DNA from: Euzebyales bacterium
GTDB lineage: Bacteria; Actinomycetota; Nitriliruptoria; Euzebyales; JAHELV01
DNA: 64,000 bases
Direction of reading: 5' to 3'
NCBI GenBank assembly: GCA_036374135.1
Contig: DASUUK010000066.1
Coordinates: 1-64,000 of the forward strand
The position numbers and the translations under genes are program-made. Under the pieces are notes generated by a model, which had not been told where the DNA came from, ran no database searches, and saw only the letters and a program-made list of their open reading frames with translations. Positions 1-64,000 of this stretch are shown here, piece after piece; the stretch's first letter is position 1, and each line of letters opens with the position of its first letter.

Positions 1-225
1 CTGAAGGACACGACAGGCGAGGCGGCGCCGAAAGGCCGGAGCTGGCGGTCCGGTTTCCTCCGGCGCAGCGCGTCCACGATCGACGTGATCGATCGGGCGG
101 ATCGGCTGCATCTGCCGACGTACGTCGGGCAGCGGGTGAGCGTGACCGGCACGCTCGTCGACCGCGAGATGCAGGTGCGCTCGGTGTCGATCGTCGCCGA
201 GTCGTGCCAGGAGAAGTCGGCCTGA
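1..225 (+). CDS. C-terminal fragment of an unknown protein
   Basis: The open frame enters from the left edge and stops with TGA at 223-225, so only the last 74 residues are visible. The fragment has a basic stretch and then a beta-rich segment (YVGQRVSVTGTLVDREMQV, about residues 45-63) that resembles an OB-fold strand pattern seen in small actinobacterial proteins. No catalytic motif is visible, so no function is given. It is convergent with ispG, whose stop codon begins at the next base, leaving no room for a separate terminator. Confidence 0.6.
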   Translation: MKDTTGEAAPKGRSWRSGFLRRSASTIDVIDRADRLHLPTYVGQRVSVTGTLVDREMQVRSVSIVAESCQEKSA

Positions 226-1431
226 TCAGGCCCGGGGCCGGCGGAGGTAATGGGTCGCCACGTAATTCTCGATGAGCGACCTGAACGCCTCCGCCAGCTC
301 CTCGTAAGTGCCGGTGAGGGTGGTGAACTGCACGCCGTCGATGTAGACGGGGCAGGTCGGCGCCTCGCCGGTGCCCGGCAGGCTGATCCCGATATTGGCG
401 GCCCGCGATTCGCCCGGCCCGTTCACGACGCAGCCCATCACCGCGAGAGTCAGCGTCTCGACGCCTTCGTACTGCCGCTTCCAGTCGGACATCCGCTCCC
501 GAATGTAGTCCTGCGTGCGCTCGGCAAGCTCCTGGAACGTGCTGCTCGTGGTGCGGCCGCAGCCGGGGCTGGCGGTGACGCTCGGCGAAAACGACCGGAG
601 CCCGAGGGCCTGGAGCAGTTCGCAGGCGGCATACACCTCCTCGCGGCGATCGCCGCCTGGCTTCGGCGTGAGCGACACGCGAACGGTGTCGCCGATGCCT
701 TCGGCGAGCAGCGTGCCGATGCCCACCGCGCTCTTGGTGATGCCGGTCTTGGGCGGGCCCGCCTCGGTGACGCCGAGGTGCAGCGGGTAGTCGCACGACT
801 CGGCCAGCAGGCGGTAGGTCTGGATCATCACCCAGGGGTCGGAGTGCTTGACCGAGATCTTGATGTCGTAGAAGTCGACCTCCTCGAGCAGGCGCGCCTC
901 GGCCAGGGCGCTCTCGACCATCGCCTCCGGGGTCACCCCGCCGTACTTCGCGAGGACGACGTCCTCGAGGCTGCCGCCGTTGACGCCGATGCGGATCGGG
1001 ATGCCCCGCTCCTTGGCGGCATCACCGATCACCTTGACCTTGTCGTGCTTGCGGATGTTTCCCGGGTTGATGCGCACCCCCGCGCAGCCGGCCTCGATGG
1101 CGGCCATCGCGTACTTCCACTGGAAGTGGATGTCGGCGACCACCGGCACGGTCGACTTGGCCGCGATCGCCGCGAGCGCGTCGGCGTCCTCCTGCCGGGG
1201 GACCGCGACACGCACGATGTCGACGCCCGTGGCGTTCAGGGCGGCGATCTGCTGCAGCGTGGCGTTGATGTCGTGGGTCGGCGTCGTGGTCATCGACTGC
1301 ACGCTGATCGGCGCGTCACCGCCGACCGCGACGTCGCCGACGTGCACCGTGCGGCAGGCCCGCCGCGCGGGCGGCTGGTGGGCGGCCGCTTGCGGCGCCG
1401 GCTGGGTCAGGATCGGTAGTGACGTGCCCAT
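226..1431 (-). CDS. ispG: 4-hydroxy-3-methylbut-2-enyl diphosphate synthase (flavodoxin-type)
   Basis: IspG (GcpE) reduces methylerythritol cyclodiphosphate to HMBPP in the MEP isoprenoid pathway, using a 4Fe-4S cluster. The 401-residue product has the TIM barrel (from about VQSMTTTPT) and the iron-sulfur domain with [11 protein letters not shown] (Cys334, Glu341). It looks like the Thermus-type enzyme. The usual first cluster ligand is missing: the CPGCGRT motif reads SPGCGRT (Ser288, Cys291). The ATG at 1431 is preferred because GAGGT lies 11 bases upstream; a longer frame reaches 1473. It is the last gene of the dxr-rseP-ispG group, 87 bases after rseP. Confidence 0.95.
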
Positions 1432-1518
1432 GGTTGGACGTACCTCGCAGACGACTCGCGTGGATCTCCGCATCCACCCTATCCGCGGCCCGCGGTACCG
1501 ACGCCGTGGTCGGATGCG

Positions 1519-2679
1519 CTACTGGATCAGGTCGGAGATCGGGTTCACGATGTCGACGTAGATCGCCGTCAGCGCGAAGAGGCCGAACATCAGCAGCACT
1601 GCCAGCGTCAGCGGCATCAGCGTCGAGGGCTCGACCTGCCAGTCACCTGCCATGCCACGGCGCCGGCGCACGGCGTTGACGACCGACTCGACGGCCAGGA
1701 CCGCCAGGTGACCGCCGTCGAACGGCGGCAGCGGCAACAGGTTGAGGGTGCCGATGATGATCTGCAGCTGCGCGAGGAGCACGATGACCGACGAGAACGC
1801 GCCGATGCTCGCCAGCGCCGTTGCCGCCTGCCCGGCGCCGATCAGGCTGACCGGCCCGTCGGCCGTCCGAGGTGTCTCGCCGTCGGCCTGTGCGAGCCAG
1901 CGGGCCAGGCTGTCGGGGTGGAACACCTGCGCGATGCCGACCACCGCGTAGCGCGTCTGGGCGGGCAGCGAGTACTCGCCGACCCACGCACCGGCGAAGG
2001 CCTCGGGCAGCGTCCACCGCTGGAGCGCGACACGCTCCGAGCCGACCCCGATGAAGCCCACCTCACGGCCGTCGTCGGTCCGGGTGTCCAGCGTCACCGA
2101 CGTCGTACGTGTACGGCCGTCGCGTTCGTAGGCCAGCTCGATCCGCGCGCCCGGCTGGGCGGCGACGGCGTCGCGCATCTGCTCGAACGTCTCGACGGCG
2201 TCGCCGTCGAGCGCCACGATCTGGTCGCCCTCCTGCAGACCGGCGGTCGCTGCGGGCGAGCCGGGCACGATCTGGGTCACCTCGGTGCTGCCGACCGGCG
2301 CCCCGTCCTCGAGGCGTGGCAGCTCGAAGAAGCCCATCGCCACGAACAGCAGCACCGCCGCCATCACGAAGTGCGTCAAGGATCCGGCCACAAGCACGAT
2401 CGCGCGCTGCCATGCGGGCCTGTTGTAGAAGGCGCGTGGCTCGTCGGGGGGGTCGATGTCCTCGTACCGGTTCATCCCGGCGATCTTCACGAACCCGCCG
2501 GCGGGGATCGCCTTGACGCCGTACTCGGTCTCCTCGCGCTGGATGGACCACAGGGTCGGCCCGAACCCGAAGAAGAAGCGCTCCGCCTTCATGCCGAACC
2601 AGCGGGCAGTGAAGAAGTGACCCGCCTCGTGGACCATGATCGATCCGACGATCACCACCACGAAGATTGCCAGTGCCAT
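1519..2679 (-). CDS. rseP: Site-2 zinc metalloprotease, RseP/RIP family
   Basis: Intramembrane M50 protease that cleaves membrane-bound regulators such as anti-sigma factors within the bilayer. The 386-residue protein has the zinc motif HEAGH at residues 17-21 in the first membrane segment, a central PDZ domain (about 125-200), and the second active-site motif NLLPLPPFDGGH in a C-terminal membrane segment. The length suits the actinobacterial Rip1 family. Its ATG directly follows the dxr stop codon without a gap, so the two are likely translated together. The substrate cannot be told from the sequence. Confidence 0.93.
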   Translation of the reverse strand: MALAIFVVVIVGSIMVHEAGHFFTARWFGMKAERFFFGFGPTLWSIQREETEYGVKAIPAGGFVKIAGMNRYEDIDPPDEPRAFYNRPAWQRAIVLVAGSLTHFVMAAVLLFVAMGFFELPRLEDGAPVGSTEVTQIVPGSPAATAGLQEGDQIVALDGDAVETFEQMRDAVAAQPGARIELAYERDGRTRTTSVTLDTRTDDGREVGFIGVGSERVALQRWTLPEAFAGAWVGEYSLPAQTRYAVVGIAQVFHPDSLARWLAQADGETPRTADGPVSLIGAGQAATALASIGAFSSVIVLLAQLQIIIGTLNLLPLPPFDGGHLAVLAVESVVNAVRRRRGMAGDWQVEPSTLMPLTLAVLLMFGLFALTAIYVDIVNPISDLIQ

Positions 2680-3834
2680 CTACGTCACCTTCTGTCGCGC
2701 GGCGAGGGCCCGCTCGGCGTGTGCGCGGGCCTCCGCTTCGGCTCCCAACACGTCGGCGAGGTCGGCGACCGGCGTGTTGGCGTGTGCCTCCAAGACTGCC
2801 GCGACGACGCGCGGGATGTCGACGAAGCGGACGCGGCCGGCCAGGAACGCCGCCACGGCCTCCTCGTTGGCGGCGTTGTAGGCCGCCGGCGCCGTGCCGC
2901 CGGCGCGCCCCGCCTCCACGGCGAGGTCGACCATCGGGAACGTCGTGGCGTCCAGCGGCTCGAAGCGGAGGTCGTGGCCCGCCGTCCAGTCCATGCGGAC
3001 GGGCGCCGTGTCCAGACGCTCCGGCCACGCGAGCGCCAGTTGGATGGGCAGACGCATGTCAGGCGGCGACAGCGCGGCCATGACGGTCCCGTCGACGTAC
3101 TCGACCATGCCGTGCACGATCGACTGCGGATGGACGACCACACCGATGCGGTCGTAGTCGATGCCGAACAGCAGGTGCGTCTCGATGACCTCCAGACCCT
3201 TGTTGGCCAGGGTCGCGGAGTTGATCGTGATGACCGGCCCCATCGACCAGGTCGGGTGCGCGAGCGCCTCGTCAACCGTCACGTCCGCGAGCTCATCCGC
3301 ACCGCGACCGCGGAACGGTCCGCCGCTGGCGGTGACCAGCAGGCGGGAGATGTCGGCCCGGCCCCCCGCACGCAGGCACTGGGCAAGCGCGCTGTGCTCG
3401 CTGTCGACAGGAACCAGCTGATCGGGTCCGGCCGCCTCGAGCACCAACGGCCCGCCGACGATCAGCGACTCCTTGTTGGCCAGCGCGACGGTCGTGCCGG
3501 CTTTGAGTGCCGCCAGCGTCGGACGCAGCCCGACCGAGCCGACGATGCCGTTGAGCACGACATCGGCCGGATCGCCGGCCAGCTGGGCGATGCCGTCGTC
3601 GCCCGCCAGGACCTCGACATGCCCCGGCAGCTCGCGGCGCGCGGCCGCCGCGGCGCGGGGGTCGGCCAGCGCGACGCGCCCGGCCGAGAAGCGCCGCGCC
3701 TGGGCGCACATGAGCTCGGCGTTGCGTCCGCCGGACAGCGCCTCGACCGCGAACCGGTCGGGGTGCTGCGCGATGACTTCCAGCGCCTGCGTGCCGATCG
3801 AGCCGGTCGACCCGAGCAGCGTGACCCGCCTCAT
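2680..3834 (-). CDS. dxr: 1-deoxy-D-xylulose-5-phosphate reductoisomerase
   Basis: Second step of the MEP pathway: NADPH-dependent rearrangement and reduction of DXP to MEP in the cytoplasm. The 384-residue product has the nucleotide-binding GSTGSIG motif (residues 8-14), ANKESLIVGG, and the substrate and metal-binding segment around VDSEHSA and TASGGPFRG. The ATG overlaps the rlmN stop as ATGA, fixing the start. Sharing an operon with ispG supports isoprenoid synthesis by the MEP route. Confidence 0.97.
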   Translation of the reverse strand: MRRVTLLGSTGSIGTQALEVIAQHPDRFAVEALSGGRNAELMCAQARRFSAGRVALADPRAAAAARRELPGHVEVLAGDDGIAQLAGDPADVVLNGIVGSVGLRPTLAALKAGTTVALANKESLIVGGPLVLEAAGPDQLVPVDSEHSALAQCLRAGGRADISRLLVTASGGPFRGRGADELADVTVDEALAHPTWSMGPVITINSATLANKGLEVIETHLLFGIDYDRIGVVVHPQSIVHGMVEYVDGTVMAALSPPDMRLPIQLALAWPERLDTAPVRMDWTAGHDLRFEPLDATTFPMVDLAVEAGRAGGTAPAAYNAANEEAVAAFLAGRVRFVDIPRVVAAVLEAHANTPVADLADVLGAEAEARAHAERALAARQKVT

Positions 3835-5144
3835 CTGTCCTCACCGGCGCCGGAACGCATGCCCGCGAGCGGCAGCACCCGCTCGGCGGCCGGCAGCCTC
3901 CGTCCGCTGGCCAGTTGGTAGTTCGCGTACAGCTGACCGCATGCAGCGTCGATGGTGGTGCCGCGGTTGTGGCGGATCGTCGCCGTCAGCCCGCCCGCTT
4001 CGCAGATGGCCGCGAAGCGCCGCTGCGCGGCCACCGGCGGCGCCTCCCACGGCACGGCCGGAGTCGGGTTCATGGGGATCAGGTTGACGTGCGCGCGGCG
4101 CGGCGACAGCAGGGTGACCAGTTCCCGCGCGTGCTCGGGGCCGGCGTTCACGCCGTCGATGAGGACGTATTCGAACGTCATGCGCCGGCCGGTGGCGGCG
4201 ACGTAGGTGTCGCACGCCGCCAGCAGCTCACCGAGTGGATGCTGCCGGTTGATCGGCACGAGCTGGTCGCGCAGCTCGTCGTTCGGGGCGTGCAGGCTGA
4301 CGGCCAGCGTGATCGGCGCCGCGAGTGCCTGCAGGCGGCGGATGCCCGGGACCAGACCGATCGTCGAGACGGTGATGCCGCGGGCGGACAGGTCGAAGCC
4401 GTCGCGGTCGATCAGCCAGCGGACGGTGGCCAGCGTCACGTCCAGGTTCGCCAGCGGCTCGCCCATGCCCATGAACACCACGTTCGTGACGTGATCGGGC
4501 ATGCCCGCCGACTGCACGGCGCCGGCGGCGAGCAGGTGCTGGACCGCCACGATCTGAGACACGACCTCGTCGGTGCGCAGCTGACGCCGCAGACCGGCCT
4601 GGCCCGTCGCGCAGAACGGGCAGCCCATCGCGCAGCCCGCCTGGGTCGAGATGCACACGGTCGCGCGTCCCCGCGACCGGCGACCTGCCGCCGATCCGCT
4701 CCCGGCCCGCGCGTGCCGGTCCGCCGGGTAGCACAGCAGCACGCTCTCGATGGCCTCGCCGTCGTCGAGGGCCAGCAGCACCTTGTGGGTCAACCCGTCG
4801 TCGGCGGTCACGTGGCGCAGCACGCCCGGCGCGGACGGCAGGCGGGTCGCGAGCCGATCACGCAGTGCCGTCGGCAGGTCCGTCATCGCCGTCGGGTCGG
4901 TCACCCCGCGCGCGAGCCACTGATCGAGCTGCCGGCGACGGTACGCGGGCTCGCCCTCGAGCAGTGCCTCGAGCACCCCGTCCGGCGGCCGGTACGGATC
5001 GATCGTCTCGTCACGCGACCTACCGCTGACGCTGCTCGAGGTCACGTCACGCGACCTACCGCTGACGCTGCTCGAGGTCAGGTCACGCGACCTACCGCTG
5101 ACGCTGCTCGAGGTCAGGTCTCCGGCATCACCGTCAGCGGTCAC
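3831..5144 (-). CDS. rlmN: 23S rRNA (adenine-2503-C2)-methyltransferase (radical SAM)
   Basis: RlmN methylates A2503 of 23S rRNA and A37 of some tRNAs. The radical-SAM cluster motif CAMGCPFC lies at about residue 170, followed by VFMGMGEPLANLD and a C-terminal SAM domain. The GTG at 5144 is chosen because GTGA overlaps the cdsA stop; a longer frame upstream only shadows cdsA. This start gives 437 residues. The first 47 are unusual: a 12-residue unit, SSSVSGRSRD plus two, occurs three times, encoded by a 36-bp DNA repeat. Canonical RlmN sequence starts only at about residue 50, and an internal GTG at 5045 is an alternative start. Confidence 0.93.
   Translation of the reverse strand: MTADGDAGDLTSSSVSGRSRDLTSSSVSGRSRDVTSSSVSGRSRDETIDPYRPPDGVLEALLEGEPAYRRRQLDQWLARGVTDPTAMTDLPTALRDRLATRLPSAPGVLRHVTADDGLTHKVLLALDDGEAIESVLLCYPADRHARAGSGSAAGRRSRGRATVCISTQAGCAMGCPFCATGQAGLRRQLRTDEVVSQIVAVQHLLAAGAVQSAGMPDHVTNVVFMGMGEPLANLDVTLATVRWLIDRDGFDLSARGITVSTIGLVPGIRRLQALAAPITLAVSLHAPNDELRDQLVPINRQHPLGELLAACDTYVAATGRRMTFEYVLIDGVNAGPEHARELVTLLSPRRAHVNLIPMNPTPAVPWEAPPVAAQRRFAAICEAGGLTATIRHNRGTTIDAACGQLYANYQLASGRRLPAAERVLPLAGMRSGAGEDR
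5011..5118. repeat. Three tandem copies of a 36-bp unit inside rlmN
   Basis: Copies begin at 5011, 5047 and 5083 with tcacgcgacctaccgctgac and continue gctgctcgagg. They are nearly identical, differing mainly at the junction (tcacg or tcagg). The period is a multiple of three, so the repeat keeps the rlmN frame and encodes a Ser/Arg/Asp-rich N-terminal extension. Confidence 0.95.
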
Positions 5145-6001
5145 AGGCGGCCTGCGAGCAGGACGAGGTGGGCGGCGGGGAAGGTGAACAACATGGCGTC
5201 GACACGATCCATCATGCCACCGTGTCCCGGTAGCAGACGGCCGAGGTCCTTGACCCCGAGTGACCGTTTGACCGCCGACTCGGCGAGGTCGCCGATGACC
5301 GCCACGACGGCGACCAACGCACCGAGCACCGTCGCCAGACCGATGCTCAGCTGGTCGACCATGAGCGGCGCGACCAGGGCGGCGACAAGCATCGCGCCGA
5401 CCAAGCCGCCGGCCACACCCTCCCACGTCTTGCCGGGGCTGACGGCCGGCGCCAGCTTGTGGCGTCCCAGCCGGTAGCCGACCGCGTAGGCGAAGATGTC
5501 GCTCGCAGCGGTCAGCAGCACGGTCAGGATGACGTACCACTGTCCGTCAGGTCGGCGCAGCAGCAGGGCCAGGAAGCTCGCCAGGAAAGGCACCCACATC
5601 CCGATCAGCAGTCCGCTGGCGGCGCTGCGCACGGGCGCGGGGTCGGCGCGGTCGAGCAACGTCCAGGTCAGCACGCCCAGCACGAGCGCCACGAGGGTCA
5701 CGAGCTGTCCCCGCGCACCGTACACGTACGATCCCGCCAGCATCGCCAGCCCGGCGACGAGCACGAGCGCCGTCGGAGGCCGCGCCGTCGTGGTGCGCAA
5801 CGCTGCGTCGACCTCGAGCACGCCGATCACAAGGATCAGCGCGATGAACGCCAGCAGCGCCCACTTGCTGACCAACGCGCTCGCGAGGAACAGCACCGCG
5901 AACAGCACGGCCGAACCGATCGCCAACGGCAGGTTCCGGCCGGCACGCGGCTGCTTCGACGTGGGCTCCGCTGTGGAATCCTCGTCGTCAGACTGCGCCA
6001 T
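5141..6001 (-). CDS. cdsA: Phosphatidate cytidylyltransferase
   Basis: Makes CDP-diacylglycerol from phosphatidate and CTP, the branch point for phospholipid synthesis, in the inner membrane. The 286-residue protein has a polar N-terminus, seven or eight predicted membrane segments, and the C-terminal family signature starting GDLAESAVKRSLGVKDLG and ending GHGGMMDRVDA. It lies between frr (12-base gap) and rlmN (4-base overlap), the standard actinobacterial order. Confidence 0.96.
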   Translation of the reverse strand: MAQSDDEDSTAEPTSKQPRAGRNLPLAIGSAVLFAVLFLASALVSKWALLAFIALILVIGVLEVDAALRTTTARPPTALVLVAGLAMLAGSYVYGARGQLVTLVALVLGVLTWTLLDRADPAPVRSAASGLLIGMWVPFLASFLALLLRRPDGQWYVILTVLLTAASDIFAYAVGYRLGRHKLAPAVSPGKTWEGVAGGLVGAMLVAALVAPLMVDQLSIGLATVLGALVAVVAVIGDLAESAVKRSLGVKDLGRLLPGHGGMMDRVDAMLFTFPAAHLVLLAGRL

Positions 6002-6013
6002 GCGCCAGCCCGA

Positions 6014-6571
6014 TCACACCTCCATCAGCTCGCGTTCCTTGTTCGCGAGCAGCTCGTCGATCGAGCCGACGTACGTGTCGGTCAGCTTCTGCAGGTCGAC
6101 CTCGGCCCGGCGTTCCTCGTCCTCGGTGATGTCACCGTCACGCTGCAGCGACTCCAGCGTGCTCTTGGCGCCGCGACGGATGTTGCGGACCGCAACCCGC
6201 CCCTCCTCGGCGCGCTCGCGGGCGAGGCGCACGAAATCCTTGCGCCGCTCCTGACTGAGCTCGGGGAACACCACACGGATGACGCTGCCGTCGTTGGACG
6301 GGTTGATGCCCAGGTCGGCCGCCTGGATGGCGCGCTCGATGTCGCGCAGCGCGTTCTGGTCGTACGGATTGACCAGCAGCATCCGCGGCTCGGGGACGGT
6401 GACGCCGGCGATCTGCTGCAGCGGCGTCTTGGTGCCGTAGTAGTCCACCGGCAGGTTCGCGATCAGTCCAGGGTTGGCCCGGCCGGTGCGGATCTTCGCG
6501 AACTCGCCGCGGGTGTGGTCGACCGTGTCCGACATCCGCAGCTCGGCCTCGGTCAACGCGTCATCGATCAC
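6014..6571 (-). CDS. frr: Ribosome recycling factor
   Basis: Splits post-termination ribosomes together with EF-G. The frame could begin at 6622, but GGAGG lies eight bases before the GTG at 6571, giving a 185-residue protein, the usual family length. Typical sequences include the [10 protein letters not shown] region in the first third and [17 protein letters not shown] later. The start overlaps the end of pyrH by 11 bases, so the ribosome-binding site lies within pyrH and translation is probably coupled. Confidence 0.96.
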
Positions 6572-7343
6572 CGTCGTCACCTCCGTGCGCGTCGGCGCGC
6601 ACCACCGTCCCAATCGCCTCACCGGCCGCCACCCGGCGGATGCTGTCGTCGGCGAACACGTCGAACACGATGATCGGCAGATCGTTGTCCATGCACAACG
6701 ACAGTGCCGTCGCGTCCATCACCTTCAGCCCCCGCTGGAGCGCGTCCAGGTAGGTCAACTCGTCGAACCGTCGCGCGTCCGTGTGCCGCTTCGGGTCCTT
6801 GTCGTAGACGCCGTCGACCTTCGTCGCCTTGAGGATCACGCGGGCGTTGATCTCCAGCGCCCGCTGCGCCGCAGCCGTGTCGGTCGAGAAGTAGGGCTCG
6901 CCGAGGCCCGCCGCGAAGATGACGACACGGCCCTTCTCCAGGTGGCGGATCGCCCGGCGGCGGATGTACGGCTCGCACAGCTCCTGCATGGTGACGGCCG
7001 ACAGCACCCGCGTCGCGACGCCCTGCTTCTCGATCGCATCCTGCAGCGCCAACGCGTTGATGACCGTGGCCAGCATGCCCATGCTGTCGGCGCTCGACCG
7101 GTCCATGCCCGTGGCCTGCGGCGACGTGCCGCGGAAGATGTTGCCACCGCCGACGACGACGCCGACCTCGATGCCGTCACTCGCCAGCCGGGCGAACTGG
7201 CGCGCCAGCGACTGCAGGATCGCCGGGCTGATGCTCGACCCGTCGTCGGCGAACGCCTCGCCCGACAGCTTGACGAGGATCCGGTCACGGCCTGTGTCAC
7301 GCATGACCTCCGATGACCGGCGCGCGGGAGCGGAGACGGTCAT
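6561..7343 (-). CDS. pyrH: UMP kinase
   Basis: Phosphorylates UMP to UDP for pyrimidine nucleotide supply. The 260-residue protein belongs to the amino acid kinase fold: [10 protein letters not shown] near residue 22, the glycine-rich VGGGNIFRG, and the C-terminal [10 protein letters not shown]. An ATG at codon 14 is a possible alternative start, because the first 13 residues are not conserved. It follows tsf after an intergenic hairpin and precedes frr, the usual bacterial order. Confidence 0.96.
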
Positions 7344-7475
7344 GACGCCCCGCCCGTCGCCGTCGCGCGATCGCGCGTGGCAACAGCCCCGCTGCAGGTG
7401 TCCATCGTCGGCTCCCTGGTCGGCGTCGCCCGCAGCCTACCCGACGTCGTCGACGTGTGCGGATGCAACGGAACA

Positions 7476-7498
7476 GGGCCGGCCCGATGGACCGGCCC
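7476..7498 (-). terminator. Hairpin downstream of tsf
   Basis: GGGCCGG (7476-7482) pairs with CCGGCCC (7492-7498), with two more inner pairs around a GAT loop. It lies 27 bases past the tsf stop on the minus strand. No clear U-run follows, so it may be a weak or actinobacterial-type terminator rather than a classical one. Confidence 0.5.
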
Positions 7499-7525
7499 CG
7501 AGATGTGTGTCGGCGGGTTCGTGCC

Positions 7526-8140
7526 TCAGGCGCCGACCTCGAAGCGCGCCATGCGGGACACGACGATCTTCTCGCCGGAGGTGCGCTGGAACTCCTCGAG
7601 CAGCTGGCGGACGGTGCGCTTGTCGTCGCGCACGTAGGGCTGGTTGAGCAGCACGCGCTCCTTGTAGAACGCGTTGACCTTGCCCTCGACGATCTTGTCG
7701 ATGATGTGCTCGGGCTTGCCCTCGTCGCGGGCCTGCTTCTCGGCGAACTGGCGCTCGGCCGCGAGCTGTTCGGCATCCACCTCGTCCTCGGAGATGACGG
7801 CCGGCCGCATGGCGGCGACGTGCATCGCGATGTCGTTGGCCAGCTCGCGGAACCCGTCGCCCTTGGCGACGAAGTCGGTCTCGCAGTTCAGCTCGACCAT
7901 GACGCCCACCTTCGGCGGCAGACCGGGGGTCGGGGCGTGCAGGTACGCGTGGACGATGCCCTCGGTGGCGGTGCGCTCCCCCACCCGGTCGCCCATCTTC
8001 GCGCCCGTTCGCTCGCGGACGAGCGCAGCCGCGGCGTCGAAGTCGCCGTCGGCGTCGACGAGCGCGCGCTTGCAGTCCATCATGCCGGCGCCCGTGGCCT
8101 CACGGAGGCGCTTGACGTCGGCGGCGGTGATGTCGGCCAT
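7526..8140 (-). CDS. tsf: Elongation factor Ts
   Basis: Nucleotide exchange factor for EF-Tu. The 204-residue protein is the short form also found in Thermus and cyanobacteria. It has the N-terminal UBA-like domain with TGAGMMDCKRAL (residues 16-27) and a single dimerisation core with LNCETDFVA. GAGGGAAG precedes the ATG by about ten bases. It is transcribed after rpsB, 92 bases downstream; that gap contains a ggtgtggtgtggtgt stretch of simple sequence. Confidence 0.96.
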   Translation of the reverse strand: MADITAADVKRLREATGAGMMDCKRALVDADGDFDAAAALVRERTGAKMGDRVGERTATEGIVHAYLHAPTPGLPPKVGVMVELNCETDFVAKGDGFRELANDIAMHVAAMRPAVISEDEVDAEQLAAERQFAEKQARDEGKPEHIIDKIVEGKVNAFYKERVLLNQPYVRDDKRTVRQLLEEFQRTSGEKIVVSRMARFEVGA

Positions 8141-8232
8141 GTTCGTGTACTTCCCTCGTGATCGTCTCGAGCGCAGCGTCGCGTGGGCGCCGCAGCGCCG
8201 TGGTGTGGTGTGGTGTCGTGTGGGTGGCGGGG

Positions 8233-9252
8233 TCAGCTGGTCTGCGGTTCCGGGGCGGGAGCCTGCTCGTCGGCCGTCGCCTGCTCGTCGGCCGTCGCCT
8301 GCTCGGGGGCGTCCGCGGTCGGTTGCGACGCCTCGGCATCGGCAGCCGGCGTCGCCTGGGACTGGGCGTCATCGGCCGCGGATGGCGCGGTCTCGTCGCC
8401 GGCACCCGCCGCCTGGGCCGCCTGACGTGCGGCCTCTTCCTGCTGCAGCGCGATCTCCCACTCGGCGAGCGGCTCGTTGCTGTCGGTCGTCGCTGCAGTC
8501 GGCGTCTCGGCGGCGGCTGCCACGGCCGCGGCCTGTTCGGCCACGACCTCGTCGCGGCTGCGGCTGGCCATCAGCTGGTAGCCCTCGGCGCAGGCGTCGG
8601 CGATCAGGCGGGTCAGCAGCGCGCCCGAGCGGATCGCGTCGTCGTTGCCGGGGATGACGTACTGGACCTCGTCCGGGTCGCAGTTGGTGTCGACGACGGC
8701 GATGGCCGGGATGCCCAGACGGTTGGCCTCACGGACCGCGATGTGCTCCTTGACGGTGTCGACGACCCAGATCGCCGATGGAAGCTTGTTCATGTTGCGG
8801 ATGCCGCCGAGGTTGCGCAGCAGCTTGTCGCGCTCACGACGCAGCGACAGCGCCTCCTTCTTGGGCAGCACCTCCATGCGCCCGTCGGTCTCCATGTCCT
8901 CGAGCTCGCGCAACCGCGTCAGACGCAGCTTGATCGTCTCGAAGTTGGTCAGCATCCCGCCCAGCCAGCGGAAGTTGACGTAGGGCATGTTGACCCGGAG
9001 CGCCTGCTGCTCGATGGCCTCCTGCGCCTGCTTCTTGGTGCCAACGAAGAGCACGCTGCCGCCCTTGGCGACGGTGTCGCGCACGAAGTCGTACGCGTTC
9101 TCGAGCAGCCCGATGGTCTGCTGGATGTCGATGATGTAGATGCCGTTGCGCTCGCCGAAGATGAAGCGCTTCATCTTCGGGTTCCAGCGACGGGTCTGAT
9201 GACCGAAGTGGACGCCGGCCTCGAGCAGCTGGCGCATGGTGACGGCGGACAT
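8233..9252 (-). CDS. rpsB: 30S ribosomal protein S2 with long acidic C-terminal tail
   Basis: S2 of the small subunit. The start is the ATG at 9252, with AGGAG seven bases upstream; the longer frame is not supported. The conserved body ([20 protein letters not shown] through about residue 230) is followed by about 100 residues rich in Ala, Glu, Asp, Thr and Pro, including a duplicated QATADE unit. The total of 339 residues is well above the usual 230-260. The tail lies outside the conserved fold and is probably disordered. Confidence 0.95.
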
Positions 9253-9450
9253 GGTGGAACTCCTGTGGTGTGCGCACGGCCGAGGAGGCCGTACTTCGGT
9301 TGTGGCGTCGCAGCCGTCGGGCGCGCATCGAGCGGGGTGCAGGTGCACGCAACGGGTCTTCCCCGCGCTCAGAGCACGGGACCGCAGACCCCACCAGGCT
9401 GCTGTGGATTTGACGGCACCAGAACATTGGCGTACGGACCGCCACGACAG

Positions 9451-9456
9451 AGCATA
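9451..9456 (-). promoter_or_regulatory. Candidate -10 box of the rpsB-tsf operon
   Basis: On the minus strand the sequence reads GTGTATGCT, a good -10 hexamer (TATGCT) preceded by TG. No convincing -35 box is seen. Transcription from here would give a leader of about 190 bases before rpsB, long enough for autoregulation of the S2 type. This assignment is from pattern only. Confidence 0.4.
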
Positions 9457-9507
9457 CACGTCCCCGACGGGTCGGAGCGCCCGCCACATCGGGGGATCCG
9501 GCCGTGA

Positions 9508-10065
9508 TCAGCCGTCCAGCGGTACGAGCCGGACGGTCCGTGCGCCCAGCAGCCCGAGCGGGTCGATGTATGCACCGTCGCGGCGGGCACCCCAGTCCAG
9601 GCGACCGCGTCGACCGGCCCGTCCCAGCGGTGTCCCGAGATCGAGGCGGTCACCGGCACGCACCGTGGCCGCGAACCCCCCATATGTGGTGGTCAGGCCT
9701 CCGGCGTGCACGACAGTGACCCAGGTCACGCCAGCCACCCGACCGGCGAACCGCACGGTCCCGGCGAGCGCGGCGCGGACCGGCTCGCCGGGGACGGCGG
9801 CGAGATCGACGCCCCGGTGACCGTGGCCGTACGGCGTGTCGGGCGGGTCGAACGGACGCAAGACGCGTCCGCCCACCGGCGCGATCGCCGTCAGCGCGGG
9901 CTCCCACACCGATGACGGATCAACGCGGCCGTCGGTGCGCGCCACCACCGTGCGGGTCGGCGCGGCGTGTGGACCGGGATCGGGTCGGGCGTGCGCCGTC
10001 GTGACCGTCGCGGCGAGCGCGAAGCTCGCGATGATCACAGTCAGCGGGCGAAGTCGCGTCGTCAT
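9508..10065 (-). CDS. Secreted M23/LytM-domain protein, probably catalytically impaired
   Basis: Actinobacteria usually carry a LytM endopeptidase gene upstream of rpsB, and this is its positional equivalent. The 185-residue product (ATG at 10065) has a signal peptide (about 1-27) and a LytM domain beginning with GHGHRGVDLA, which keeps the first zinc His and Asp. VVHAGGLTTTYG is also kept. In the last strand the expected (C/H)LHWG is RLDWG, so the third zinc ligand is Asp instead of His. It may be a non-catalytic peptidoglycan-binding form. Confidence 0.85.
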   Translation of the reverse strand: MTTRLRPLTVIIASFALAATVTTAHARPDPGPHAAPTRTVVARTDGRVDPSSVWEPALTAIAPVGGRVLRPFDPPDTPYGHGHRGVDLAAVPGEPVRAALAGTVRFAGRVAGVTWVTVVHAGGLTTTYGGFAATVRAGDRLDLGTPLGRAGRRGRLDWGARRDGAYIDPLGLLGARTVRLVPLDG

Positions 10066-10211
10066 GCCGGCGACGGTACGCACGGCGCGTCGCTTCGGGC
10101 ACATGCGGTGTTACGTCGCTGTGGATCGTCACGCAGCGCGACGTCAACCGCCCCCGCCATCACGGGCCGTCGCGGAAGCCTGGGGAACGGACGGTCAGGG
10201 ATGGTCGGATC

Positions 10212-10477
10212 GCCCCCAGAGCAGGGGCCCGCGCCCCGTCCGGGAACAAACCCGCGCCCCACGTTGAAACCCATCCCCAGAGCGCAGGGCCGCGCCCCCG
10301 GTCCGGGGAACAAACCCGCGCCCCACGTTGAGACCCATCCCCAGAGCGCAGTGCCGCCCCCCCGGTCCGGGGAACAAACCCGCGCCCCACGTTGAAACCG
10401 ATCCCCAGAGCGCAGTGCCGCCCCCCGTCTGGGGAACAAACCCGCGCCCCACGTTGAAACCCATCCCCAGAGCGCGG
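10212..10477. repeat. 62-64 bp tandem repeat, four full copies, between xerC and the LytM gene
   Basis: The segment gaacaaacccgcgccccacg begins at 10244, 10308, 10372 and 10434, so the period is 64, 64 and 62 bases. Each copy continues with ttgaaacccatccccagagcg and a C/G-rich part containing CCCC-ggtcc-GGGG, a potential hairpin. The array fills most of the 414-base gap between the LytM gene and xerC. No gene is seen here; frames through it are repetitive. Confidence 0.93.
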
Positions 10478-10479
10478 TG

Positions 10480-11397
10480 TCAAGCGCGGGGGTGTGCGTG
10501 TTCGTAGGCGGACCTCAGCTGCTCCCGAGAGACGTGCGTGTAGATCTGGGTCGTCGCCAGGGTTGCGTGCCCGAGCAGTTCCTGGACGCTGCGCAGGTCC
10601 GCACCACCCTCCAGCAGGTGGGTGGCGTAGGAGTGCCGCAGCGTGTGGGGCGTGACCCGGGTCAGTCCAGCGGCGACGGCGCACCGCGCGACGATCCGCC
10701 GCACGCTGCGCACGTGCAACGGCTGCCCGTCGGCGTTGCAGAACACCACGCGCGTGGAACGGGCGACCAGCGCCGGGCGCCCCTCGGTCAACCACCGCGC
10801 GACGGCTGCGCGCACGGGCTCACCGAGCGGCACGATGCGCTCGCGGCCGCCCTTGCCGTACAGCCGCGCCGACCCGGTGGGCAGATCGATCGCGTCCTCG
10901 TCGAGCCCGACGAGCTCGCTGACGCGGGCGCCGCTGGCGTACAGGAACTCCAGCAACGCGCGGTCGCGCAGGCCCGTCGGCGAGGTGTCGGGCACCGCGA
11001 GGATCCGCTCCACCTCGTCCGTGCGCAGCACGCGGGGCAGGCTGCGACCCGCCCGGCCGGTCGCCAGGCCGGCCGCGGGGTCACCGTCGACCAGGCCGCG
11101 TGACGCGAGCAGCCGGAACAGCGCCCGGACGGACGCCGCCTTCCGGGCGAGCGAGGCGCGGGCGTAGCCGTGGCGTCCGAGCTCGGCGAGGAAGCGGCGC
11201 AGCACGAGCGGCGTCACGTCGTCCGGGTCGTCGATGGAGAACCCGGCGCAGAATCCGGCGAGCTGCCGGGCGTCGCGCTCGTAGGCCGCCACCGTGTGAT
11301 CGGACAACCCGCGCTCGCCGGAAAGATGGGTGCGCAGCACAACGATCGCCCGCGCCCACGCCGCGGGCGGATCGCGGACGACCTCGATGCGCGTCAC
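10480..11397 (-). CDS. xerC: Tyrosine recombinase XerC
   Basis: Site-specific recombinase that resolves chromosome dimers at dif. The 305-residue protein has an N-terminal SAM-like core-binding domain (about 15-100) and a catalytic domain with all active residues visible: Arg158 (GARVSEL), Lys182 (YGKGGRER), His251 and Arg254 (HTLRHSYATH), His277 and Tyr286 (TQIYTHV). It is in the usual place between dprA and the LytM-rpsB genes, so XerC is more likely than a mobile integrase. The start is a GTG without a clear ribosome-binding site. Confidence 0.93.
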   Translation of the reverse strand: MTRIEVVRDPPAAWARAIVVLRTHLSGERGLSDHTVAAYERDARQLAGFCAGFSIDDPDDVTPLVLRRFLAELGRHGYARASLARKAASVRALFRLLASRGLVDGDPAAGLATGRAGRSLPRVLRTDEVERILAVPDTSPTGLRDRALLEFLYASGARVSELVGLDEDAIDLPTGSARLYGKGGRERIVPLGEPVRAAVARWLTEGRPALVARSTRVVFCNADGQPLHVRSVRRIVARCAVAAGLTRVTPHTLRHSYATHLLEGGADLRSVQELLGHATLATTQIYTHVSREQLRSAYEHAHPRA

Positions 11398-11436
11398 CGG
11401 GCTGACCCCATCATCGCCCGTCGCATCCGCAGGCGG

Positions 11437-13416
11437 TCAGTCGCGCTCCCCAGATGCGAGCTCCTCACGGAACACCGGGATCATCCCGCCGACGAGCACC
11501 ATCTGCACCTGCCGGGGTGACAGCCGGTGGCTCATGGTGAACGTCGTGTCCTGGGTGGTGTTGGTCACCTCGATCTGCCGCGACTCACTCCGCAACGCGT
11601 CGTGGATGCCCTCGATCCGCAGGATGTCACCTTGCTCGAGCGCCTTGTAGTCGTCGTCGGACGTGAACTCCAGCGCCAGGATCCCGAAGTTGGCCAGGTT
11701 CTGCCAATGGATGCGGGCGTAGTCCTTGGCCAGGACCACGCGCAGGCCCAGATAGCGTGGCGCGATGGCCGCATGCTCACGGCTGGAACCCTGCCCGTAG
11801 TTCGCGCCACCGACGATGGCGTGGCCGCCGTGCTCCTCGTGGGCCTCACCGGCCCGCTCGACGTAGCTCTCGTCGACCTGGTAGTAGACGAACTCCGAGA
11901 TCTTCGGGATGTTGGACCGGAACGGCAGCACCTTCTGGCCGGCCGGCATGATCTCGTCGGTCGAGATGTTGTCGCCGACCTTCAGCAGCACCGGGATCTC
12001 CAGCTCGTCGGGCACGCCGTCGAAGTCGGGGAGCGAGACGATGTTGGGGCCCTTGACGAGCTCCTCCTTCTGCGCCGCGTCCGGCGACAGCGGCTCCTCG
12101 AGCATCGACGTGTTGACGATGTTCGTCGCGGGCCCGGTGAAGGCCGGGTATGCGATGCCCATGCGGTCGGGCAGGTCGCGGGGATCGGTGATCTCACCGG
12201 TCAGCGCCGACGCGGCGGCGGTCTCCGGGGAGCACAGGTACACCTGATCGTCGTCGGTGCCGCTGCGACCCGGGAAGTTGCGTGGGAAGGTGCGCAGGCT
12301 GATCTGGCCGCTCGCGGGCGCCTGTCCCATGCCGATGCAGCCCATGCACCCGGACTGGTGGATGCGGGCGCCGGCGTGGACGAGCGGCATGAACAGCTCC
12401 ATCGCGCCCAGGTTCTCGAGCGTCTGACGCGACGGCGGGTTGACGTCGAAGCTGACGCGGTGGTGGGACTGCTGGCCGTCGACGATCATCGCGACGATGC
12501 CGACGTCGCGCAGCCCCGGGTTCGCCGAGGACCCGACGACGACCTGCGTGATCTCCTGACCGGCGACTTCGCGGACCGGCACCACGTTGCCCGGGCTCGA
12601 CGGCGTGGCGATCAGCGGTTCCAGCTCGCCGAGGTCGATCTCGTCGGTGACGTCGTAGCTCGCGTCGTCGTCCGCGAGCAGCTCGCTGTAGTCGTCCTCG
12701 CGCTGCTCGGCCGCCAGGAACCGGCGGATCTCGTCGTCTGCGGGGAACACCGTGGTCGTGGCGCCCAGCTCGGCGCCCATGTTCGCGACGACGTGGCGGT
12801 CCATCGCCGACAGGTTGTCGAGGCCGGGGCCGTGGTACTCGATGATGCGACCGACGCCACCCTTGACGTCGTGACGGCGCAGCATCTCGAGGATGACGTC
12901 CTTTGCGCTGACCCACGGCGGCAGCTCGCCCGTCAGGCGGACCCCCCAGATCTCAGGCATCTTGATGTACAGCGGCTCCCCCGCCATGGCCATCGCGACC
13001 TCGAGGCCGCCGACACCGATGGCGAGCATGCCGAGGCTGCCCGCGGCCGGGGTGTGGCTGTCCGACCCGATCATGGTCACGCCCGGCTTGCCGAAGCGCT
13101 GCATGTGGACGGCATGGCTGATGCCGTTGCCGGGCTTGGAGTGCCAGATGCCGAAGCGGCGGCACGCGCTGCGCAGGAACAGGTGGTCATCGGCGTTGCG
13201 GTAGTCGGTCTGCAGCAGGTTGTGGTCGATGTACTGCGCCGACAGGTCCGTCTTGACGTAGTCGAGGTCCATCGCCTCGAGCTCGAGCATGACCATCGTG
13301 CCGGTCGCGTCCTGGGTCAGCGTCTGATCGATGCGCACCGCGATCTCCTCGCCGGGTGACATCTCACCGTCGACGAGGTGACTGCTGATCAGCTTCTGCG
13401 CGACGGTCTGCCCCAT
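11437..13416 (-). CDS. Aconitate hydratase, Aquifex type
   Basis: Interconverts citrate and isocitrate with a 4Fe-4S cluster in the TCA cycle. The 659-residue protein resembles the shorter putative Aquifex-type aconitases rather than the 900-residue AcnA. Visible motifs are RIDQTLTQDATGTM, GSDSHTPAAGSLGMLAIG, the two cluster cysteines in GCMGCIGMG, a third in CSPETAAASA, and the swivel-domain motif NYGQGSSREHAA. The ATG at 13416 has AAGGA seven bases upstream; the longer frame is not supported. Its place between dprA and xerC interrupts a block that is usually continuous. Confidence 0.93.
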   Translation of the reverse strand: MGQTVAQKLISSHLVDGEMSPGEEIAVRIDQTLTQDATGTMVMLELEAMDLDYVKTDLSAQYIDHNLLQTDYRNADDHLFLRSACRRFGIWHSKPGNGISHAVHMQRFGKPGVTMIGSDSHTPAAGSLGMLAIGVGGLEVAMAMAGEPLYIKMPEIWGVRLTGELPPWVSAKDVILEMLRRHDVKGGVGRIIEYHGPGLDNLSAMDRHVVANMGAELGATTTVFPADDEIRRFLAAEQREDDYSELLADDDASYDVTDEIDLGELEPLIATPSSPGNVVPVREVAGQEITQVVVGSSANPGLRDVGIVAMIVDGQQSHHRVSFDVNPPSRQTLENLGAMELFMPLVHAGARIHQSGCMGCIGMGQAPASGQISLRTFPRNFPGRSGTDDDQVYLCSPETAAASALTGEITDPRDLPDRMGIAYPAFTGPATNIVNTSMLEEPLSPDAAQKEELVKGPNIVSLPDFDGVPDELEIPVLLKVGDNISTDEIMPAGQKVLPFRSNIPKISEFVYYQVDESYVERAGEAHEEHGGHAIVGGANYGQGSSREHAAIAPRYLGLRVVLAKDYARIHWQNLANFGILALEFTSDDDYKALEQGDILRIEGIHDALRSESRQIEVTNTTQDTTFTMSHRLSPRQVQMVLVGGMIPVFREELASGERD

Positions 13417-13501
13417 GTGCCGGTCCTTCTGCTGCTGTCTGTGGCGCCTCACCGGTGTGCTACCCCCGCGTGGCCCACGTGCAACGCACCCCGCGTCACA
13501 C

Positions 13502-14656
13502 TCACGCCCTGACCACGCCATGCGGCGTCATCGCGGCGGCGCCGCGGTCGACCAGTTCGCCGACGGCGGCCATCACCGCGTGGGTGGGCAGGGTACCGGC
13601 CTGCGACAGCGCGTCGATGGAGGACGGCACGGCGCCGAGCAGCGCCAGTACGCTGCGCGCATCGGCCGACAGGTCGATCCGAGCGCCCACCGCCTCCCGC
13701 GCGTCCGACGGTGCGGTGTCGGTCACCGCCGTGACGAAGTCGTCGATCCCGGTGAGCGGGATCGCGCCGTCGCGCAGCAGCGCCAGCGGCGCCGCGCTGG
13801 TCGGTGCGTTGATCGACCCCGGCACCGCCCACACGTCCCGCCCCTGGCCGGCCGCCATCCTGGCCGTCTGCAGGGCACCGCTGCGTGCGCGTCCCTCGAC
13901 GACGACCGTCGCGTCGGCGAGCCCGCTGATGATCCTGTTGCGCGCGAGGAACTGCCACGGGCGTGGCCCCGTCGCCGGTGGCAGCTCCGTGAACAGCGCA
14001 CCGGATCGGACGATGCGGTCCCGCAGCGTCGCCGACCCGGCCGGGTAGTCGACACCCAGCCCGGTGCCGAGCACGGCGTAGGTCCGCCCACCGGCGTCCA
14101 GCGCTCCGCGGTGCGCCGCCTGGTCGATGCCCCGCGCCAGACCGGACACGACGTCGACGCCCGCCTCGGCGAGGGCGGCGGCCAGATCGTGCGCGGTGCG
14201 GACGCCGTCCAGCGTCGGCCCCCGCGTCCCGACGATCGCGACGGCGGGGCGACGAGGGCGCGGCAGCGGCGAGCCGGCGACGAACAGCCACAACGGCGCG
14301 CCCAGCTCCGGCCAGGCGTCGGCGAGCTGCGCCGGGTAGTGGTCGTCACCCACGACGACCAGTCCACCCGCCAGCGCGCGCAGGCGCGCGGCTGTGCGCG
14401 CGACGGTCGCCTCGTCCGCGCCGCCGACGCGCCCGTGCAGCTCGGCGATGACGTCGTCCGCGGTGCAGCATCCGCCCGCATCGAGCAGGTCGCGGAGCGC
14501 CTGTTGCTGGGTGGACGCGCCGCCGCGTCCCGTCGCCGCGATCCGCAGCACCCGCGCGTGCCGCTCGGCGACGTCGGTTCCGCGAGCGTCGTCCGCCGGC
14601 TGCACGGCATCGGCGACGCGGTCCTCCCCGCCACTGGCTGCGGTCGACGCGGTCAC
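13502..14656 (-). CDS. dprA: DNA-processing protein DprA (Smf)
   Basis: Binds incoming single-stranded DNA and loads RecA during natural transformation. The GTG at 14656 overlaps the comM stop as GTGA, giving 384 residues; the longer frame is a shadow. The Rossmann-like DprA domain shows VGTRGPTLDG, SGLARGIDQAAHRGAL and ARNRIISGLA. The C-terminal part is a winged-helix-like domain. An N-terminal helical region precedes the core. It forms the usual yraN-comM-dprA group. Confidence 0.94.
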   Translation of the reverse strand: MTASTAASGGEDRVADAVQPADDARGTDVAERHARVLRIAATGRGGASTQQQALRDLLDAGGCCTADDVIAELHGRVGGADEATVARTAARLRALAGGLVVVGDDHYPAQLADAWPELGAPLWLFVAGSPLPRPRRPAVAIVGTRGPTLDGVRTAHDLAAALAEAGVDVVSGLARGIDQAAHRGALDAGGRTYAVLGTGLGVDYPAGSATLRDRIVRSGALFTELPPATGPRPWQFLARNRIISGLADATVVVEGRARSGALQTARMAAGQGRDVWAVPGSINAPTSAAPLALLRDGAIPLTGIDDFVTAVTDTAPSDAREAVGARIDLSADARSVLALLGAVPSSIDALSQAGTLPTHAVMAAVGELVDRGAAAMTPHGVVRA

Positions 14657-16200
14657 GGCAGCCTGGGCGTCGTGCGCGGTGGCTCGTGGACGCCACGCAG
14701 CGCCGCACGGTGCGCCATCGCCTCGTGCACGTGTGCCGTACCAACGACCTCCGCGCCGGCGAGGTCCGCGCACGTCCGTGCGACCCGCAGGGCGCGGTCG
14801 AACCCGCGCCCCGACAACGCGCCGGTCTCGACCGCCCTGCCGAGCGTGCGCAGCGCCGCCGCACCGGTGGCGGCGCGCAGCTGGGGCGCCCGGACCCCGC
14901 TGTTGGGTGCGCCCCACCGCTCCAGCGCCGCGGCACGCGCCGCCGCGACGCGGGCTGCGACCACCGTCGTCGGCTCACCGGCGCGCCGCGAGATGAGGTC
15001 GTCGGCGCGTAGCGCCTGGAGCCGGGGGGCGAGGTCGATGCGGTCGGCCAGCGGACCCGACAACCTGCGACGGTATGTCCAGATGTCGGTGTCGGTGCAC
15101 GCGCAGGTACCGGCACCGCCGCACGGACACGGGTTCGCGGCCGCGACCAGCAGGAACGACGCCGGATAGCGCACGGTCGCCCGGGACCGCGCGATGCGCA
15201 CGACACCTTCCTCGAGCGGTTCGCGCAGCGCGTCGAGCAGACGGCGCGGCCATTCGAACAGCTCGTCGAGGAACAGCACCCCGTGAGTCGCGAGGCTGAG
15301 CTCACCGGGCTGGGCGATGCCCGAACCACCACCGAGCAGCGCGGCCGCGGTCGTTGCGTGATGCGGACAGCGCAACGGTGGACGACGGTCCAGCGCCGCG
15401 GAGGCGGGTCCGGTCAGCAGGCCCGCGACCGACCGGACGGCGGTGAGCTCCAGCGCCTGTGCGTCGGTCAGCGGTGGCAGGAGCCCGACCAGCCGACTGG
15501 CGAGCATCGACTTGCCGCAGCCGGGTGGGCCGAGCAGCAGCATGTGGTGTCCGCCGGCGGCCGCGATCTCACAGGCTCGACGGGCCTCCGCCTGGCCGCG
15601 GACGTCGGCGAGGTCGGGCAGCGGCGGGGGGGCGGCCGCGGACGGCGGTGGCGCCGACCGCGGTGCGGCCTCGCCCCGGCAGACGGCGAGCAGCTCGGCG
15701 ACGTCGGCAACCGCCACGACGGCGATGTCGGACACGAGACAGGCCTCGGCGGCGTTGCCGTCAGCGACCACGAGGCGGCGCACACCGGCCGCCGCGAGGT
15801 GCGCCGCCGCCGGCAGCACCGCCGGCACGGGCCGGACCGAGCCGTCGAGCGCGAGCTCACCGAGCAGTGCGGTGTCGACCAGCGCGGTGGGTGGCACGTC
15901 GCCGAGCCGCTGCAGCAGCGCGGCGGCCAGTGCGAGGTCGAAGCGTGCACCGGTCGTCGGCACGTCGGCAGGCGCCAACGACGCGAGGACCTTGCGCGGC
16001 GGTAAGCGGATGCCGGTTGCAGCCAGCGCCGCGCGCACCCGGTCGGCGGCCTGCCTGCCGGCGGTGCCGGTCACGCCGATCACGGCGAACCCCGGCAGCC
16101 CGGCGCTCACTGACACCTCGACGGTGACGTCGACCGCGCGCAGCCCGATCACGGCTGCGCTGCGCGCCGTGCCGACCGCCGGCTCAGCGACCGACGTCAC
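14653..16200 (-). CDS. comM: ComM/YifB-family AAA+ ATPase (Mg-chelatase-like)
   Basis: Family of hexameric helicases that promote branch migration during transformation. The 515-residue protein has an N-terminal Lon-like ChlI domain (about 1-180), a Pro/Ala-rich linker, then an AAA+ module with Walker A GPPGCGKSML, Walker B HGVLFLDELFEW and a C-terminal helical domain. NPCPCGGAGTCACTD carries the Cys-rich loop typical of the family. It overlaps yraN upstream and dprA downstream. Confidence 0.93.
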   Translation of the reverse strand: MTSVAEPAVGTARSAAVIGLRAVDVTVEVSVSAGLPGFAVIGVTGTAGRQAADRVRAALAATGIRLPPRKVLASLAPADVPTTGARFDLALAAALLQRLGDVPPTALVDTALLGELALDGSVRPVPAVLPAAAHLAAAGVRRLVVADGNAAEACLVSDIAVVAVADVAELLAVCRGEAAPRSAPPPSAAAPPPLPDLADVRGQAEARRACEIAAAGGHHMLLLGPPGCGKSMLASRLVGLLPPLTDAQALELTAVRSVAGLLTGPASAALDRRPPLRCPHHATTAAALLGGGSGIAQPGELSLATHGVLFLDELFEWPRRLLDALREPLEEGVVRIARSRATVRYPASFLLVAAANPCPCGGAGTCACTDTDIWTYRRRLSGPLADRIDLAPRLQALRADDLISRRAGEPTTVVAARVAAARAAALERWGAPNSGVRAPQLRAATGAAALRTLGRAVETGALSGRGFDRALRVARTCADLAGAEVVGTAHVHEAMAHRAALRGVHEPPRTTPRLP

Positions 16201-16561
16201 GGTGGTGGCTGATCACCGGCGCGACCGCACCGTCCGGCCAGAGCAGCCCGAGGATGTCGAAGCGGACGTCGCGGTGCACCGACGTCGGGTGCTCCGCCAG
16301 CCAGGCCCCCGCCAGGCGGCGCAACTGCGCGAGCTTGCGTGGTGTCACGCTCGCGATCGGGTGACCTGCGGCCGTGCCGCGGCGGGTCTTGACCTCGCAC
16401 AGCACGAGCGCGCGGCCGTCGACGGCGACGATGTCGAGCTCGCCGCGCAGCTCCCGGCCGGACGGTCTCCAGTTCCGCGCCAGCACACACCATCCGAGGT
16501 GCGCGACGTAGCTCGCCGCGGCCTGTTCGCCGTCCCGTCCCAGTTGTGCGCTGCGTCCCAT
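16184..16561 (-). CDS. yraN: YraN family protein (UPF0102, nuclease-like fold)
   Basis: Small protein with a restriction-endonuclease-like fold and unproven function, usually next to comM/dprA. The core motif is visible: GRELRGELDIVAVDG followed by LVLCEVKTRRG, with the acidic D, E and K residues of the fold intact. I take the ATG at 16561 (125 residues); a GTG three codons upstream is also possible. The 3' end overlaps comM by 17 bases. Confidence 0.9.
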   Translation of the reverse strand: MGRSAQLGRDGEQAAASYVAHLGWCVLARNWRPSGRELRGELDIVAVDGRALVLCEVKTRRGTAAGHPIASVTPRKLAQLRRLAGAWLAEHPTSVHRDVRFDILGLLWPDGAVAPVISHHRDVGR

Positions 16562-16630
16562 GGCACGCACGGTAGAGCCCGATGCCCGGCCGCACCCGCC
16601 ACGCGGCGGCCGACCTGTGGACGGCGGACG

Positions 16631-16747
16631 TCAGATGATGCCGAACCCCCACAGCGCGAGCACCGTGAGCACGACCAGGCCGACGACCAGGATCGCGATG
16701 TCGGTGCCCTTGCCGTCCCGGTAGCGCCGCGTCGCGTTGAAGCCCAT
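16631..16747 (-). CDS. 38-residue single-pass membrane protein
   Basis: A short frame from ATG 16747 to TGA 16631 encodes a basic start (MGFNATRRYRDGKGTD) and one hydrophobic segment of about 20 residues ending at the C-terminus. GGAGGG lies 13 bases upstream. It sits nine bases after the DUF2469 stop on the same strand, so co-expression is likely. The charge pattern predicts an N-in orientation. No function is known to me. Confidence 0.7.
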   Translation of the reverse strand: MGFNATRRYRDGKGTDIAILVVGLVVLTVLALWGFGII

Positions 16748-16756
16748 GCCGCGAGC

Positions 16757-17089
16757 CTAACCCTCCGGATCCGACAGCGCGGCGGGTGGGAACCCGGGCA
16801 TCTCGGCGTCGGCGTCGGCGATGCGTTCGATGTTGACGTCGCGCGACGACAGCACCCGGACGTGTGAGACGAACCGCGCCGGGCGGTACATGTCCCAGAC
16901 CCATGCATCGGTCAGCTCGATGTCGACCACGCCGTCGTCGCGCTCGACCACGTCGACCTCGTTGGCGAGGTAGAAGCGTCGCTCCGTCTCGACGGCGTAG
17001 GCGAACATGGTCACGACGTCGCGGTACTCACGGTACAGCGCGAGCTCCATGTCCGATTCGTACTGCTCGAGCTCCTCCGAGCTGCTCAC
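16757..17089 (-). CDS. DUF2469 family protein
   Basis: A 110-residue acidic protein matching the actinobacterial DUF2469 family (Rv2901c-like), recognised from MSSSEELEQYESDMELALYR and EVDVVERDDG. The family normally sits between rnhB and yraN. Here yraN is preserved, but no rnhB occurs on the lepB side. Function is unknown. The start is a GTG, 70 bases downstream of the lepB stop. Confidence 0.9.
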   Translation of the reverse strand: MSSSEELEQYESDMELALYREYRDVVTMFAYAVETERRFYLANEVDVVERDDGVVDIELTDAWVWDMYRPARFVSHVRVLSSRDVNIERIADADAEMPGFPPAALSDPEG

Positions 17090-17159
17090 GAAGCCACCCC
17101 CCGCATGATCGCGGCGATCACGATGTCCGATCCGACGGCAACGGCCGCCCGACGCCGGG

Positions 17160-17876
17160 TCATCGCGCGGCGGCGGCTGACGCGTCGGTCGCCGGCAGCA
17201 GTTGCGCCCGCTCGAACGGCCACACGAGCACGAACGCCCGTCCGATCATCTGATCCTCACCGATCGTGCCCAGCAGGCTCCGGGAGTCCGACGAGCGGGG
17301 GCGGTTGTCCCCCATCACGAAGTACTCGCCTTCAGGGATCCGCGTTGGCGGCAGGAAGGAATCGTCGCGCACCGACAGGTAGCCGCCCTCCGACGTCGGC
17401 GCCTCCTCCAATGCCTCCCCGTCGATGAACACGACCCCCTGCTTGATCTCGATGGTCTCGCCTGGCAGGCCGATGATGCGCTTGATGTAGTCCTGCTCGG
17501 CAGGCGGCGCGAGCCCGAGACCCGCCGCGAGCGAGCGCAGGCCGCCCACGATTGGGTTGGCGTTGTTGCGCCGCGCCCCCTCCTCGTCGGAGAACACGAC
17601 GATGTCGCCGCGTCCGGGCTCGCCCAGACGGAACGCCAACCGGTTCACCAGCACCCGGTCGCCGATCTCGAGCGTCGGCATCATCGACTCCGACGGGATG
17701 TAGAACGCCTGCACCAGGAAGCTGCGCAGCAGCAGTGCCAGGACGAACGCGATCAGCATGAGGACGGGCAGCTCGGCGAGGACCCCCGCCCGCCGCTGCG
17801 GCCGCGGTGACGCCGTCCCGGCATCGTCGACGCCCGCACGGTCGGTGCGGTCGATGTCGGACCGGGTGTCGGCCAT
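17160..17876 (-). CDS. lepB: Signal peptidase I
   Basis: Membrane protease that removes signal peptides from secreted proteins. The 238-residue protein has a cytoplasmic N-terminus, one membrane anchor (about 31-50), the catalytic Ser motif IPSESMMPTL, the catalytic Lys motif DYIKRIIGLPG, and the GDNRPRSSDSR box near the C-terminus. It follows rplS by 18 bases, which is the usual actinobacterial arrangement. Confidence 0.96.
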   Translation of the reverse strand: MADTRSDIDRTDRAGVDDAGTASPRPQRRAGVLAELPVLMLIAFVLALLLRSFLVQAFYIPSESMMPTLEIGDRVLVNRLAFRLGEPGRGDIVVFSDEEGARRNNANPIVGGLRSLAAGLGLAPPAEQDYIKRIIGLPGETIEIKQGVVFIDGEALEEAPTSEGGYLSVRDDSFLPPTRIPEGEYFVMGDNRPRSSDSRSLLGTIGEDQMIGRAFVLVWPFERAQLLPATDASAAAAR

Positions 17877-17894
17877 CAGGTGCGACGTCGCGCG

Positions 17895-18254
17895 TCAGAC
17901 GCCTGCGACATCGCGCCGCTCGCGGATCTTCGCCTTCTTGCCGACCCGGTCACGCAGGTAGTACAGCTTCGCGCGGCGCACGCGCCCGCGCCGGACGACG
18001 TCGATGTGGTCGATGACCGGCGCGTGGATGGGGAACGTGCGCTCGACGCCGATGCCGTTGAAGCTGATCTTGCGGACCGTGAACGTCTCGCTGACGCCGC
18101 TGCCGCGGCGCGCGATCACGTCACCCTCGAACACCTGGATCCGGGAGCGGTTCCCCTCCACGACCCGGACGTGGACGCGGACGCGATCGCCGGCCCGGAA
18201 GTCGGGGATGTCGGCGCGCAGGCTCTCGACGTCGATCATGTCGGTCGGGTTCAT
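17895..18254 (-). CDS. rplS: 50S ribosomal protein L19
   Basis: Located at the 30S-50S interface. From ATG 18254 the product is 119 residues with the family signatures [16 protein letters not shown] and [14 protein letters not shown] and a basic C-terminus ([20 protein letters not shown]). The frame extends further upstream, but that part is not conserved. The ribosome-binding site is weak (GAAAGAT). It lies 113 bases after trmD. Confidence 0.96.
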
Positions 18255-18367
18255 GGCAGCACATCTTTCACGCACGGATGGTGAGCGCCGTAGCGACGGC
18301 AGCCCGGAAATGAGGTCAACCACTGGAGGATAGCTCCGCCGAGGATAGCTTCGCCGACGTCCCGGCT

Positions 18368-19162
18368 TCAATCGGTCCGGCGATCCTGTCGTGCTCCCGG
18401 CAACGCGTCCGGGTCGGCCTGCGTGCGCGTCCAGCGTTCGTACAGGTCGGGGCGGACCCGTCGCGTGCGTTCGATCGACCGTTCGCGACGCCACCGCGCG
18501 ACGCGACCGTGGTCGCCGGAGCGCAGAACGTCGGGGACGTCCATCGCACGATAGGTCGCGGGCCGGGTGTACTGGGGGTACTCGAGCAGCCCGTCCGCGT
18601 GCGATTCGTCGGTGGCGCTCGCGGCATTGCCCATGACGCCCGGCAACAGTCGCGTCACCGCCTCGATGACGACCGCGGCCGCGGCCTCACCCCCGGCCAG
18701 CACGTAGTCGCCGATCGACAGCTCGTCGTGCGCGAGCGCGGTGTGCACGCGCTCGTCGATCCCCTCGTAGCGGCCGCACAGCAGCAGCAGTCGCCCCGCG
18801 GCCGCCAGGTCGCGCACACGCCGCTGATCCAGCAGCGCGCCACGCGGCGTCAGCACGACGGTGCGCGGTCGGTCCTCGACGGCGCCGTAGAGGGTCTCGA
18901 CGGCCGCGAAGAACGGTTCGGGCTTGAGCACCATGCCCGCACCGCCGCCGTACGGTTCGTCATCGGCTGTGCGGTGGCGGTCCGTGGTCCAGTCGCGCAG
19001 GTCGTGGACGTCGATGCGCACCACGCCCGCGGCACGCGCCCGGCCGAGCAGCGATGCGTCGAGCAGACCGCTGAAGTAGCCCGGGAACAGCGTCACCACG
19101 TCGATGTGCAGGACGGGCGCCGCCGCCGTGTCGGCGGCCGTGCCGGTGGGTGGCGGCGTCAC
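18368..19162 (-). CDS. trmD: tRNA (guanine-37-N1)-methyltransferase
   Basis: Methylates G37 of tRNAs to prevent frameshifting. The GTG at 19162, four bases after the rimM stop, is preferred and gives 264 residues. SPOUT-fold knot motifs are clear: [24 protein letters not shown] and [11 protein letters not shown]. The C-terminal domain with [12 protein letters not shown] is also present. The gap to rplS holds two adjacent copies of gaggatagct(c/t)cgcc (about 18325-18355). Confidence 0.95.
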
Positions 19163-19166
19163 GAGG

Positions 19167-19664
19167 TCAGTCGATGGCCTCGCCCGGATCGACCAGCCCG
19201 GGCGGGCCATGGACGACAATCGGATCGTCGAGGTCGACGATCTCGTCGACGACCGGGATCAGCAGCTCGCCGCCGTCTGGGCGCGCCAGTTGCAGGAAGT
19301 CGTGCGCCGCGCCGTCGAGCACCGCCTCGACGACACCGACGACGGCGCCGCTCGCGTCGACGACCTCGCGTCCCAGCACGTCATCGGTCCACAGCACGTC
19401 GTTGGCCGCGATGGCGGCACGGTCGATCTCCAACTCCATGCCCCGCAGCTCCGCGACAGCGTCGCGATCATCGACGCCGGCGAACCGCACGACGGGACGA
19501 CCCTTGTGCCAGCGGACGCCGGTCACCTCGAGCTCGCGTCCGTCGGCGACGCAGCGGACGCCCGCCGTAAGCGCGTCCTGCAGATCGGCGTCCAGCCACA
19601 CGTAGGCCTCGCCGGCCAGTCCGAACGGTTTGCCGACCGATCCGAGCGTCGCGCGTGCCGGCAC
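19167..19664 (-). CDS. rimM: Ribosome maturation factor RimM
   Basis: Assists 30S head maturation by binding S19. The 165-residue product has the N-terminal beta-barrel (GSVGKPFGLAGEAYVWL) and a C-terminal PRC barrel (VLGREVVDASGAVVGVV and LLIPVVDEIV). The start is a GTG, eight bases after the KH gene stop. The rpsP-KH-rimM-trmD-rplS order is the standard bacterial operon. Confidence 0.95.
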   Translation of the reverse strand: MPARATLGSVGKPFGLAGEAYVWLDADLQDALTAGVRCVADGRELEVTGVRWHKGRPVVRFAGVDDRDAVAELRGMELEIDRAAIAANDVLWTDDVLGREVVDASGAVVGVVEAVLDGAAHDFLQLARPDGGELLIPVVDEIVDLDDPIVVHGPPGLVDPGEAID

Positions 19665-19672
19665 GACGGTGC

Positions 19673-19912
19673 TCAGTCGACGATCTCGACGGTGGCGCTG
19701 GTGCCCTCACGGGTCGCCGCGGCCTTGACGACCGTGCGGATGGCCTTGGCGGTCCGGCCGCGCTTGCCGATGACCTTGCCCATGTCCTCCGGGTGGACGC
19801 GCAGCTCCAGCACCGTGTCGACGCGTTCGCCATCGACCGGCGTCACGGACACGTCGTCGGGGTGGTCGACGAGCTTGCGGGCGATGAAGGAGAGGACCTC
19901 GTCGGTCATCAT
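19673..19912 (-). CDS. khpA: KH-domain RNA-binding protein KhpA
   Basis: Small RNA-binding protein implicated in division and elongation control in other bacteria. The 79-residue product is a single type II KH domain with the core [15 protein letters not shown]. Its first ATG overlaps the rpsP stop as ATGA; a second ATG follows directly. It lies in the standard rpsP-KH-rimM order. Confidence 0.93.
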
Positions 19913-20475
19913 GACGCCGCGGCCTCGTCGGCGTCCTCCGCCTCGTCCGGGTCCGGCGCTCCGGCATCCTCCGTCTCGGCATCGTCGGTGGCCCCGGCGT
20001 CCTCCGCCCCGTCCGGCGCTCCGGCGTCCTCCGTCTCGGCGTCGACGGTGGCCCCCGCGGTCGCCGCATCGTCGTCGGTGGCCCCCGCGGTCGTAGCGTC
20101 CGCCGCGGCGGCGTCCTCGTCGGTGGCGGTGGCGTCGGCCGCCGACCCGGACGCAGCGGCCTTCTCGGCGGCCGCGGCGGCTGCGGCCTTCGCCGACTCC
20201 CGCTGACGGCCCTGGTCGCCCGGGCGGAACTCGTCCCAGATCCCGGTCACGCGCAGCAACTGGCGGACCGCGTCGGACGGCTGCACACCCTCGCCGAGCC
20301 AGTACAGCGCACGCTCGCGCTTGATCTCGATCTCTGACGGCTCCCGCAGCGGGTGGTAGTACCCGATGTCCTCGATGAACCGCCCGTCCCGGGGTGAGCG
20401 GGCGTCCGCCACCACGACCCGGTAGAAGGGCTGCTTCCGCTTTCCTTCGCGCCGCAGGCGCATCTTCACAGCCAT
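19909..20475 (-). CDS. rpsP: 30S ribosomal protein S16 with long acidic low-complexity tail
   Basis: S16 helps fold the 16S rRNA 5' domain. The conserved part ([20 protein letters not shown] to about residue 95) is followed by about 93 residues made almost only of Ala, Asp, Glu, Thr and Gly, containing repeats such as [10 protein letters not shown] and TAGAT. The total is 188 residues, about twice the normal length. The repeats are also visible in the DNA (gcgtcctccgtctcggc units). Start: ATG 20475, with GAGG about eight bases upstream. Confidence 0.95.
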
Positions 20476-20641
20476 CTGACTGCCTCGTCCTTTTCGCTGG
20501 AGGTGCACCGCGCCGCCGTCGTGGTCGCACGGCGCGAGCGGTGGGGGTCGGTCACTGATCCGGATGGGTGACGTGGCCGCGCTCGAGATGATCACATACG
20601 CGCGCATGCCGTTGCCACAGCACCGTGGCAGCCTAGCCTAG

Positions 20642-20710
20642 CGCGCCGCGCGGGTCGCGCGGTCCACGTTGGGCGGCGCGCGGGTCGCGCGGTCCACGTT
20701 GGGCGGCGCG
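20642..20710. repeat. Two copies of a 30-bp GC-rich unit next to the ffh stop
   Basis: The unit ggcgcgcgggtcgcgcggtc plus cacgttgggc occurs twice with a 30-base period and ends at the base before the ffh stop codon. Each copy contains CGCGC-gaccc-GCGCG (minus strand), able to form a hairpin, so the pair may also serve as an ffh terminator. The rest of the 235-base rpsP-ffh gap has a TGCCAC/GTGGCA hairpin at 20612-20631 and two TAGGCT motifs that could be -10 boxes for rpsP. Confidence 0.85.
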
Positions 20711-22270
20711 TCAGCGGCGCTTGCCGCCCTTGCGCCTGTTGCCCTTGCGCTTGCGCTTGGGCACGGACTTGCCGCGCGGTTTGGATGCGCCCGGGAGACC
20801 ACCGGGCGGACCCGATCCGCCGAGCCCGCCGGGCAGGGGCGGGCCACCCCCCGATCCGCCGAGTCCGCCGGGCAGGGGCGGGCCACCCAGCGACGGCGTG
20901 CCCGCCAGGCCGGGCATCCCACCACCCGCGGCCAGCGCGTCGAGGTCGAGGTCGCCCATGCCCCGCAGCGCATTCATGCCCTTCGGGCCACCGAGCTGCT
21001 TCATCATCTTGCGCATCTGCTCGAAGGAGCGCAGCAGCTGGTTGATCTCCTGCGCCGACCGTCCCGATCCCCGGGCGATGCGCTTCTTGCGACGTCCGTT
21101 GAGGATGGCGGGCTTCCGACGCTCCTCCGGGGTCATGGACTGGATGATCGCCTCGACGCGGACGAGCTCCCGCTCGTCGAGATCGAGGTCCTTGAGCTGG
21201 CGCCCGACGCCGGGGAGCATGCCGAGCAGCCCCTGCAGCGGGCCCATCTTCTTGAGCTGCTGGAACTGCTCGAGGAAGTCTTCCAACGTGAACTCGGCGG
21301 CGAGCAGCTTGGCCTCCATGTCCTGGGCCTGCTGCTCGGTGTAGACGTCCTCGGCCTTCTCGATCAGGGTCAGGACGTCGCCCATGCCCAGGATGCGCCC
21401 AGCCATGCGGTCCGGGTGGAACGCCTCGAAGTCGGCGAGCTGCTCCCCCACCGACGCGTACTTGATGGGGCGTCCCGTCACCTCGGCGACCGACAGCGCC
21501 GCGCCGCCGCGCGCGTCGCCGTCCAGCTTGGACAGGATCACGCCCGTGAAGTCGACTGCTTCCTGGAAGGCCTTGGCGACGTTCACGGCCTCCTGGCCGA
21601 TCATGGCGTCGATGACGAACAGCGTCTCGGCGGGATCGACCGCGGCCTTGATGTCGGCCGCCTGCGCCATCAGCACCTCGTCGATGTTGGTCCGACCTGC
21701 CGTGTCGACGATGACCACCGAGGCACCCAGCCGGCGGGCCTCGTCCATCGCGTCACGCGCGACCGGCACCGGGTCGCCCGACTCGACGGGCGCGTAGACG
21801 GGCACGCCCACCCGTTCGCCAAGCACCCGCAGCTGCTCGACGGCGGCGGGCCGCTGGAGGTCGCAGGCGACCAGCAGCGGCTGGCGCCCCTGCTTCTGCA
21901 GCAGCATCGCCAGCTTGCCGGCGGCGGTCGTCTTGCCGGAGCCCTGCAGACCGGCCAGCATGATGGCGGCCGGCGACCGGCTGCCCAGGTCGAGCGGCGC
22001 CGACATGCCGCCGAGGATCTCGATGAGCTCCTCGTGGACGATCTTGATGACCTGCTGCGCCGGGTTGAGCGCCTCGTGCACCTCGGCACCCACGGCGCGC
22101 TCGCGGATCCGTGTGACGAACGCCTTGACGACCTTGAAGTTGACGTCCGCCTCGAGCAGGGCCAGTCGGATCTCGCGCAGCGTGGCGCTGACCTGCTCGT
22201 CGGTCAGCTTCCCGCCGCGACGCAGGTTGGCGAAGATGGCTTCCAGGCGGTCGCCGAGGGCGTCGAACAT
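20711..22270 (-). CDS. ffh: Signal recognition particle protein Ffh
   Basis: GTPase that binds signal sequences and 4.5S RNA and targets nascent membrane proteins to FtsY. The 519-residue protein has the N domain, the G domain with Walker A GLQGSGKTTAAGKL and DTAGRTNIDE, and a Met-rich M domain. After the M domain comes a Gly/Pro tail in which a 13-residue unit, GGPPLPGGLGGSG, is repeated (39-bp DNA period at 20811-20890), then a very basic end (KRKRKGNRRKGGKRR). The tail is longer than usual. Confidence 0.97.
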   Translation of the reverse strand: MFDALGDRLEAIFANLRRGGKLTDEQVSATLREIRLALLEADVNFKVVKAFVTRIRERAVGAEVHEALNPAQQVIKIVHEELIEILGGMSAPLDLGSRSPAAIMLAGLQGSGKTTAAGKLAMLLQKQGRQPLLVACDLQRPAAVEQLRVLGERVGVPVYAPVESGDPVPVARDAMDEARRLGASVVIVDTAGRTNIDEVLMAQAADIKAAVDPAETLFVIDAMIGQEAVNVAKAFQEAVDFTGVILSKLDGDARGGAALSVAEVTGRPIKYASVGEQLADFEAFHPDRMAGRILGMGDVLTLIEKAEDVYTEQQAQDMEAKLLAAEFTLEDFLEQFQQLKKMGPLQGLLGMLPGVGRQLKDLDLDERELVRVEAIIQSMTPEERRKPAILNGRRKKRIARGSGRSAQEINQLLRSFEQMRKMMKQLGGPKGMNALRGMGDLDLDALAAGGGMPGLAGTPSLGGPPLPGGLGGSGGGPPLPGGLGGSGPPGGLPGASKPRGKSVPKRKRKGNRRKGGKRR

Positions 22271-22377
22271 GGATGGGTTCCAGCGTTGGATCGGATGGGC
22301 TGCGAGTGCGGCGGCCGTGGCCGCCCCGTGTCACTGTAGCGGCGCACCGCGCGACCGGGCCCTCGCGGGCCGCCGCC

Positions 22378-23316
22378 TCAGGCGTCGTCGTGGTGGTGGT
22401 GGTGGTGGGTGATCGCCGCCGGCAGGAGCCGCGCGCGACCGATGCGGTCGAGCGCGAACGTGCGCTCCGCGGTACGCAGATGGCACCAGCCCGTCAGCAG
22501 GTCGTCGACGAAGTGCCAGGGGTCGACGACGCGGTCGGTCGGGGCGCCGCCACGCGAGGACGCGTAGTAGTCCAGACGCACCTGGCGCTGCTCGTCGACC
22601 GCGCGCGTCAGCAGCGCCCTGATCGCGCCCGGCCCGACGGCCTGCTCGACGCGGTCGGGCAGTGCCGGCTGGTCGGAGCTGGCGGCGACCTGCAGATCCT
22701 CAACGAGCGGCAGGTTGGCCTCGCGGAGCACGCGCACGACCGTAGCGGGTGACGCGGTCGATACCGCCACGGTTGGCGCGATGAGCTGCAGGCCACCGTC
22801 GGCAAGCGCGACCGCACGGTGCAGCAGGTCCGGATCCTCACAGATCACGACGGCGCCCGCAGGCTCGACGCCGAGGCGCGCCGAGCCGGTCACCGCGCGG
22901 TCGTCGCCGGATGCCGGGGACGGCGTCGCCCCCGCCAGGTACCCCTCGCGCGCCTCGCGCACCGCGACGACCCGGCCGGCGTCGTCGACCAGCACGAGCG
23001 CCCGACGCTGCAGCCAGTCCAACGGTGACGGCAGCATGCCGCGCGCCCACCAGCCGCGACCGAGCAGCTGCTCTACGGACAGCGGACCCTCGTGGAGCAG
23101 ACGGAGGAAGGCCGCGCGCGCGGCCGGCGGTGCCTGCTCGAGCTGGTGACGGACGAATCCGAACTGGGCGTACGCGTCCCGCAGCGCCCGCAGCGCCCTC
23201 GTGCGTCCGGCCGGTGCCTCGACGCCCAGCAGCTGCAACGCCTCCCGCACATCGTCGAGCGGGAGGCTGTCGCACCCCCACCCGTCAGCCCGCTGCGCTC
23301 GCCCTCGCCGATCCAA
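22378..23316 (-). CDS. WYL-domain protein with natural hexahistidine
   Basis: A 312-residue protein between ffh and ftsY. The C-terminal third fits a WYL domain (QVRLDYYASSRGG...DPWHFVDDLLTGWCHLR), which in other proteins senses ligands or nucleic acids in transcription control. The N-terminal part has helical and winged-helix-like segments resembling helicase-associated regulators. Near the C-terminus six consecutive histidines are followed by DDA. A TTG start at 23316 has GAGGAG about ten bases upstream and lies four bases past the ftsY stop. The target is unknown. Confidence 0.75.
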   Translation of the reverse strand: MDRRGRAQRADGWGCDSLPLDDVREALQLLGVEAPAGRTRALRALRDAYAQFGFVRHQLEQAPPAARAAFLRLLHEGPLSVEQLLGRGWWARGMLPSPLDWLQRRALVLVDDAGRVVAVREAREGYLAGATPSPASGDDRAVTGSARLGVEPAGAVVICEDPDLLHRAVALADGGLQLIAPTVAVSTASPATVVRVLREANLPLVEDLQVAASSDQPALPDRVEQAVGPGAIRALLTRAVDEQRQVRLDYYASSRGGAPTDRVVDPWHFVDDLLTGWCHLRTAERTFALDRIGRARLLPAAITHHHHHHDDA

Positions 23317-23320
23317 CGCG

Positions 23321-24502
23321 TCAGCGCTCCTCGCCGGCGCCGGCCTGTTCGATCTCGACGTCCTGCGGCCCCGCCGCGAACAACGCGTCGACGAAGGCGT
23401 CGGGGTCGAACACCGCCAGGTCCTCGATGTCCTCGCCGAGACCGACCAGCTTGACCGGCAGACCGAGCTGACGCTGGATCGCGATGACGATGCCGCCCTT
23501 GGCCGTGCTGTCGAGCTTGGTCAGCACGACGCCCGTCACGTCGACCGCCTCGGCGAACGCCGACGCCTGCACGAGCCCGTTCTGACCGGTGGTCGCGTCG
23601 AGCACCAGCAGCACCTCGTCGACGTGACCGGCCTCACGGTCGAGCACGCGCTTGACCTTGCCGAGCTCGTCCATCAGCGCCCGCTTGTTCTGCAGACGGC
23701 CGGCCGTGTCGACGATCAGCAGATCGGCGTCCGCGGACGAGGCTGCGCTCCAGCCGTCGAACGCGACGGCGGCCGGATCCGCGCCGGACTGCTGGCGCAC
23801 GACGCGCGCGCCGGCGCGCTCACCCCACAGTTCGAGCTGATCGGCCGCCGCGGCGCGGAAGGTGTCGGCCGCGGCCAGCACGACGTTCCGGCCGGCAGCG
23901 GTCTCGCGAGCCGCGACCTTGCCGATCGACGTCGTCTTGCCCGTGCCGTTGACACCCGTGACGAGCCAGACGGTGGTGCCGTCCTCCCGCCACGCGAGGC
24001 TGCGGTCGGCGACGCCGAGCTCAAGCCGCAGCACCTCCTTGAGCAGCGCCAGCGCCTCGGGGCCGCGGCGGATGTTCTCCGCGCGCACACGGTCACGCAG
24101 GCCGGCGACGAGCTCGAGCGTCGCATCGACACCGACGTCCGCGCCGATCAGCGAGTCCTCGAGCTCCTCCCATGCATCGTCGTCGAGGCGACCGCCGAAG
24201 ATCGACGCGATCGCGCCGCCCAGGCCCGTCCGTGCGCGGCCGAGCCGCGCCTGGAAGCGTTCCGACGGCGAGAGCGTCGGCCGCGGTGGCGCTGTGACCG
24301 ACGGTGCCGCTTCCGTGACCTCTGGGGCGCCTGCGGGGATCGGCTCGTCGCTGTCGGGCACGTCGAGCGTCGGCGCACGATCGGCCAGCTGTTCAGCGGT
24401 CTGCTCGTCGAGCTTCGGCGGCTGCCGGCGCACGCGCAACAGGGCGAGGAAGACGACCGCCACGAGGATGCCGACGATCACCGCGAGGATGACAGGTTCC
24501 AT
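23321..24502 (-). CDS. ftsY: Signal recognition particle receptor FtsY
   Basis: Membrane-associated SRP receptor GTPase. The 393-residue protein has one N-terminal membrane segment (about 3-22), a Pro/Glu/Asp-rich linker (about 27-80), then the NG domain with Walker A GVNGTGKTTSIGK, AADTFRAAAADQLE, DTAGRLQNK and TKLDSTAKGG. It lies in the smc-ftsY-ffh cluster common in Actinobacteria. Confidence 0.97.
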   Translation of the reverse strand: MEPVILAVIVGILVAVVFLALLRVRRQPPKLDEQTAEQLADRAPTLDVPDSDEPIPAGAPEVTEAAPSVTAPPRPTLSPSERFQARLGRARTGLGGAIASIFGGRLDDDAWEELEDSLIGADVGVDATLELVAGLRDRVRAENIRRGPEALALLKEVLRLELGVADRSLAWREDGTTVWLVTGVNGTGKTTSIGKVAARETAAGRNVVLAAADTFRAAAADQLELWGERAGARVVRQQSGADPAAVAFDGWSAASSADADLLIVDTAGRLQNKRALMDELGKVKRVLDREAGHVDEVLLVLDATTGQNGLVQASAFAEAVDVTGVVLTKLDSTAKGGIVIAIQRQLGLPVKLVGLGEDIEDLAVFDPDAFVDALFAAGPQDVEIEQAGAGEER

Positions 24503-24525
24503 GATCGTTCCTGCTGGGGAGAGGC

Positions 24526-25554
24526 TCAGGCCTGCAGGCCGTTGTCGAGCAGCGACCGTACTTCATCGGCGACGACGAGCAACGGCCCGTCGGCCCGGCG
24601 CAGGATCTCACCATCCGGACCGATGACGAACAGCCACGGCTCTGTCGGCAACTGCCACGCCGCGACGGGATCGCCGACGGTCGCGCCCGCGTCGGAGAAG
24701 ATCTCGCAGTGGATGAACGTGACGTCGTCGTACCCGTCGCGACGGACCTGGTCGACGATGTCGACCGTCGGGCCGCACACGGCGGTCTGGCAGAACGCCG
24801 GTGTGGCGAACAGCAGCGCGACCGGTCGGCCCGAGGCCAGCGCCTCGTCCAGGCTGACCTCGTGCATGCCGCACGGCTCGGGCGTACGGGTGCACACCGT
24901 GTCGTAGCCCAGCGGGTCGTCGACCGTCGGGGTCGGCACCGACTCGGCCTGGTCGCCCGGCGCGAGCAGCTGGCTCGAGCCGGCGTCGCGGACGTCGACC
25001 GCGACCGTCCCGGCGCGACCGTCGTCGGTCACGACCACGATCTCGTGCACGCCGGTCGTATCGAAGGCGGCATCGACGGTGTACAGGCTGTCGAAGGCGG
25101 CCGTCGCACCGGCGCTCTCGGTCGCCTCGCTGGGCGTGGCGGAACGGCCGGCGTCCGCCCAGCGGGCCGGCCACGGCCCGATCGGGTCCCCACCGTCCGG
25201 GGGCACCGCCCAGACCTCGGCCGCCGCGTCGGCGATGGGCTCCTGTTCGAGCGTGAACATCCCGAACACGAAGGGGTTGGGCTGGTCGACGAGCTGCTCG
25301 TAGGTGGCGGCGACGACCGCGAGCGCCACGGCCGCGTCGGGCGCGACCGCGGCCACCGCGTCCGCGCCCGGGTCCCCCGCGGCAGACGCGGCCGGGCTGG
25401 GGGCCACGGACACATCCGCTCCGCCGCCGCCGCAGGCGGCGAGGGCACCACCGGCTCCGATGAGGGCCAGCCCTCGCAGCAGGGTCCGGCGGTCGATCCG
25501 GCGGTCACTGACCGCAGCGGTCAGCGTGCCGGTCGTGGGGTGGTTGAGCGTCAT
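24526..25554 (-). CDS. Putative Tat/lipoprotein with thioredoxin-like domain
   Basis: From ATG 25554 the 342-residue product starts with a twin-arginine signal (DRRTLLRGLALIGAGG) and a lipobox LAAC, so it is predicted to be exported folded and lipid-anchored. A Thr/Ala-rich region follows. The C-terminal half resembles a thioredoxin fold (PVALLFATPAFCQTAVCGPTVDIV, PWLFVIGPDGEILRR). The cysteines are CQTAVC, four residues apart, unlike the normal CxxC, so redox activity is uncertain. An upstream ATG at 25629 would only lengthen the n-region. It lies between smc and ftsY. Confidence 0.75.
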   Translation of the reverse strand: MTLNHPTTGTLTAAVSDRRIDRRTLLRGLALIGAGGALAACGGGGADVSVAPSPAASAAGDPGADAVAAVAPDAAVALAVVAATYEQLVDQPNPFVFGMFTLEQEPIADAAAEVWAVPPDGGDPIGPWPARWADAGRSATPSEATESAGATAAFDSLYTVDAAFDTTGVHEIVVVTDDGRAGTVAVDVRDAGSSQLLAPGDQAESVPTPTVDDPLGYDTVCTRTPEPCGMHEVSLDEALASGRPVALLFATPAFCQTAVCGPTVDIVDQVRRDGYDDVTFIHCEIFSDAGATVGDPVAAWQLPTEPWLFVIGPDGEILRRADGPLLVVADEVRSLLDNGLQA

Positions 25555-25648
25555 GTGCGCAAGCCCGATCTTGTGGTGTCGGACCACGATCGTGCCGTGC
25601 GGCCGCGTGGCGCGCAGACGTGTCGACATCGCGCCGACCCGTCGCGTG

Positions 25649-28600
25649 TCAGGCGACGTCCGTGAGGCGCTGGCTCAGCACCCTCGAGACGCCGCCCGCG
25701 CGCATCGTCACGCCGTACAGCACGTCGGCGATCTCCATCGTGCGCTTCTGGTGGGTGATGACGATCAGCTGACTCGTCGAACGAAACTCGTCCATGACGT
25801 CGAGCACACGCTGCAGGTTGACGTCGTCGAGCGCGGCCTCCACCTCGTCGAGCACGTAGAAGGGCGACGGCCGTGCGGCGAAGATCGCGAACGCGAGCGC
25901 CAGCGCTACCAATGAGCGCTCGCCACCGGACAGCAGTGACAACCGCGACACGCGCTTGCCCGCCGGACGCGCCTGCACGTCGACGCCGGTCGTGAGCAGC
26001 TCATCCGGATCGGTCAGGACCAACCTGCCCTCACCGCCAGGGAAGAGCCGCTCGAAGAGCCGCTCGAACTCGGCCGCGACGTCACCGTAGGCCTGCTCGA
26101 AGATCTCCCGGATGCGTGCGTCGACGGCGGCGATCATCTCGAGCAGGTCCCGGCGCGACCGTGCGAGGTCGTCGAGCTGCTCGGCGAGGAACCGCTGCCG
26201 CTCACGCAACGCCTCGTACTCCTCGACCGCCAACGGGTTGACCGGACCCAACAGCGCGACCTGTCGGGCAAGGTCCTCCTCGGTGGACGCCAGCGTCGAG
26301 CGCCGGTCGTCGTCGAGCGGATCCGCCGCATCGTCCACCAGCGCATCAGGGTCCAGCCCCAGGTCGCGTGCCCGGGCCCGGGCGTCGTCGAGGACGTGGC
26401 GGGCCTCCGTGACACGCAGTTGATCGCTGTACTCGTCGCGGGTGTGGTCGGTCATCTCCCGCTGGGCGTCGGCGAGTCTGGATCGCAGGGCTCCGAGCGC
26501 CTCCTGCCGCTCGTCGCGGCGCGACTCGGCGGCGGAGCGCTCGTCGGCCGACGTTTCCAGCGCCGCGGCCGCCGCGCGGACGGCGTCGTCGGCGACGACG
26601 GCGAGCTCCCCGCAGCGGTCGAGCGCGGCGCGGCGCCGGTTCCTGCGCGCGTCGGCCGCGGCCCACGCCTGTTCGAGCTCGGCCGCCTCCCGCTCCGCGA
26701 CGCCGATGCGCCGGGCGATCTCGTCCCGTCGACTCACTGCCGATGACAGCGCGACCCGTGCGTCGACATCCGCCTCCTGCGCGGCGCCCAAGGCGTCGGC
26801 GAGCCGTTCGGCCTCGACGTCGGGACCGTCGTCGGCCGGATCCACGTCGGGCTGCTCGTCGGTCTCGAGCTGGGCCAGCTCCGCGGTCCGTGTGGTCACC
26901 TCGCCGTCGAGCTGTTCAGCGGACCGGGCGACCGCCTCGAGCTCGCGGCGATAGGCCGCGTCCTCGGTCTCGAGCCGCCGCAGCTGGCCTGCGCGCTCGT
27001 CGTGCGCGACCGTCGCGGCGCGCAGCTCGGCCTCGGCGGCGGCGCGGGCCTGCTCCGCCTCGGCGAACGCCGAGCGTGCGGCCGCGACCTCGTCGGTGAT
27101 GGCGTTCGCCTCGTCCTCGGCGGCAGCGAGGCTGCGCTGGGCGTCGGTCAGCGCCGCCTGCTGCTCGACGGTGCTGCGCGGTGGCGTCCTGCCGACCACG
27201 TAGCCCCCGGCGCCGGCCAACTCGCCCGCGCGCGTGACGACGGTGAGGTCCGGACGCCGGCGCGCCAGGCCACACGCGGCGTCATAGTCGTCGACGACCA
27301 CCGTGTCACGCAGCAGTCGCGCGACCGCCACGACGATCTCGGGCGGGCCGTGCACGAGGCGGGCCGCGACACGGGCTCCGTCGGGCGCCTGCCACGCCGC
27401 CGGACCGGCGCCACCACCGACCACCAGACGCACCCGGCCGTCGTCGCGCTCGCGGGCACCGCGTGCCGCCGATTCCGCCGCGTCGATCCCGGGCGCCACC
27501 ACCGCGTCGGCGGCGGGACCCAGCGCGACGCCGAGAGCGCGTTCGTAACCGGGCTCGACGGTCAGCTGCTCGGCGAGGCGGCCGATGATGTCATCGCTGG
27601 CGTCGAGCACGCCGCGCGTACCGTCGGGCACCTCGGCCGCAGCCGCCGTCAGCGCGTCGACGCGGGCGCCGAGACCCGCGCGGCGTCGCTCGGCGTCGCG
27701 CTCCCGCGCGATCACGTCATCGGTTGCGGCACGACACCGCGCCACGACCTGCTCGGCGTCGGCGACGGCGTCCGCCTGCCGGTCCCGGCGCGCACGCTGC
27801 TCGTCGTAGGCGGCACGTGCCACGGCGATGTCCTCGGCGTGACGGGCCTCGCGCTCGCGCAGCGCCACGAGCCGGCCGCCGATGCGTGCCTGCTCGCTCA
27901 CAGCGCGCGCCAGGGCCGACCGCAGCGCGGCCACCTGTCCCTCCCAGCGCAGCCGGTGCTCGCGGGCAGCGGCGCGTCGACGGCTCTCCGCCGCCTGCGC
28001 CTGCATGTGCGCCCGGCGCGCCGCGTCGGCCTCACCGCGGGCCGTCGCGGCCTCGGCCAGCTGGCTCCGGCGTGCCGCGACGTCCTGGTCGGCGGCGTCC
28101 AGTCGTTCCTGCTCCGCGGCCGCCGTCTTGTGCAACTCCGCCGGGTCGCGCAGCATGACCGGTTCGTCGAGTGCGTCGTGCAGGCCCCGCCGACGCTCGG
28201 CGATCTGCGTCTGCACCGCGCGGAGCCGTTCGAGCCCGTTGGCGAGGCGGAAGTGGTTCGCCGCGGCACGGTCCGCCGCGGGCCGCAGCTCGGCGACGGC
28301 CCGTTCCGCCGCGTCCTGCTCCGCACGCAGCGTGTCCACCCGCTCGGCCAGGCTTCTGGTCGCGGCGGCGGTGCCGCGGTGGTGCGCCTCGACGTCGGCG
28401 AACCGTTGCGTCGCCATGATCAGCGCATCGGTCGCGCGCTCCGCGCGGACCATCCGCAGCCGCGCGGTCAGCTCGGCGTGGCGCGCCGCCGCCTCGGCCT
28501 GGCGCTCCAACGGACGCAGGCTGCGCTTGAGCTCGCGGCCGACGTCCTCCAGGCGCTCGGCGTGCTCGGCCATCTGGTCCAGCTTGCGGACCGCCCGGTC

Positions 28601-29122
28601 CTTGCGGCGACGGTGCTTGGTGATGCCGGCGGCCTCGTCGATGAACGCGCGCCGCTCCTCGGGCCGGGCGACCAGGATGGCGTCGAGCTGGCCCTGGCTG
28701 ACGATCGTGTGGCTCTCGCGACCGAGTCCGGTGTCGCTGAGCAGCTCGGCGATGTCGAGCTGCCGGCACGTCTCGCCGTTGATGGTGTACTCGGTCTCGC
28801 CGGACGCGAACATCGCCCGACCGATGGTGATCTCGCCGAAGTCCAGCGGAACGGCGCGATCCGAGTTGTCGATGGTGATCTCGACCGACGCGCGGCCCAG
28901 TCCGGGTCGCCCCGGGGCCCCGGCAAAGATGACGTCGGCCATCGCGCCACTGCGCAGCGACCGGGGTCTGTTCGTGCCCAGCACCCACGTCAGCGCGTCG
29001 ACGATGTTCGACTTCCCGGACCCGTTGGGACCGACGACGACGGTGACGCCCGGCTCCAGCGGGAGCGTCGTCTTGTCGGCGAACGACTTGAAGCCGCGGA
29101 GGGTCAGCGAGGACAGGTGCAC
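25649..29122 (-). CDS. smc: Chromosome segregation protein SMC
   Basis: Condensin ATPase that organises the chromosome with ScpA/ScpB. The GTG at 29122 gives 1157 residues starting MHLSSLTLRGFKSFADKTTL; upstream sequence is not conserved. Walker A is GPNGSGKSNIV (about residue 32), a hinge lies near 500-620 (DGTRGVLDASDDIIGRLAEQ), and long coiled coils flank it. The C-terminal head has the signature LSGGERSLVALAL and Walker B YVLDEVEAALDD. It lies in the usual smc-ftsY cluster. Confidence 0.97.
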   Translation of the reverse strand: MHLSSLTLRGFKSFADKTTLPLEPGVTVVVGPNGSGKSNIVDALTWVLGTNRPRSLRSGAMADVIFAGAPGRPGLGRASVEITIDNSDRAVPLDFGEITIGRAMFASGETEYTINGETCRQLDIAELLSDTGLGRESHTIVSQGQLDAILVARPEERRAFIDEAAGITKHRRRKDRAVRKLDQMAEHAERLEDVGRELKRSLRPLERQAEAAARHAELTARLRMVRAERATDALIMATQRFADVEAHHRGTAAATRSLAERVDTLRAEQDAAERAVAELRPAADRAAANHFRLANGLERLRAVQTQIAERRRGLHDALDEPVMLRDPAELHKTAAAEQERLDAADQDVAARRSQLAEAATARGEADAARRAHMQAQAAESRRRAAAREHRLRWEGQVAALRSALARAVSEQARIGGRLVALREREARHAEDIAVARAAYDEQRARRDRQADAVADAEQVVARCRAATDDVIARERDAERRRAGLGARVDALTAAAAEVPDGTRGVLDASDDIIGRLAEQLTVEPGYERALGVALGPAADAVVAPGIDAAESAARGARERDDGRVRLVVGGGAGPAAWQAPDGARVAARLVHGPPEIVVAVARLLRDTVVVDDYDAACGLARRRPDLTVVTRAGELAGAGGYVVGRTPPRSTVEQQAALTDAQRSLAAAEDEANAITDEVAAARSAFAEAEQARAAAEAELRAATVAHDERAGQLRRLETEDAAYRRELEAVARSAEQLDGEVTTRTAELAQLETDEQPDVDPADDGPDVEAERLADALGAAQEADVDARVALSSAVSRRDEIARRIGVAEREAAELEQAWAAADARRNRRRAALDRCGELAVVADDAVRAAAAALETSADERSAAESRRDERQEALGALRSRLADAQREMTDHTRDEYSDQLRVTEARHVLDDARARARDLGLDPDALVDDAADPLDDDRRSTLASTEEDLARQVALLGPVNPLAVEEYEALRERQRFLAEQLDDLARSRRDLLEMIAAVDARIREIFEQAYGDVAAEFERLFERLFPGGEGRLVLTDPDELLTTGVDVQARPAGKRVSRLSLLSGGERSLVALALAFAIFAARPSPFYVLDEVEAALDDVNLQRVLDVMDEFRSTSQLIVITHQKRTMEIADVLYGVTMRAGGVSRVLSQRLTDVA

Positions 29123-29176
29123 GGCGTGGAGTGTAGGCAGCGTGCGGAACGGGTCCAAACACCGCCGTCGGGGCAC

Positions 29177-29203
29177 GAAAAAGAGCGGCAGGTGCTGCCG
29201 CTC
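29177..29203 (-). terminator. Rho-independent terminator after the coiled-coil gene
   Basis: A perfect 9-bp stem, GAGCGGCAG/CTGCCGCTC (29183-29191 and 29195-29203) with a 3-base loop, is followed on the minus strand by TTTTTCG. It lies 20 bases past the stop of the small coiled-coil gene and upstream of smc, so smc must be transcribed from a separate start or by read-through. Confidence 0.85.
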
Positions 29204-29222
29204 GTGTGGTGGTCGGTGATGG

Positions 29223-29411
29223 TCAGCTCGTGAGGACGACCTCCCGCTCAGCGAGCGCGCGTAGGCGCGTGACCTCCTCCTGCAACGCGAGCTTCTCGGC
29301 CTCGGCGGCCGCAAGCTCCTCGCGCAGGCCGGCTACTCGTGCACGCAACGAGGTGAGCTCCGCCAGCATCTGGTACGGCCGACGGTCCATGGCTCCGATG
29401 AGCGCCTTCAT
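29223..29411 (-). CDS. Small coiled-coil protein, 62 residues
   Basis: The product is almost entirely one predicted helix with heptad leucines (LAELTSLRARVAGLREEL and EVTRLRALAE), probably a dimerising coiled coil. AGAGGAC lies about 11 bases before the ATG. A good terminator follows and a candidate promoter precedes it, so it seems to be an independent transcription unit upstream of smc. I do not recognise the family. It might be a small cell-division or nucleoid-associated adaptor; this is speculation. Confidence 0.65.
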   Translation of the reverse strand: MKALIGAMDRRPYQMLAELTSLRARVAGLREELAAAEAEKLALQEEVTRLRALAEREVVLTS

Positions 29412-29537
29412 CCCAGGGTCGTCCTCTCAGGTCCACACGGCTTGTGCAACCGCACATCGCGGCCGCAGCGATCACGGTTGAGCGATGCGATGACGGTCTC
29501 GACGCGATCCGTCGACTCGTCGTCATTTCACGAGTGC

Positions 29538-29568
29538 ACTATACCCCAACACGGGCGAATACACGCAA
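29538..29568 (-). promoter_or_regulatory. Candidate promoter for the small coiled-coil gene
   Basis: On the minus strand TTGCGT (29568-29563) and TATAGT (29543-29538) are 19 bases apart, slightly long. The surroundings are unusually AT-rich for this genome. Transcription would start about 120 bases before the ATG at 29411. Confidence 0.45.
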
Positions 29569-29675
29569 CAGGCGCGCTGGTTCGTGACCCGTGTGCGATC
29601 CGATCATCGCAGGTGGCAGGCGACCTGGTCAATCCGGCGCCGCACCATGCCTCCGACCGCCGTCGGGTTGATGGC

Positions 29676-29681
29676 TACGCT
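29676..29681 (+). promoter_or_regulatory. -10 box for a leaderless hydrolase mRNA
   Basis: TACGCT ends six bases before the GTG at 29688. This is the spacing expected when transcription begins at the start codon. No ribosome-binding site precedes the GTG. The same geometry is seen before cofC. Confidence 0.5.
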
Positions 29682-29687
29682 CGTGGC

Positions 29688-30701
29688 GTGCGTGTGCTGA
29701 AACGAGCGCTGACGTGGTGGGCCGGATCGACACTGGCCGCGGTCGCGGCCGCGCTGTGGGCGGCCGGACGTGCGCGCCCCGTACCCCCCGAGGACGCGAG
29801 CCCCGATCCCCCGCCGGGCCTGCCGCCCGCGCGGGTGGTCGCGGTGGACGGTCGCGGCGAGCAGTTCCTCCGTGACGCGCCCGGACCCCGCCCGGACGCA
29901 CCGACCGTGCTGCTGCTGCACGGGTGGATGTTCCCGGCAGACATGCACTGGTTCACGTCCTACGACGCGGTCGCCGAGCACGCGCGGGTGGTTGCTCCCG
30001 ACCACCGTGGCCACGGGCGCGGACCGCGTCCGTCCCGCCCGTTCCGCCTCGTCGACGCCGCCGACGACGTGGCCGCGGTGCTGGGCGCGCTCGACACGGG
30101 CCCGGTGACGGCAGTCGGGTACTCGATGGGTGGCCCCATCGCGCTGCTGCTGTGGCAGCGCCACCCCGACCTGGTCTCAGGGCTGGTCCTGTGCGCCACG
30201 AGCGCGACGTTCAACGTCACCCGCGTCGATCAGTGGCTGTGGCGCGGCATGGGCCTGCTGCAACTCGTGATGCGCCTGCTGCCACGCCACTGGTGGGAGC
30301 GCGGCCTGCGGGCCGTCGTCGACGAGCGACTGCCGCTCCAGCTGACCCGCATGATCGGCGATGAGCTACCGCGCAGGCTGCAGCCCCTGCTCCCGTGGAT
30401 GATCGGTGAGGTCGACCGCGGCAGCGCCGAGGACATCGCGGAGGCCGGTCGCGAGCTGTCACGATTCGACGCGCGGGGTTGGGTGCCGACCGTCGACGTG
30501 CCGAGGGCGGTCGTGATCACCGCACGTGACACGCTGGTGCCGGTCGCGAACCAGCGCGACCTGGCCACGCGGCTGGGCCCGGACACCACGGTCGTTGAGA
30601 TCGACGTCGACCACGACGCGATGATCGCCCGCGACGACGTGTTCGTTCCCGCACTGATGCGGGCGCTGGCAGCCACCGGCGGCATCGATGCTCAGGTCTG
30701 A
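29688..30701 (+). CDS. Alpha/beta hydrolase
   Basis: A 337-residue protein with an N-terminal hydrophobic segment (about 12-27) that may anchor it to the membrane. The alpha/beta-hydrolase fold has the oxyanion motif LLLHGW (75-80), the nucleophile elbow GYSMGG (Ser146), and likely acid Asp281 and base His309 (DVDHDAM). The substrate is unknown. The GTG start has no ribosome-binding site, but a -10-like box lies just upstream. It is convergent with the MutM-like gene and overlaps its end by 10 bases. Confidence 0.85.
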   Translation: MRVLKRALTWWAGSTLAAVAAALWAAGRARPVPPEDASPDPPPGLPPARVVAVDGRGEQFLRDAPGPRPDAPTVLLLHGWMFPADMHWFTSYDAVAEHARVVAPDHRGHGRGPRPSRPFRLVDAADDVAAVLGALDTGPVTAVGYSMGGPIALLLWQRHPDLVSGLVLCATSATFNVTRVDQWLWRGMGLLQLVMRLLPRHWWERGLRAVVDERLPLQLTRMIGDELPRRLQPLLPWMIGEVDRGSAEDIAEAGRELSRFDARGWVPTVDVPRAVVITARDTLVPVANQRDLATRLGPDTTVVEIDVDHDAMIARDDVFVPALMRALAATGGIDAQV

Positions 30702-31516
30702 CAGCCCGAGCAGGCGAAGATGTCGACGCCGTCGATCGTGACCTGTTCGATCGGACGGCGGCACCGCACGCACTGCTCACCCGCGCGTTCGTACACCTTG
30801 ACGAAGTCGGCGTACTCGATCTCGTCATCGTCGGCGTCGCTGTCGCTGACCTCGACGCCACCCTGCTTCACCGCCTCGTAGAGCACCTCGAAGATCGCGC
30901 GGTACAGCCGCCGGACCTCCTGGCTGGTGAGGCTGTTGCTGGCACGGTTGGGCGACAGGCCCGCAGCCCACAGGATCTCGTCGGTGTACAGGTCGCCGAG
31001 TCCGAGGATGAACGTCTCGTCACGCAGCAGCAGCGCGAGCGGCTGCTGGCGCGCGATCAGCTCCTGCCCGAACGCGTGCCACGTGAACGTGTCGGCCAGC
31101 GCGTCGATCCCGCCCGTGGACAGCTCGGGCAGGGCGTCGAGCTCGGCGGTCGGCACGACGAACAGCTCGGCGTCCTTGACCGGATCGACCAGGTGCAGCG
31201 CACCACCGGTGGTGAACGACGCCGTGAACTGCGTGTCGGGACCGCCCTCCTCGGTGGCCGTCTCCCGCGAGAGGGCCCCACGTGACCCCAGCAGCACGAC
31301 CAGTGTCTGCTCCTCGTCCAGCTCGAACAGCAGCAACCGTCCCCGACGCGTGACCGACTCGATCTTGCGCCCGTCCAGCGCCTTGTAGAACTCCGGACGG
31401 TTGCGGTGGCGACCTACGGCGGCGGCGTTCTTGACGTTGATGGTCTTGAAGCGCTTGCCCTGGACCTCCTTCTCGAGCTCCTTGCGGATGACCTCGACCT
31501 CGGGCAGGTAGGTCAC
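30692..31516 (-). CDS. Fpg/MutM-fold protein with altered active site
   Basis: Occupies the place of mutM (formamidopyrimidine-DNA glycosylase) between rnc and smc. The start is fixed by a GTGA overlap with rnc. The fold is recognisable: LPEVEVIRKELEKEV, H2TH-like GLGDLYTDEILWAAGL, and a C-x2-C-x16-C-x2-C zinc finger. But the N-terminus is M-T-Y instead of M-P-E, losing the catalytic Pro and Glu. The loop Lys is Arg (TRRGRLLLF), the DPRRFG segment is DPVKDAE, the usual GN of the H2TH motif is GD, and the zinc-finger Arg is absent. It is probably not a normal AP-lyase glycosylase. Confidence 0.85.
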   Translation of the reverse strand: MTYLPEVEVIRKELEKEVQGKRFKTINVKNAAAVGRHRNRPEFYKALDGRKIESVTRRGRLLLFELDEEQTLVVLLGSRGALSRETATEEGGPDTQFTASFTTGGALHLVDPVKDAELFVVPTAELDALPELSTGGIDALADTFTWHAFGQELIARQQPLALLLRDETFILGLGDLYTDEILWAAGLSPNRASNSLTSQEVRRLYRAIFEVLYEAVKQGGVEVSDSDADDDEIEYADFVKVYERAGEQCVRCRRPIEQVTIDGVDIFACSGCQT

Positions 31517-32319
31517 GGGCGTTCTCCTGTCGCATCCGGGGGACTGGCGGCAACCGTACCGGGTGCGTCAACCACGTCGGCCGGCTCGCCGACGCGCGCG
31601 GCGAGCACGCCATAGGCCTCGCGCGCCGCCTCCTGCTCGGCGGCCTTCTTGCTGCGCCCCTCGCCGCGCCCGAGCCGCTCGCCCTCGAGGATCGCCTCCG
31701 CCACGAACGCCTTGTCGTGGTCTGGACCCGAGTCCGTGACCTGGTACACCGGCAACGCCGACAGCCGGGCCGCGGCCAGCTCCTGCAGCGACGTCTTGTA
31801 GTCCAGCGCCGCGTGCTGGGTCGACAGCTCGTCGATCAGTGGTCCGAACAGCCGCAGGATGACGTCGGTGACCGTCCGCAGGCCGAGGTCGAGGTAGATG
31901 GCACCGAAGACGGCTTCGAGCGTGTCGGCCAGGATCGAGTCCTTGTCGGCGCCGCCGGACTGCTCCTCGCCGCGCCCGAGCTTGATCGCCGTGCCCAGCT
32001 GCACGGTCCGTGCCAGATCGGCCAGCCGCGCAGTGTTGACCATCGCCGCACGCAGCTTGGCGAGCCGACCCTCACGTGCGTCGGACAGGCTGCGGAAGAT
32101 CTCGTCGGTGATAACGAGCTGCAGCACGGCGTCGCCCAGGAACTCGAGCCGCTCGTTGTTCGGTGTTCCGCCGGCCTCGAACGCGTAGCTGCGGTGGGTC
32201 AGCGCCCGGTCCCACAGCTGTTCGTTGCGGACGTCGACGCCCAGCGCACGCTGCAGCGCGGGTGCGCCCGGCGCGGAGGTTCCTGCCGGGTCGTCGCCGT
32301 CAGGGGCGCTGGCGTGCAC
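31513..32319 (-). CDS. rnc: Ribonuclease III
   Basis: Cleaves double-stranded RNA, including rRNA precursors. The 268-residue protein has a disordered N-terminus of about 20 residues, the RNase III domain with NERLEFLGDAVLQLV and catalytic ADTLEAVFGAIYLD, then a dsRNA-binding domain (DYKTSLQEL to SKKAAEQEAA). The C-terminus is Ala/Pro-rich. The start is a GTG with GAGGAT just upstream; rpmF ends 12 bases before. Confidence 0.96.
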   Translation of the reverse strand: MHASAPDGDDPAGTSAPGAPALQRALGVDVRNEQLWDRALTHRSYAFEAGGTPNNERLEFLGDAVLQLVITDEIFRSLSDAREGRLAKLRAAMVNTARLADLARTVQLGTAIKLGRGEEQSGGADKDSILADTLEAVFGAIYLDLGLRTVTDVILRLFGPLIDELSTQHAALDYKTSLQELAAARLSALPVYQVTDSGPDHDKAFVAEAILEGERLGRGEGRSKKAAEQEAAREAYGVLAARVGEPADVVDAPGTVAASPPDATGERP

Positions 32320-32331
32320 CGATCCTCAGCC

Positions 32332-32514
32332 TCAGGAATCCACCTCGAGGAACTTGCGGCCGCGGTAGTAGCCGCAGACGCCGCACACAGTGTGCGGCTG
32401 GACCGGAGACGAGCACCGCGCGCAACTCGCCACCGTCGGCGTGCGTGCGGCCAGCCAGTTGGACCGGCGGTGACGGGTGCGTGAGCGGGACTTCTTGCGC
32501 TTCGGGACAGCCAT
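32332..32514 (-). CDS. rpmF: 50S ribosomal protein L32 (zinc-ribbon form)
   Basis: The 60-residue protein starts MAVPKRKKSRSRTRHRRSNW, typical of L32, and has two CxxC pairs (CARC and CGVC), so it is the zinc-binding form. GAGAGAG lies close before the ATG. It is in the usual DUF177-rpmF-rnc order, 24 bases after DUF177. Confidence 0.95.
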   Translation of the reverse strand: MAVPKRKKSRSRTRHRRSNWLAARTPTVASCARCSSPVQPHTVCGVCGYYRGRKFLEVDS

Positions 32515-32538
32515 GGTCTCTCTCGGTTCTCGTGTGGC

Positions 32539-33066
32539 TCAGGACTGGTTGGCGTCGGGCAGCTGGAGCTCGGACAGCGTCGCCCACCGCGGGTCGGCGC
32601 GTTCCTCGTGCCCGTCGCAGGGCTGCGTGTTCAGATCTGCGCCACAGACGGGGCACAACCCGCGGCAGTCGGGCCGGCACAACGGACGCATCGGCATCGC
32701 GTCGGCCAGCGCGTCGCGCAGCATCGTGTCGAGGTCGATGGTCGCGTCCACGATCGCGTACCCGGGCTCGTCGTCCTCGCCGACCTCGCTGCTGAACAGC
32801 TCGATGACGTCGGTGCGCAGCGTCCCGTCGCGCGTCACCAGGCACCGCGCACATGCCACCCGCGCCTGCGCCGTCACCGTCCCGCGCACGAGCAGTCCGT
32901 CGACCACCCGCTCGATGAGCACGTCTGCGCGCACCTTGGGACCGGGCACGACGAGGTCGTCGGACAGGTCCCTCGGCACGGGCAGCTCCCGGTCGAGCGA
33001 TCGGGTCGCTCCCGGGCGGTCGATCAACGCGCGGACGTCGATCGTCGTGTCAGCGTGCGAAGGCAT
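32539..33066 (-). CDS. DUF177 (YceD) family protein
   Basis: Family linked to rRNA processing and usually encoded before rpmF. The 175-residue product (ATG 33066) has the family pattern VACARCL and a Cys cluster PLCRPDCRGLCPVCGADLN near the C-terminus that could bind zinc. A longer frame exists upstream but crosses a terminator and an inverted repeat. The ribosome-binding site is weak. Confidence 0.9.
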   Translation of the reverse strand: MPSHADTTIDVRALIDRPGATRSLDRELPVPRDLSDDLVVPGPKVRADVLIERVVDGLLVRGTVTAQARVACARCLVTRDGTLRTDVIELFSSEVGEDDEPGYAIVDATIDLDTMLRDALADAMPMRPLCRPDCRGLCPVCGADLNTQPCDGHEERADPRWATLSELQLPDANQS

Positions 33067-33085
33067 GAAGATCACGTGTGGGCAA

Positions 33086-33109
33086 CCAAAAGGAGGCGCT
33101 CTGCGCCTC
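33086..33109 (-). terminator. Rho-independent terminator before DUF177
   Basis: GAGGCGC (33093-33099) and GCGCCTC (33103-33109) form a perfect 7-bp stem with a 3-base loop, followed on the minus strand by CCTTTTGG. It ends the recG-rsmD-coaD-sepIVA direction. If the promoter for DUF177 lies in the inverted repeat upstream, it would act as an attenuator instead. Confidence 0.7.
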
Positions 33110-33128
33110 GGTGGTATGAGCATCAATG

Positions 33129-33168
33129 GTTCGAACACCGGAGTCTATCACGACCCCGGCGTTCGAAC
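33129..33168. repeat. 13-bp inverted repeat GTTCGAACACCGG/CCGGCGTTCGAAC
   Basis: Arms at 33129-33141 and 33156-33168 match with one mismatch. Each contains the palindrome GTTCGAAC. Between them, on the minus strand, lies GATAGACT, a possible -10 box (TAGACT, 33147-33142) for DUF177-rpmF-rnc. The pattern suggests an operator. The spacing does not fit the actinobacterial LexA box. Confidence 0.7.
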
Positions 33169-33174
33169 GCGTCG

Positions 33175-33699
33175 TCAGCTGCGCTCATGATCGAAGAGCG
33201 CCTGGTCGGTCCCGGTCAGGTCGGCGGAGGCCTCCTCGCCGTCGGCTCGCAGTCGATCGCGACCGGCCGAGACGGTCTTGAGCGTCTTGGTGAGCACCAG
33301 CTCGAAACGGGCGAGCTGGCCGTCGATGTAGTCCTCGGCCTCGATCCTCATCGCGCGCGCCTGCTCGGTCGACTCGCGCTCGACGCGCCTGGCCTCACGC
33401 TCGGCGGTGCGCACGACCTCGGTCTCGCCCGTCAGCCGCAGGCACTCCTGGCGCGCATCGGCGATCATCCGCTGCACGGTGTGCTCGGCCTCCTCGAGCA
33501 GGCTCTCCCGCTCGCGGAGCACCCATCGTGCCTGCCGTAGCTCGTCGGGCAGCAGGTCACGGATCTCGCTGACGAGCTGGGTCAGGGCCTCGCGGCTGAC
33601 CAGCACCGACGCGGACAACGGCATCGGGCGGGCCTCGGACAGGGCGAGCTCGAGCTCGTCGAGACGCTCCTCGAGCTCGCCCAGGGTGATCTCACTCAT
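33175..33699 (-). CDS. SepIVA-like coiled-coil cell-division protein
   Basis: A 174-residue, mostly helical protein with strong heptads from about residue 30 on (ELEERLDELELALSEA, ARQECLRLTGETEVVRTAER). Its position between coaD and DUF177-rpmF matches the DivIVA-like septation and elongation regulator known as SepIVA in mycobacteria, where this gene order is conserved. AAGGGGA precedes the ATG at 33699 by about seven bases. It overlaps coaD by 8 bases. Confidence 0.75.
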   Translation of the reverse strand: MSEITLGELEERLDELELALSEARPMPLSASVLVSREALTQLVSEIRDLLPDELRQARWVLRERESLLEEAEHTVQRMIADARQECLRLTGETEVVRTAEREARRVERESTEQARAMRIEAEDYIDGQLARFELVLTKTLKTVSAGRDRLRADGEEASADLTGTDQALFDHERS

Positions 33700-34198
33700 G
33701 TCTGGTCCCCTTGCCCGCAAACTGCGTCCGGAGGCTGTGGTTGACCGCCGACGGGACGAACGGCGTGACGTCCCCACCGAAGCGTGCCACTTCCTTCACG
33801 AGTGTCGACGAGAGGAAGGAATGCAGGGGGCTGGTCGCCACGAAGAACGTCTCGACGTCGGCCAGCGTGTGGTTCATCTGCGCCATCTCCAGCTCGCTCT
33901 CGAAGTCGCTGACCGCCCGCAGGCCGCGGACGACGATCCGCACGTCGCGCTGGCGGCAGAAGTCGACGAGCAGGCCGTCGAAGGTGGCGATCTCGATGTT
34001 GTCGAGGTGCGCGGTGGCCGAAGACAGCAGCTCGACGCGGCGTTCGAGCTCGAACAGCGGCTTCTTGCCGACATTGCGCAGGCAGGCGACGAGCAGTTGG
34101 TCGAAGTGCACCGCGGCACGCTCGATCACGTCGACGTGCCCGTTGGTGACCGGGTCGAACGTGCCCGGACACACGGCGCTGCGCGCGGATGCGTTCAC
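33692..34198 (-). CDS. coaD: Phosphopantetheine adenylyltransferase
   Basis: Penultimate step of coenzyme A synthesis. The 168-residue protein has the nucleotidyltransferase motif CPGTFDPVTNGHVDVI, VVRGLRAVSDFESE and the C-terminal SSTLVKEVARFGGDV. The frame starts with GTG; a GTG eight codons later, just before CPGTFDP, is an alternative. Confidence 0.96.
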   Translation of the reverse strand: MNASARSAVCPGTFDPVTNGHVDVIERAAVHFDQLLVACLRNVGKKPLFELERRVELLSSATAHLDNIEIATFDGLLVDFCRQRDVRIVVRGLRAVSDFESELEMAQMNHTLADVETFFVATSPLHSFLSSTLVKEVARFGGDVTPFVPSAVNHSLRTQFAGKGTRHE

Positions 34199-34240
34199 GG
34201 CCGGGTCCTGTCGCTGCCGCGACTCAAGGCCCGCATGTCC

Positions 34241-34822
34241 TCAGCCTCCTGCGTCGATGATGGCGGCCGACACGTAGTACAGCACCGTGTCGCCGTACGG
34301 GCGCGCATCCGTCACCCGCGGGCCGCCTTGGGGGAAGTCCAACGGTTCGCCGTGGCGGTCACGCTCGACGACCATCATCGCATCCGCGGCGACGTGGCCG
34401 GTCGCCGCCAGGCGCGTGAGGAGGTCCGCGACCTGCCCGGATGCGACGCGGTAGGGGGGATCGCACAGCACGAGGTCGAATGGTGTCACGGCCGACGCGA
34501 CGGCCAGGTCATCGACGAACCGAGCGGCGTCGGCCACGCGCACATCGGCCCTCAGGTCGAGCGCCGCGAGGTTGGCCCGCAGGATCCTGGCGACCCCACG
34601 GTCCCGCTCCACGAAGGTCACGGCGCGGGCGCCCCGCGACAGGGCCTCGATGCCCAGGGCGCCACTCCCGGCGAAGAGATCCAGCACGACCGCATCGACG
34701 ACGCGGGCTCCCAGCGTCGAGAACAGCGCCTCGCGGACCCGGTCGGATGTCGGTCGCACCGCGCTCCCCCGCGGCACCCGCAACCGCCGGCCGCCCAGCG
34801 CTCCAGCCACGACCCGCGTCAC
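34241..34822 (-). CDS. rsmD: 16S rRNA (guanine-966-N2)-methyltransferase RsmD
   Basis: Methylates G966 of 16S rRNA. The 193-residue protein has VVAGALGGRRL, SAM motif I VLDLFAGSGALGIEALSRGA, and motif IV DLVLCDPPY. It is next to coaD, as in most bacteria. The start is a GTG at 34822, 67 bases after recG. Confidence 0.95.
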   Translation of the reverse strand: MTRVVAGALGGRRLRVPRGSAVRPTSDRVREALFSTLGARVVDAVVLDLFAGSGALGIEALSRGARAVTFVERDRGVARILRANLAALDLRADVRVADAARFVDDLAVASAVTPFDLVLCDPPYRVASGQVADLLTRLAATGHVAADAMMVVERDRHGEPLDFPQGGPRVTDARPYGDTVLYYVSAAIIDAGG

Positions 34823-34889
34823 GAGGCTCCCCGCCCCACGGCGCGCTGACGCTCGCCCTCACCCGTCGGCCGGCCCGTCGCGTCGCCGC

Positions 34890-37049
34890 TCACGACGTCT
34901 CGAGCTCGGCGATGCGCTCGTCGCCGTAACGTCGGCGGACCTCCTGTTCGAGCTCCGGGTACAGGTCAAGGCCGCCTTCGGCCTCGACCAGGGCGCGCGC
35001 GTCGGCGCGCGTCCGCGCGACCCACGACGCGTCGCGGATCAGCTGGGCCAGCTTGAGGTCCGGCAGCCCCGACTGCCGTGTGTCGAACAGACTGCCCTCG
35101 CCGCGCAGACGGAGGTCGATCTCGGCGAGGTCGAACCCGTCGCTGGTCCCGGCGAGCGCCGCCAGCCGTTCGTTGTCGTCGGCGACCCGCGCAAACAGCA
35201 CGCAGTAGCTGCGTGCGGCGCCGCGCCCGACCCGTCCGCGCAGCTGGTGCAGCTGGCTGAGGCCGAACCGGTCGGCGTCCTCGATGATCATGATCGTGGC
35301 CTCGGGTACGTCGACACCGACCTCGATCACCGTCGTCGACACCAGGATCTGCGTCCCTCCCGCGCGGAACGCCGCCATCGCCGCGTCCTTGTCCGCGGAC
35401 GCGAGCTGCCCGTGCACGAGGCCGACGTCGAGGTCGGGGAAGACCTGCTCCGTCAGGTGCCGGTGCATCGCCTCGGCCGAAGCGACGTCGGGCAGCGCGT
35501 CCGAGTCGCTGACCAGCGGGCACACGACGTAAGCCCGCTCACCGGCGGCCGCCCGATCCCGCACGAAGTCGTACAGACGCCGCCGGCGCGGCGACGAGCT
35601 GTGCAGCACCGTCGTCGTCACCGGCTGGCGACCCGGCGGCAGCTCGTCGAGCGTCGTGACGTCGAGGTCGCCGTAGATCGTCAACGCCAGCGATCGGGGG
35701 ATCGGCGTGGCTGTCATCACGAGGACATCCGGCGACCCGCCGTCCGCACGCTTGTCCTTCAGCCGCGCCCGGTGGCGCACGCCGAAGCGGTGCTGTTCGT
35801 CGACGACCACCAGGCCAAGGTCGTGGAACTGCACGCGCGGCTCGAGCAGGGCGTGGGTGCCGACGACCATCTGGATGTCGCCCGCCGCCAGTTCCGCGAG
35901 GACCTGCCGGAGCTGCGCCGTCGTCGTGCTGCCGGTGATCAACGCCAGACGCGGGCCGTCGAACATGTTCAACCCCAGCGGCGCGAGCAGCTGCTCGAAG
36001 GTGCGCTGGTGCTGCTCGGCGAGTACCTCGGTGGGCGCCATGAGCACCGCCTGCCGCCCGTTGTCGACCGCCGTGAGCATCGCCCGCGCGGCCACGAGCG
36101 TCTTGCCGGCACCGACGTCGCCCTGGAGCAGGCGGTGCATGGGCCGGGGCCGCGTCATGTCGGTCTCGATCCCGGCGAAGGCCGCCAGCTGCGCCTTCGT
36201 CGGCATGAACGGCAGCGCGAGCTCGAGCTGGGCGACCAGACCGCCCGCCACCGGCGGCTGGGTGATGCCGACCTCCTCCACCTCGAGGCGGCGCCGGCGA
36301 CGCTGCAGGCCGACCTGCAGGGTGAGCAGCTCGTCGTAGACCAGCCTCGTGCGGGCGGGGCGCACGGCGGCGAGCGACTCGGGGCGGTGGATCGTGCGCA
36401 GCGCGTCGTCGAGCTCGACCAGTCCGTGCTCCGCGCGCAGGACGATGGGCAGGAAGTCCTCGACGGGCGGCAGCGCATCCAAGGCGGACTCGATCAGCGT
36501 GCGCAGTCGGGCGCTCGACAGCTTCTCGGTCGCCGGATAGGTGGGGACGATGCGTGCCTGCGCGGCCACGCCGCCGTCGTCGTCGAGCTCGATCACCGTC
36601 GGGTTCTTCAGCTGCAGATCGCCGCGGAACCGCGCCAGCGTGCCGGAGAGCGCCACACGACTGCCCTGCGGATGGCGGCGGGCGCGCCAGTCCTGGTTGA
36701 AGAACGGCGCGTCGACTGACACCCCGTGGTCGGTCCGGACCCGCGCCCGCGCAATGGTCAACCTGCGGCCGCGCGGGCGGATCATCCGCCACCGGTCGAT
36801 GGTGCCCACGATCGTCACCTGCTCGTCGAGCAGGTCGAGCGTGGGTTCGGTCACCGCGCCCAGGTCCCGGTACTTGCCCTGCACCGGGTAGTGGGTCAGC
36901 AGGTCCCGCACGGTCGTGATGCCGAACGCCGAACGTAGGATGCCCGCGACCCTGGTACTGACGCCGGGAACGGTCGTGACCGCCGCATCGAGCAGCGCGG
37001 CGGCGCCGTCGCGGTGACCGGTGAGGTCGGAGAGGTCGGGGTCGGCCAT
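34890..37049 (-). CDS. recG: ATP-dependent DNA helicase RecG
   Basis: Remodels stalled replication forks and Holliday junctions. From ATG 37049 the protein has 719 residues: N-terminal helical part, wedge (OB-fold) domain, then the helicase with motif I GDVGAGKTLVA, motif II VVVDEQHRFG, TATPIPRSLAL, VIEVGVDVPEA and motif VI QLRGRVGRG. The upstream extension of the frame is not conserved. Confidence 0.96.
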   Translation of the reverse strand: MADPDLSDLTGHRDGAAALLDAAVTTVPGVSTRVAGILRSAFGITTVRDLLTHYPVQGKYRDLGAVTEPTLDLLDEQVTIVGTIDRWRMIRPRGRRLTIARARVRTDHGVSVDAPFFNQDWRARRHPQGSRVALSGTLARFRGDLQLKNPTVIELDDDGGVAAQARIVPTYPATEKLSSARLRTLIESALDALPPVEDFLPIVLRAEHGLVELDDALRTIHRPESLAAVRPARTRLVYDELLTLQVGLQRRRRRLEVEEVGITQPPVAGGLVAQLELALPFMPTKAQLAAFAGIETDMTRPRPMHRLLQGDVGAGKTLVAARAMLTAVDNGRQAVLMAPTEVLAEQHQRTFEQLLAPLGLNMFDGPRLALITGSTTTAQLRQVLAELAAGDIQMVVGTHALLEPRVQFHDLGLVVVDEQHRFGVRHRARLKDKRADGGSPDVLVMTATPIPRSLALTIYGDLDVTTLDELPPGRQPVTTTVLHSSSPRRRRLYDFVRDRAAAGERAYVVCPLVSDSDALPDVASAEAMHRHLTEQVFPDLDVGLVHGQLASADKDAAMAAFRAGGTQILVSTTVIEVGVDVPEATIMIIEDADRFGLSQLHQLRGRVGRGAARSYCVLFARVADDNERLAALAGTSDGFDLAEIDLRLRGEGSLFDTRQSGLPDLKLAQLIRDASWVARTRADARALVEAEGGLDLYPELEQEVRRRYGDERIAELETS

Positions 37050-37111
37050 GGTCCTGACACGTCGGGGCGGGTGAGCCAGCGTGCGCAGTGTATGCAGCGG
37101 GCCGCCACCGC

Positions 37112-37139
37112 TTGCGAAGCACCACGGCGCCGATACCAT
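37112..37139 (+). promoter_or_regulatory. Candidate promoter for rpmB
   Basis: TTGCGA (37112-37117) and TACCAT (37134-37139) are 16 bases apart on the plus strand in the 274-base recG-rpmB divergent gap. Four of six bases match in each box. Transcription would begin about 175 bases before rpmB. Confidence 0.4.
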
Positions 37140-37323
37140 TCGGGCTGCCGGTCCACGCGTCGGCGGTTCATCCATGCCCCGCCGCTCGGCACCGTGCGCA
37201 TCCGCTCACCCGACGAGCCCGCGACCTGTGCGTCGCGACGGCCAGGCAACCGTGGGCACGCAGCGCACACCGCCAGGACGCGGGCCCACGAACATCCATG
37301 ACCGACCACAAGGACGACCTCCG

Positions 37324-37527
37324 ATGGCTGCCGTCTGCGAGATCTGCGGAAAAGGTCCCCACTTCAGCTACCAGGTGAGCTTCTCGCATCGCCGCACCAA
37401 GCGTCGGTGGAGCCCCAACATCCAGCGCATCCGGGTGTGGGACGGCACGAGGACGCGGCGCGCCGACGTGTGCACGTCGTGCATGAAGGCGGGCAAGGTC
37501 CAGCGTCCGCCGCAGCGCACCAGCTGA
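37324..37527 (+). CDS. rpmB: 50S ribosomal protein L28 (zinc form)
   Basis: The 67-residue product begins [20 protein letters not shown] and contains a second pair CTSC, giving four cysteines for zinc. [14 protein letters not shown] is the L28 core. AAGGACG lies about eight bases before the ATG at 37324; the longer open frame is not needed. It is divergent from recG, as in many Actinobacteria. Confidence 0.95.
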
Positions 37528-37538
37528 CGCCGACGAGC

Positions 37539-37811
37539 GTGATCGTCATCGACCGGCCACTGTGGCGGTGGCGCGGTCGACGCTGGTCACATCTGGCCAG
37601 CGACACCGACTACGACGAGCTCCACGAGTTCGCGGCACGGCTCGGTCTTCGTCGCGAGTGGTTCCAGGGCGACCACTACGATCTGCCCGAGGATGCGTGG
37701 GACGACGCCGTCGCGCTGGGCGCCACGCCGATCGACAGCCGCGAGCTGGTGCGCCGGTTGCGCGATGCCGGCCTGCGTCGTCCACGCAACCGGCGTCACG
37801 CAGCCCGTTGA
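37539..37811 (+). CDS. DUF4031 family protein
   Basis: A 90-residue protein fitting DUF4031: IDRPLWRWRGRRWSHLASDT and YDELHEFAARLGLRREWFQ, then DHYDLPEDAW. Function unknown. The start is the GTG at 37539, 11 bases after rpmB, so the two may be co-transcribed; a clear ribosome-binding site is not seen. The 188 bases that follow hold no gene I can support. Confidence 0.8.
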   Translation: MIVIDRPLWRWRGRRWSHLASDTDYDELHEFAARLGLRREWFQGDHYDLPEDAWDDAVALGATPIDSRELVRRLRDAGLRRPRNRRHAAR

Positions 37812-38000
37812 GCGCGCTCGACGCGGCCGTCACCCGGGTGTCGCACACGGGACGGCACCGCTCGCTGGTGCTCGAGCGCGTGACATGTGAGGATCGACCT
37901 GCATGCCCGGGCGGCCTGGGCGGCCGTACGTCCCCCTGACACGGTCGGCTGGTCGGTCGCCCGGTCCGACAACAGGCGACGAACCGATCGGCGACCAGTG

Positions 38001-38234
38001 ATGATCACGGCCTACATCCTCGTGCTCACCCAGGTCGGGCGGTCGGCCGATGTCGCCGCCGCGATCCGATCGCTTCCCGGCATCGAGTCGAGCGACGACG
38101 TGACCGGGCCCTACGACGTCATCGTGCGCGCGTGCGCGGACGACATCAACGAACTGGGTCGGCTGGTCGTCGCCCGGATCCAGGCGATCGATGGCATCGA
38201 CCGGACGCTGACCTGCCCCGTCGTCGACCTCTGA
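38001..38234 (+). CDS. Stand-alone Lrp/AsnC ligand-binding domain protein
   Basis: The 77-residue product is a RAM/AsnC effector domain without a helix-turn-helix: ITAYILVLTQVGRSADVAAA, DDVTGPYDVIVRACADD and the ending IDRTLTCPVV. Such proteins form decamer rings that bind amino acids and can modify Lrp regulators. The ATG at 38001 is preceded by an in-frame GTG; no strong ribosome-binding site is visible. It is convergent with ddl, with 10 bases between stops. Confidence 0.85.
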   Translation: MITAYILVLTQVGRSADVAAAIRSLPGIESSDDVTGPYDVIVRACADDINELGRLVVARIQAIDGIDRTLTCPVVDL

Positions 38235-38244
38235 CGGCAGAAGG

Positions 38245-39345
38245 TCACGGCGAGAAGCGCCCCTCCGAGTCGCCCGCCTCCAGCGCCAGCGCGAGCAGGC
38301 GGTCGACGAGCTCGCGAGCCGACACGCCCTGGGTCTCCCACACGTGCGGGAACATCGACGCGGCCGTGAACCCGGGGATCGTGTTGATCTCGTTGACCAG
38401 CACCTGGCCGTCGACGTAGAAGAGGTCCACGCGGGCCATGCCGCGTGCGCCGATGGCCCGGTACGCACGTCGCGCGAGGTCGATGCAGCGGACGGTGATG
38501 TCGGCCGGCACGTCCGCCGGGCAGTGCAGGCGCAACTCCTCGTCGAGGTACTTGCCCTCGAAATCGTAGAACTCGTTACCGGTCAGCACCTCGCCCGGAG
38601 GCGTGACGTCGACCTGCGTGTTGCCCATCACCCCGCACTCGAGCTCGCGCAGTCCGTCGAGCCCGCGCTCGACCAGCACGCAGCGGTCGTAGCCGAGCGC
38701 TTCGTCGATGCCGGCGCTCAGCTCATCGCGGTTGCGGACCTTGCGGATGCCGATGGACGACCCCTGGCGCGCGGGCTTGGTGAACATCGGATACGACACC
38801 TGCGCCTCGACGTCGTCGAGCACCCGGTCGCGGTCCTGCTCCACCCGCCAGCGCCAGACGACCACGTACGGCACCTGCGGCAGTCCGCGGGCCGTGAACA
38901 CGTTCTTCATCTGGCGCTTGTCGATGCCCACGGCGCTGGCCGCGACGCACGACCCCACGTACGGGACACCCATGCTCGCCAACAGGCCCTGCACCGTTCC
39001 GTCCTCGCCGTACGGCCCGTGCAGCACGGGGAAGCACACGTCGATCGGACCGAGCACGTCCACCCGGTCGTCATCGAGGAACCGCACGAGCCGGGGGCCC
39101 TTGACGCCGTGCACGAGCGCGACGGTGTCACCGTCGTCGGGCACCTCCGGCAGACCCTCGGCGGACTGAGGCACCTCGTCGACCAGCGTCCAACGGCCCG
39201 CACGGGTGATACCGACCATCGTGACGCGGTAGCGGTCGGGATCGAGCGCCGCCACGACGTTGCGCGCCGACAGGCACGAGATCTCGTGCTCGGCGGAGCG
39301 GCCGCCGAACAGCACGAGCACGCGCACCGGGTACAGCGCGGTCAT
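38245..39345 (-). CDS. ddl: D-alanine--D-alanine ligase
   Basis: Makes D-Ala-D-Ala for peptidoglycan precursors. The product (ATG 39345, 366 residues) has VLFGGRSAEHEIS, the ATP-grasp core with PVLHGPYGEDGTVQG, FTKPARQGSSIGI and the metal-binding end LVNEINTIPGF. The frame extends upstream to 39426, but that part is not conserved. The start lacks a clear ribosome-binding site, so a nearby GTG is possible. Confidence 0.95.
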   Translation of the reverse strand: MTALYPVRVLVLFGGRSAEHEISCLSARNVVAALDPDRYRVTMVGITRAGRWTLVDEVPQSAEGLPEVPDDGDTVALVHGVKGPRLVRFLDDDRVDVLGPIDVCFPVLHGPYGEDGTVQGLLASMGVPYVGSCVAASAVGIDKRQMKNVFTARGLPQVPYVVVWRWRVEQDRDRVLDDVEAQVSYPMFTKPARQGSSIGIRKVRNRDELSAGIDEALGYDRCVLVERGLDGLRELECGVMGNTQVDVTPPGEVLTGNEFYDFEGKYLDEELRLHCPADVPADITVRCIDLARRAYRAIGARGMARVDLFYVDGQVLVNEINTIPGFTAASMFPHVWETQGVSARELVDRLLALALEAGDSEGRFSP

Positions 39346-39430
39346 GGTCGCACCGCAGCTCGGACGACTCGGAAAGGTGCGCGGGAAGACATCGTGGACG
39401 CAGTGTAGAGCCTGTGCGGGAGCCACGACC

Positions 39431-39436
39431 TACAGT
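39431..39436 (+). promoter_or_regulatory. -10 box for a leaderless cofC mRNA
   Basis: TACAGT is followed by exactly six bases and then the GTG start of cofC. This fits transcription starting at the start codon, with no ribosome-binding site needed. The -35 region is not convincing. Confidence 0.5.
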
Positions 39437-39442
39437 GCGGGG

Positions 39443-40045
39443 GTGTCCATCAGCGCGATCCTGCCGCTCAAGGCGCTCGACCGGTCCAAGCAGCGGCTCG
39501 CCGCAAGGCTCGACGCCGGTGAGCGGCAGGCGCTGATGGCCCGGTTGTTCACCCATGTGGCGCGCGTCTGCGCGGCGACGCCCGGCATCGACAGGGTGTG
39601 CGCCGTCGTCGGGGACGCGACCGGTGCCGGGCTGGCGCGCTCCGCAGGCATCGAGTGGGTCGCCGAGCCGACGCCCGACCTCAACGCCGCGGTCGCCCAC
39701 GCCACGGCGCGGGCGGGTGGCGACGCGTCGCTGGTCGTGGTCACCGACCTGCCCCTGCTGCGCGTCGCCGACCTGACGTTCGTGCTGGACTGCGGACAGT
39801 GGCCGGGCGTCGTGGTCGCGGCGACGCGCGACGGTGGGACCGGCGCGCTGCTGCGCCGCCCACGCGCGGCGGTGGCCCCTGCCTTCGGGCAGCGGTCGGC
39901 GGCCGCCCACCTGGCTGCGGCCGCACGGGTCGGTCTGCGTGCGACACTCCTTTCCTCTCGCGGGCTGCGTCACGACGTCGACCGGCCGGCCGACCTCGAC
40001 GCGGCCGCCGACGCTGGCCGGTCCGCGCGCGCTGACCACCGCTGA
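39443..40045 (+). CDS. cofC: 2-phospho-L-lactate (phosphoenolpyruvate) guanylyltransferase, CofC/FbiD
   Basis: Activates 2-phospholactate or PEP with GTP in coenzyme F420 synthesis. The 200-residue protein has the nucleotidyltransferase start ISAILPLKALDRSKQRLA, the metal-binding VVVTDLPLL and C-terminal HDVDRPADLDAA. Other F420 genes are not in the window. The start is a GTG without a ribosome-binding site, but with a -10 box at leaderless spacing. It is divergent from ddl. Confidence 0.85.
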   Translation: MSISAILPLKALDRSKQRLAARLDAGERQALMARLFTHVARVCAATPGIDRVCAVVGDATGAGLARSAGIEWVAEPTPDLNAAVAHATARAGGDASLVVVTDLPLLRVADLTFVLDCGQWPGVVVAATRDGGTGALLRRPRAAVAPAFGQRSAAAHLAAAARVGLRATLLSSRGLRHDVDRPADLDAAADAGRSARADHR

Positions 40046-40135
40046 CGCGGTCGCGGAGGCGCGTCGCGTGGTCGCGTCCGTGCCGCCTAGGATTGCTGAC
40101 CGCGACCCTCCCCCGGGCCACCATGAGGAGCTGCA

Positions 40136-40330
40136 ATGCCGCAGGGCACGATCAAGGACTTCAACATCGAGACCGGCGCGGGCACACTGGTCGATGACCA
40201 CAGCGAGGAACTGGCGTTCGACAGCCAGGCGTTCCTCGACAGTGGCCTGGAGGAGCTGCGGCTGGGCCAGCGCGTGCGCTTCCGCCGCGACGACGACCGG
40301 GTCACCGATCTGCAGGTCGTCAGCCTGTGA
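40136..40330 (+). CDS. Cold-shock-domain-like small protein
   Basis: A 64-residue acidic protein: GTIKDFNIETGAGTLVDD, ELAFDSQAFLDSG and LGQRVRFRRDDDRVTDLQ. This follows the beta-barrel pattern of a cold-shock domain, though the RNP aromatic residues are mostly lost. A strong GAGGAG lies five bases before the ATG, and TAGGAT at 40088-40093 may be the -10 box. Its stop overlaps the next gene as GTGA. Confidence 0.8.
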   Translation: MPQGTIKDFNIETGAGTLVDDHSEELAFDSQAFLDSGLEELRLGQRVRFRRDDDRVTDLQVVSL

Positions 40331-40746
40331 CGCCCGATGACCGCGGGTCGGGGCGGGCGCTGCGCGCCACCAGCTGGATCAGCGGCACCCTGGCCCTCGG
40401 ATCCGCGCTCCTGGCGGTAGGCCACGCCGGCGTGCGCATCCCCGTCGTGTCCGGGCTGGGACCCGGCGGTTCGCGCGCGGTCGTTCCGGTCGCGATCGCG
40501 TTCACGGCGGCGGCCTGCCTGCACGGCGCCGTGGCGTACGGCGTCGCACGCCGGCGCACGTGGGCGTGGCCGCTGGGTGTCCTCGCGGCAGGCGTCACGC
40601 TGCTCGGCGCCGCGGTGCCGTTCCGCGGGGCCGGCAGCATCGCCGGCATCGCGCTCTCAGGACTCCAGCTGGGGCTGCTGCTCAGCGGGGGCGTCCGCTC
40701 GGCCCTGCTCCCTTCGCGCTCGGACGCGTCGCGCATCTCGTCCTGA
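40327..40746 (+). CDS. Unknown membrane protein with four predicted segments
   Basis: A 139-residue hydrophobic protein with about four membrane segments (near 17-35, 52-72, 79-96 and 103-125) and basic loops. No conserved motif is recognised. The GTG start overlaps the stop of the cold-shock-like gene (GTGA), so the two are probably translationally coupled. The 138 bases after it hold no supported feature. Confidence 0.7.
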   Translation: MTPDDRGSGRALRATSWISGTLALGSALLAVGHAGVRIPVVSGLGPGGSRAVVPVAIAFTAAACLHGAVAYGVARRRTWAWPLGVLAAGVTLLGAAVPFRGAGSIAGIALSGLQLGLLLSGGVRSALLPSRSDASRISS

Positions 40747-40884
40747 ATCGTCGACCGGGACGCATTCGACAACCGCCCGCGGGTGACCATCCATCGTTGT
40801 CCACAGCCCGCGTGGCGCAGGTTCGATTCGGCGCACTCCGCCCCGCTACGGTGATCGAACACACATTCGACAGCGGGGTTTGGG

Positions 40885-41628
40885 GTGCCGCGACGATCCT
40901 GCACGGTGGACGGCTGCGACAGGCGGCACTACGCCCGCGGTCTATGTGGCATGCACTACAAGCGTGTCCTTCGACACGGCGATCCCAGAGCCGACGTTCC
41001 CGCACAGGGCACCGAACCGCCGACCACCTGCGCTGTCCCCACCTGCGAGCATCCCGTCGAGGCTCGTGGCTGGTGTCACGGCCACTATCTGCGCTGGCAC
41101 CGCACCGGCGACGTGCAACCCGACAAGCCGCTGACACGACGCACGCAACCCGAGACGTGCACGGTCGACGCGTGCGGGCGCCGTTGCCACTCCCGCGGCC
41201 TGTGCAAGGCCCACCACAAGAGACTCCAGGCGACCGGGTCGGTGCAGGCCGACGTCCCGATCCGCTCGGTGACCGGGGAGGGATCCATCAGCCATGGTTG
41301 CCGGAAGGTTCCGGTGACGCCTTCGGAGCGTCCATTGACGGACGGAGCCACACAGGCCCTCGAGCACCGGCTCGTCATGGCACGGGCCCTGGGCAGACCG
41401 CTCCACCCTGATGAGACTGTCCACCACCGCAACGGTGTGCGGACCGACAACCGCATCGAGAACCTTGAGCTCTGGTCGACGGCCCACCCCAGGGGTCAGC
41501 GCATCGCCGACAAGATCGCGTTCGCGACAACAATGCTGAGCCGCTATCGGCCTGATCTGCTCACGGCACATGAAGACGCAACAAGCGGTCAACTGCGAGA
41601 TACAGAGAGTAGCCCCGACCGGATTTGA
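40885..41628 (+). CDS. HNH endonuclease with three N-terminal zinc-knuckle repeats
   Basis: The 247-residue protein has three similar Cys/His repeats in the first 125 residues ([39 protein letters not shown] and [15 protein letters not shown]), each ending about 10 residues later with GD or GS. They look like zinc-binding DNA-recognition modules. The HNH nuclease core follows ([34 protein letters not shown]). Such proteins occur in phages, mobile elements and intron-type homing nucleases. The last 19 bases, including the stop, lie antisense within the 3' end of tRNA-Glu. Confidence 0.85.
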
Positions 41629-41682
41629 ACCGGCGCCGCTGCCTTGAGAGGGCAGTGTCCTAGGCCGCTAGACGACGGGGCC
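41610..41682 (-). tRNA. tRNA-Glu(CUC)
   Basis: A 73-base cloverleaf: acceptor GGCCCCG/CGGGGCT (first pair G-U), D-arm GTCTAGCGGCCTAGGAC, anticodon arm CTGCC-CTCTCAA-GGCAG with anticodon CTC, and T-arm GCCGG-TTCAAAT-CCGGT. The discriminator is A. The CCA end is not encoded. It is downstream of tRNA-Gln and gltX on the same strand and overlaps the end of the HNH gene. Confidence 0.95.
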
Positions 41683-41725
41683 TCGTGCCTCCCGAATGCT
41701 ACTGCATGCGTGCTGGAAGCACTCG

Positions 41726-41797
41726 CTCGGGGGGAAGGACTCGAACCCTCAACGACTGGACCAGAACCAGCTGTGTTGCCAATTACACCACCCCCGA
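41726..41797 (-). tRNA. tRNA-Gln(CUG)
   Basis: A 72-base cloverleaf: acceptor TCGGGGG/CCCCCGA, D-arm GTGTAATTGGCAACAC, anticodon arm GCTGG-TTCTGGT-CCAGT with anticodon CTG, and T-arm GAGGG-TTCGAGT-CCTTC. The discriminator is G and CCA is not encoded. It lies 43 bases upstream of tRNA-Glu and 47 bases after the gltX stop. Confidence 0.95.
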
Positions 41798-41844
41798 AGG
41801 GCGGACCCGACGATAGCAGCGGTGGGATGCGCCAACAACACGCC

Positions 41845-43401
41845 TCAGGCGTCGCCAGGTGCGGCAACCAGTGGCCTGGCGGCGCGGATGCGGTCGATGA
41901 CGACGTCGCGGTCCATGACCGCCAGCGTCTCGGGCAACGGCGGGCTGACGGCGGTCCCGGCGACGGCGACGCGCACGGGCTGGAAGGTCTTGCCACGACC
42001 GAGGCCGAGCTCGGCGGCGACCCCGTCCAGAGCGGCCATGATGTCGCCGGTCGTCCATGCGTCGAGCTTCTCGAGCGCGGGGACGGCGGTGTCGAGCACC
42101 TCCCCCGCGCGACCCTTGAGGTGCTTGCGCACGGCGGCGTCGTCGTAGGCCACCTCGTCGGCGAAGCAGAACCCGATCAGCGGCACGGCCTCGGCCAGCA
42201 TCTGGATGCGCTCCTGGATGAGTGGCGTCAGCGCGACCAGCAGCGCACGCTCGCGCTCGGTCGGCCGACCGTCCAGCACCCCCGCCGCTTCGAGGTACGG
42301 CACGAGCCGGTCGGCGAGATCGTCGACGGGCAGGTCGCGGATGCGGTCACCGTTCATCGACCGCAGCTTGTCGGTGTCGAATGCCGCGGGGTTCCGCCCG
42401 ACCCGGTCGAACGAGAATCGCGCGATCAGTTCGTCGATCGTGAAGCGCTCCGTGACGCCGTCATAGCTCCACCCGCAGAGCGCGAGGAAGTTGACCAGGG
42501 TCTCCGGGAGCACACCCTGCGCCCGGAACTCGTCGATCGCGACGGAGCCGTGCCGCTTGGAAAGCGGCTTGCGGTCGTCAGCGACCATCAGCGGCAGGTG
42601 TGCATAGCGGGGCTGCTCCGGTTCCGGCGCTCCCGCCAGCCCCACCTCGTCGAGTGCCGCGGCGAGCAGTGGACGACCGTCGTCTCCGGGCGCGAGCAGT
42701 CGCTCGATCAGCAGCACCTGGCGCGGTGTCGTCGACAGCAGGTCCTCACCACGGGCGATCAGGGTGATGCCCATCGCGAGGTCGTCGACGGTGTTGGCGA
42801 GCACGTAGGTCGCCGTGCCATCGGCACGCTGGATGACGAAGTCGGCGACGTCCGACCATGCGAACGACACGGTGCCCCGCACCTCGTCGCTGATCTCGAC
42901 GCTGCCGGTGTCGGGCGTGCGCAGCCGCAGCACGGGCTGACGACCCTGCGCCCGGAACGCCTCCCGCTGGGCGTCGGTGAGGTCGCGGTGCCCACCCTCG
43001 TAACCCGGAGGGCGACCGGCGGCCTGCGCCGCCTCACGCTGGGCCGCCAGCTCCTCCGCCGTCTCGAACGCCTCGTAGGCTGCTCCCGTTGCCAGGAGGC
43101 GCCGCGCGACGTCACGGTACAGCGCCTGCCGTTCGCTCTGCCGGTACGGTCCGTACGCACCGCCGACGTGTGGGCCCTCGTCCCAGTCAAGACCGAGGAA
43201 GGCCAGCGCGTCGAGCATCTGGTGCATCGACTCGTCGGTCGCGCGCTGGGCGTCGGTGTCCTCGACACGGAACACGAAGGACCCCCCGTGCCGGCGAGCG
43301 TGCAACCAGTTGTACAGGGCCGTGCGCGCGCTGCCGACGTGCAGCCAACCGCTCGGGGCCGGGCAGAAGCGGACCCGTGGTGGACGTGCGGGCGGTGCCA
43401 T
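41845..43401 (-). CDS. gltX: Glutamyl-tRNA synthetase
   Basis: Charges tRNA-Glu, and in most Actinobacteria also mischarges tRNA-Gln for later amidation by GatCAB. The 518-residue protein has the HIGH-equivalent HVGS (residues 21-24 in PSGWLHVGSARTALYN), RVEDTDAQR and the KMSKS-equivalent KPLSKRHG. AAGGAGAG about eight bases before the ATG at 43401 sets the start. The two cognate tRNAs lie just downstream on the same strand, so all three may be co-transcribed. Confidence 0.96.
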   Translation of the reverse strand: MAPPARPPRVRFCPAPSGWLHVGSARTALYNWLHARRHGGSFVFRVEDTDAQRATDESMHQMLDALAFLGLDWDEGPHVGGAYGPYRQSERQALYRDVARRLLATGAAYEAFETAEELAAQREAAQAAGRPPGYEGGHRDLTDAQREAFRAQGRQPVLRLRTPDTGSVEISDEVRGTVSFAWSDVADFVIQRADGTATYVLANTVDDLAMGITLIARGEDLLSTTPRQVLLIERLLAPGDDGRPLLAAALDEVGLAGAPEPEQPRYAHLPLMVADDRKPLSKRHGSVAIDEFRAQGVLPETLVNFLALCGWSYDGVTERFTIDELIARFSFDRVGRNPAAFDTDKLRSMNGDRIRDLPVDDLADRLVPYLEAAGVLDGRPTERERALLVALTPLIQERIQMLAEAVPLIGFCFADEVAYDDAAVRKHLKGRAGEVLDTAVPALEKLDAWTTGDIMAALDGVAAELGLGRGKTFQPVRVAVAGTAVSPPLPETLAVMDRDVVIDRIRAARPLVAAPGDA

Positions 43402-43455
43402 CGCGACTCTCTCCTTCGCCGTGATCGGCGTCATGCCGGCCCTACGACCGTCACA

Positions 43456-43497
43456 CGACCGCGACGGGCCGTCGCGGTCGCACAGCACCGCACGATA
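43456..43497 (-). promoter_or_regulatory. gltX -10 box and 5' leader hairpin
   Basis: TATCGT (43497-43492) is a candidate -10 box. A perfect 10-bp hairpin, CGACCGCGAC/GTCGCGGTCG with a 5-base loop (43456-43480), would sit at the very 5' end of the gltX mRNA, about 55 bases before the ribosome-binding site. It could stabilise the mRNA or regulate it. No T-box-like sequence is seen. Confidence 0.45.
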
Positions 43498-43608
43498 GCT
43501 CGCCGCACCGGTGTCGTGGTCGCGACGCCACAGCAGCGGGGTGCCGGGTCGACCACCCGCGCGTTGGCGCCGCGCAGACGCAGGGTGCCGCATGCGGGAT
43601 GCGGTGGC

Positions 43609-45273
<1,665 letters not shown>

Positions 45274-45325
45274 GGCATGGCCTTTCGTTGCGGCGTGGCC
45301 GCTGCCAAGGCCGTCGGAGCACGGT

Positions 45326-45372
45326 GGTGCGGGCCCCGAGCGGCCCGGCACCAGCCGGTCCTGCTCAGGACC
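45326..45372 (-). promoter_or_regulatory. Two hairpins between the cimA leader ORF and cimA
   Basis: On the minus strand GGTCCT-gagc-AGGACC (45372-45357) overlaps the leader stop codon. A second hairpin (arms 45342-45352 and 45326-45335, one bulge, six-base loop) pairs GGTGCcGGGCC with GGCCCGCACC. No U-run follows. A third self-complementary segment, GCCGGC...GCCGGC, lies within the leader ORF and may compete. Together they fit a pause, terminator and anti-terminator set. Confidence 0.6.
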
Positions 45373-45445
45373 TGCGGATGATGATCACGCCGAAGTGGCC
45401 GGCACCCGGGAGCCGGCGCGCACAGGTCGACGCGTGGTCGCGCAT
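45365..45445 (-). CDS. Candidate leader peptide of cimA (26 residues, Val-Ile-Ile-Ile)
   Basis: ATG at 45445 to TGA at 45367-45365. The peptide ends GHFGVIIIRRS, with codons GTG ATC ATC ATC just before the stop. The ATG lies seven bases after a -10-like hexamer, so the mRNA appears leaderless. Hairpins follow immediately. In Actinobacteria such short peptides with runs of the regulated amino acid control branched-chain synthesis genes (C. glutamicum ilvB leader). Isoleucine is the end product of the cimA route, so the codon content fits. Confidence 0.65.
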   Translation of the reverse strand: MRDHASTCARRLPGAGHFGVIIIRRS

Positions 45446-45452
45446 GGCTGCG

Positions 45453-45481
45453 AGTGTGCCGGACCCGTCAGGTGGACGCAA
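45453..45481 (-). promoter_or_regulatory. cimA promoter
   Basis: TTGCGT (45481-45476), 17 bases, then CACACT (45458-45453). The leader ATG follows seven bases later. The promoter lies just beyond the leuB stop codon, so cimA can be transcribed independently of leuB. Confidence 0.55.
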
Positions 45482-45503
45482 CCGCGGGGTCATCGACACC
45501 ACG

Positions 45504-46610
45504 TCAGGTCGCACTCGACGCGACCGCCTGGGCGATCCGGTCCCCGATCTCCTTCGTCGAGTAGCCCATGCGGTCCCCAGCCATCGACCCCAGCTGCGGA
45601 AGGATCGCCGCGACCGCGTCACCCACGGCCGCGGCCGCCTTGTCGTGACCGAGGTGCTCCAGGCACAGCGCGACCGACAGCACGGCCGCGACCGGGTTGG
45701 CCTGTCCCGTGCCGGCGATGTCCGGCGCCGAGCCGTGCACGGGCTCGAACATGCTGGGTGCGGCACCGGTCGGGTTGAGGTTGCCACTGGCCGCCAGGCC
45801 CATGCCACCCTGCACCGCGGCGCCCAGGTCGGTGATGATGTCGCCGAACAGGTTGTCGGTGACCACCACGTCGAAGCGGCCCGGATCGGTGACCAGATAC
45901 AGGCACGCAGCATCGACGTGGGTGTAGCCGACGGTCACGTCGGGGTGGTCGGCCGCCACCTCGTCCACGGTCCGCTGCCAGAGATCACCCGCGTGCGTGA
46001 GCACGTTGGTCTTGTGGCACAGCGTCAGCTCACCACGCCGACGCCGGGCCAACTCGAAGGCGAACCGGGCGACACGCTCGACACCGTGTCGGGTGTTGAT
46101 CGACTCCTGCGTCGCGACCTCGGCGGGCGTCCCGCGGTACAGCGTGCCACCGGCGCCGGTGTACGCGCCCTCGGTGTTCTCGCGCACGACCACCAGGTCG
46201 CACTGCTCGGGCGTCAGCCCGGCGACAGGCGACTCGACGCCCGGAAGCAACCGCACGGGACGCAGGTTGACGTACTGGTCGAAGGCGAACCGCAGGCGCA
46301 GCAGCAGTCCCCGCTCGAGTACCCCGGGCGGCACGTCCGGTGTGCCGACCGCCCCGAGCAGGATGGCATCGTGTTCCGCCAGTTCCTCGAGGATGCTGTC
46401 GGGCAGGACGTCGCCGGTCCGCAGGTAGCGCTGGCCGCCGAGGTCGTAGGTGGTGGTGTCCACCGAGAAGCCGTACCGGGTCGCGGCGACGCGCAGTGAC
46501 TTCAACGCCTCGTTGGTCACCTCCGGCCCGACGCCGTCACCCGCGATGACAGCGATCTGCAGATCGGTTGAGGCAGCGGGCGTCGCGCTGTCCGTCGTGT
46601 CGGTGGCCAT
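45504..46610 (-). CDS. leuB: 3-isopropylmalate dehydrogenase
   Basis: Oxidative decarboxylation in leucine synthesis. The 368-residue protein starts [13 protein letters not shown], has [27 protein letters not shown] and the signature [19 protein letters not shown]. Tartrate or isocitrate dehydrogenases share the fold, but the cimA/leu context favours LeuB. AAGGGGAC precedes the ATG at 46610. It is divergent from the GNAT gene. Confidence 0.92.
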
Positions 46611-46666
46611 GGCCGTCCCCTTGGTGATCGATGTGCGGACCGAGCCTGCCACACGCCGGCCCCCGG

Positions 46667-46684
46667 GCGCACCGGGCGGTGCGC
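46667..46684 (-). promoter_or_regulatory. Hairpin in the leuB 5' region
   Basis: A perfect 7-bp stem, GCGCACC/GGTGCGC with a 4-base loop, 57 bases upstream of the leuB ATG in the 191-base divergent gap. No leader ORF with leucine or isoleucine runs was found here. It may be an mRNA 5' structure. Confidence 0.4.
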
Positions 46685-46801
46685 GCACTGCACGACGCAT
46701 CGGACGATGTACGACATGCGAGCGCGGACCGTGCGGATCTGGCACGATACGCGGCGGGTGCCGTGGCCGACGGCACCGCATTGCGGAGGTGACCGCCAGC
46801 C

Positions 46802-47308
46802 ATGGCATCCAGGCTGCACGGAGCGCACGTGACGCTGCGTCCGGCCACGGACACCGATGCAGAGCCGTTGACGCACATCCTCTCGCTGCCGGAGGTCACC
46901 CGGTGGTGGCCGCGGTACGACCACGCCCGGGTGCGCGACGTGCTGGTCGAGAGCACCGAGATGACGGTCTACGTGATCGCGCTGGAGAGCCGGGTCATCG
47001 GGTCGGTGCAGTACGTGGAGGAACCGGCGCGCGACTACCGGCACGCGAGCCTCGACCTGTTCCTCGACCCCGAGGAGCAGGGCAAGGGCCTGGCGACCGA
47101 CGCCGTGCGTACGCTCGTGCGTCACCTGATCTACGACCGCGGCCACCACCGGGTGGCCGTGTATCCGGCGGTCGACAACGAACCGGCGATCCGCACGTTC
47201 TCCCGCGTGGGGTTCAGGTCCGTCGGTGTGATGCGGCAGTACGAGCGCGCCCTGGACGGCACCTGGCAGGACTGCCTGCTGATGGACCTGCTCGAAGAGG
47301 ACATCTAG
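46802..47308 (+). CDS. GNAT-family N-acetyltransferase
   Basis: The 168-residue protein has the GNAT acetyl-CoA motif [18 protein letters not shown] and [13 protein letters not shown]. The pattern resembles the aminoglycoside 6'-acetyltransferase/RimI-like branch ([14 protein letters not shown] at the start), but the substrate cannot be read from the sequence. A perfect GGAGGTGA lies eight bases before the ATG at 46802. Confidence 0.85.
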
Positions 47309-47358
47309 CGGGCCGGCGAGCGCGGACGGCAGCCGCGACGGTGCAGGTCAGACACCCA

Positions 47359-47772
47359 TCAGCCGGCGACGTCCGCGGCGAGGAACCGGTCGAGCACCTC
47401 TCGGTCGCGGTCGTACGTCAGCAGCGCCCGGGCCAGGTCGGGCACCATCCACCGCAGTTCGTCGACCTCGTCGTTCGGCTGGAAGCGGCCGTCGACCGCC
47501 TGCATCGCCCAGTAGATGACGGTCTTGGGACGGCCGTTGTGGAAATAGTGGACCTCACCCAGCCCGACGCCGACCTCGGCGCGCCAGCCCGTCTCCTCGT
47601 GGACCTCGCGTACCGCGGCCTGCTCGTGGGTCTCGCCGGGGTCGAGCTTGCCCTTGGGCAGCGTCCAGTCGTCGTACTTGGGCCGGTGGATGACGGCGCA
47701 GCGTCGGGCGTCGTCGTCGGCACGCCACAACACACCGCCCGCGGCCTGGATGGCGCTCGAGCCCGACGGCAT
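47359..47772 (-). CDS. Nudix hydrolase (MutT-like)
   Basis: Hydrolyses a nucleoside diphosphate-X compound. The Nudix box is complete (GKLDPGETHEQAAVREVHEE). WTLPKGKLDPGE and the overall size of 137 residues resemble the MutT/diadenosine-hydrolase group. I use ATG 47772; a TTG two codons upstream is also possible. It lies 20 bases after the sigma factor gene and is probably co-transcribed. Confidence 0.88.
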   Translation of the reverse strand: MPSGSSAIQAAGGVLWRADDDARRCAVIHRPKYDDWTLPKGKLDPGETHEQAAVREVHEETGWRAEVGVGLGEVHYFHNGRPKTVIYWAMQAVDGRFQPNDEVDELRWMVPDLARALLTYDRDREVLDRFLAADVAG

Positions 47773-47792
47773 CGTCAATCCGATCGGCGCCG

Positions 47793-48737
47793 TCAGGCGG
47801 CCGTGTCGGACAGCGCACGACCCCGGGAGGGGTGGCGCAGCTTCGACAACGCCCGTGCTTCGAGCTGCCGGATGCGCTCGCGCGTCAGGCCGAAGTAGCG
47901 GCCGACGTCGTCGAGCGTGCGCGCCTCACCGTCCAGCAGGCCGAACCGCAGCTCGAGGATGATGCGCTCGCGTTCGGGGAGTCCCGCGACCACGTCGAGC
48001 AGCTCACGGCGGGCCATGCCCTTGGCCGCGACCTCCATCGGGTCGTCGGCGTTGCGGTCCTCGATGAAGTCGCCGAGCTCGGCGTCACCGTCCTCGCCCA
48101 CCGGCGTCTCGAGCGAGGTCGGCGTGCGAGCATAGGTGAGCAGTTCCTCGACCGTCTCGACGTCCTCGCCGAGCTCCTCGGCGAGCTCCTCGATCGCGGG
48201 TTCGCGACCCAGGCTCTCCGCGAGATCGCGCTGCATCGACAGCGCGCGCCGCACACGCTCCATCATGTGGACCGGCAGTCGGATCGTGCGTCCCTTGTCG
48301 GCGACGCCGCGGCCGACGGCCTGACGGATCCACCAGGTCGCATAGGTCGAGAACTTGTAGCCGCGGCGGTAGTCGAACTTCTCGACCGCCCGGAGCAGGC
48401 CGAGGTTGCCCTCCTGGATGAGGTCGAGCAGTGGCAGGCCCTGACCCTGGTAGCGCTTCGCCACCGAGACGACCAGGCGAAGGTTTGCCTGCACGAGCCG
48501 CTCCTTGGCGCGCTCGCCGTCGCGCAGGACCTGACGCAGCTGGACGAGCCTGGTCCTGACGAGATCCTGGGTCGTCGATATCAGGCGGTGGGCCTCGAGA
48601 CCGGCCTCGTACCGCTTGGCGAGGTCGACCTCCTCCTCAGCGGTCAGCAGCGCGGTCCGCGCCATCTCGCGCAGGTACAACTGCACGTGATCGTGGAGCG
48701 GCATCTCCTCAACGATCTGTGGCACCGTCGCCGTCAC
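47793..48737 (-). CDS. RNA polymerase sigma-70 factor (RpoD/HrdB group)
   Basis: Has region 1.2 (HVQLYLREMARTALLTAEEE), region 2 (RLVVSVAKRYQGQGLPLLDL through YKFSTYATWWIRQAVGRG), region 3 and region 4.2 (GRYFGLTRERIRQLEARA). At 314 residues with no long acidic region 1.1, it could be the principal factor or a group 2 factor such as HrdD/SigB of mycobacteria. The start may be the GTG at 48737 or a GTG four codons later. The Nudix gene follows. Confidence 0.9.
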   Translation of the reverse strand: MTATVPQIVEEMPLHDHVQLYLREMARTALLTAEEEVDLAKRYEAGLEAHRLISTTQDLVRTRLVQLRQVLRDGERAKERLVQANLRLVVSVAKRYQGQGLPLLDLIQEGNLGLLRAVEKFDYRRGYKFSTYATWWIRQAVGRGVADKGRTIRLPVHMMERVRRALSMQRDLAESLGREPAIEELAEELGEDVETVEELLTYARTPTSLETPVGEDGDAELGDFIEDRNADDPMEVAAKGMARRELLDVVAGLPERERIILELRFGLLDGEARTLDDVGRYFGLTRERIRQLEARALSKLRHPSRGRALSDTAA

Positions 48738-49107
48738 CCTTCGTTCGACCGACCATCACCTGCGCGTGCCCCGGCAGACGGAGCCAGCTTCCACTGGTCC
48801 GCCGGACTGCTACGAACATCCGGTACGACCTGGCGTGCGCACGCACGTGCCTGGTAGCCAAGATACGACGAACCGAGCCGCGTGACGTGCACCCGTGGCA
48901 CCAGGCGCGTTGCACATGGTGCGCGGCCACGTCCGTGCTCGCAACTGAGCGTCTCGCCATGCTGACGTTGACAGATACCCGGACATACCATTCCGTACCC
49001 ATCCCCGGGCTCGGGGGTGCGTGCTCCACATCGACGGACGTGTGCACCGGAAGACGTGGGTACAGACGACGAGTAGGTACGATCAGTCGCGGCCATGGCG
49101 TCGCACG
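48738..49107. other. 370-base divergent intergenic region
   Basis: Between the sigma factor and the holin-like gene. It contains TTGACA at about 48968 on the plus strand with no good -10 partner, and TACGAT at 49078-49083, a -10-like box about 24 bases before the plus-strand gene. No ORF, tRNA or repeat is supported. Confidence 0.6.
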
Positions 49108-49566
49108 ATGGATGAGTGGGAGATGACGGATACCGACAACAGCGGCCAGCCGCCCCCGGGCTCGCGGTACACCTTCGGCGCCAAGCCGACGGTCGGCGCG
49201 GCAACTGCGTTCAAGGCGGTCGCCCAGGACACCTCTGAACTGGTGCGCGCGGAGATCGACCTGGCCAAGGCCGAGCTGACCCACGGCCTGAAGGCCAACG
49301 GCATCGGGCTGGGTATGGGCATCGGCGCCGCGGTGCTGATGTGGCTGGCGGTCCAGGGCCTGCTGATCTTCTTCGGTTTCCTGCTGGCGCTGTGGGTGCC
49401 GGGGTGGGCTGCGGCGCTGATCGTGACCGTGGTGCTGCTCGTGATCGCCGCGATCCTCGGGCTGATGGCGCGCAGCAAGCTGGGCACCCCGGTGTCGGTC
49501 GATCAGGCGAAGACGAACGTGCAGGAGGACGTGGCGTGGCTCAAGACACACCTGCCAGGACGGTGA
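49108..49566 (+). CDS. Putative holin-superfamily III / DUF1469 envelope protein
   Basis: The 152-residue protein has an N-terminal amphipathic helix (TSELVRAEIDLAKAELTHG), two membrane segments (about 70-95 and 97-125), and a soluble tail. This is the pattern of the Act-holin/DUF1469 family. Such proteins are common chromosomal envelope proteins and do not imply a phage. The ATG at 49108 is used; a second at 49123 is possible. Confidence 0.8.
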   Translation: MDEWEMTDTDNSGQPPPGSRYTFGAKPTVGAATAFKAVAQDTSELVRAEIDLAKAELTHGLKANGIGLGMGIGAAVLMWLAVQGLLIFFGFLLALWVPGWAAALIVTVVLLVIAAILGLMARSKLGTPVSVDQAKTNVQEDVAWLKTHLPGR

Positions 49567-49958
49567 ACGCGGCCGACGGGCTGCTCCCCCAGCACGAAGC
49601 GGTCCGTGCCGCCCGCGAGCGCCTGGGGCGCGACCTCGACGTGTTCAATGACGAGATCCGTGCAGAGATGGGACGGGCGATGGAGAAGACGGTCTGGAAG
49701 ATCGCTGCGACGGGGGCCGCGGTGCTGGCCAGCATCGCGGTGCGCAACCTGCTGATGGCGCTGTGGCGTGGCGTGGTCAAGACCGAGCCACCCAACAACC
49801 CGGCGGATCCGGCCACGGGCTGGGGGGAGGCGGTCGCGTGGACCGCGGCCACCGGCCTGGTCATCGGCGTCGCGCGCATGGTGGCCAGCCGGGGTGCGGC
49901 CGCCGGCTGGCGCCGTGCGACCGGCACCCTGCCGCCGGGCCTCCAGGACGTCGCCTGA
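49563..49958 (+). CDS. DUF4235 family membrane protein
   Basis: The 131-residue protein has two membrane segments and the DUF4235 patterns TVWKIAATGAAVLASIAVRN, EPPNNPADPATGWGEAVAW and GVARMVASRGAAAGWRRATG. Function unknown. The GTG start overlaps the stop of the preceding gene (GTGA), so the two are coupled; this pairing is common in Actinobacteria. Confidence 0.82.
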   Translation: MNAADGLLPQHEAVRAARERLGRDLDVFNDEIRAEMGRAMEKTVWKIAATGAAVLASIAVRNLLMALWRGVVKTEPPNNPADPATGWGEAVAWTAATGLVIGVARMVASRGAAAGWRRATGTLPPGLQDVA

Positions 49959-49981
49959 GCCGGACCGGTCCTCGCCGGCTC
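49957..49981. terminator. Hairpin between convergent DUF4235 and SWIM genes
   Basis: GAGCCGG and CCGGCTC form a 7-bp stem with an 11-base loop, between two convergent stop codons. It could act in both directions, though no U-run is present. Confidence 0.45.
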
Positions 49982-50752
49982 TCAGGTCCCGTCGGCGAAC
50001 TCGTCGGGATCCTCGGACAGCAACATCCGTGCGCGTTCGGCTCCGGCGACGACCGCCGGACCGAGCAGGGCGACGACGTCCGCAGGCCCGGACCAGCCCG
50101 GCGGGTCTCCGAGCATGCGCAGCGGACCTGCGACCGTGCCGGGCTGCCGGACGACCGGCAGCGGCACCTCACTGGAATGCACGCTGCCCTGTGACCAGCG
50201 CGCGACATCCAGTTCGGCGATCGGGATCCCCCGTCGCTCACCTCTGCCGCGCCGGTCGCGGATGTCGGCGAGCAGCTGCTCGCGGCTGCGCCCCCGCAGG
50301 CGCGTCACCAGATACGGGTCGGTGTCGAGCTGATCGTGGACGGCCAGCCACACCGCCAGCTGATGGATGCACGGAACCGCTCGGTCACCGCAGGTGCAGT
50401 GCAACGACCACTCGTCGGCGTTCGGCGTCAGCGACAGCCCGAGCTCGGTCAACGCGACGTCGAACTGATCGGGCAGCTGGCCGGCGAGCAGACGCGCGTG
50501 GTGCCGCGCCTGGCGCGCCAGGAGGTCACTGACGGTGCGCCACTGCTCGTCGGTCCACACCGGCACGGCCAGCTCCACCAGATGGGGGCGGGCATGCGTG
50601 CCCTGCACGCGGGCCTCGACACGGCCCGGCGTCGTCCGCAGTGACATGACGCGGCCGGCGGAGCAGAGCCGTTCGGCCTCCCGCAGCCGGAGCGCCTGGC
50701 CGGGATCGTCGATCGCCAGGCCGATCGATGTCAGCCACCGGTCGCCGCTCAC
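49982..50752 (-). CDS. SWIM zinc-finger protein
   Basis: The 256-residue protein carries the SWIM motif CTCGDRAVPCIHQLAV (CxC...CxH) at about residues 117-132, expected to bind DNA or protein. The N-terminal part has the family pattern GRVMSLRTTPGRVEARVQG. Its GTG overlaps the SNF2 stop as GTGA, and SWIM/SNF2 pairs are common in Actinobacteria, suggesting that it guides the translocase. Confidence 0.88.
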   Translation of the reverse strand: MSGDRWLTSIGLAIDDPGQALRLREAERLCSAGRVMSLRTTPGRVEARVQGTHARPHLVELAVPVWTDEQWRTVSDLLARQARHHARLLAGQLPDQFDVALTELGLSLTPNADEWSLHCTCGDRAVPCIHQLAVWLAVHDQLDTDPYLVTRLRGRSREQLLADIRDRRGRGERRGIPIAELDVARWSQGSVHSSEVPLPVVRQPGTVAGPLRMLGDPPGWSGPADVVALLGPAVVAGAERARMLLSEDPDEFADGT

Positions 50753-53631
50753 GGGGCACCCGCGCTCGGTGTTCCGGCGTCGGCCGTCACCATCTCGCGT
50801 GCGGCGCCGGTGCCGTCGCTGAGCTCCACCAGTTCGAGGAGCGCGTCGGGCTCGAGCTCGGTGATCCACGTCTCACCCGAACCGACGACCGCCGAGGCCA
50901 TCTCCCGCTTCGACGCCAGCAGGGCGTCGATGCGCTCCTCGAGCGTGCCGACGGCCATCAGCCGGTGGATCAGGACGCGGTCGGTCTGTCCGATGCGGTG
51001 CGCGCGGTCCGATGCCTGGTCCTCGACCGCCGGGTTCCACCACCGATCGTAGTGGATGACCTGCGTGGCCGCGGTCAGGTTCATCCCGGTCCCCCCCGCG
51101 CGCAGGCTCGCGACGAGCACCGGCGGGGCGGGCTGGTCGGTCTGTCCCTGGAACAGGTCCACGACGTTCTGACGAACTGACGCCGACAGCCCACCGTGCA
51201 GGATGGGGATCGCGGTGGCGAGCGCGCTCGACAGGTCGTCGACCAGGATCCGTGCCATCCCGACGAACTGGGTGAACACGAGCACCCGTTCGCCCGCCTG
51301 CGTGGCCTCCGCGATCAGCTGCCGCGTGACGGCCAGCTTGCCGGACCGTCCGACGGTGGGGGTCCCTCCGGCGCCGAGCGCCGGATGGTCGCAGATCTGC
51401 TTGAGCCGGGTCAGCAGCGCCAGCACGGCACCGCGGTAGGCCATGCCGCTGCGGCCAAGGATGCCCTCCCTGCGGAACTCGTCGATGGTCGCCGCGTAGC
51501 GCCGGCGCTGCTCGTCGCTCATCGCGCACGCGACGGTGCGTTCGATGCGTGGAGGGAGGTCCGGCGCCACCCGCGGATCCGACTTGGTACGCCGCAGCAC
51601 GAAGGGCGCGATCAGCCGGCGCAGCTGCGCCCGGACGCGATGGTCGCCGCGGCGCTCGACGGGCCGGGCGAACCGGCGGTCGAACGTCGACCTCGCGCCG
51701 AGCAGGCCGGGGTTGGTGAGATCGAGCACCGACCACAGCTCGCGCAGACGGTTTTCGACCGGCGTCCCGGTCAGCGCCACGCAGTGCACCGACCGCAGCC
51801 GGCGGACCGCCCGGGCACCCAGCGTCTCGGGGTTCTTGACCTGCTGCGCCTCGTCGAGTGCGGTCACCTGCCAGTCGACGGACGCGAGCATGTCGATGTC
51901 GCGGCGCAACGTCCCGTAGGACGTGACCACGACGCCGGTGGGGTCGAGCACGCGATCGACGCGTTCAGGGCCATGATGGCGGTAGACGGTCAGCCCTGGC
52001 GCGAAGCGCGCGATCTCCCGCTCCCAGTTGGTCACGACCGACGTCGGGCAGACGACCAGGTGCGGTCCCTGGGGCCGATCGAGCAGGTGGGCGATCAGCA
52101 TGACCGTCTTGCCGAGCCCCATGTCGTCGGCCAGCACCGCACCGAGGCCCAGCTCACGCATCATCCGCAGCCAGTCGACCGCGTCGCGCTGGTAGCCGCG
52201 CAGCTCGCCGCGGAAGCCGGACGGCACGGGCACCCGCCGCTCGCCGACGCCACCCCGCCGCAACCGGTCGACCACCGGTGCGAGCGGTCCGATCGCGACC
52301 ACCCGCGTCTCGTCGGAGACACCGGCAACCGCACGGCTGGCACCGACGCCGGCGACGGCGAGCCCGATGGCTTCGATGAGCGGGATCCTGGTGTCGGCGC
52401 CAGCACGCTCGCGCCACTGCGCACGCACCGCCGGCGTGATCCGGACCCACCGTCCGCTCCAGTGGACGAGCGGCACATCCGGCGCCAGCAGGTCCGCGAC
52501 GACCTCCGCACCGACGACCTCGTCGTCAATGGTCGCGAGCCAGCGCGCCTGCACGGTGCCGTCACGCGGCCCAGTGCCGTCGTGATCCCCGAGCTGCAGG
52601 CGCGGGCGGAGCTCCGCGACGGTCTCGGGAAGCACGATGCGGTACCCGGCATCGCCGAGCACGGGCGCGGTCTCGTCGATGAACCGCCAGGCGTCGGTGC
52701 TGTCGAGCCTGGCCGCCTGCGGCTGGCGCTCGTCAAGCGCGCGCTCGACGGGTTCGCAGACCCGCGCCGCGCGCGCCAGCGCCGCCAGCAGGTCCTCGAT
52801 GTGCTCGGGATGCGCGTCGGCGTCACGCCACACCTGCGCGGCCGGGAGGTCCGTACCGTCGCGGCCCCGCAGCCCGAACCGCAGTGACCAGGCATCCGCG
52901 GGATCCGCGGGAGGCGCGAGCACGAGCTCTGGTACGTGATCGGTACGCGGCCGCTCGTAGGGCCTGATCCACTCGCGCACGCCCGCCAGGATCTCGCCGC
53001 GCTCGGCGCCGAGCGGCACGACGGCGTTGCGGGGATCCGTGCCGGCCTCCTGCCACCGCGCCGTCCACGGCAGCAGACGCGCCCGTGGCCGGGATCGGCC
53101 ATCGTCGGCGGGCACCGACGGACGCACGAGCGCGTCGGCGACGGCGTCGACGAAGGTGCGCAGCAACGCCCAGGGATCCCACACCTCGCCGTCCTGCCAC
53201 GGCAGCGCATGTCCCGCCGGCGGGAGCGCATCGGCCAGCGCCGCGAGCGCGTCGGTGGCCATGCTCCCGCTCGGCAGCAGCGCCTGCCAGTTGGCGACGA
53301 CGTCGTCTCCGACTCCCGTCAGGACCGGCGCGAGCTGATGCTCGGCGATCAGTCCGACCGCGAGGCGGGCGGTCCGGGCATACGTGTCAACCGTCGCCCA
53401 TCCGGTGCCGCCGAGCTCGAGCATGCCAGGCAGCGCGTCGCTCACTCTCGACGCGGCGACGGGATGGTCCGAGCGGGCGACCCGGTCGCCGCCGGGCATG
53501 TACAGCGATGCGGTGGACGGCTCCGCGACGATGCCGAGCTCGGCCACCTGCGCGACGGGCGCACGCCCGGACCGCGGGTGGTACCACAGGAGACGACCGT
53601 CCGACGGCAGCCCAGGGCACGGCGAGAACAC
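50749..53631 (-). CDS. SNF2/SWI2-family DNA translocase
   Basis: The C-terminal half is a full SNF2 ATPase: Walker A DDMGLGKTVMLIAHLL, motif II DEAQQVKN, LTGTPVENRL, VLVFTQFV and motif VI QASDRAHRIGQTD. The N-terminal half is a long helicase-associated region typical of bacterial RapA-like proteins paired with SWIM proteins. The start is uncertain: GTG 53631 or TTG 53640, since the sequence upstream overlaps another gene and is not conserved. Likely role: repair or protein displacement from DNA. Confidence 0.9.
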   Translation of the reverse strand: MFSPCPGLPSDGRLLWYHPRSGRAPVAQVAELGIVAEPSTASLYMPGGDRVARSDHPVAASRVSDALPGMLELGGTGWATVDTYARTARLAVGLIAEHQLAPVLTGVGDDVVANWQALLPSGSMATDALAALADALPPAGHALPWQDGEVWDPWALLRTFVDAVADALVRPSVPADDGRSRPRARLLPWTARWQEAGTDPRNAVVPLGAERGEILAGVREWIRPYERPRTDHVPELVLAPPADPADAWSLRFGLRGRDGTDLPAAQVWRDADAHPEHIEDLLAALARAARVCEPVERALDERQPQAARLDSTDAWRFIDETAPVLGDAGYRIVLPETVAELRPRLQLGDHDGTGPRDGTVQARWLATIDDEVVGAEVVADLLAPDVPLVHWSGRWVRITPAVRAQWRERAGADTRIPLIEAIGLAVAGVGASRAVAGVSDETRVVAIGPLAPVVDRLRRGGVGERRVPVPSGFRGELRGYQRDAVDWLRMMRELGLGAVLADDMGLGKTVMLIAHLLDRPQGPHLVVCPTSVVTNWEREIARFAPGLTVYRHHGPERVDRVLDPTGVVVTSYGTLRRDIDMLASVDWQVTALDEAQQVKNPETLGARAVRRLRSVHCVALTGTPVENRLRELWSVLDLTNPGLLGARSTFDRRFARPVERRGDHRVRAQLRRLIAPFVLRRTKSDPRVAPDLPPRIERTVACAMSDEQRRRYAATIDEFRREGILGRSGMAYRGAVLALLTRLKQICDHPALGAGGTPTVGRSGKLAVTRQLIAEATQAGERVLVFTQFVGMARILVDDLSSALATAIPILHGGLSASVRQNVVDLFQGQTDQPAPPVLVASLRAGGTGMNLTAATQVIHYDRWWNPAVEDQASDRAHRIGQTDRVLIHRLMAVGTLEERIDALLASKREMASAVVGSGETWITELEPDALLELVELSDGTGAAREMVTADAGTPSAGAP

Positions 53632-53678
53632 GAGATCCAACAGCGCGTGCGCCTTTCGTCGCGACGGAACCCCCCACG

Positions 53679-54200
53679 CTACCGGTGTGGGTCGGTCCGC
53701 TCCGGACCACGTCGCAGGTGGACGACCAACTGCCGGACGGCAGCTGCTGGTATCTGATCGCCGCTGCGCTGAGCCAACAGGTCCTCGAGCGCCGCGATCA
53801 GCATCGCACGCTCGGGATCGACGGCAGGCGCGTCGACCTCGGCGAACAGCGCCGGCTGTTCGACGGTCGCGGGCGAGGCGGCGTAGTCCTCCGGTGTACG
53901 ACCGACCAGCGTCGCGGCCCACCACACCAGCCCCCGATCCCAAGAGGCACCCGGCGGACGACGTGGCGGCACGCGGCCCCGGAACGCCACCTCGGCGACC
54001 ACCCCGTGGACGGCATCTCGCACGAGCGGGTCGTCGACGTAGCTGCGGCGCACGGCGTCGACGAAGCCCGCCCGCGACGGCTGTCCCGTCAGCACGTCGG
54101 CGAGTCGCTCGACGACGGGCCGCGACCGTTGCAGCCACGCCCACGCATGGGCCGGTGCGTCGCGGACGGGTCCGGCGCTCGGCACGGGCTCAGCAGCCAA
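53679..54200 (-). CDS. Unknown protein upstream of the SNF2 gene
   Basis: A 173-residue Arg/Ala-rich protein that is mostly helical (WLQRSRPVVERLADVLTG, LIAALEDLLAQRSG). No family is recognised. A TTG start at 54200 has GGAG six bases upstream; a GTG five codons later is an alternative. It reads in a different frame from the long upstream extension of SNF2, and the two are 47 bases apart on the same strand, suggesting a third component of the SWIM/SNF2 module. Confidence 0.55.
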   Translation of the reverse strand: MAAEPVPSAGPVRDAPAHAWAWLQRSRPVVERLADVLTGQPSRAGFVDAVRRSYVDDPLVRDAVHGVVAEVAFRGRVPPRRPPGASWDRGLVWWAATLVGRTPEDYAASPATVEQPALFAEVDAPAVDPERAMLIAALEDLLAQRSGDQIPAAAVRQLVVHLRRGPERTDPHR

Positions 54201-54431
54201 CCAGCACTCCAGGGGTCAGGCATCGTCGGACGGTCGCGACCCCGGTCGGCCGCGGGTCGTCGCGCGCCTGAGATCGTGGTGTGGCGACATCCGTCGTGGC
54301 CGTGACCGCGGCCGGTGACCCCGCACGCGGTGTCAGCGTGACGGCCACGCGCTCGGAAATCAAGGACCTGCCCGCGCGGCGGGGTACCGGGACGCGTGCA
54401 CGTTCGTCGCACCAGCGTTGCTCGCCGCGTG

Positions 54432-55652
54432 TCACGATGCGGTGGTGACGCCGTTGAACGCCCCGCGCGGGCGCCCCGCCGCGTGCCTGAGCGCGACGTC
54501 GAGCGGGCGGTCGCCGGCGATGGCCACCCCGTCCAGGTCCAACCAGTCGGCGAGCAGGTGCAGTTCGTCGAGCAGCGGGCCGGCGACGTCGGCGACGTCC
54601 ACCCCTGGTTCGACGAAGGCGCCGGGTATCCGCAGGACCCCTGTCCGGCGGTCCGCCTTCACGTCGACGCGGGCGACGAGCGCGTCGCCGAGCAGGAACG
54701 GCATGACGAAGTAGCCGTACCGCCGCTGCGGCGCGGGCACGTAGAACTCCAGCCGGTAGTGGAAGCCGAACACCCGCTCCGCCCGGTCGCGGTACCACAC
54801 GAGCGGGTCGAACGGCGTCAGCAGGGCCGCGGCGCGGATGCGTCGTGGCAGCCGCGCGCCTGACGCGCGGAACGCGGCACGATCCCAGCCCTCGACGGTC
54901 ACCGGCTCGAGGAGGCCGTCACGGACCAGACCGTCCAGCGCCGGACGCGTCTCGGCCACACCGAGGCGGTAGTAGTCGGCCAGGTCGTCGGCAGTGGCGA
55001 CGCCCAGCGCCTCGGCCGCCGCCAGCAGCAGTTCCCGGTGGGCCGCATCGCGGTCGGGCGTGGGCTGCGCCCGGATCCGGTCGGGGATGACCCGCTCGGC
55101 GAGGTCGTACGTCCGCATCTGTCCGCGACGCTCCGCGATCGCGACCTCACCCCAGGCGAAGAGCGCCTCGAGTGCGGCTTTGCCGGGCGACCAGCCCCAC
55201 CAGGGCCCGGTCCGCTCCCCCGGCTCGGACAGGTCACCCACGCTCAACGGGCCGCGGGCCGAGACCTCGTCGCGGACCCGCGCGATGTAGCCGGGGCGCT
55301 CTGCCTCCAGCCGGGCCGCCTTCCGGCTGGACCAGTGACCCCTGCGCGGGCCGAGGGTGGGCCAGCGCTCGACCCGCACGAGGCTCGCCTCGTGCGCCCA
55401 GGCCTCGAACAGCTCACGGCGACGGTAGGCCGTCTCGTCCAGCAGGTGCCGCGGGTACGGCCCGAGGCGTGAGAACAGGGGGAGGTACTGCGAGCGCTCG
55501 ACGGTCTGCACCGCGTCGATCTGCAGCAGATCGAGGTGCCGCAGCACCCGGCGCACGTGGCGGATGTCGATGCGTCCACCCGGCCGCGGCCGGTCGAAGC
55601 CCTGCGCCGCCAATGCGATCCGGCGGACCTGGTCGGCTCGCAGCACACGCAT
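54432..55652 (-). CDS. YcaQ/AlkX-like winged-helix DNA glycosylase
   Basis: The 406-residue protein belongs to the HTH_42 winged-helix family, whose members unhook interstrand crosslinks. The Q-phi-D catalytic motif appears as LQIDAV (about residue 45), and ERSQYLPLFSRLG and HEASLV are also typical. TPFDPLVWYRDRAERVFGFH and the C-terminal beta part are present. The 230 bases between it and the unknown gene upstream of SNF2 hold no supported feature. Confidence 0.85.
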   Translation of the reverse strand: MRVLRADQVRRIALAAQGFDRPRPGGRIDIRHVRRVLRHLDLLQIDAVQTVERSQYLPLFSRLGPYPRHLLDETAYRRRELFEAWAHEASLVRVERWPTLGPRRGHWSSRKAARLEAERPGYIARVRDEVSARGPLSVGDLSEPGERTGPWWGWSPGKAALEALFAWGEVAIAERRGQMRTYDLAERVIPDRIRAQPTPDRDAAHRELLLAAAEALGVATADDLADYYRLGVAETRPALDGLVRDGLLEPVTVEGWDRAAFRASGARLPRRIRAAALLTPFDPLVWYRDRAERVFGFHYRLEFYVPAPQRRYGYFVMPFLLGDALVARVDVKADRRTGVLRIPGAFVEPGVDVADVAGPLLDELHLLADWLDLDGVAIAGDRPLDVALRHAAGRPRGAFNGVTTAS

Positions 55653-55688
55653 GGCACGGCACTGTAGCCGACGCTGCGCCCGTGTACG

Positions 55689-56279
55689 TCAGATCGCCGT
55701 GACCGGCATGAACGACGGTCGACGCGCCTCGAACGTGGCGATCTGCTGTTCGCGCCGCAACGTCAGCGCGATGGGATCCAGACCCTCGACGAGCAGCCGC
55801 TTGGTATGCGCGTCGACCTCGAAGTGATCGGTGCCCAGTCCGGTCACGACGACCTGCTCCGGCAGGTCGATGCGGACCGTGGCCGCCGGCTCGTCGGTCG
55901 CGAGCGCGATCAGCTCCCTGCAGCGGTCCACGGGCAGCGCGACGGTCAGCAGACCGATCTGGTCACAGTTGCTGCGGAAGATGTCGGCGAACGAGGGAGC
56001 GATGACCGCGTCGAAGCCGTACTGCTGCAGCCCCCACGGTGCGTGCTCCCGTGACGAGCCCGAACCGAAGTTCGGCCCGGTGACGAGCACGTTCGCCCCG
56101 GCGTACCGCTCGTCGTTGAGCACGAAGTCGGGGTCGCGGCGCCAGTCGTGGAACACGAACTCGCCGAAGCCCGTCCGCTCGATCCGCTTGAGGAACTGCT
56201 TGGGCATGATCTGGTCGGTGTCGACGTCGGCCCGGTCGAGCGGGAGCATCGTCCCGGTGATCGTGGTGACCGGTTGCAT
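55689..56279 (-). CDS. leuD: 3-isopropylmalate dehydratase small subunit
   Basis: Partner of LeuC in leucine synthesis. The 196-residue protein has DTDQIMPKQFLKRIERTGFG, the GPNFGSGSSREHAPWGL swivel-domain motif and IFRSNCDQIGLL. Its ATG overlaps the leuC stop as ATGA. Confidence 0.96.
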   Translation of the reverse strand: MQPVTTITGTMLPLDRADVDTDQIMPKQFLKRIERTGFGEFVFHDWRRDPDFVLNDERYAGANVLVTGPNFGSGSSREHAPWGLQQYGFDAVIAPSFADIFRSNCDQIGLLTVALPVDRCRELIALATDEPAATVRIDLPEQVVVTGLGTDHFEVDAHTKRLLVEGLDPIALTLRREQQIATFEARRPSFMPVTAI

Positions 56280-57736
56280 CAGGCGGCTCCGTTCATGTGA
56301 TGGCGGTCCCCGCCCCGGCCGCTGTCGCCCAACTCGCGGACGTCGACGAAGTGGCCGTGGATGGCGGCGGCGGCGGCCATCGCCGGCGACACCAGGTGGG
56401 TCCGCCCGCCGCGGCCCTGCCGGCCTTCGAAGTTGCGGTTGGAGGTCGACGCGCACCGTTCACCGGGTGCCAGGATGTCGGGGTTCATGCCCAGGCACAT
56501 CGAGCAGCCGGGCTCGCGCCACTCGAACCCGGCCTCGGTGAAGATGTCGGCCAGCCCTTCGGCCTCGGCCTGCAGCTTCACCGGGTACGACCCCGGAACG
56601 ACCATCGCGCGGACGCCACCGGCGACCTTCTGTCCGTCGACGACCCGGGCCGCCGCACGCAGGTCCTCGATGCGTGCGTTCGTGCACGACCCCAGGAACA
56701 CGCGGTCCGGCTGGATGTCGGTGATCGCCTCCCCACCGCGCAGGCCCATGTAGTCCAGCGCACGCCGGGTCTGATCCGCGTCGGCCGTCTCCTCGGGGGT
56801 GGGGACGTGGCCGTCGACCGTGACGCTCATCGCCGGTGTCGTGCCCCACGTGACCGTGGGCGCGATCGTCGTCGCGTCGAAGTGCTCGACCCGGTCGAAC
56901 GTCGCATCGGGATCGGTCGGCAGGGACCGCCAGTGCTCCAGAGCGGCGTCCCAGTCATCGCCCCGGGGCGCGTGCGGCCGGCCCTTCAGGTACACGAACG
57001 TGGTCTCGTCGGGTGCGACGAGACCCGCACGAGCGCCCCCCTCGATCGACATGTTGCAGATGGTCATCCGGCCTTCCATCGACAGGCCGGCGATCGTGCT
57101 GCCCCGGTACTCGATGACGTGGCCGACCCCGCCGTCGACGCCGATGCGGCCGATGATCGACAGGATCACGTCCTTGGCCGTGACGCCGAACGGCAGCTCA
57201 CCATCGACCTCGACCGCCATCTGCCTGGGCCGTGCCTGCATGAGCGTCTGGGTCGCCAGCACGTGCTCGACCTCACTGGTGCCGATGCCGAACGCCAACG
57301 CACCGAACGCCCCGTGGGTTGCCGTGTGGCTGTCACCGCACACGATCGTCATGCCAGGTTGGGTGACCCCGAGCTCGGGCCCGATCATGTGCACGATGCC
57401 CTGCCGCCGGGAGTGCAGATCGAACAGACGGATCCCGAACTCGTCACAGTTGCGCCGCAGTGCCTCGATCTGCGCGGCGGACAGCTCGTCGGCGACGGGC
57501 TGGGAACGGTCGGTCGTGGGGACGTTGTGGTCCATCGTCGCCAGCGTCAGCTCCGGGCGCCGCACGGGGCGGTCGGCCAGCCGCAGGCCCTCGAAGGCCT
57601 GCGGGCTGGTGACCTCGTGGACGAGGTGGAGGTCGACGTAGAGCAGCGCCGGACCGTCGTCGTCGGCGACGACGTGGGCGTCGACGATCTTGTCGACCAG
57701 CGTCCTCGGGGTGTCCGGCATCGCCGCGCCCGTCAC
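56279..57736 (-). CDS. leuC: 3-isopropylmalate dehydratase large subunit
   Basis: 4Fe-4S isomerase of leucine synthesis. The 485-residue product has [26 protein letters not shown], the first cluster Cys in [11 protein letters not shown], and the other two in [11 protein letters not shown]. The GTG start at 57736 overlaps the stop of a 47-codon ORF as GTGA, and an ATG five codons later is an alternative. leuA lies upstream on the same strand. Confidence 0.97.
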
Positions 57737-57876
57737 TGGCGCCAGCGCGCGCTGGCGAGCATGCGCTGCGCCAGGTCACCACCGACCAGCACACCGGTGT
57801 CCGGCGTGCTCGCCGGCAGCACGTCGCCGGGGTCGGGGGCGGGTGTGGTCTCGATGGTCTCGGCGGTGGTGGTCAT
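57733..57876 (-). CDS. 47-residue ORF overlapping the leuC start
   Basis: ATG 57876 to TGA 57733, with GAGGAC six bases upstream. The Thr/Pro/Asp-rich product begins [19 protein letters not shown] and ends [10 protein letters not shown]. The stop codon overlaps the leuC GTG, which suggests translational coupling. Leucine codons are not clustered, so it is not a standard attenuator peptide. It may be a small protein in its own right. Confidence 0.6.
57740..57757. repeat. 18-base perfect palindrome in the coding end of the small ORF
   Basis: CGCCAGCGCGCGCTGGCG reads the same on both strands and lies three bases before the leuC start. In the mRNA it could fold over the leuC ribosome-binding region, so that translation of the small ORF would open it. 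Confidence 0.7.
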
Positions 57877-57942
57877 GGCGATGGTCCTCACGATCGTTGC
57901 CGGTGGTGCGGGTACGTCAGGTCGGTGCTGCTGTCAGGCGCC

Positions 57943-57978
57943 GGCGCCGCGCGCGCCGTGGTGGCCGCGCGCGGCGCC
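57943..57978 (-). terminator. 13-bp perfect hairpin after leuA
   Basis: GGCGCCGCGCGCG (57943-57955) pairs with CGCGCGCGGCGCC (57966-57978) around a 10-base loop. It lies ten bases past the leuA stop and before the small ORF and leuC. No U-run follows. It may terminate, slow or process the transcript between leuA and leuCD. Confidence 0.6.
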
Positions 57979-57987
57979 CGGTGCGGA

Positions 57988-59544
57988 CTAGGGCGTGTCG
58001 GTCACGGTCCGCGCACGGTGGCGCAGGCGTACCGACTTGTTCATGGCCGACAGGAACGCGCGTGCACTGGCCTCGACGATGTCCGTGGACACGCCGCGGC
58101 CACTGATGCGCCTGCCGTCGACCTCGACCTGCACGGTCACGTCACCGAGGGCGTCGATCCCCCCGGTGACAGCGGCGACGTTGAAGGTGACCAACTTCGC
58201 CTCGATCCCAACTGCGCGGCGGATCGCGCCGCAGGCAGCATCGACCATGCCGTCTCCCATCGCCGACTCGTCGATCGTGACGTCGTCGGCGGTCCTGCGG
58301 ACACGGACCGTGGCGGTTGGTGCCGTCGCGGTGCCGCCGGAGACCTGCAGGGACTCCAGTACGAACCCATCGTCTGCGCTGGCTGACACCTCGTCGGCGA
58401 CGATCGCCTCGAGGTCGACGTCGGTCAGCTCGACCTTGCGGTCGGCCAGCTCCTTGAAGCGGGTGAACGCGCGCGCCAGCTCGCCGTCGTCCAGCTCGTA
58501 GCCGAGTTCGGCGAGCTGGGTGGCGAACGCGTGGCGGCCCGAGTGCTTGCCCAGGACGATCTGGGCGCCGGTCAGGCCGATGTCCTCCGCGCGCATGATC
58601 TCGTACGTCAGGCGGTCCTGCAGCACCCCGTGCTGGTGGATGCCCGACTCGTGCGCGAACGCGTTGCGACCGACGACGGCCTTGTTGAACTGCACGGGGT
58701 AGCCGGTCAGCGCGGTGACCAGCCGGGAGGTGCGCGCGATCTCCCGCGTCACGACCTGCGTCGACCGGTCGAGCAGGTCGGAGCGGGTCGCCAGTGCCAT
58801 GACGACCTCCTCCATCGAGCAGTTGCCCGCGCGCTCGCCGATGCCGTTGACGGCGACCTCGATCTGCCGCGCACCGTTGCGCACGGCCTCGATCGAGTTC
58901 GCCACGGCCAGACCCAGATCGTTGTGGCAGTGCACGCTGACCATGACGTCGTCGCCCACCCGGCGGACGATCTCGGCGATCAGCACACCGAAGTCGTGCG
59001 GCAGGGCGTAGCCGACCGTGTCGGGGATGTTCACGGTCGTCGCGCCGTTCGCCACGGCCGTGTCGACGACCCTTCTCAGGAAGTCGTGGTCGGTGCGCGT
59101 CGCGTCCTGCGGTGAGAACTCGACGTCGTCGGTGTAGCTGCGTGCGTGCCGGACGGACTCGGCGGTCGACGCGAGGATGTCGTCCTCCGAGGCTCGCAGC
59201 ATCGCGCGTCGATGGATCTCCGACGTGGACAGGAAGACGTGGATGCGGGAGCGGGCCGCGCCCTTGAGCGCGGCGGCCGCGCGGTCGATGTCGCCGCGCG
59301 CGCACCGCGCCAGCGCGCCGATGACCGGCGCGTCCGGTTCGGTACCCACGTCCTCGGCGATCGCCTTGACCGCGTCGAAGTCGCCATGCGACGTGATCGG
59401 GAACCCGGCCTCGATCGTGTCGACGTGCAGGCGGCACAGCTGTTCGGCGATCTCGAGCTTCTCCTTGACGCCCAACGAGATGCCGGGCGCCTGTTCACCG
59501 TCGCGCAGGGTCGTGTCGAAGATCTGTACGGCGTTGGGGGCCAT
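57988..59544 (-). CDS. leuA: 2-isopropylmalate synthase
   Basis: Committed step of leucine synthesis. The 518-residue protein has FDTTLRDGEQAPGISL, VHCHNDLGLAVANS, NGIGERAGNCS and a C-terminal regulatory domain (about 380-518) with the leucine-binding fold. It is the long LeuA type, not the CimA type. GAGGAG seven bases before the ATG at 59544 sets the start. Its 250-base leader holds a leucine-rich ORF, a hairpin and a tandem repeat. Confidence 0.96.
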   Translation of the reverse strand: MAPNAVQIFDTTLRDGEQAPGISLGVKEKLEIAEQLCRLHVDTIEAGFPITSHGDFDAVKAIAEDVGTEPDAPVIGALARCARGDIDRAAAALKGAARSRIHVFLSTSEIHRRAMLRASEDDILASTAESVRHARSYTDDVEFSPQDATRTDHDFLRRVVDTAVANGATTVNIPDTVGYALPHDFGVLIAEIVRRVGDDVMVSVHCHNDLGLAVANSIEAVRNGARQIEVAVNGIGERAGNCSMEEVVMALATRSDLLDRSTQVVTREIARTSRLVTALTGYPVQFNKAVVGRNAFAHESGIHQHGVLQDRLTYEIMRAEDIGLTGAQIVLGKHSGRHAFATQLAELGYELDDGELARAFTRFKELADRKVELTDVDLEAIVADEVSASADDGFVLESLQVSGGTATAPTATVRVRRTADDVTIDESAMGDGMVDAACGAIRRAVGIEAKLVTFNVAAVTGGIDALGDVTVQVEVDGRRISGRGVSTDIVEASARAFLSAMNKSVRLRHRARTVTDTP

Positions 59545-59563
59545 GGGGGGTCTCCTCATTCAT

Positions 59564-59633
59564 GTGTGCCTACCGCTTCGCTACATGAGGCACGTGACGT
59601 GTGCCTACCGCTTCGCTACATGAGGCACGTGAC
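59564..59633. repeat. Two copies of a 35-bp unit in the leuA leader
   Basis: The unit gtgtgcctaccgcttcgcta plus catgaggcacgtgac is repeated exactly with a 35-base period. Each copy contains GTGCCT...AGGCAC, a 6-bp stem with a 16-base loop on the minus strand, and an ATGTAG start-stop. It lies 20 bases upstream of the leuA ATG. Confidence 0.9.
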
Positions 59634-59667
59634 GTGTGCGGCGGGTATGAGACCCGGACGTTGCACT

Positions 59668-59700
59668 CCGCGGGGGGTTGGGTGAGGGTCCGCCCCGCGG
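59668..59700 (-). promoter_or_regulatory. Hairpin directly after the leuA leader ORF
   Basis: CCGCGGGG and CCCCGCGG form an 8-bp stem (59668-59675 and 59693-59700) with a 17-base loop. It begins two bases past the leader stop codon, in the position expected of an attenuator or pause hairpin. Confidence 0.6.
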
Positions 59701-59702
59701 CG

Positions 59703-59795
59703 TCAAAGAATGAGGAGGCCGAGAAGGCCCGCGAGCAGCAGCTCGAAGATCGCGCCGGACGGGCGCGCTACGAGGTCGAGCTGGGAGATCTGCAC
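59703..59795 (-). CDS. Candidate leucine-rich leader peptide of leuA (30 residues)
   Basis: GTG 59795 to TGA 59703. The peptide ends FELLLAGLLGLLIL, so 10 of 30 residues are leucine, eight of them in the last 12 codons, with CTG, CTC and CTT mixed. The GTG lies eight bases after the -10 box of a good promoter, so the mRNA appears leaderless or nearly so. Ribosome stalling when leucine is scarce would change folding of the hairpins downstream. This fits a leu attenuator. Confidence 0.75.
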   Translation of the reverse strand: MQISQLDLVARPSGAIFELLLAGLLGLLIL

Positions 59796-59803
59796 GGCCA
59801 CTA

Positions 59804-59832
59804 CTACTACGCCGTCACGACGCCGGTGTCAA
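59804..59832 (-). promoter_or_regulatory. leuA promoter
   Basis: TTGACA (59832-59827), 17 bases, then TAGTAG (59809-59804). The -35 box is perfect and the spacer is ideal. It is the strongest promoter seen in the window. Transcription would begin about at the leader GTG, 250 bases before leuA. Confidence 0.7.
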
Positions 59833-59903
59833 CTCACCGCGACGAACGGCCCGGGATCCGACCGCACGTGGCGCTCGGCCACCAGGTGACGCACGATGTG
59901 CGC

Positions 59904-60365
59904 TCAACCGCGCCGGGCGGCCGCGAGCGCCTCGCGCACGGCCTCCTCCGGGGCGTCGACGTGGACGATGCCGTCATCGGGCAGCCGCCAGGTGTCCAGA
60001 CCGACCACCGGGACGTCGAGCTTGCGGGCGAACGCCAGCTCCGACAACGTGCCGAAGCCGCCGCCGACGGCGATGACCGCGCTCCCCGCGCGCACGACCA
60101 GCACGTTGCGCGCCTCCCCCAGGCCGGTCGGCAGCGCGAGGTCGACCCACGGGTTCGCCTCCCGCGCGGTCGTGCCCGGCAGGATGCCGACCGTGCGCCC
60201 ACCAGCCGCCCTTGCGCCGCGGCACGCCGCCGCCATGACACCCCCCAGGCCACCGCACACCACGACGACGCCGGCTTGCGCCAGGCGCGAGCCGACCTCC
60301 TCGGCGGTGGCATCGGTTGCAGGTTCGGAGCGGCCGGCGCCGATCACCGCGACGGTCAGGTCCAT
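59904..60365 (-). CDS. LOG/SLOG-family Rossmann protein (TIGR00725-like)
   Basis: The 153-residue protein has a Rossmann-type fold with VAVIGAGRSEP, CGGLGGVMAAACRGA and VGGGFGTLSELAFA, similar to the nucleotide-binding LOG and TIGR00725 groups. The second acidic catalytic motif of cytokinin-activating LOG (PGGxGTxxE) is present as GGGFGTLSE. Function is not proven. The ATG at 60365 is chosen because the upstream frame is not conserved. Confidence 0.8.
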   Translation of the reverse strand: MDLTVAVIGAGRSEPATDATAEEVGSRLAQAGVVVVCGGLGGVMAAACRGARAAGGRTVGILPGTTAREANPWVDLALPTGLGEARNVLVVRAGSAVIAVGGGFGTLSELAFARKLDVPVVGLDTWRLPDDGIVHVDAPEEAVREALAAARRG

Positions 60366-60469
60366 GGGGCGGACGATACACAGCGCATGGCGCCTGATGA
60401 CCTTGGGTACCGTCGGCCTGACTGATCGAGAGCCCACTTGTACAGCGAAGTACGCCGGGAGGCATGTGC

Positions 60470-60943
60470 GTGCACATCGAGATCTCGTTGGCGCTGCCGC
60501 GTGACCGTGAGAGCGTCTCGGCGGTCCGGCGCATCGTCGCCAGTGCGATGGCCGAGGTCGGCGTCGAACGCTCGTGCGCGGCTGACGTCGAACTGGCGCT
60601 GACCGAGGGGTGCGCCAACGTCGTACGCCACGCGACTTCGACCGATCGCTACCGCGTGACGTTCGAGCTCAACCGCGAGGCGGCACGTGTCACGATCGCT
60701 GACAGCGGCAACGGGTTCCAGGTCAACGGGCGACAGCGCATGGCGGGCGCGCTCGCCGAGGGTGGCCGGGGGCTGGCGCTGATGCGCATGCTCATGGACG
60801 AGGCCGACTTCCGCGTCCAGGAGGGCGCAGGCACCGAGGTCCTGCTGATCAAGCAGATCGTGCTGGACGAGACATCGCTGCTGCGGGATGCGCCGTTGGT
60901 CGAGCCGAGCACGTCCGGCGGCAACCAGGACGGGCGCGGGTGA
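60470..60943 (+). CDS. RsbW/SpoIIAB-like serine kinase ATPase
   Basis: GHKL-type ATPase of the anti-sigma factor class. The 157-residue protein has the N box ELALTEGCANVVRHA, G1 DSGNGF and G2 GGRGLALMRMLMD. The GTG at 60470 is chosen because GGGAGG lies eight bases upstream, whereas the ATG at 60464 is too close to it. A partner sigma factor or antagonist is not adjacent. It may act in a stress or signalling switch. Confidence 0.85.
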   Translation: MHIEISLALPRDRESVSAVRRIVASAMAEVGVERSCAADVELALTEGCANVVRHATSTDRYRVTFELNREAARVTIADSGNGFQVNGRQRMAGALAEGGRGLALMRMLMDEADFRVQEGAGTEVLLIKQIVLDETSLLRDAPLVEPSTSGGNQDGRG

Positions 60944-61015
60944 CGACGCGACACGGCAACGACATGACCTTGTGACAGCAGACACGGTCGGCGTGACCTA
61001 AGCTGCACTTCCACT

Positions 61016-61570
61016 ATGGAACTGATGCTGCGGTGCGCGCTGCCGGACCGTCCGGGAGCGCTGGCGAAGCTCGCGAGCGCCATCTCGGCGGTCGGCGGCG
61101 ACATCCACGCCGTCGACGTCGTCGAGCACGCGGATGGACGCGCACTCGACGATCTCGAGATCATCCTCGACGGCGACCGCATTCCGACGCTTCTCGACAG
61201 GCTGTCGTCGCTCGATGGGGTCAGCGTGATCCACGCGGGACCGTCGCGCGGGCAGCCCGGTGACGCCGTCACGCGTCTGTCGATCGGCATCGAGTCGCTG
61301 CTCGACGGCAGCGCCGAGGCGAGGCGCGGCGTCACGACGTTGATCGGCGGCATGTTGCGCGCCAGGGTCGCCGAACTGCGGGACCCGGCGCACGCACCGG
61401 TGACCGAGGACCCGCGCACGCTCGTGCTCGACGCCGGTGACGAGGTGCTCGTGCTGCGGCGCGACTACCGGTTCACCGAGACGGAACGGGGCCGGGCCGC
61501 CGCGCTGCTGCGGTTGGCACGCCGCGCGGTTGCCGCCGACGACGGCGACGTCAGCCGCTCGCTGCGCTGA
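61016..61570 (+). CDS. ACT-domain protein
   Basis: The N-terminal 75 residues are an ACT domain (MELMLRCALPDRPGALAKLA, HAVDVVEHADGRALDDLEI), a small amino-acid-sensing module. The C-terminal 110 residues have no clear family. TAAGCT at 60999-61004 is a possible -10 box with an 11-base leader and no ribosome-binding site. The 3' end overlaps the aminotransferase gene by 20 bases on the other strand. Confidence 0.82.
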   Translation: MELMLRCALPDRPGALAKLASAISAVGGDIHAVDVVEHADGRALDDLEIILDGDRIPTLLDRLSSLDGVSVIHAGPSRGQPGDAVTRLSIGIESLLDGSAEARRGVTTLIGGMLRARVAELRDPAHAPVTEDPRTLVLDAGDEVLVLRRDYRFTETERGRAAALLRLARRAVAADDGDVSRSLR

Positions 61571-62837
61571 CGGCGTCGATCAACACCCGACCGCCCTCGG
61601 CGATCTCATCGGGTGTGATGGTGAGGGGCGGCGCGACGCGGAGCACGTTGCCGTACAGCCCGCCCTTGCCGACCAGCAGACCGGCGCGGCGGCAGTGTTC
61701 GAGCGCGGCGGTCGCCATCGCGGGTCGGGGCCTGCCGTCGGCGTCGGCCAGCTCGATCCCCAGCATCAACCCCTTGCCGCGGATGTCCGCGACGCCCGGC
61801 ACACCGTCGAACCCGTCGACGAGCTCGGCGCGCAGCTGGGCGCCGGTCTTGTGCGCCTGGCTCTGCAGATCGTTCGCCACCAGGTACCGCAGGTTGGCCA
61901 GGCCGCCCGCCGTCGCCAGCGGGTTGCCGCCGAACGTCGAGATCGAGTTCGCCGCCACACCGTCCATCAACGCGGCCGGAGCGACGACGCCTGCCAGCGC
62001 CAACCCGTTGCCGATGCCCTTGGCGAACGTCACGACGTCGGGGACGACGCCGTGCGCCTCGAACCCCCAGAAGTGCTCCCCCGTGCGGCCCCAGCCCGTC
62101 TGTACCTCGTCGCTGATGAACAGGATGCCGCGGTCGGCGAGCACCTCGGCGAGCGCCCCGTAGAAGCCGTCCGGTGGATGCGCGAACCCGCCGACGCCCT
62201 GGATCGGTTCGGCGATCAGGCACGCCACGTCGCCGGCCGTCGTGGTGTCGAGCACATCGATCAGATCGGCCACACCGGTGGCGATGTACTCGTCGTCGGA
62301 GAGGTCGCGCCAGGGGCTGCGGTAGCGATACGCCCCCTGGACGTAGCTGGTCTGCACCGGCGACAGGCTCGAGGCCGACCAGCCGCGGTTGCCGGTGATG
62401 GCCATCGCGGCGAACGACCGGCCGTGGTAGCTGTTGCGCATCGCCAGGATCTGGTTGCTGTGTCGCGCGGTGCAGGCCAGCAGCAGCGCCGCCTCGTTGG
62501 CTTCGGTTCCCGACGTCGTGAAGAACACCTTCGCGTCGTCGATCGGCACCAACGCCGCGATCTCCTCGGCGAGCTCGATCTGCGACTCGATCAGGTACAG
62601 CGTCGACGAGTGCATGATGCGGCCCGCCTGCACGCGAACGGCCTCGACGACCTCGGGCAGCGCGTGCGCGGTCATCGTCGTGAGGATGCCGCCGAAGAAG
62701 TCGAGGTAACGGGTGCCCTCGGCGTCCCACACGTGGCGCCCCTCGCCGCGTTCCAGCGCGATCGGCTCCTCGTAGTACAGCGCCAACCACGATGGAAGGA
62801 CAGCCTGGTGGCGGGCGTGCAGCTCGGCGTGGGTCAT
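61551..62837 (-). CDS. Class III aminotransferase (AGXT2-like)
   Basis: PLP-dependent transaminase. The 428-residue protein has FFTTSGTEANEAALLLA, YHGRSFAAMAITG, DEVQTGWGRTG and the PLP lysine in TFAKGIGNGL. The pattern is closest to the alanine-glyoxylate/aspartate aminotransferase family, but gamma-aminobutyrate or ornithine substrates cannot be excluded. GAGGAGGA precedes the ATG at 62837. Confidence 0.88.
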   Translation of the reverse strand: MTHAELHARHQAVLPSWLALYYEEPIALERGEGRHVWDAEGTRYLDFFGGILTTMTAHALPEVVEAVRVQAGRIMHSSTLYLIESQIELAEEIAALVPIDDAKVFFTTSGTEANEAALLLACTARHSNQILAMRNSYHGRSFAAMAITGNRGWSASSLSPVQTSYVQGAYRYRSPWRDLSDDEYIATGVADLIDVLDTTTAGDVACLIAEPIQGVGGFAHPPDGFYGALAEVLADRGILFISDEVQTGWGRTGEHFWGFEAHGVVPDVVTFAKGIGNGLALAGVVAPAALMDGVAANSISTFGGNPLATAGGLANLRYLVANDLQSQAHKTGAQLRAELVDGFDGVPGVADIRGKGLMLGIELADADGRPRPAMATAALEHCRRAGLLVGKGGLYGNVLRVAPPLTITPDEIAEGGRVLIDAVSAASG

Positions 62838-62935
62838 CGGGTCCTCCTCACCACGGGTGAAACCCTGCGAACGATACCTGCCGGGCCGGCGCCGGACCGG
62901 GGGACGTGCGCCCGGTCCCCGCCGTTCGACCGGCG

Positions 62936-64000
62936 CTAGTACGCCAGCAGGCGCGTCGGGCGCTCGACGAGGTCGGCGACGAGCCGCAGGAAGGCCGACG
63001 CCTCCGCGCCGTCACACACCCGGTGGTCGAAGGTCAACGACAGGTTGAGGACCGGACGCGCCACGACCGCCCCGTCGACCACCCACGGACGATCCGTGAT
63101 CCGGCCGACACCCAGGATGCCGGCCTCCGGGTGGTTGACGATCGGTCCTCCACCATCGATGCCGAAGGCACCGAAGTTCGACACGGAGAACGTGCTGCCG
63201 ACCAGCTCGGCGGGCGGCAGCTCACCCGCCCGGGCAGCCCCGGCGACGCGTGTCACCTCGGCCGCGAGCTCGAGGATCGAGCGCCGACCCGCGTCACGGA
63301 CGACAGGTACCAGCAGGCCCCGGTCGGTCTGCGTCGCCACCCCCAGGTCGATCCGCTCGTGGTACACGATCTCGCGGGCCTCGGCATCGAAGCTGCCGTT
63401 GAGCTGTGGCACGCGCCCGAGCGCCACCGCACAGGCCCGCAGGATCACCGCGAGCGGTGTGACGCGCACAGCGGGGTGATCGGCCACGAGCTCGTCCCGC
63501 AGCGCCAGCATGGCGGTCGCGTCGACGTCGACCCAGCACGACGCTGCGGGGATCTCGCGCCAGGCGACCGAGAGGTGATCGGCGATCCGCGCGCGCACCC
63601 CCGTCACGGCCTCGCGGCGGCCGGCATCGGCGGTCCCTGCGGCGTCGGCGTCGGTCGGTGTGCCCACACCGGCGGCCGCCGACGATGCCACGTCGGCCGG
63701 CGCCGCCGTGTCGGCCGCCGCGCCCGACGCGTTCGCGGCGGCGTGCACGTCGTCGCGCGTGATCCGACCCTCCGGCCCGGTGCCGTGCACCTGCCCAAGG
63801 TCGACGCCGAGATCCTTCGCGAGCTTGCGCACCGGCGGCTTGGCCCGCGGCCGGCTCGTGGGCCTGGCGCTGCCGTCGTGGCGTGCGCGCGTGCGCCGGC
63901 GTCGGCTGCGTCCACGGCCGGTGCCGTACCCCACCAGCACGTTGCCGCTCGCGTCGTCGCCCGCCGCCGACGACGTCGACGGTTCCGCACCGTTGTCGGC
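62936..64000 (-). CDS. Dihydrolipoamide acyltransferase (E2), C-terminal part
   Basis: The gene runs off the right edge; the lipoyl domain is missing. The visible 354 residues begin just after it (NVLVGYGTG), then a basic linker, a peripheral subunit-binding domain (VRKLAKDLGVDLGQV to GRITRDDV), an Ala/Thr/Asp-rich linker, and the acyltransferase domain with SNFGAFGIDGGGPIV and the catalytic DHRVCDG. Substrate could be pyruvate or branched-chain 2-oxoacids. The 79 bases before the aminotransferase hold nothing clear. Confidence 0.9.
   Translation of the reverse strand, partial: ADNGAEPSTSSAAGDDASGNVLVGYGTGRGRSRRRRTRARHDGSARPTSRPRAKPPVRKLAKDLGVDLGQVHGTGPEGRITRDDVHAAANASGAAADTAAPADVASSAAAGVGTPTDADAAGTADAGRREAVTGVRARIADHLSVAWREIPAASCWVDVDATAMLALRDELVADHPAVRVTPLAVILRACAVALGRVPQLNGSFDAEAREIVYHERIDLGVATQTDRGLLVPVVRDAGRRSILELAAEVTRVAGAARAGELPPAELVGSTFSVSNFGAFGIDGGGPIVNHPEAGILGVGRITDRPWVVDGAVVARPVLNLSLTFDHRVCDGAEASAFLRLVADLVERPTRLLAY

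Follow-up and report, generated by a model that had tools for sequence, protein, structure and literature searches.

How is leuA controlled where it is preceded by a leucine-rich open reading frame (ORF) and a hairpin, with no obvious terminator? The window, by which we mean the whole 64,000-nucleotide stretch of DNA that was analysed, comes from a Nitriliruptoria MAG (4.0 Mb, 115 contigs), and all features given below lie on its minus strand. The leuA gene (57988–59544) encodes a 2-isopropylmalate synthase of the bacterial type (TIGR00973) and is followed by leuC (56279–57736). Its start at 59544 lies 158 nt past the stop codon of an ORF at 59703–59795, which begins with GTG, comprises 30 codons (VQISQLDLVARPSGAIFELLLAGLLGLLIL) and ends with TGA at 59705–59703. 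Leu accounts for eight of its 12 final codons. A preliminary description of the locus had reported this ORF, its terminal Leu codons and its position eight bases past a promoter, and each was found as described. The window has 703 ORFs with 15 or more codons, and of these the leader ORF is the only one with five or more Leu codons in the last 12, the runner-up having four. This uniqueness makes it scarcely credible that we are dealing with a chance Leu-rich ORF without a regulatory role, a reading that is refuted by the class-wide conservation of the leader.

LeuA searches of the class yielded 37 leuA upstream regions that were complete enough for comparison. In all 37, the leader has a Leu-rich C-terminus, a TGA or TAG stop codon one base before GCCGC, and a hairpin, P1. 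The preliminary description had staked its reading on relatives sharing a leader ORF with leucine codons, as every one of these leaders does. The single leuA in the class set that lacks the element (L076, in genome G004) has a low-GC upstream region, and this genome is possibly misassigned. A covariance model built from the Nitriliruptoria elements alone (R1) matched 51 of 66 class genomes, many of the remaining genomes being incomplete.

The promoter ahead of the leader spans 59804–59832, with TTGACA at 59832–59827, a 17-nt spacer and TAGTAG at 59809–59804; 8 nt separate TAGTAG from the leader GTG at 59795. It had been called perfect, which holds for the –35 element, whereas the –10 element agrees with TATAAT at only three of six positions. 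A consensus promoter scan did not report the leader promoter. The arrangement TTGACA-17-TAGTAG-8-GTG is unchanged across four species of the genus, and related genera carry TTGACR-17/18-TAnAAN-type promoters 6–10 nt ahead of the leader start. In each of the 36 Nitriliruptoria leaders that were scored, the start codon lies 6–10 nt past the best –10 element. From this conserved spacing, we infer a transcription start at 59797–59795. Because such a distance is what a leaderless ORF needs, the leader ORF is probably leaderless, and the leaderless Leu leader peptide proposed earlier for this position upstream of leuA appears probable. An alternative GTG at 59801 was rejected as the leader start, as it lies only 2 nt after the –10 element and is missing in L010.

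The Nitriliruptoria leaders are 27–37 codons long. Hairpins occur at an equivalent position within the ORF in most of them, just upstream of the Leu run (mean z –1.6); the one in the window lies at 59739–59783, with outer arms 59783–59776 and 59746–59739 and a nested GCGCGCC/GGCGCG stem. Between L009 and L010, a T-A to C-G change keeps the outer stem paired. The C-terminal 12–14 residues are hydrophobic in all leaders, as might be expected if the product were a functional small peptide, acting at the membrane or by arrest, and not a sensor of Leu-tRNA. We consider this highly improbable, since the N-terminal parts differ between families, the Leu codons are unusual and the DNA of the Leu run is tied to the leuA Shine-Dalgarno (SD) sequence.

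This tie is seen in the complementarity between the Leu-codon run GGCCTCCTCATTC (59708–59720), the 5΄ strand of a base stem and thus an anti-SD strand, and the leuA SD region GAATGAGGAGACC (59549–59561), its 3΄ strand: 12 of 13 bases are complementary when 59720–59708 is set against 59561–59549. Each of the four congeneric leaders has this stem in its minimum-energy fold, whether the 35-bp repeat described below is included or left out. The stem likewise belongs to the minimum-energy fold of 34 out of 37 class leaders, compared with approximately one-third of dinucleotide shuffles. A caveat is that CTC and CTT codons pair with any purine-rich SD sequence. We determined the best contiguous stem for each combination of Leu run and SD sequence, and compared own with swapped pairs. 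In the 37 leaders, own pairs were stronger than swapped pairs (P < 5e-5 to P = 0.0035, depending on window size; mean stem energies of –14.9 and –12.9 kcal/mol, respectively, for one window pair), and the same was found within each structural subtype (P = 0.008–0.014), although these P-values are to be taken as guides, since relatedness inflates the test and the windows were varied. RNAduplex on long windows was noisy (P = 0.008) and was set aside in favor of contiguous-stem scoring. The covariation analysis of related leaders that had been suggested at the outset accordingly found co-variation of the Leu run and the SD sequence within Nitriliruptoria leuA. Among 24 distant elements, preceding Actinomycetia-type leuA and leuC, stems of 6–9 bp between the Leu run and the SD sequence are common, and own pairs were not better than swapped ones (P = 0.29–0.36); the evidence for base-stem co-variation is therefore confined to the leuA leaders of Nitriliruptoria.

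The choice of Leu codons in the leaders is also unusual. Over their final 12 positions, the leaders together contain 250 Leu codons, namely 117 CTC, 74 CTG, 58 CTT and 1 TTG, and CTT is the last sense codon in 35 of 37 leaders. CTT thus makes up 23% of leader Leu codons, compared with none of the 37 in the window leuA (27 CTG, 8 CTC and 2 TTG) and two among the 191 Leu codons of five pooled window genes. CTC and CTT are both decoded by a single tRNA, tRNA-Leu(GAG). These two codons suit pairing with a purine-rich SD sequence and decoding by a single tRNA alike, and the codon data weigh equally for both.

P1 (59668–59700) is a perfect 8-bp stem that begins two bases past the leader stop codon, as the preliminary description had noted; CCGCGGGG at 59700–59693 pairs with CCCCGCGG at 59675–59668, leaving a loop at 59692–59676. 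In an alignment of 32 leaders, its lower part (CCGC/GCGG) never varies; at one other pair, two sequences belonging to different subtypes have A-U in place of G-C. The upper part is GGGG/CCCC in subtype A, to which the window genome belongs, and GCGCCGTC/GACGGC in subtype B. A candidate pseudoknot (59650–59691) would join GGACCC in the P1 loop (59691–59686) to GGGTCT at 59655–59650; in the window it consists of 6 bp and competes with a local CGGGT/ACCCG hairpin. In subtype A, the P1 loop pairs with a segment 6–14 nt past the hairpin, and the two change in register (GCACTC/GGGTGC, CGCACC/GGTGCG, GCATCCAC/GTGGATGC and TGACCGCACCC/GGGTGCGGTCA); own pairs surpassed swapped ones in 18 leaders (P = 0.004). 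In subtype B, CCCC pairs with GGGG, and the same comparison was weak (P = 0.09).

A Leu leader peptide with a hairpin directly past its stop codon is also what classical transcription attenuation would require, in which the position of the ribosome on the Leu codons decides on termination before leuA, possibly by Rho; the coupling of translation and transcription makes effects of Rho plausible. However, none of the Nitriliruptoria leaders has a U-tract after P1, and a terminator scan of the window leader returned as its sole candidate a weak 5-bp stem within the Leu run, so that the earlier remark on the lack of an obvious U-tract terminator was borne out. In addition, the conserved feature is the pairing with the SD sequence. 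Two distant members of the phylum do have leaders in which a T-rich tail follows a GC hairpin, as judged by eye (L091 and L092, each a Leu leader before a TIGR00970 leuA); attenuation in that other lineage perhaps relies on a terminator. Taken together, we regard classical attenuation as unlikely for the window leuA. Because the Leu codons pair with the leuA SD sequence, regulation of translation initiation is a better fit than an attenuator that lacks its terminator. Of the ribosome-mediated leu attenuator first proposed, the Leu-codon leader thus stands, and the framing around a missing terminator gives way to one in which the key partner is the leuA SD sequence.

The sequence between the candidate pseudoknot and the SD region contains two tandem copies of a 35-bp repeat (59564–59633), which are exact, self-complementary and self-folding. 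The preliminary description had placed a structured 35-bp repeat ahead of the leuA ribosome-binding site as part of the regulator; the position is correct, but the regulatory role was rejected. The window genome has related copies at 19 places and each of three sister species has them at 16–30, and none was found at the leuA leaders of these three species. The repeat is often tandem, at loci including L002–L008 and L115–L118 in four congeneric genomes. As it is dispersed in the genus and has no copy at the sister leuA genes, we conclude that the switch does not include it. The other leader helices are predicted to be the same with or without it, and it looks like an insert that landed between the pseudoknot and the SD sequence and left the element unbroken.

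We consider it most likely, with a probability of roughly 0.6, that the region is a LEU element, that is, a leucine-responsive leader controlling the initiation of leuA translation. Transcription would begin at or beside the GTG of the leaderless 30-codon ORF, whose terminal Leu codons would double as the strand able to pair with the leuA SD sequence, and P1 and the pseudoknot, just past the stop codon, would close the intervening loop. With ample charged tRNA-Leu, the leader would be translated to its end, ribosomes would leave, the Leu run would pair with the SD sequence and leuA expression would be low. With little charged tRNA-Leu, a ribosome stalled at the Leu codons would cover the anti-SD strand together with the 5΄ arm of P1 a few nucleotides further on, the SD sequence would be free and leuA would be made. 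Effects on transcription linked to Rho, following lowered translation, are possible.

The mechanism of the LEU element is a question that has stood since 1999–2005. According to the original description (Seliverstov 2005, PMC1262725), codon mutants of the Streptomyces coelicolor leuA leader had effects at odds with classical attenuation, and for this reason its discoverers favored a protein ligand and doubted that the leader is translated; ML1624 is a published candidate regulator. A protein-binding leader, in which the Leu codons would be incidental, could account for the P1 stem being invariant in sequence as well as in pairing, and the non-classical behavior of the codon mutants agrees with it. 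It needs neither the frame nor the Leu codons nor a start next to the –10 element, all of which are kept in every leader, and we judge it distinctly unlikely. In contrast, the class-wide leaderless frame, the rare Leu codons and the co-variation of the Leu run with the SD sequence argue for occlusion of the anti-SD strand by the ribosome. Under such occlusion, the codons are also the anti-SD strand, so that codon mutants would alter the sensor and the lock together and their results would be hard to read. A codon mutation would also break the stem, which could account for the odd mutant phenotypes.

The genes under the element provide natural comparisons for testing the occlusion model, as they include leuC and two families of leuA. 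The Actinomycetia leuA genes under R1-matched elements are of the leuA_yeast type (TIGR00970), whereas the window leuA is of the leuA_bact type (TIGR00973), and the two are non-orthologous. One genome (G260) has a LEU-like element directly upstream of leuC (L148) and another before its leuA; in six further Nitriliruptoria cases (L125, L139, L166, L167, L170 and L174), a LEU-like element lies ahead of leuC with intervening sequence or an intervening frame. The parts of the 2005 description that were consulted make no mention of leuC as a target. In genomes G036 and G042, a Nitriliruptoria-type element precedes the leuC operon (L125 and L139, respectively), and a separate contig carries a TIGR00970-type leuA whose own element is weaker (L160 and L162); here leuA has apparently been replaced and the leader retained. 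Further Nitriliruptoria combine a TIGR00970-type leuA with an Actinomycetia-style element, two according to a family search (L145 and L146) and three according to a reading of translations (L168, L169 and L171). The LEU element thus seems to persist through a swap of the enzyme under its control. We tentatively propose, at somewhat less than even odds, that it is a module that outlives its gene, across two non-orthologous leuA types and leuC and including one Nitriliruptoria genus with the leader at the leuC operon and a TIGR00970-type leuA at another place, in which the ribosome directly covers the anti-SD strand and the sensing codons are themselves the sequestering strand. The window also contains a second isopropylmalate-synthase-like ORF (44281–45228), a 591-aa open frame with a weak TIGR00970 match, at which the R1 search found no LEU element. 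Short Leu-containing leaders before bacterial-type leuA occur in other actinobacterial lineages (L101, L104, L105, L107, L109, L113 and L143), some with different hairpins.

Finally, we compared the leader with known systems. Rfam covariance models, including T-box and other riboswitches, gave no match with E-values up to 5 at 59500–59900. The enteric leu leader, too, encodes a peptide with Leu codons ahead of leu genes; it differs from the present leader, which has no U-tract terminator, a probably leaderless start and pairing with the SD sequence. Membership among the classical enteric-type attenuators was rejected, as a Rho-independent terminator is lacking. The mycobacterial polycysteine attenuators (Canestrari et al. 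2020), as portrayed in a citing description, resemble the leader in their leaderless short ORF, run of codons for the sensed residue and biosynthetic operon; they differ in sensing Cys. A pattern scan of named genomes also matched Ensifer, Shewanella and other phyla.

Within the Actinobacteria, the leuA leader peptide of Corynebacterium glutamicum contains four consecutive Leu codons (PMC4046766). Streptomyces lividans leuA has a leaderless leader peptide, LeuL1, without a Rho-independent terminator (PMC8079986), and in both respects the present leader is similar; LeuL1 differs in that it is 15 residues long, has a central Leu run and continues after this run with coding sequence over the hairpin. 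Leaderless, terminator-less leuA leaders are already published, and so is a stem between the Leu run and the SD sequence. The LEU element, as set out in its description (PMC1262725), comprises a Leu leader before actinobacterial leuA, a base stem between Leu codons and the SD sequence and a pseudoknot, with no terminator. The present leader shares its position directly upstream of leuA, the Leu-codon run, the base stem and the absence of a terminator. Its candidate pseudoknot would lie between the base-stem strands, as that of the LEU element does. R1 also matched Actinomycetia leuA leaders of Propioniferax and Nocardioides (E-value of approximately 2e-6) and those of three Actinomycetia-like genomes (L088, L089 and L090; E-values of 4.5e-5 to 8e-3). 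Three other matches in the phylum (L142, L144 and L147) were weak, lay inside coding sequence and were discarded as likely due to chance. Compared with the Actinomycetia elements, those of Nitriliruptoria have a longer leader (27–37 codons compared with approximately 7–17 in the Actinomycetia leaders that were inspected), a Leu run at the extreme C-terminus, a stop codon abutting the hairpin and a hairpin within the leader, and they govern TIGR00973 rather than TIGR00970 leuA; the dispersed-repeat insert, in two copies, is confined to the window species. The leuA leader is best classified as a member of the actinobacterial LEU element, here extended to Nitriliruptoria, and hence as a known kind of switch.
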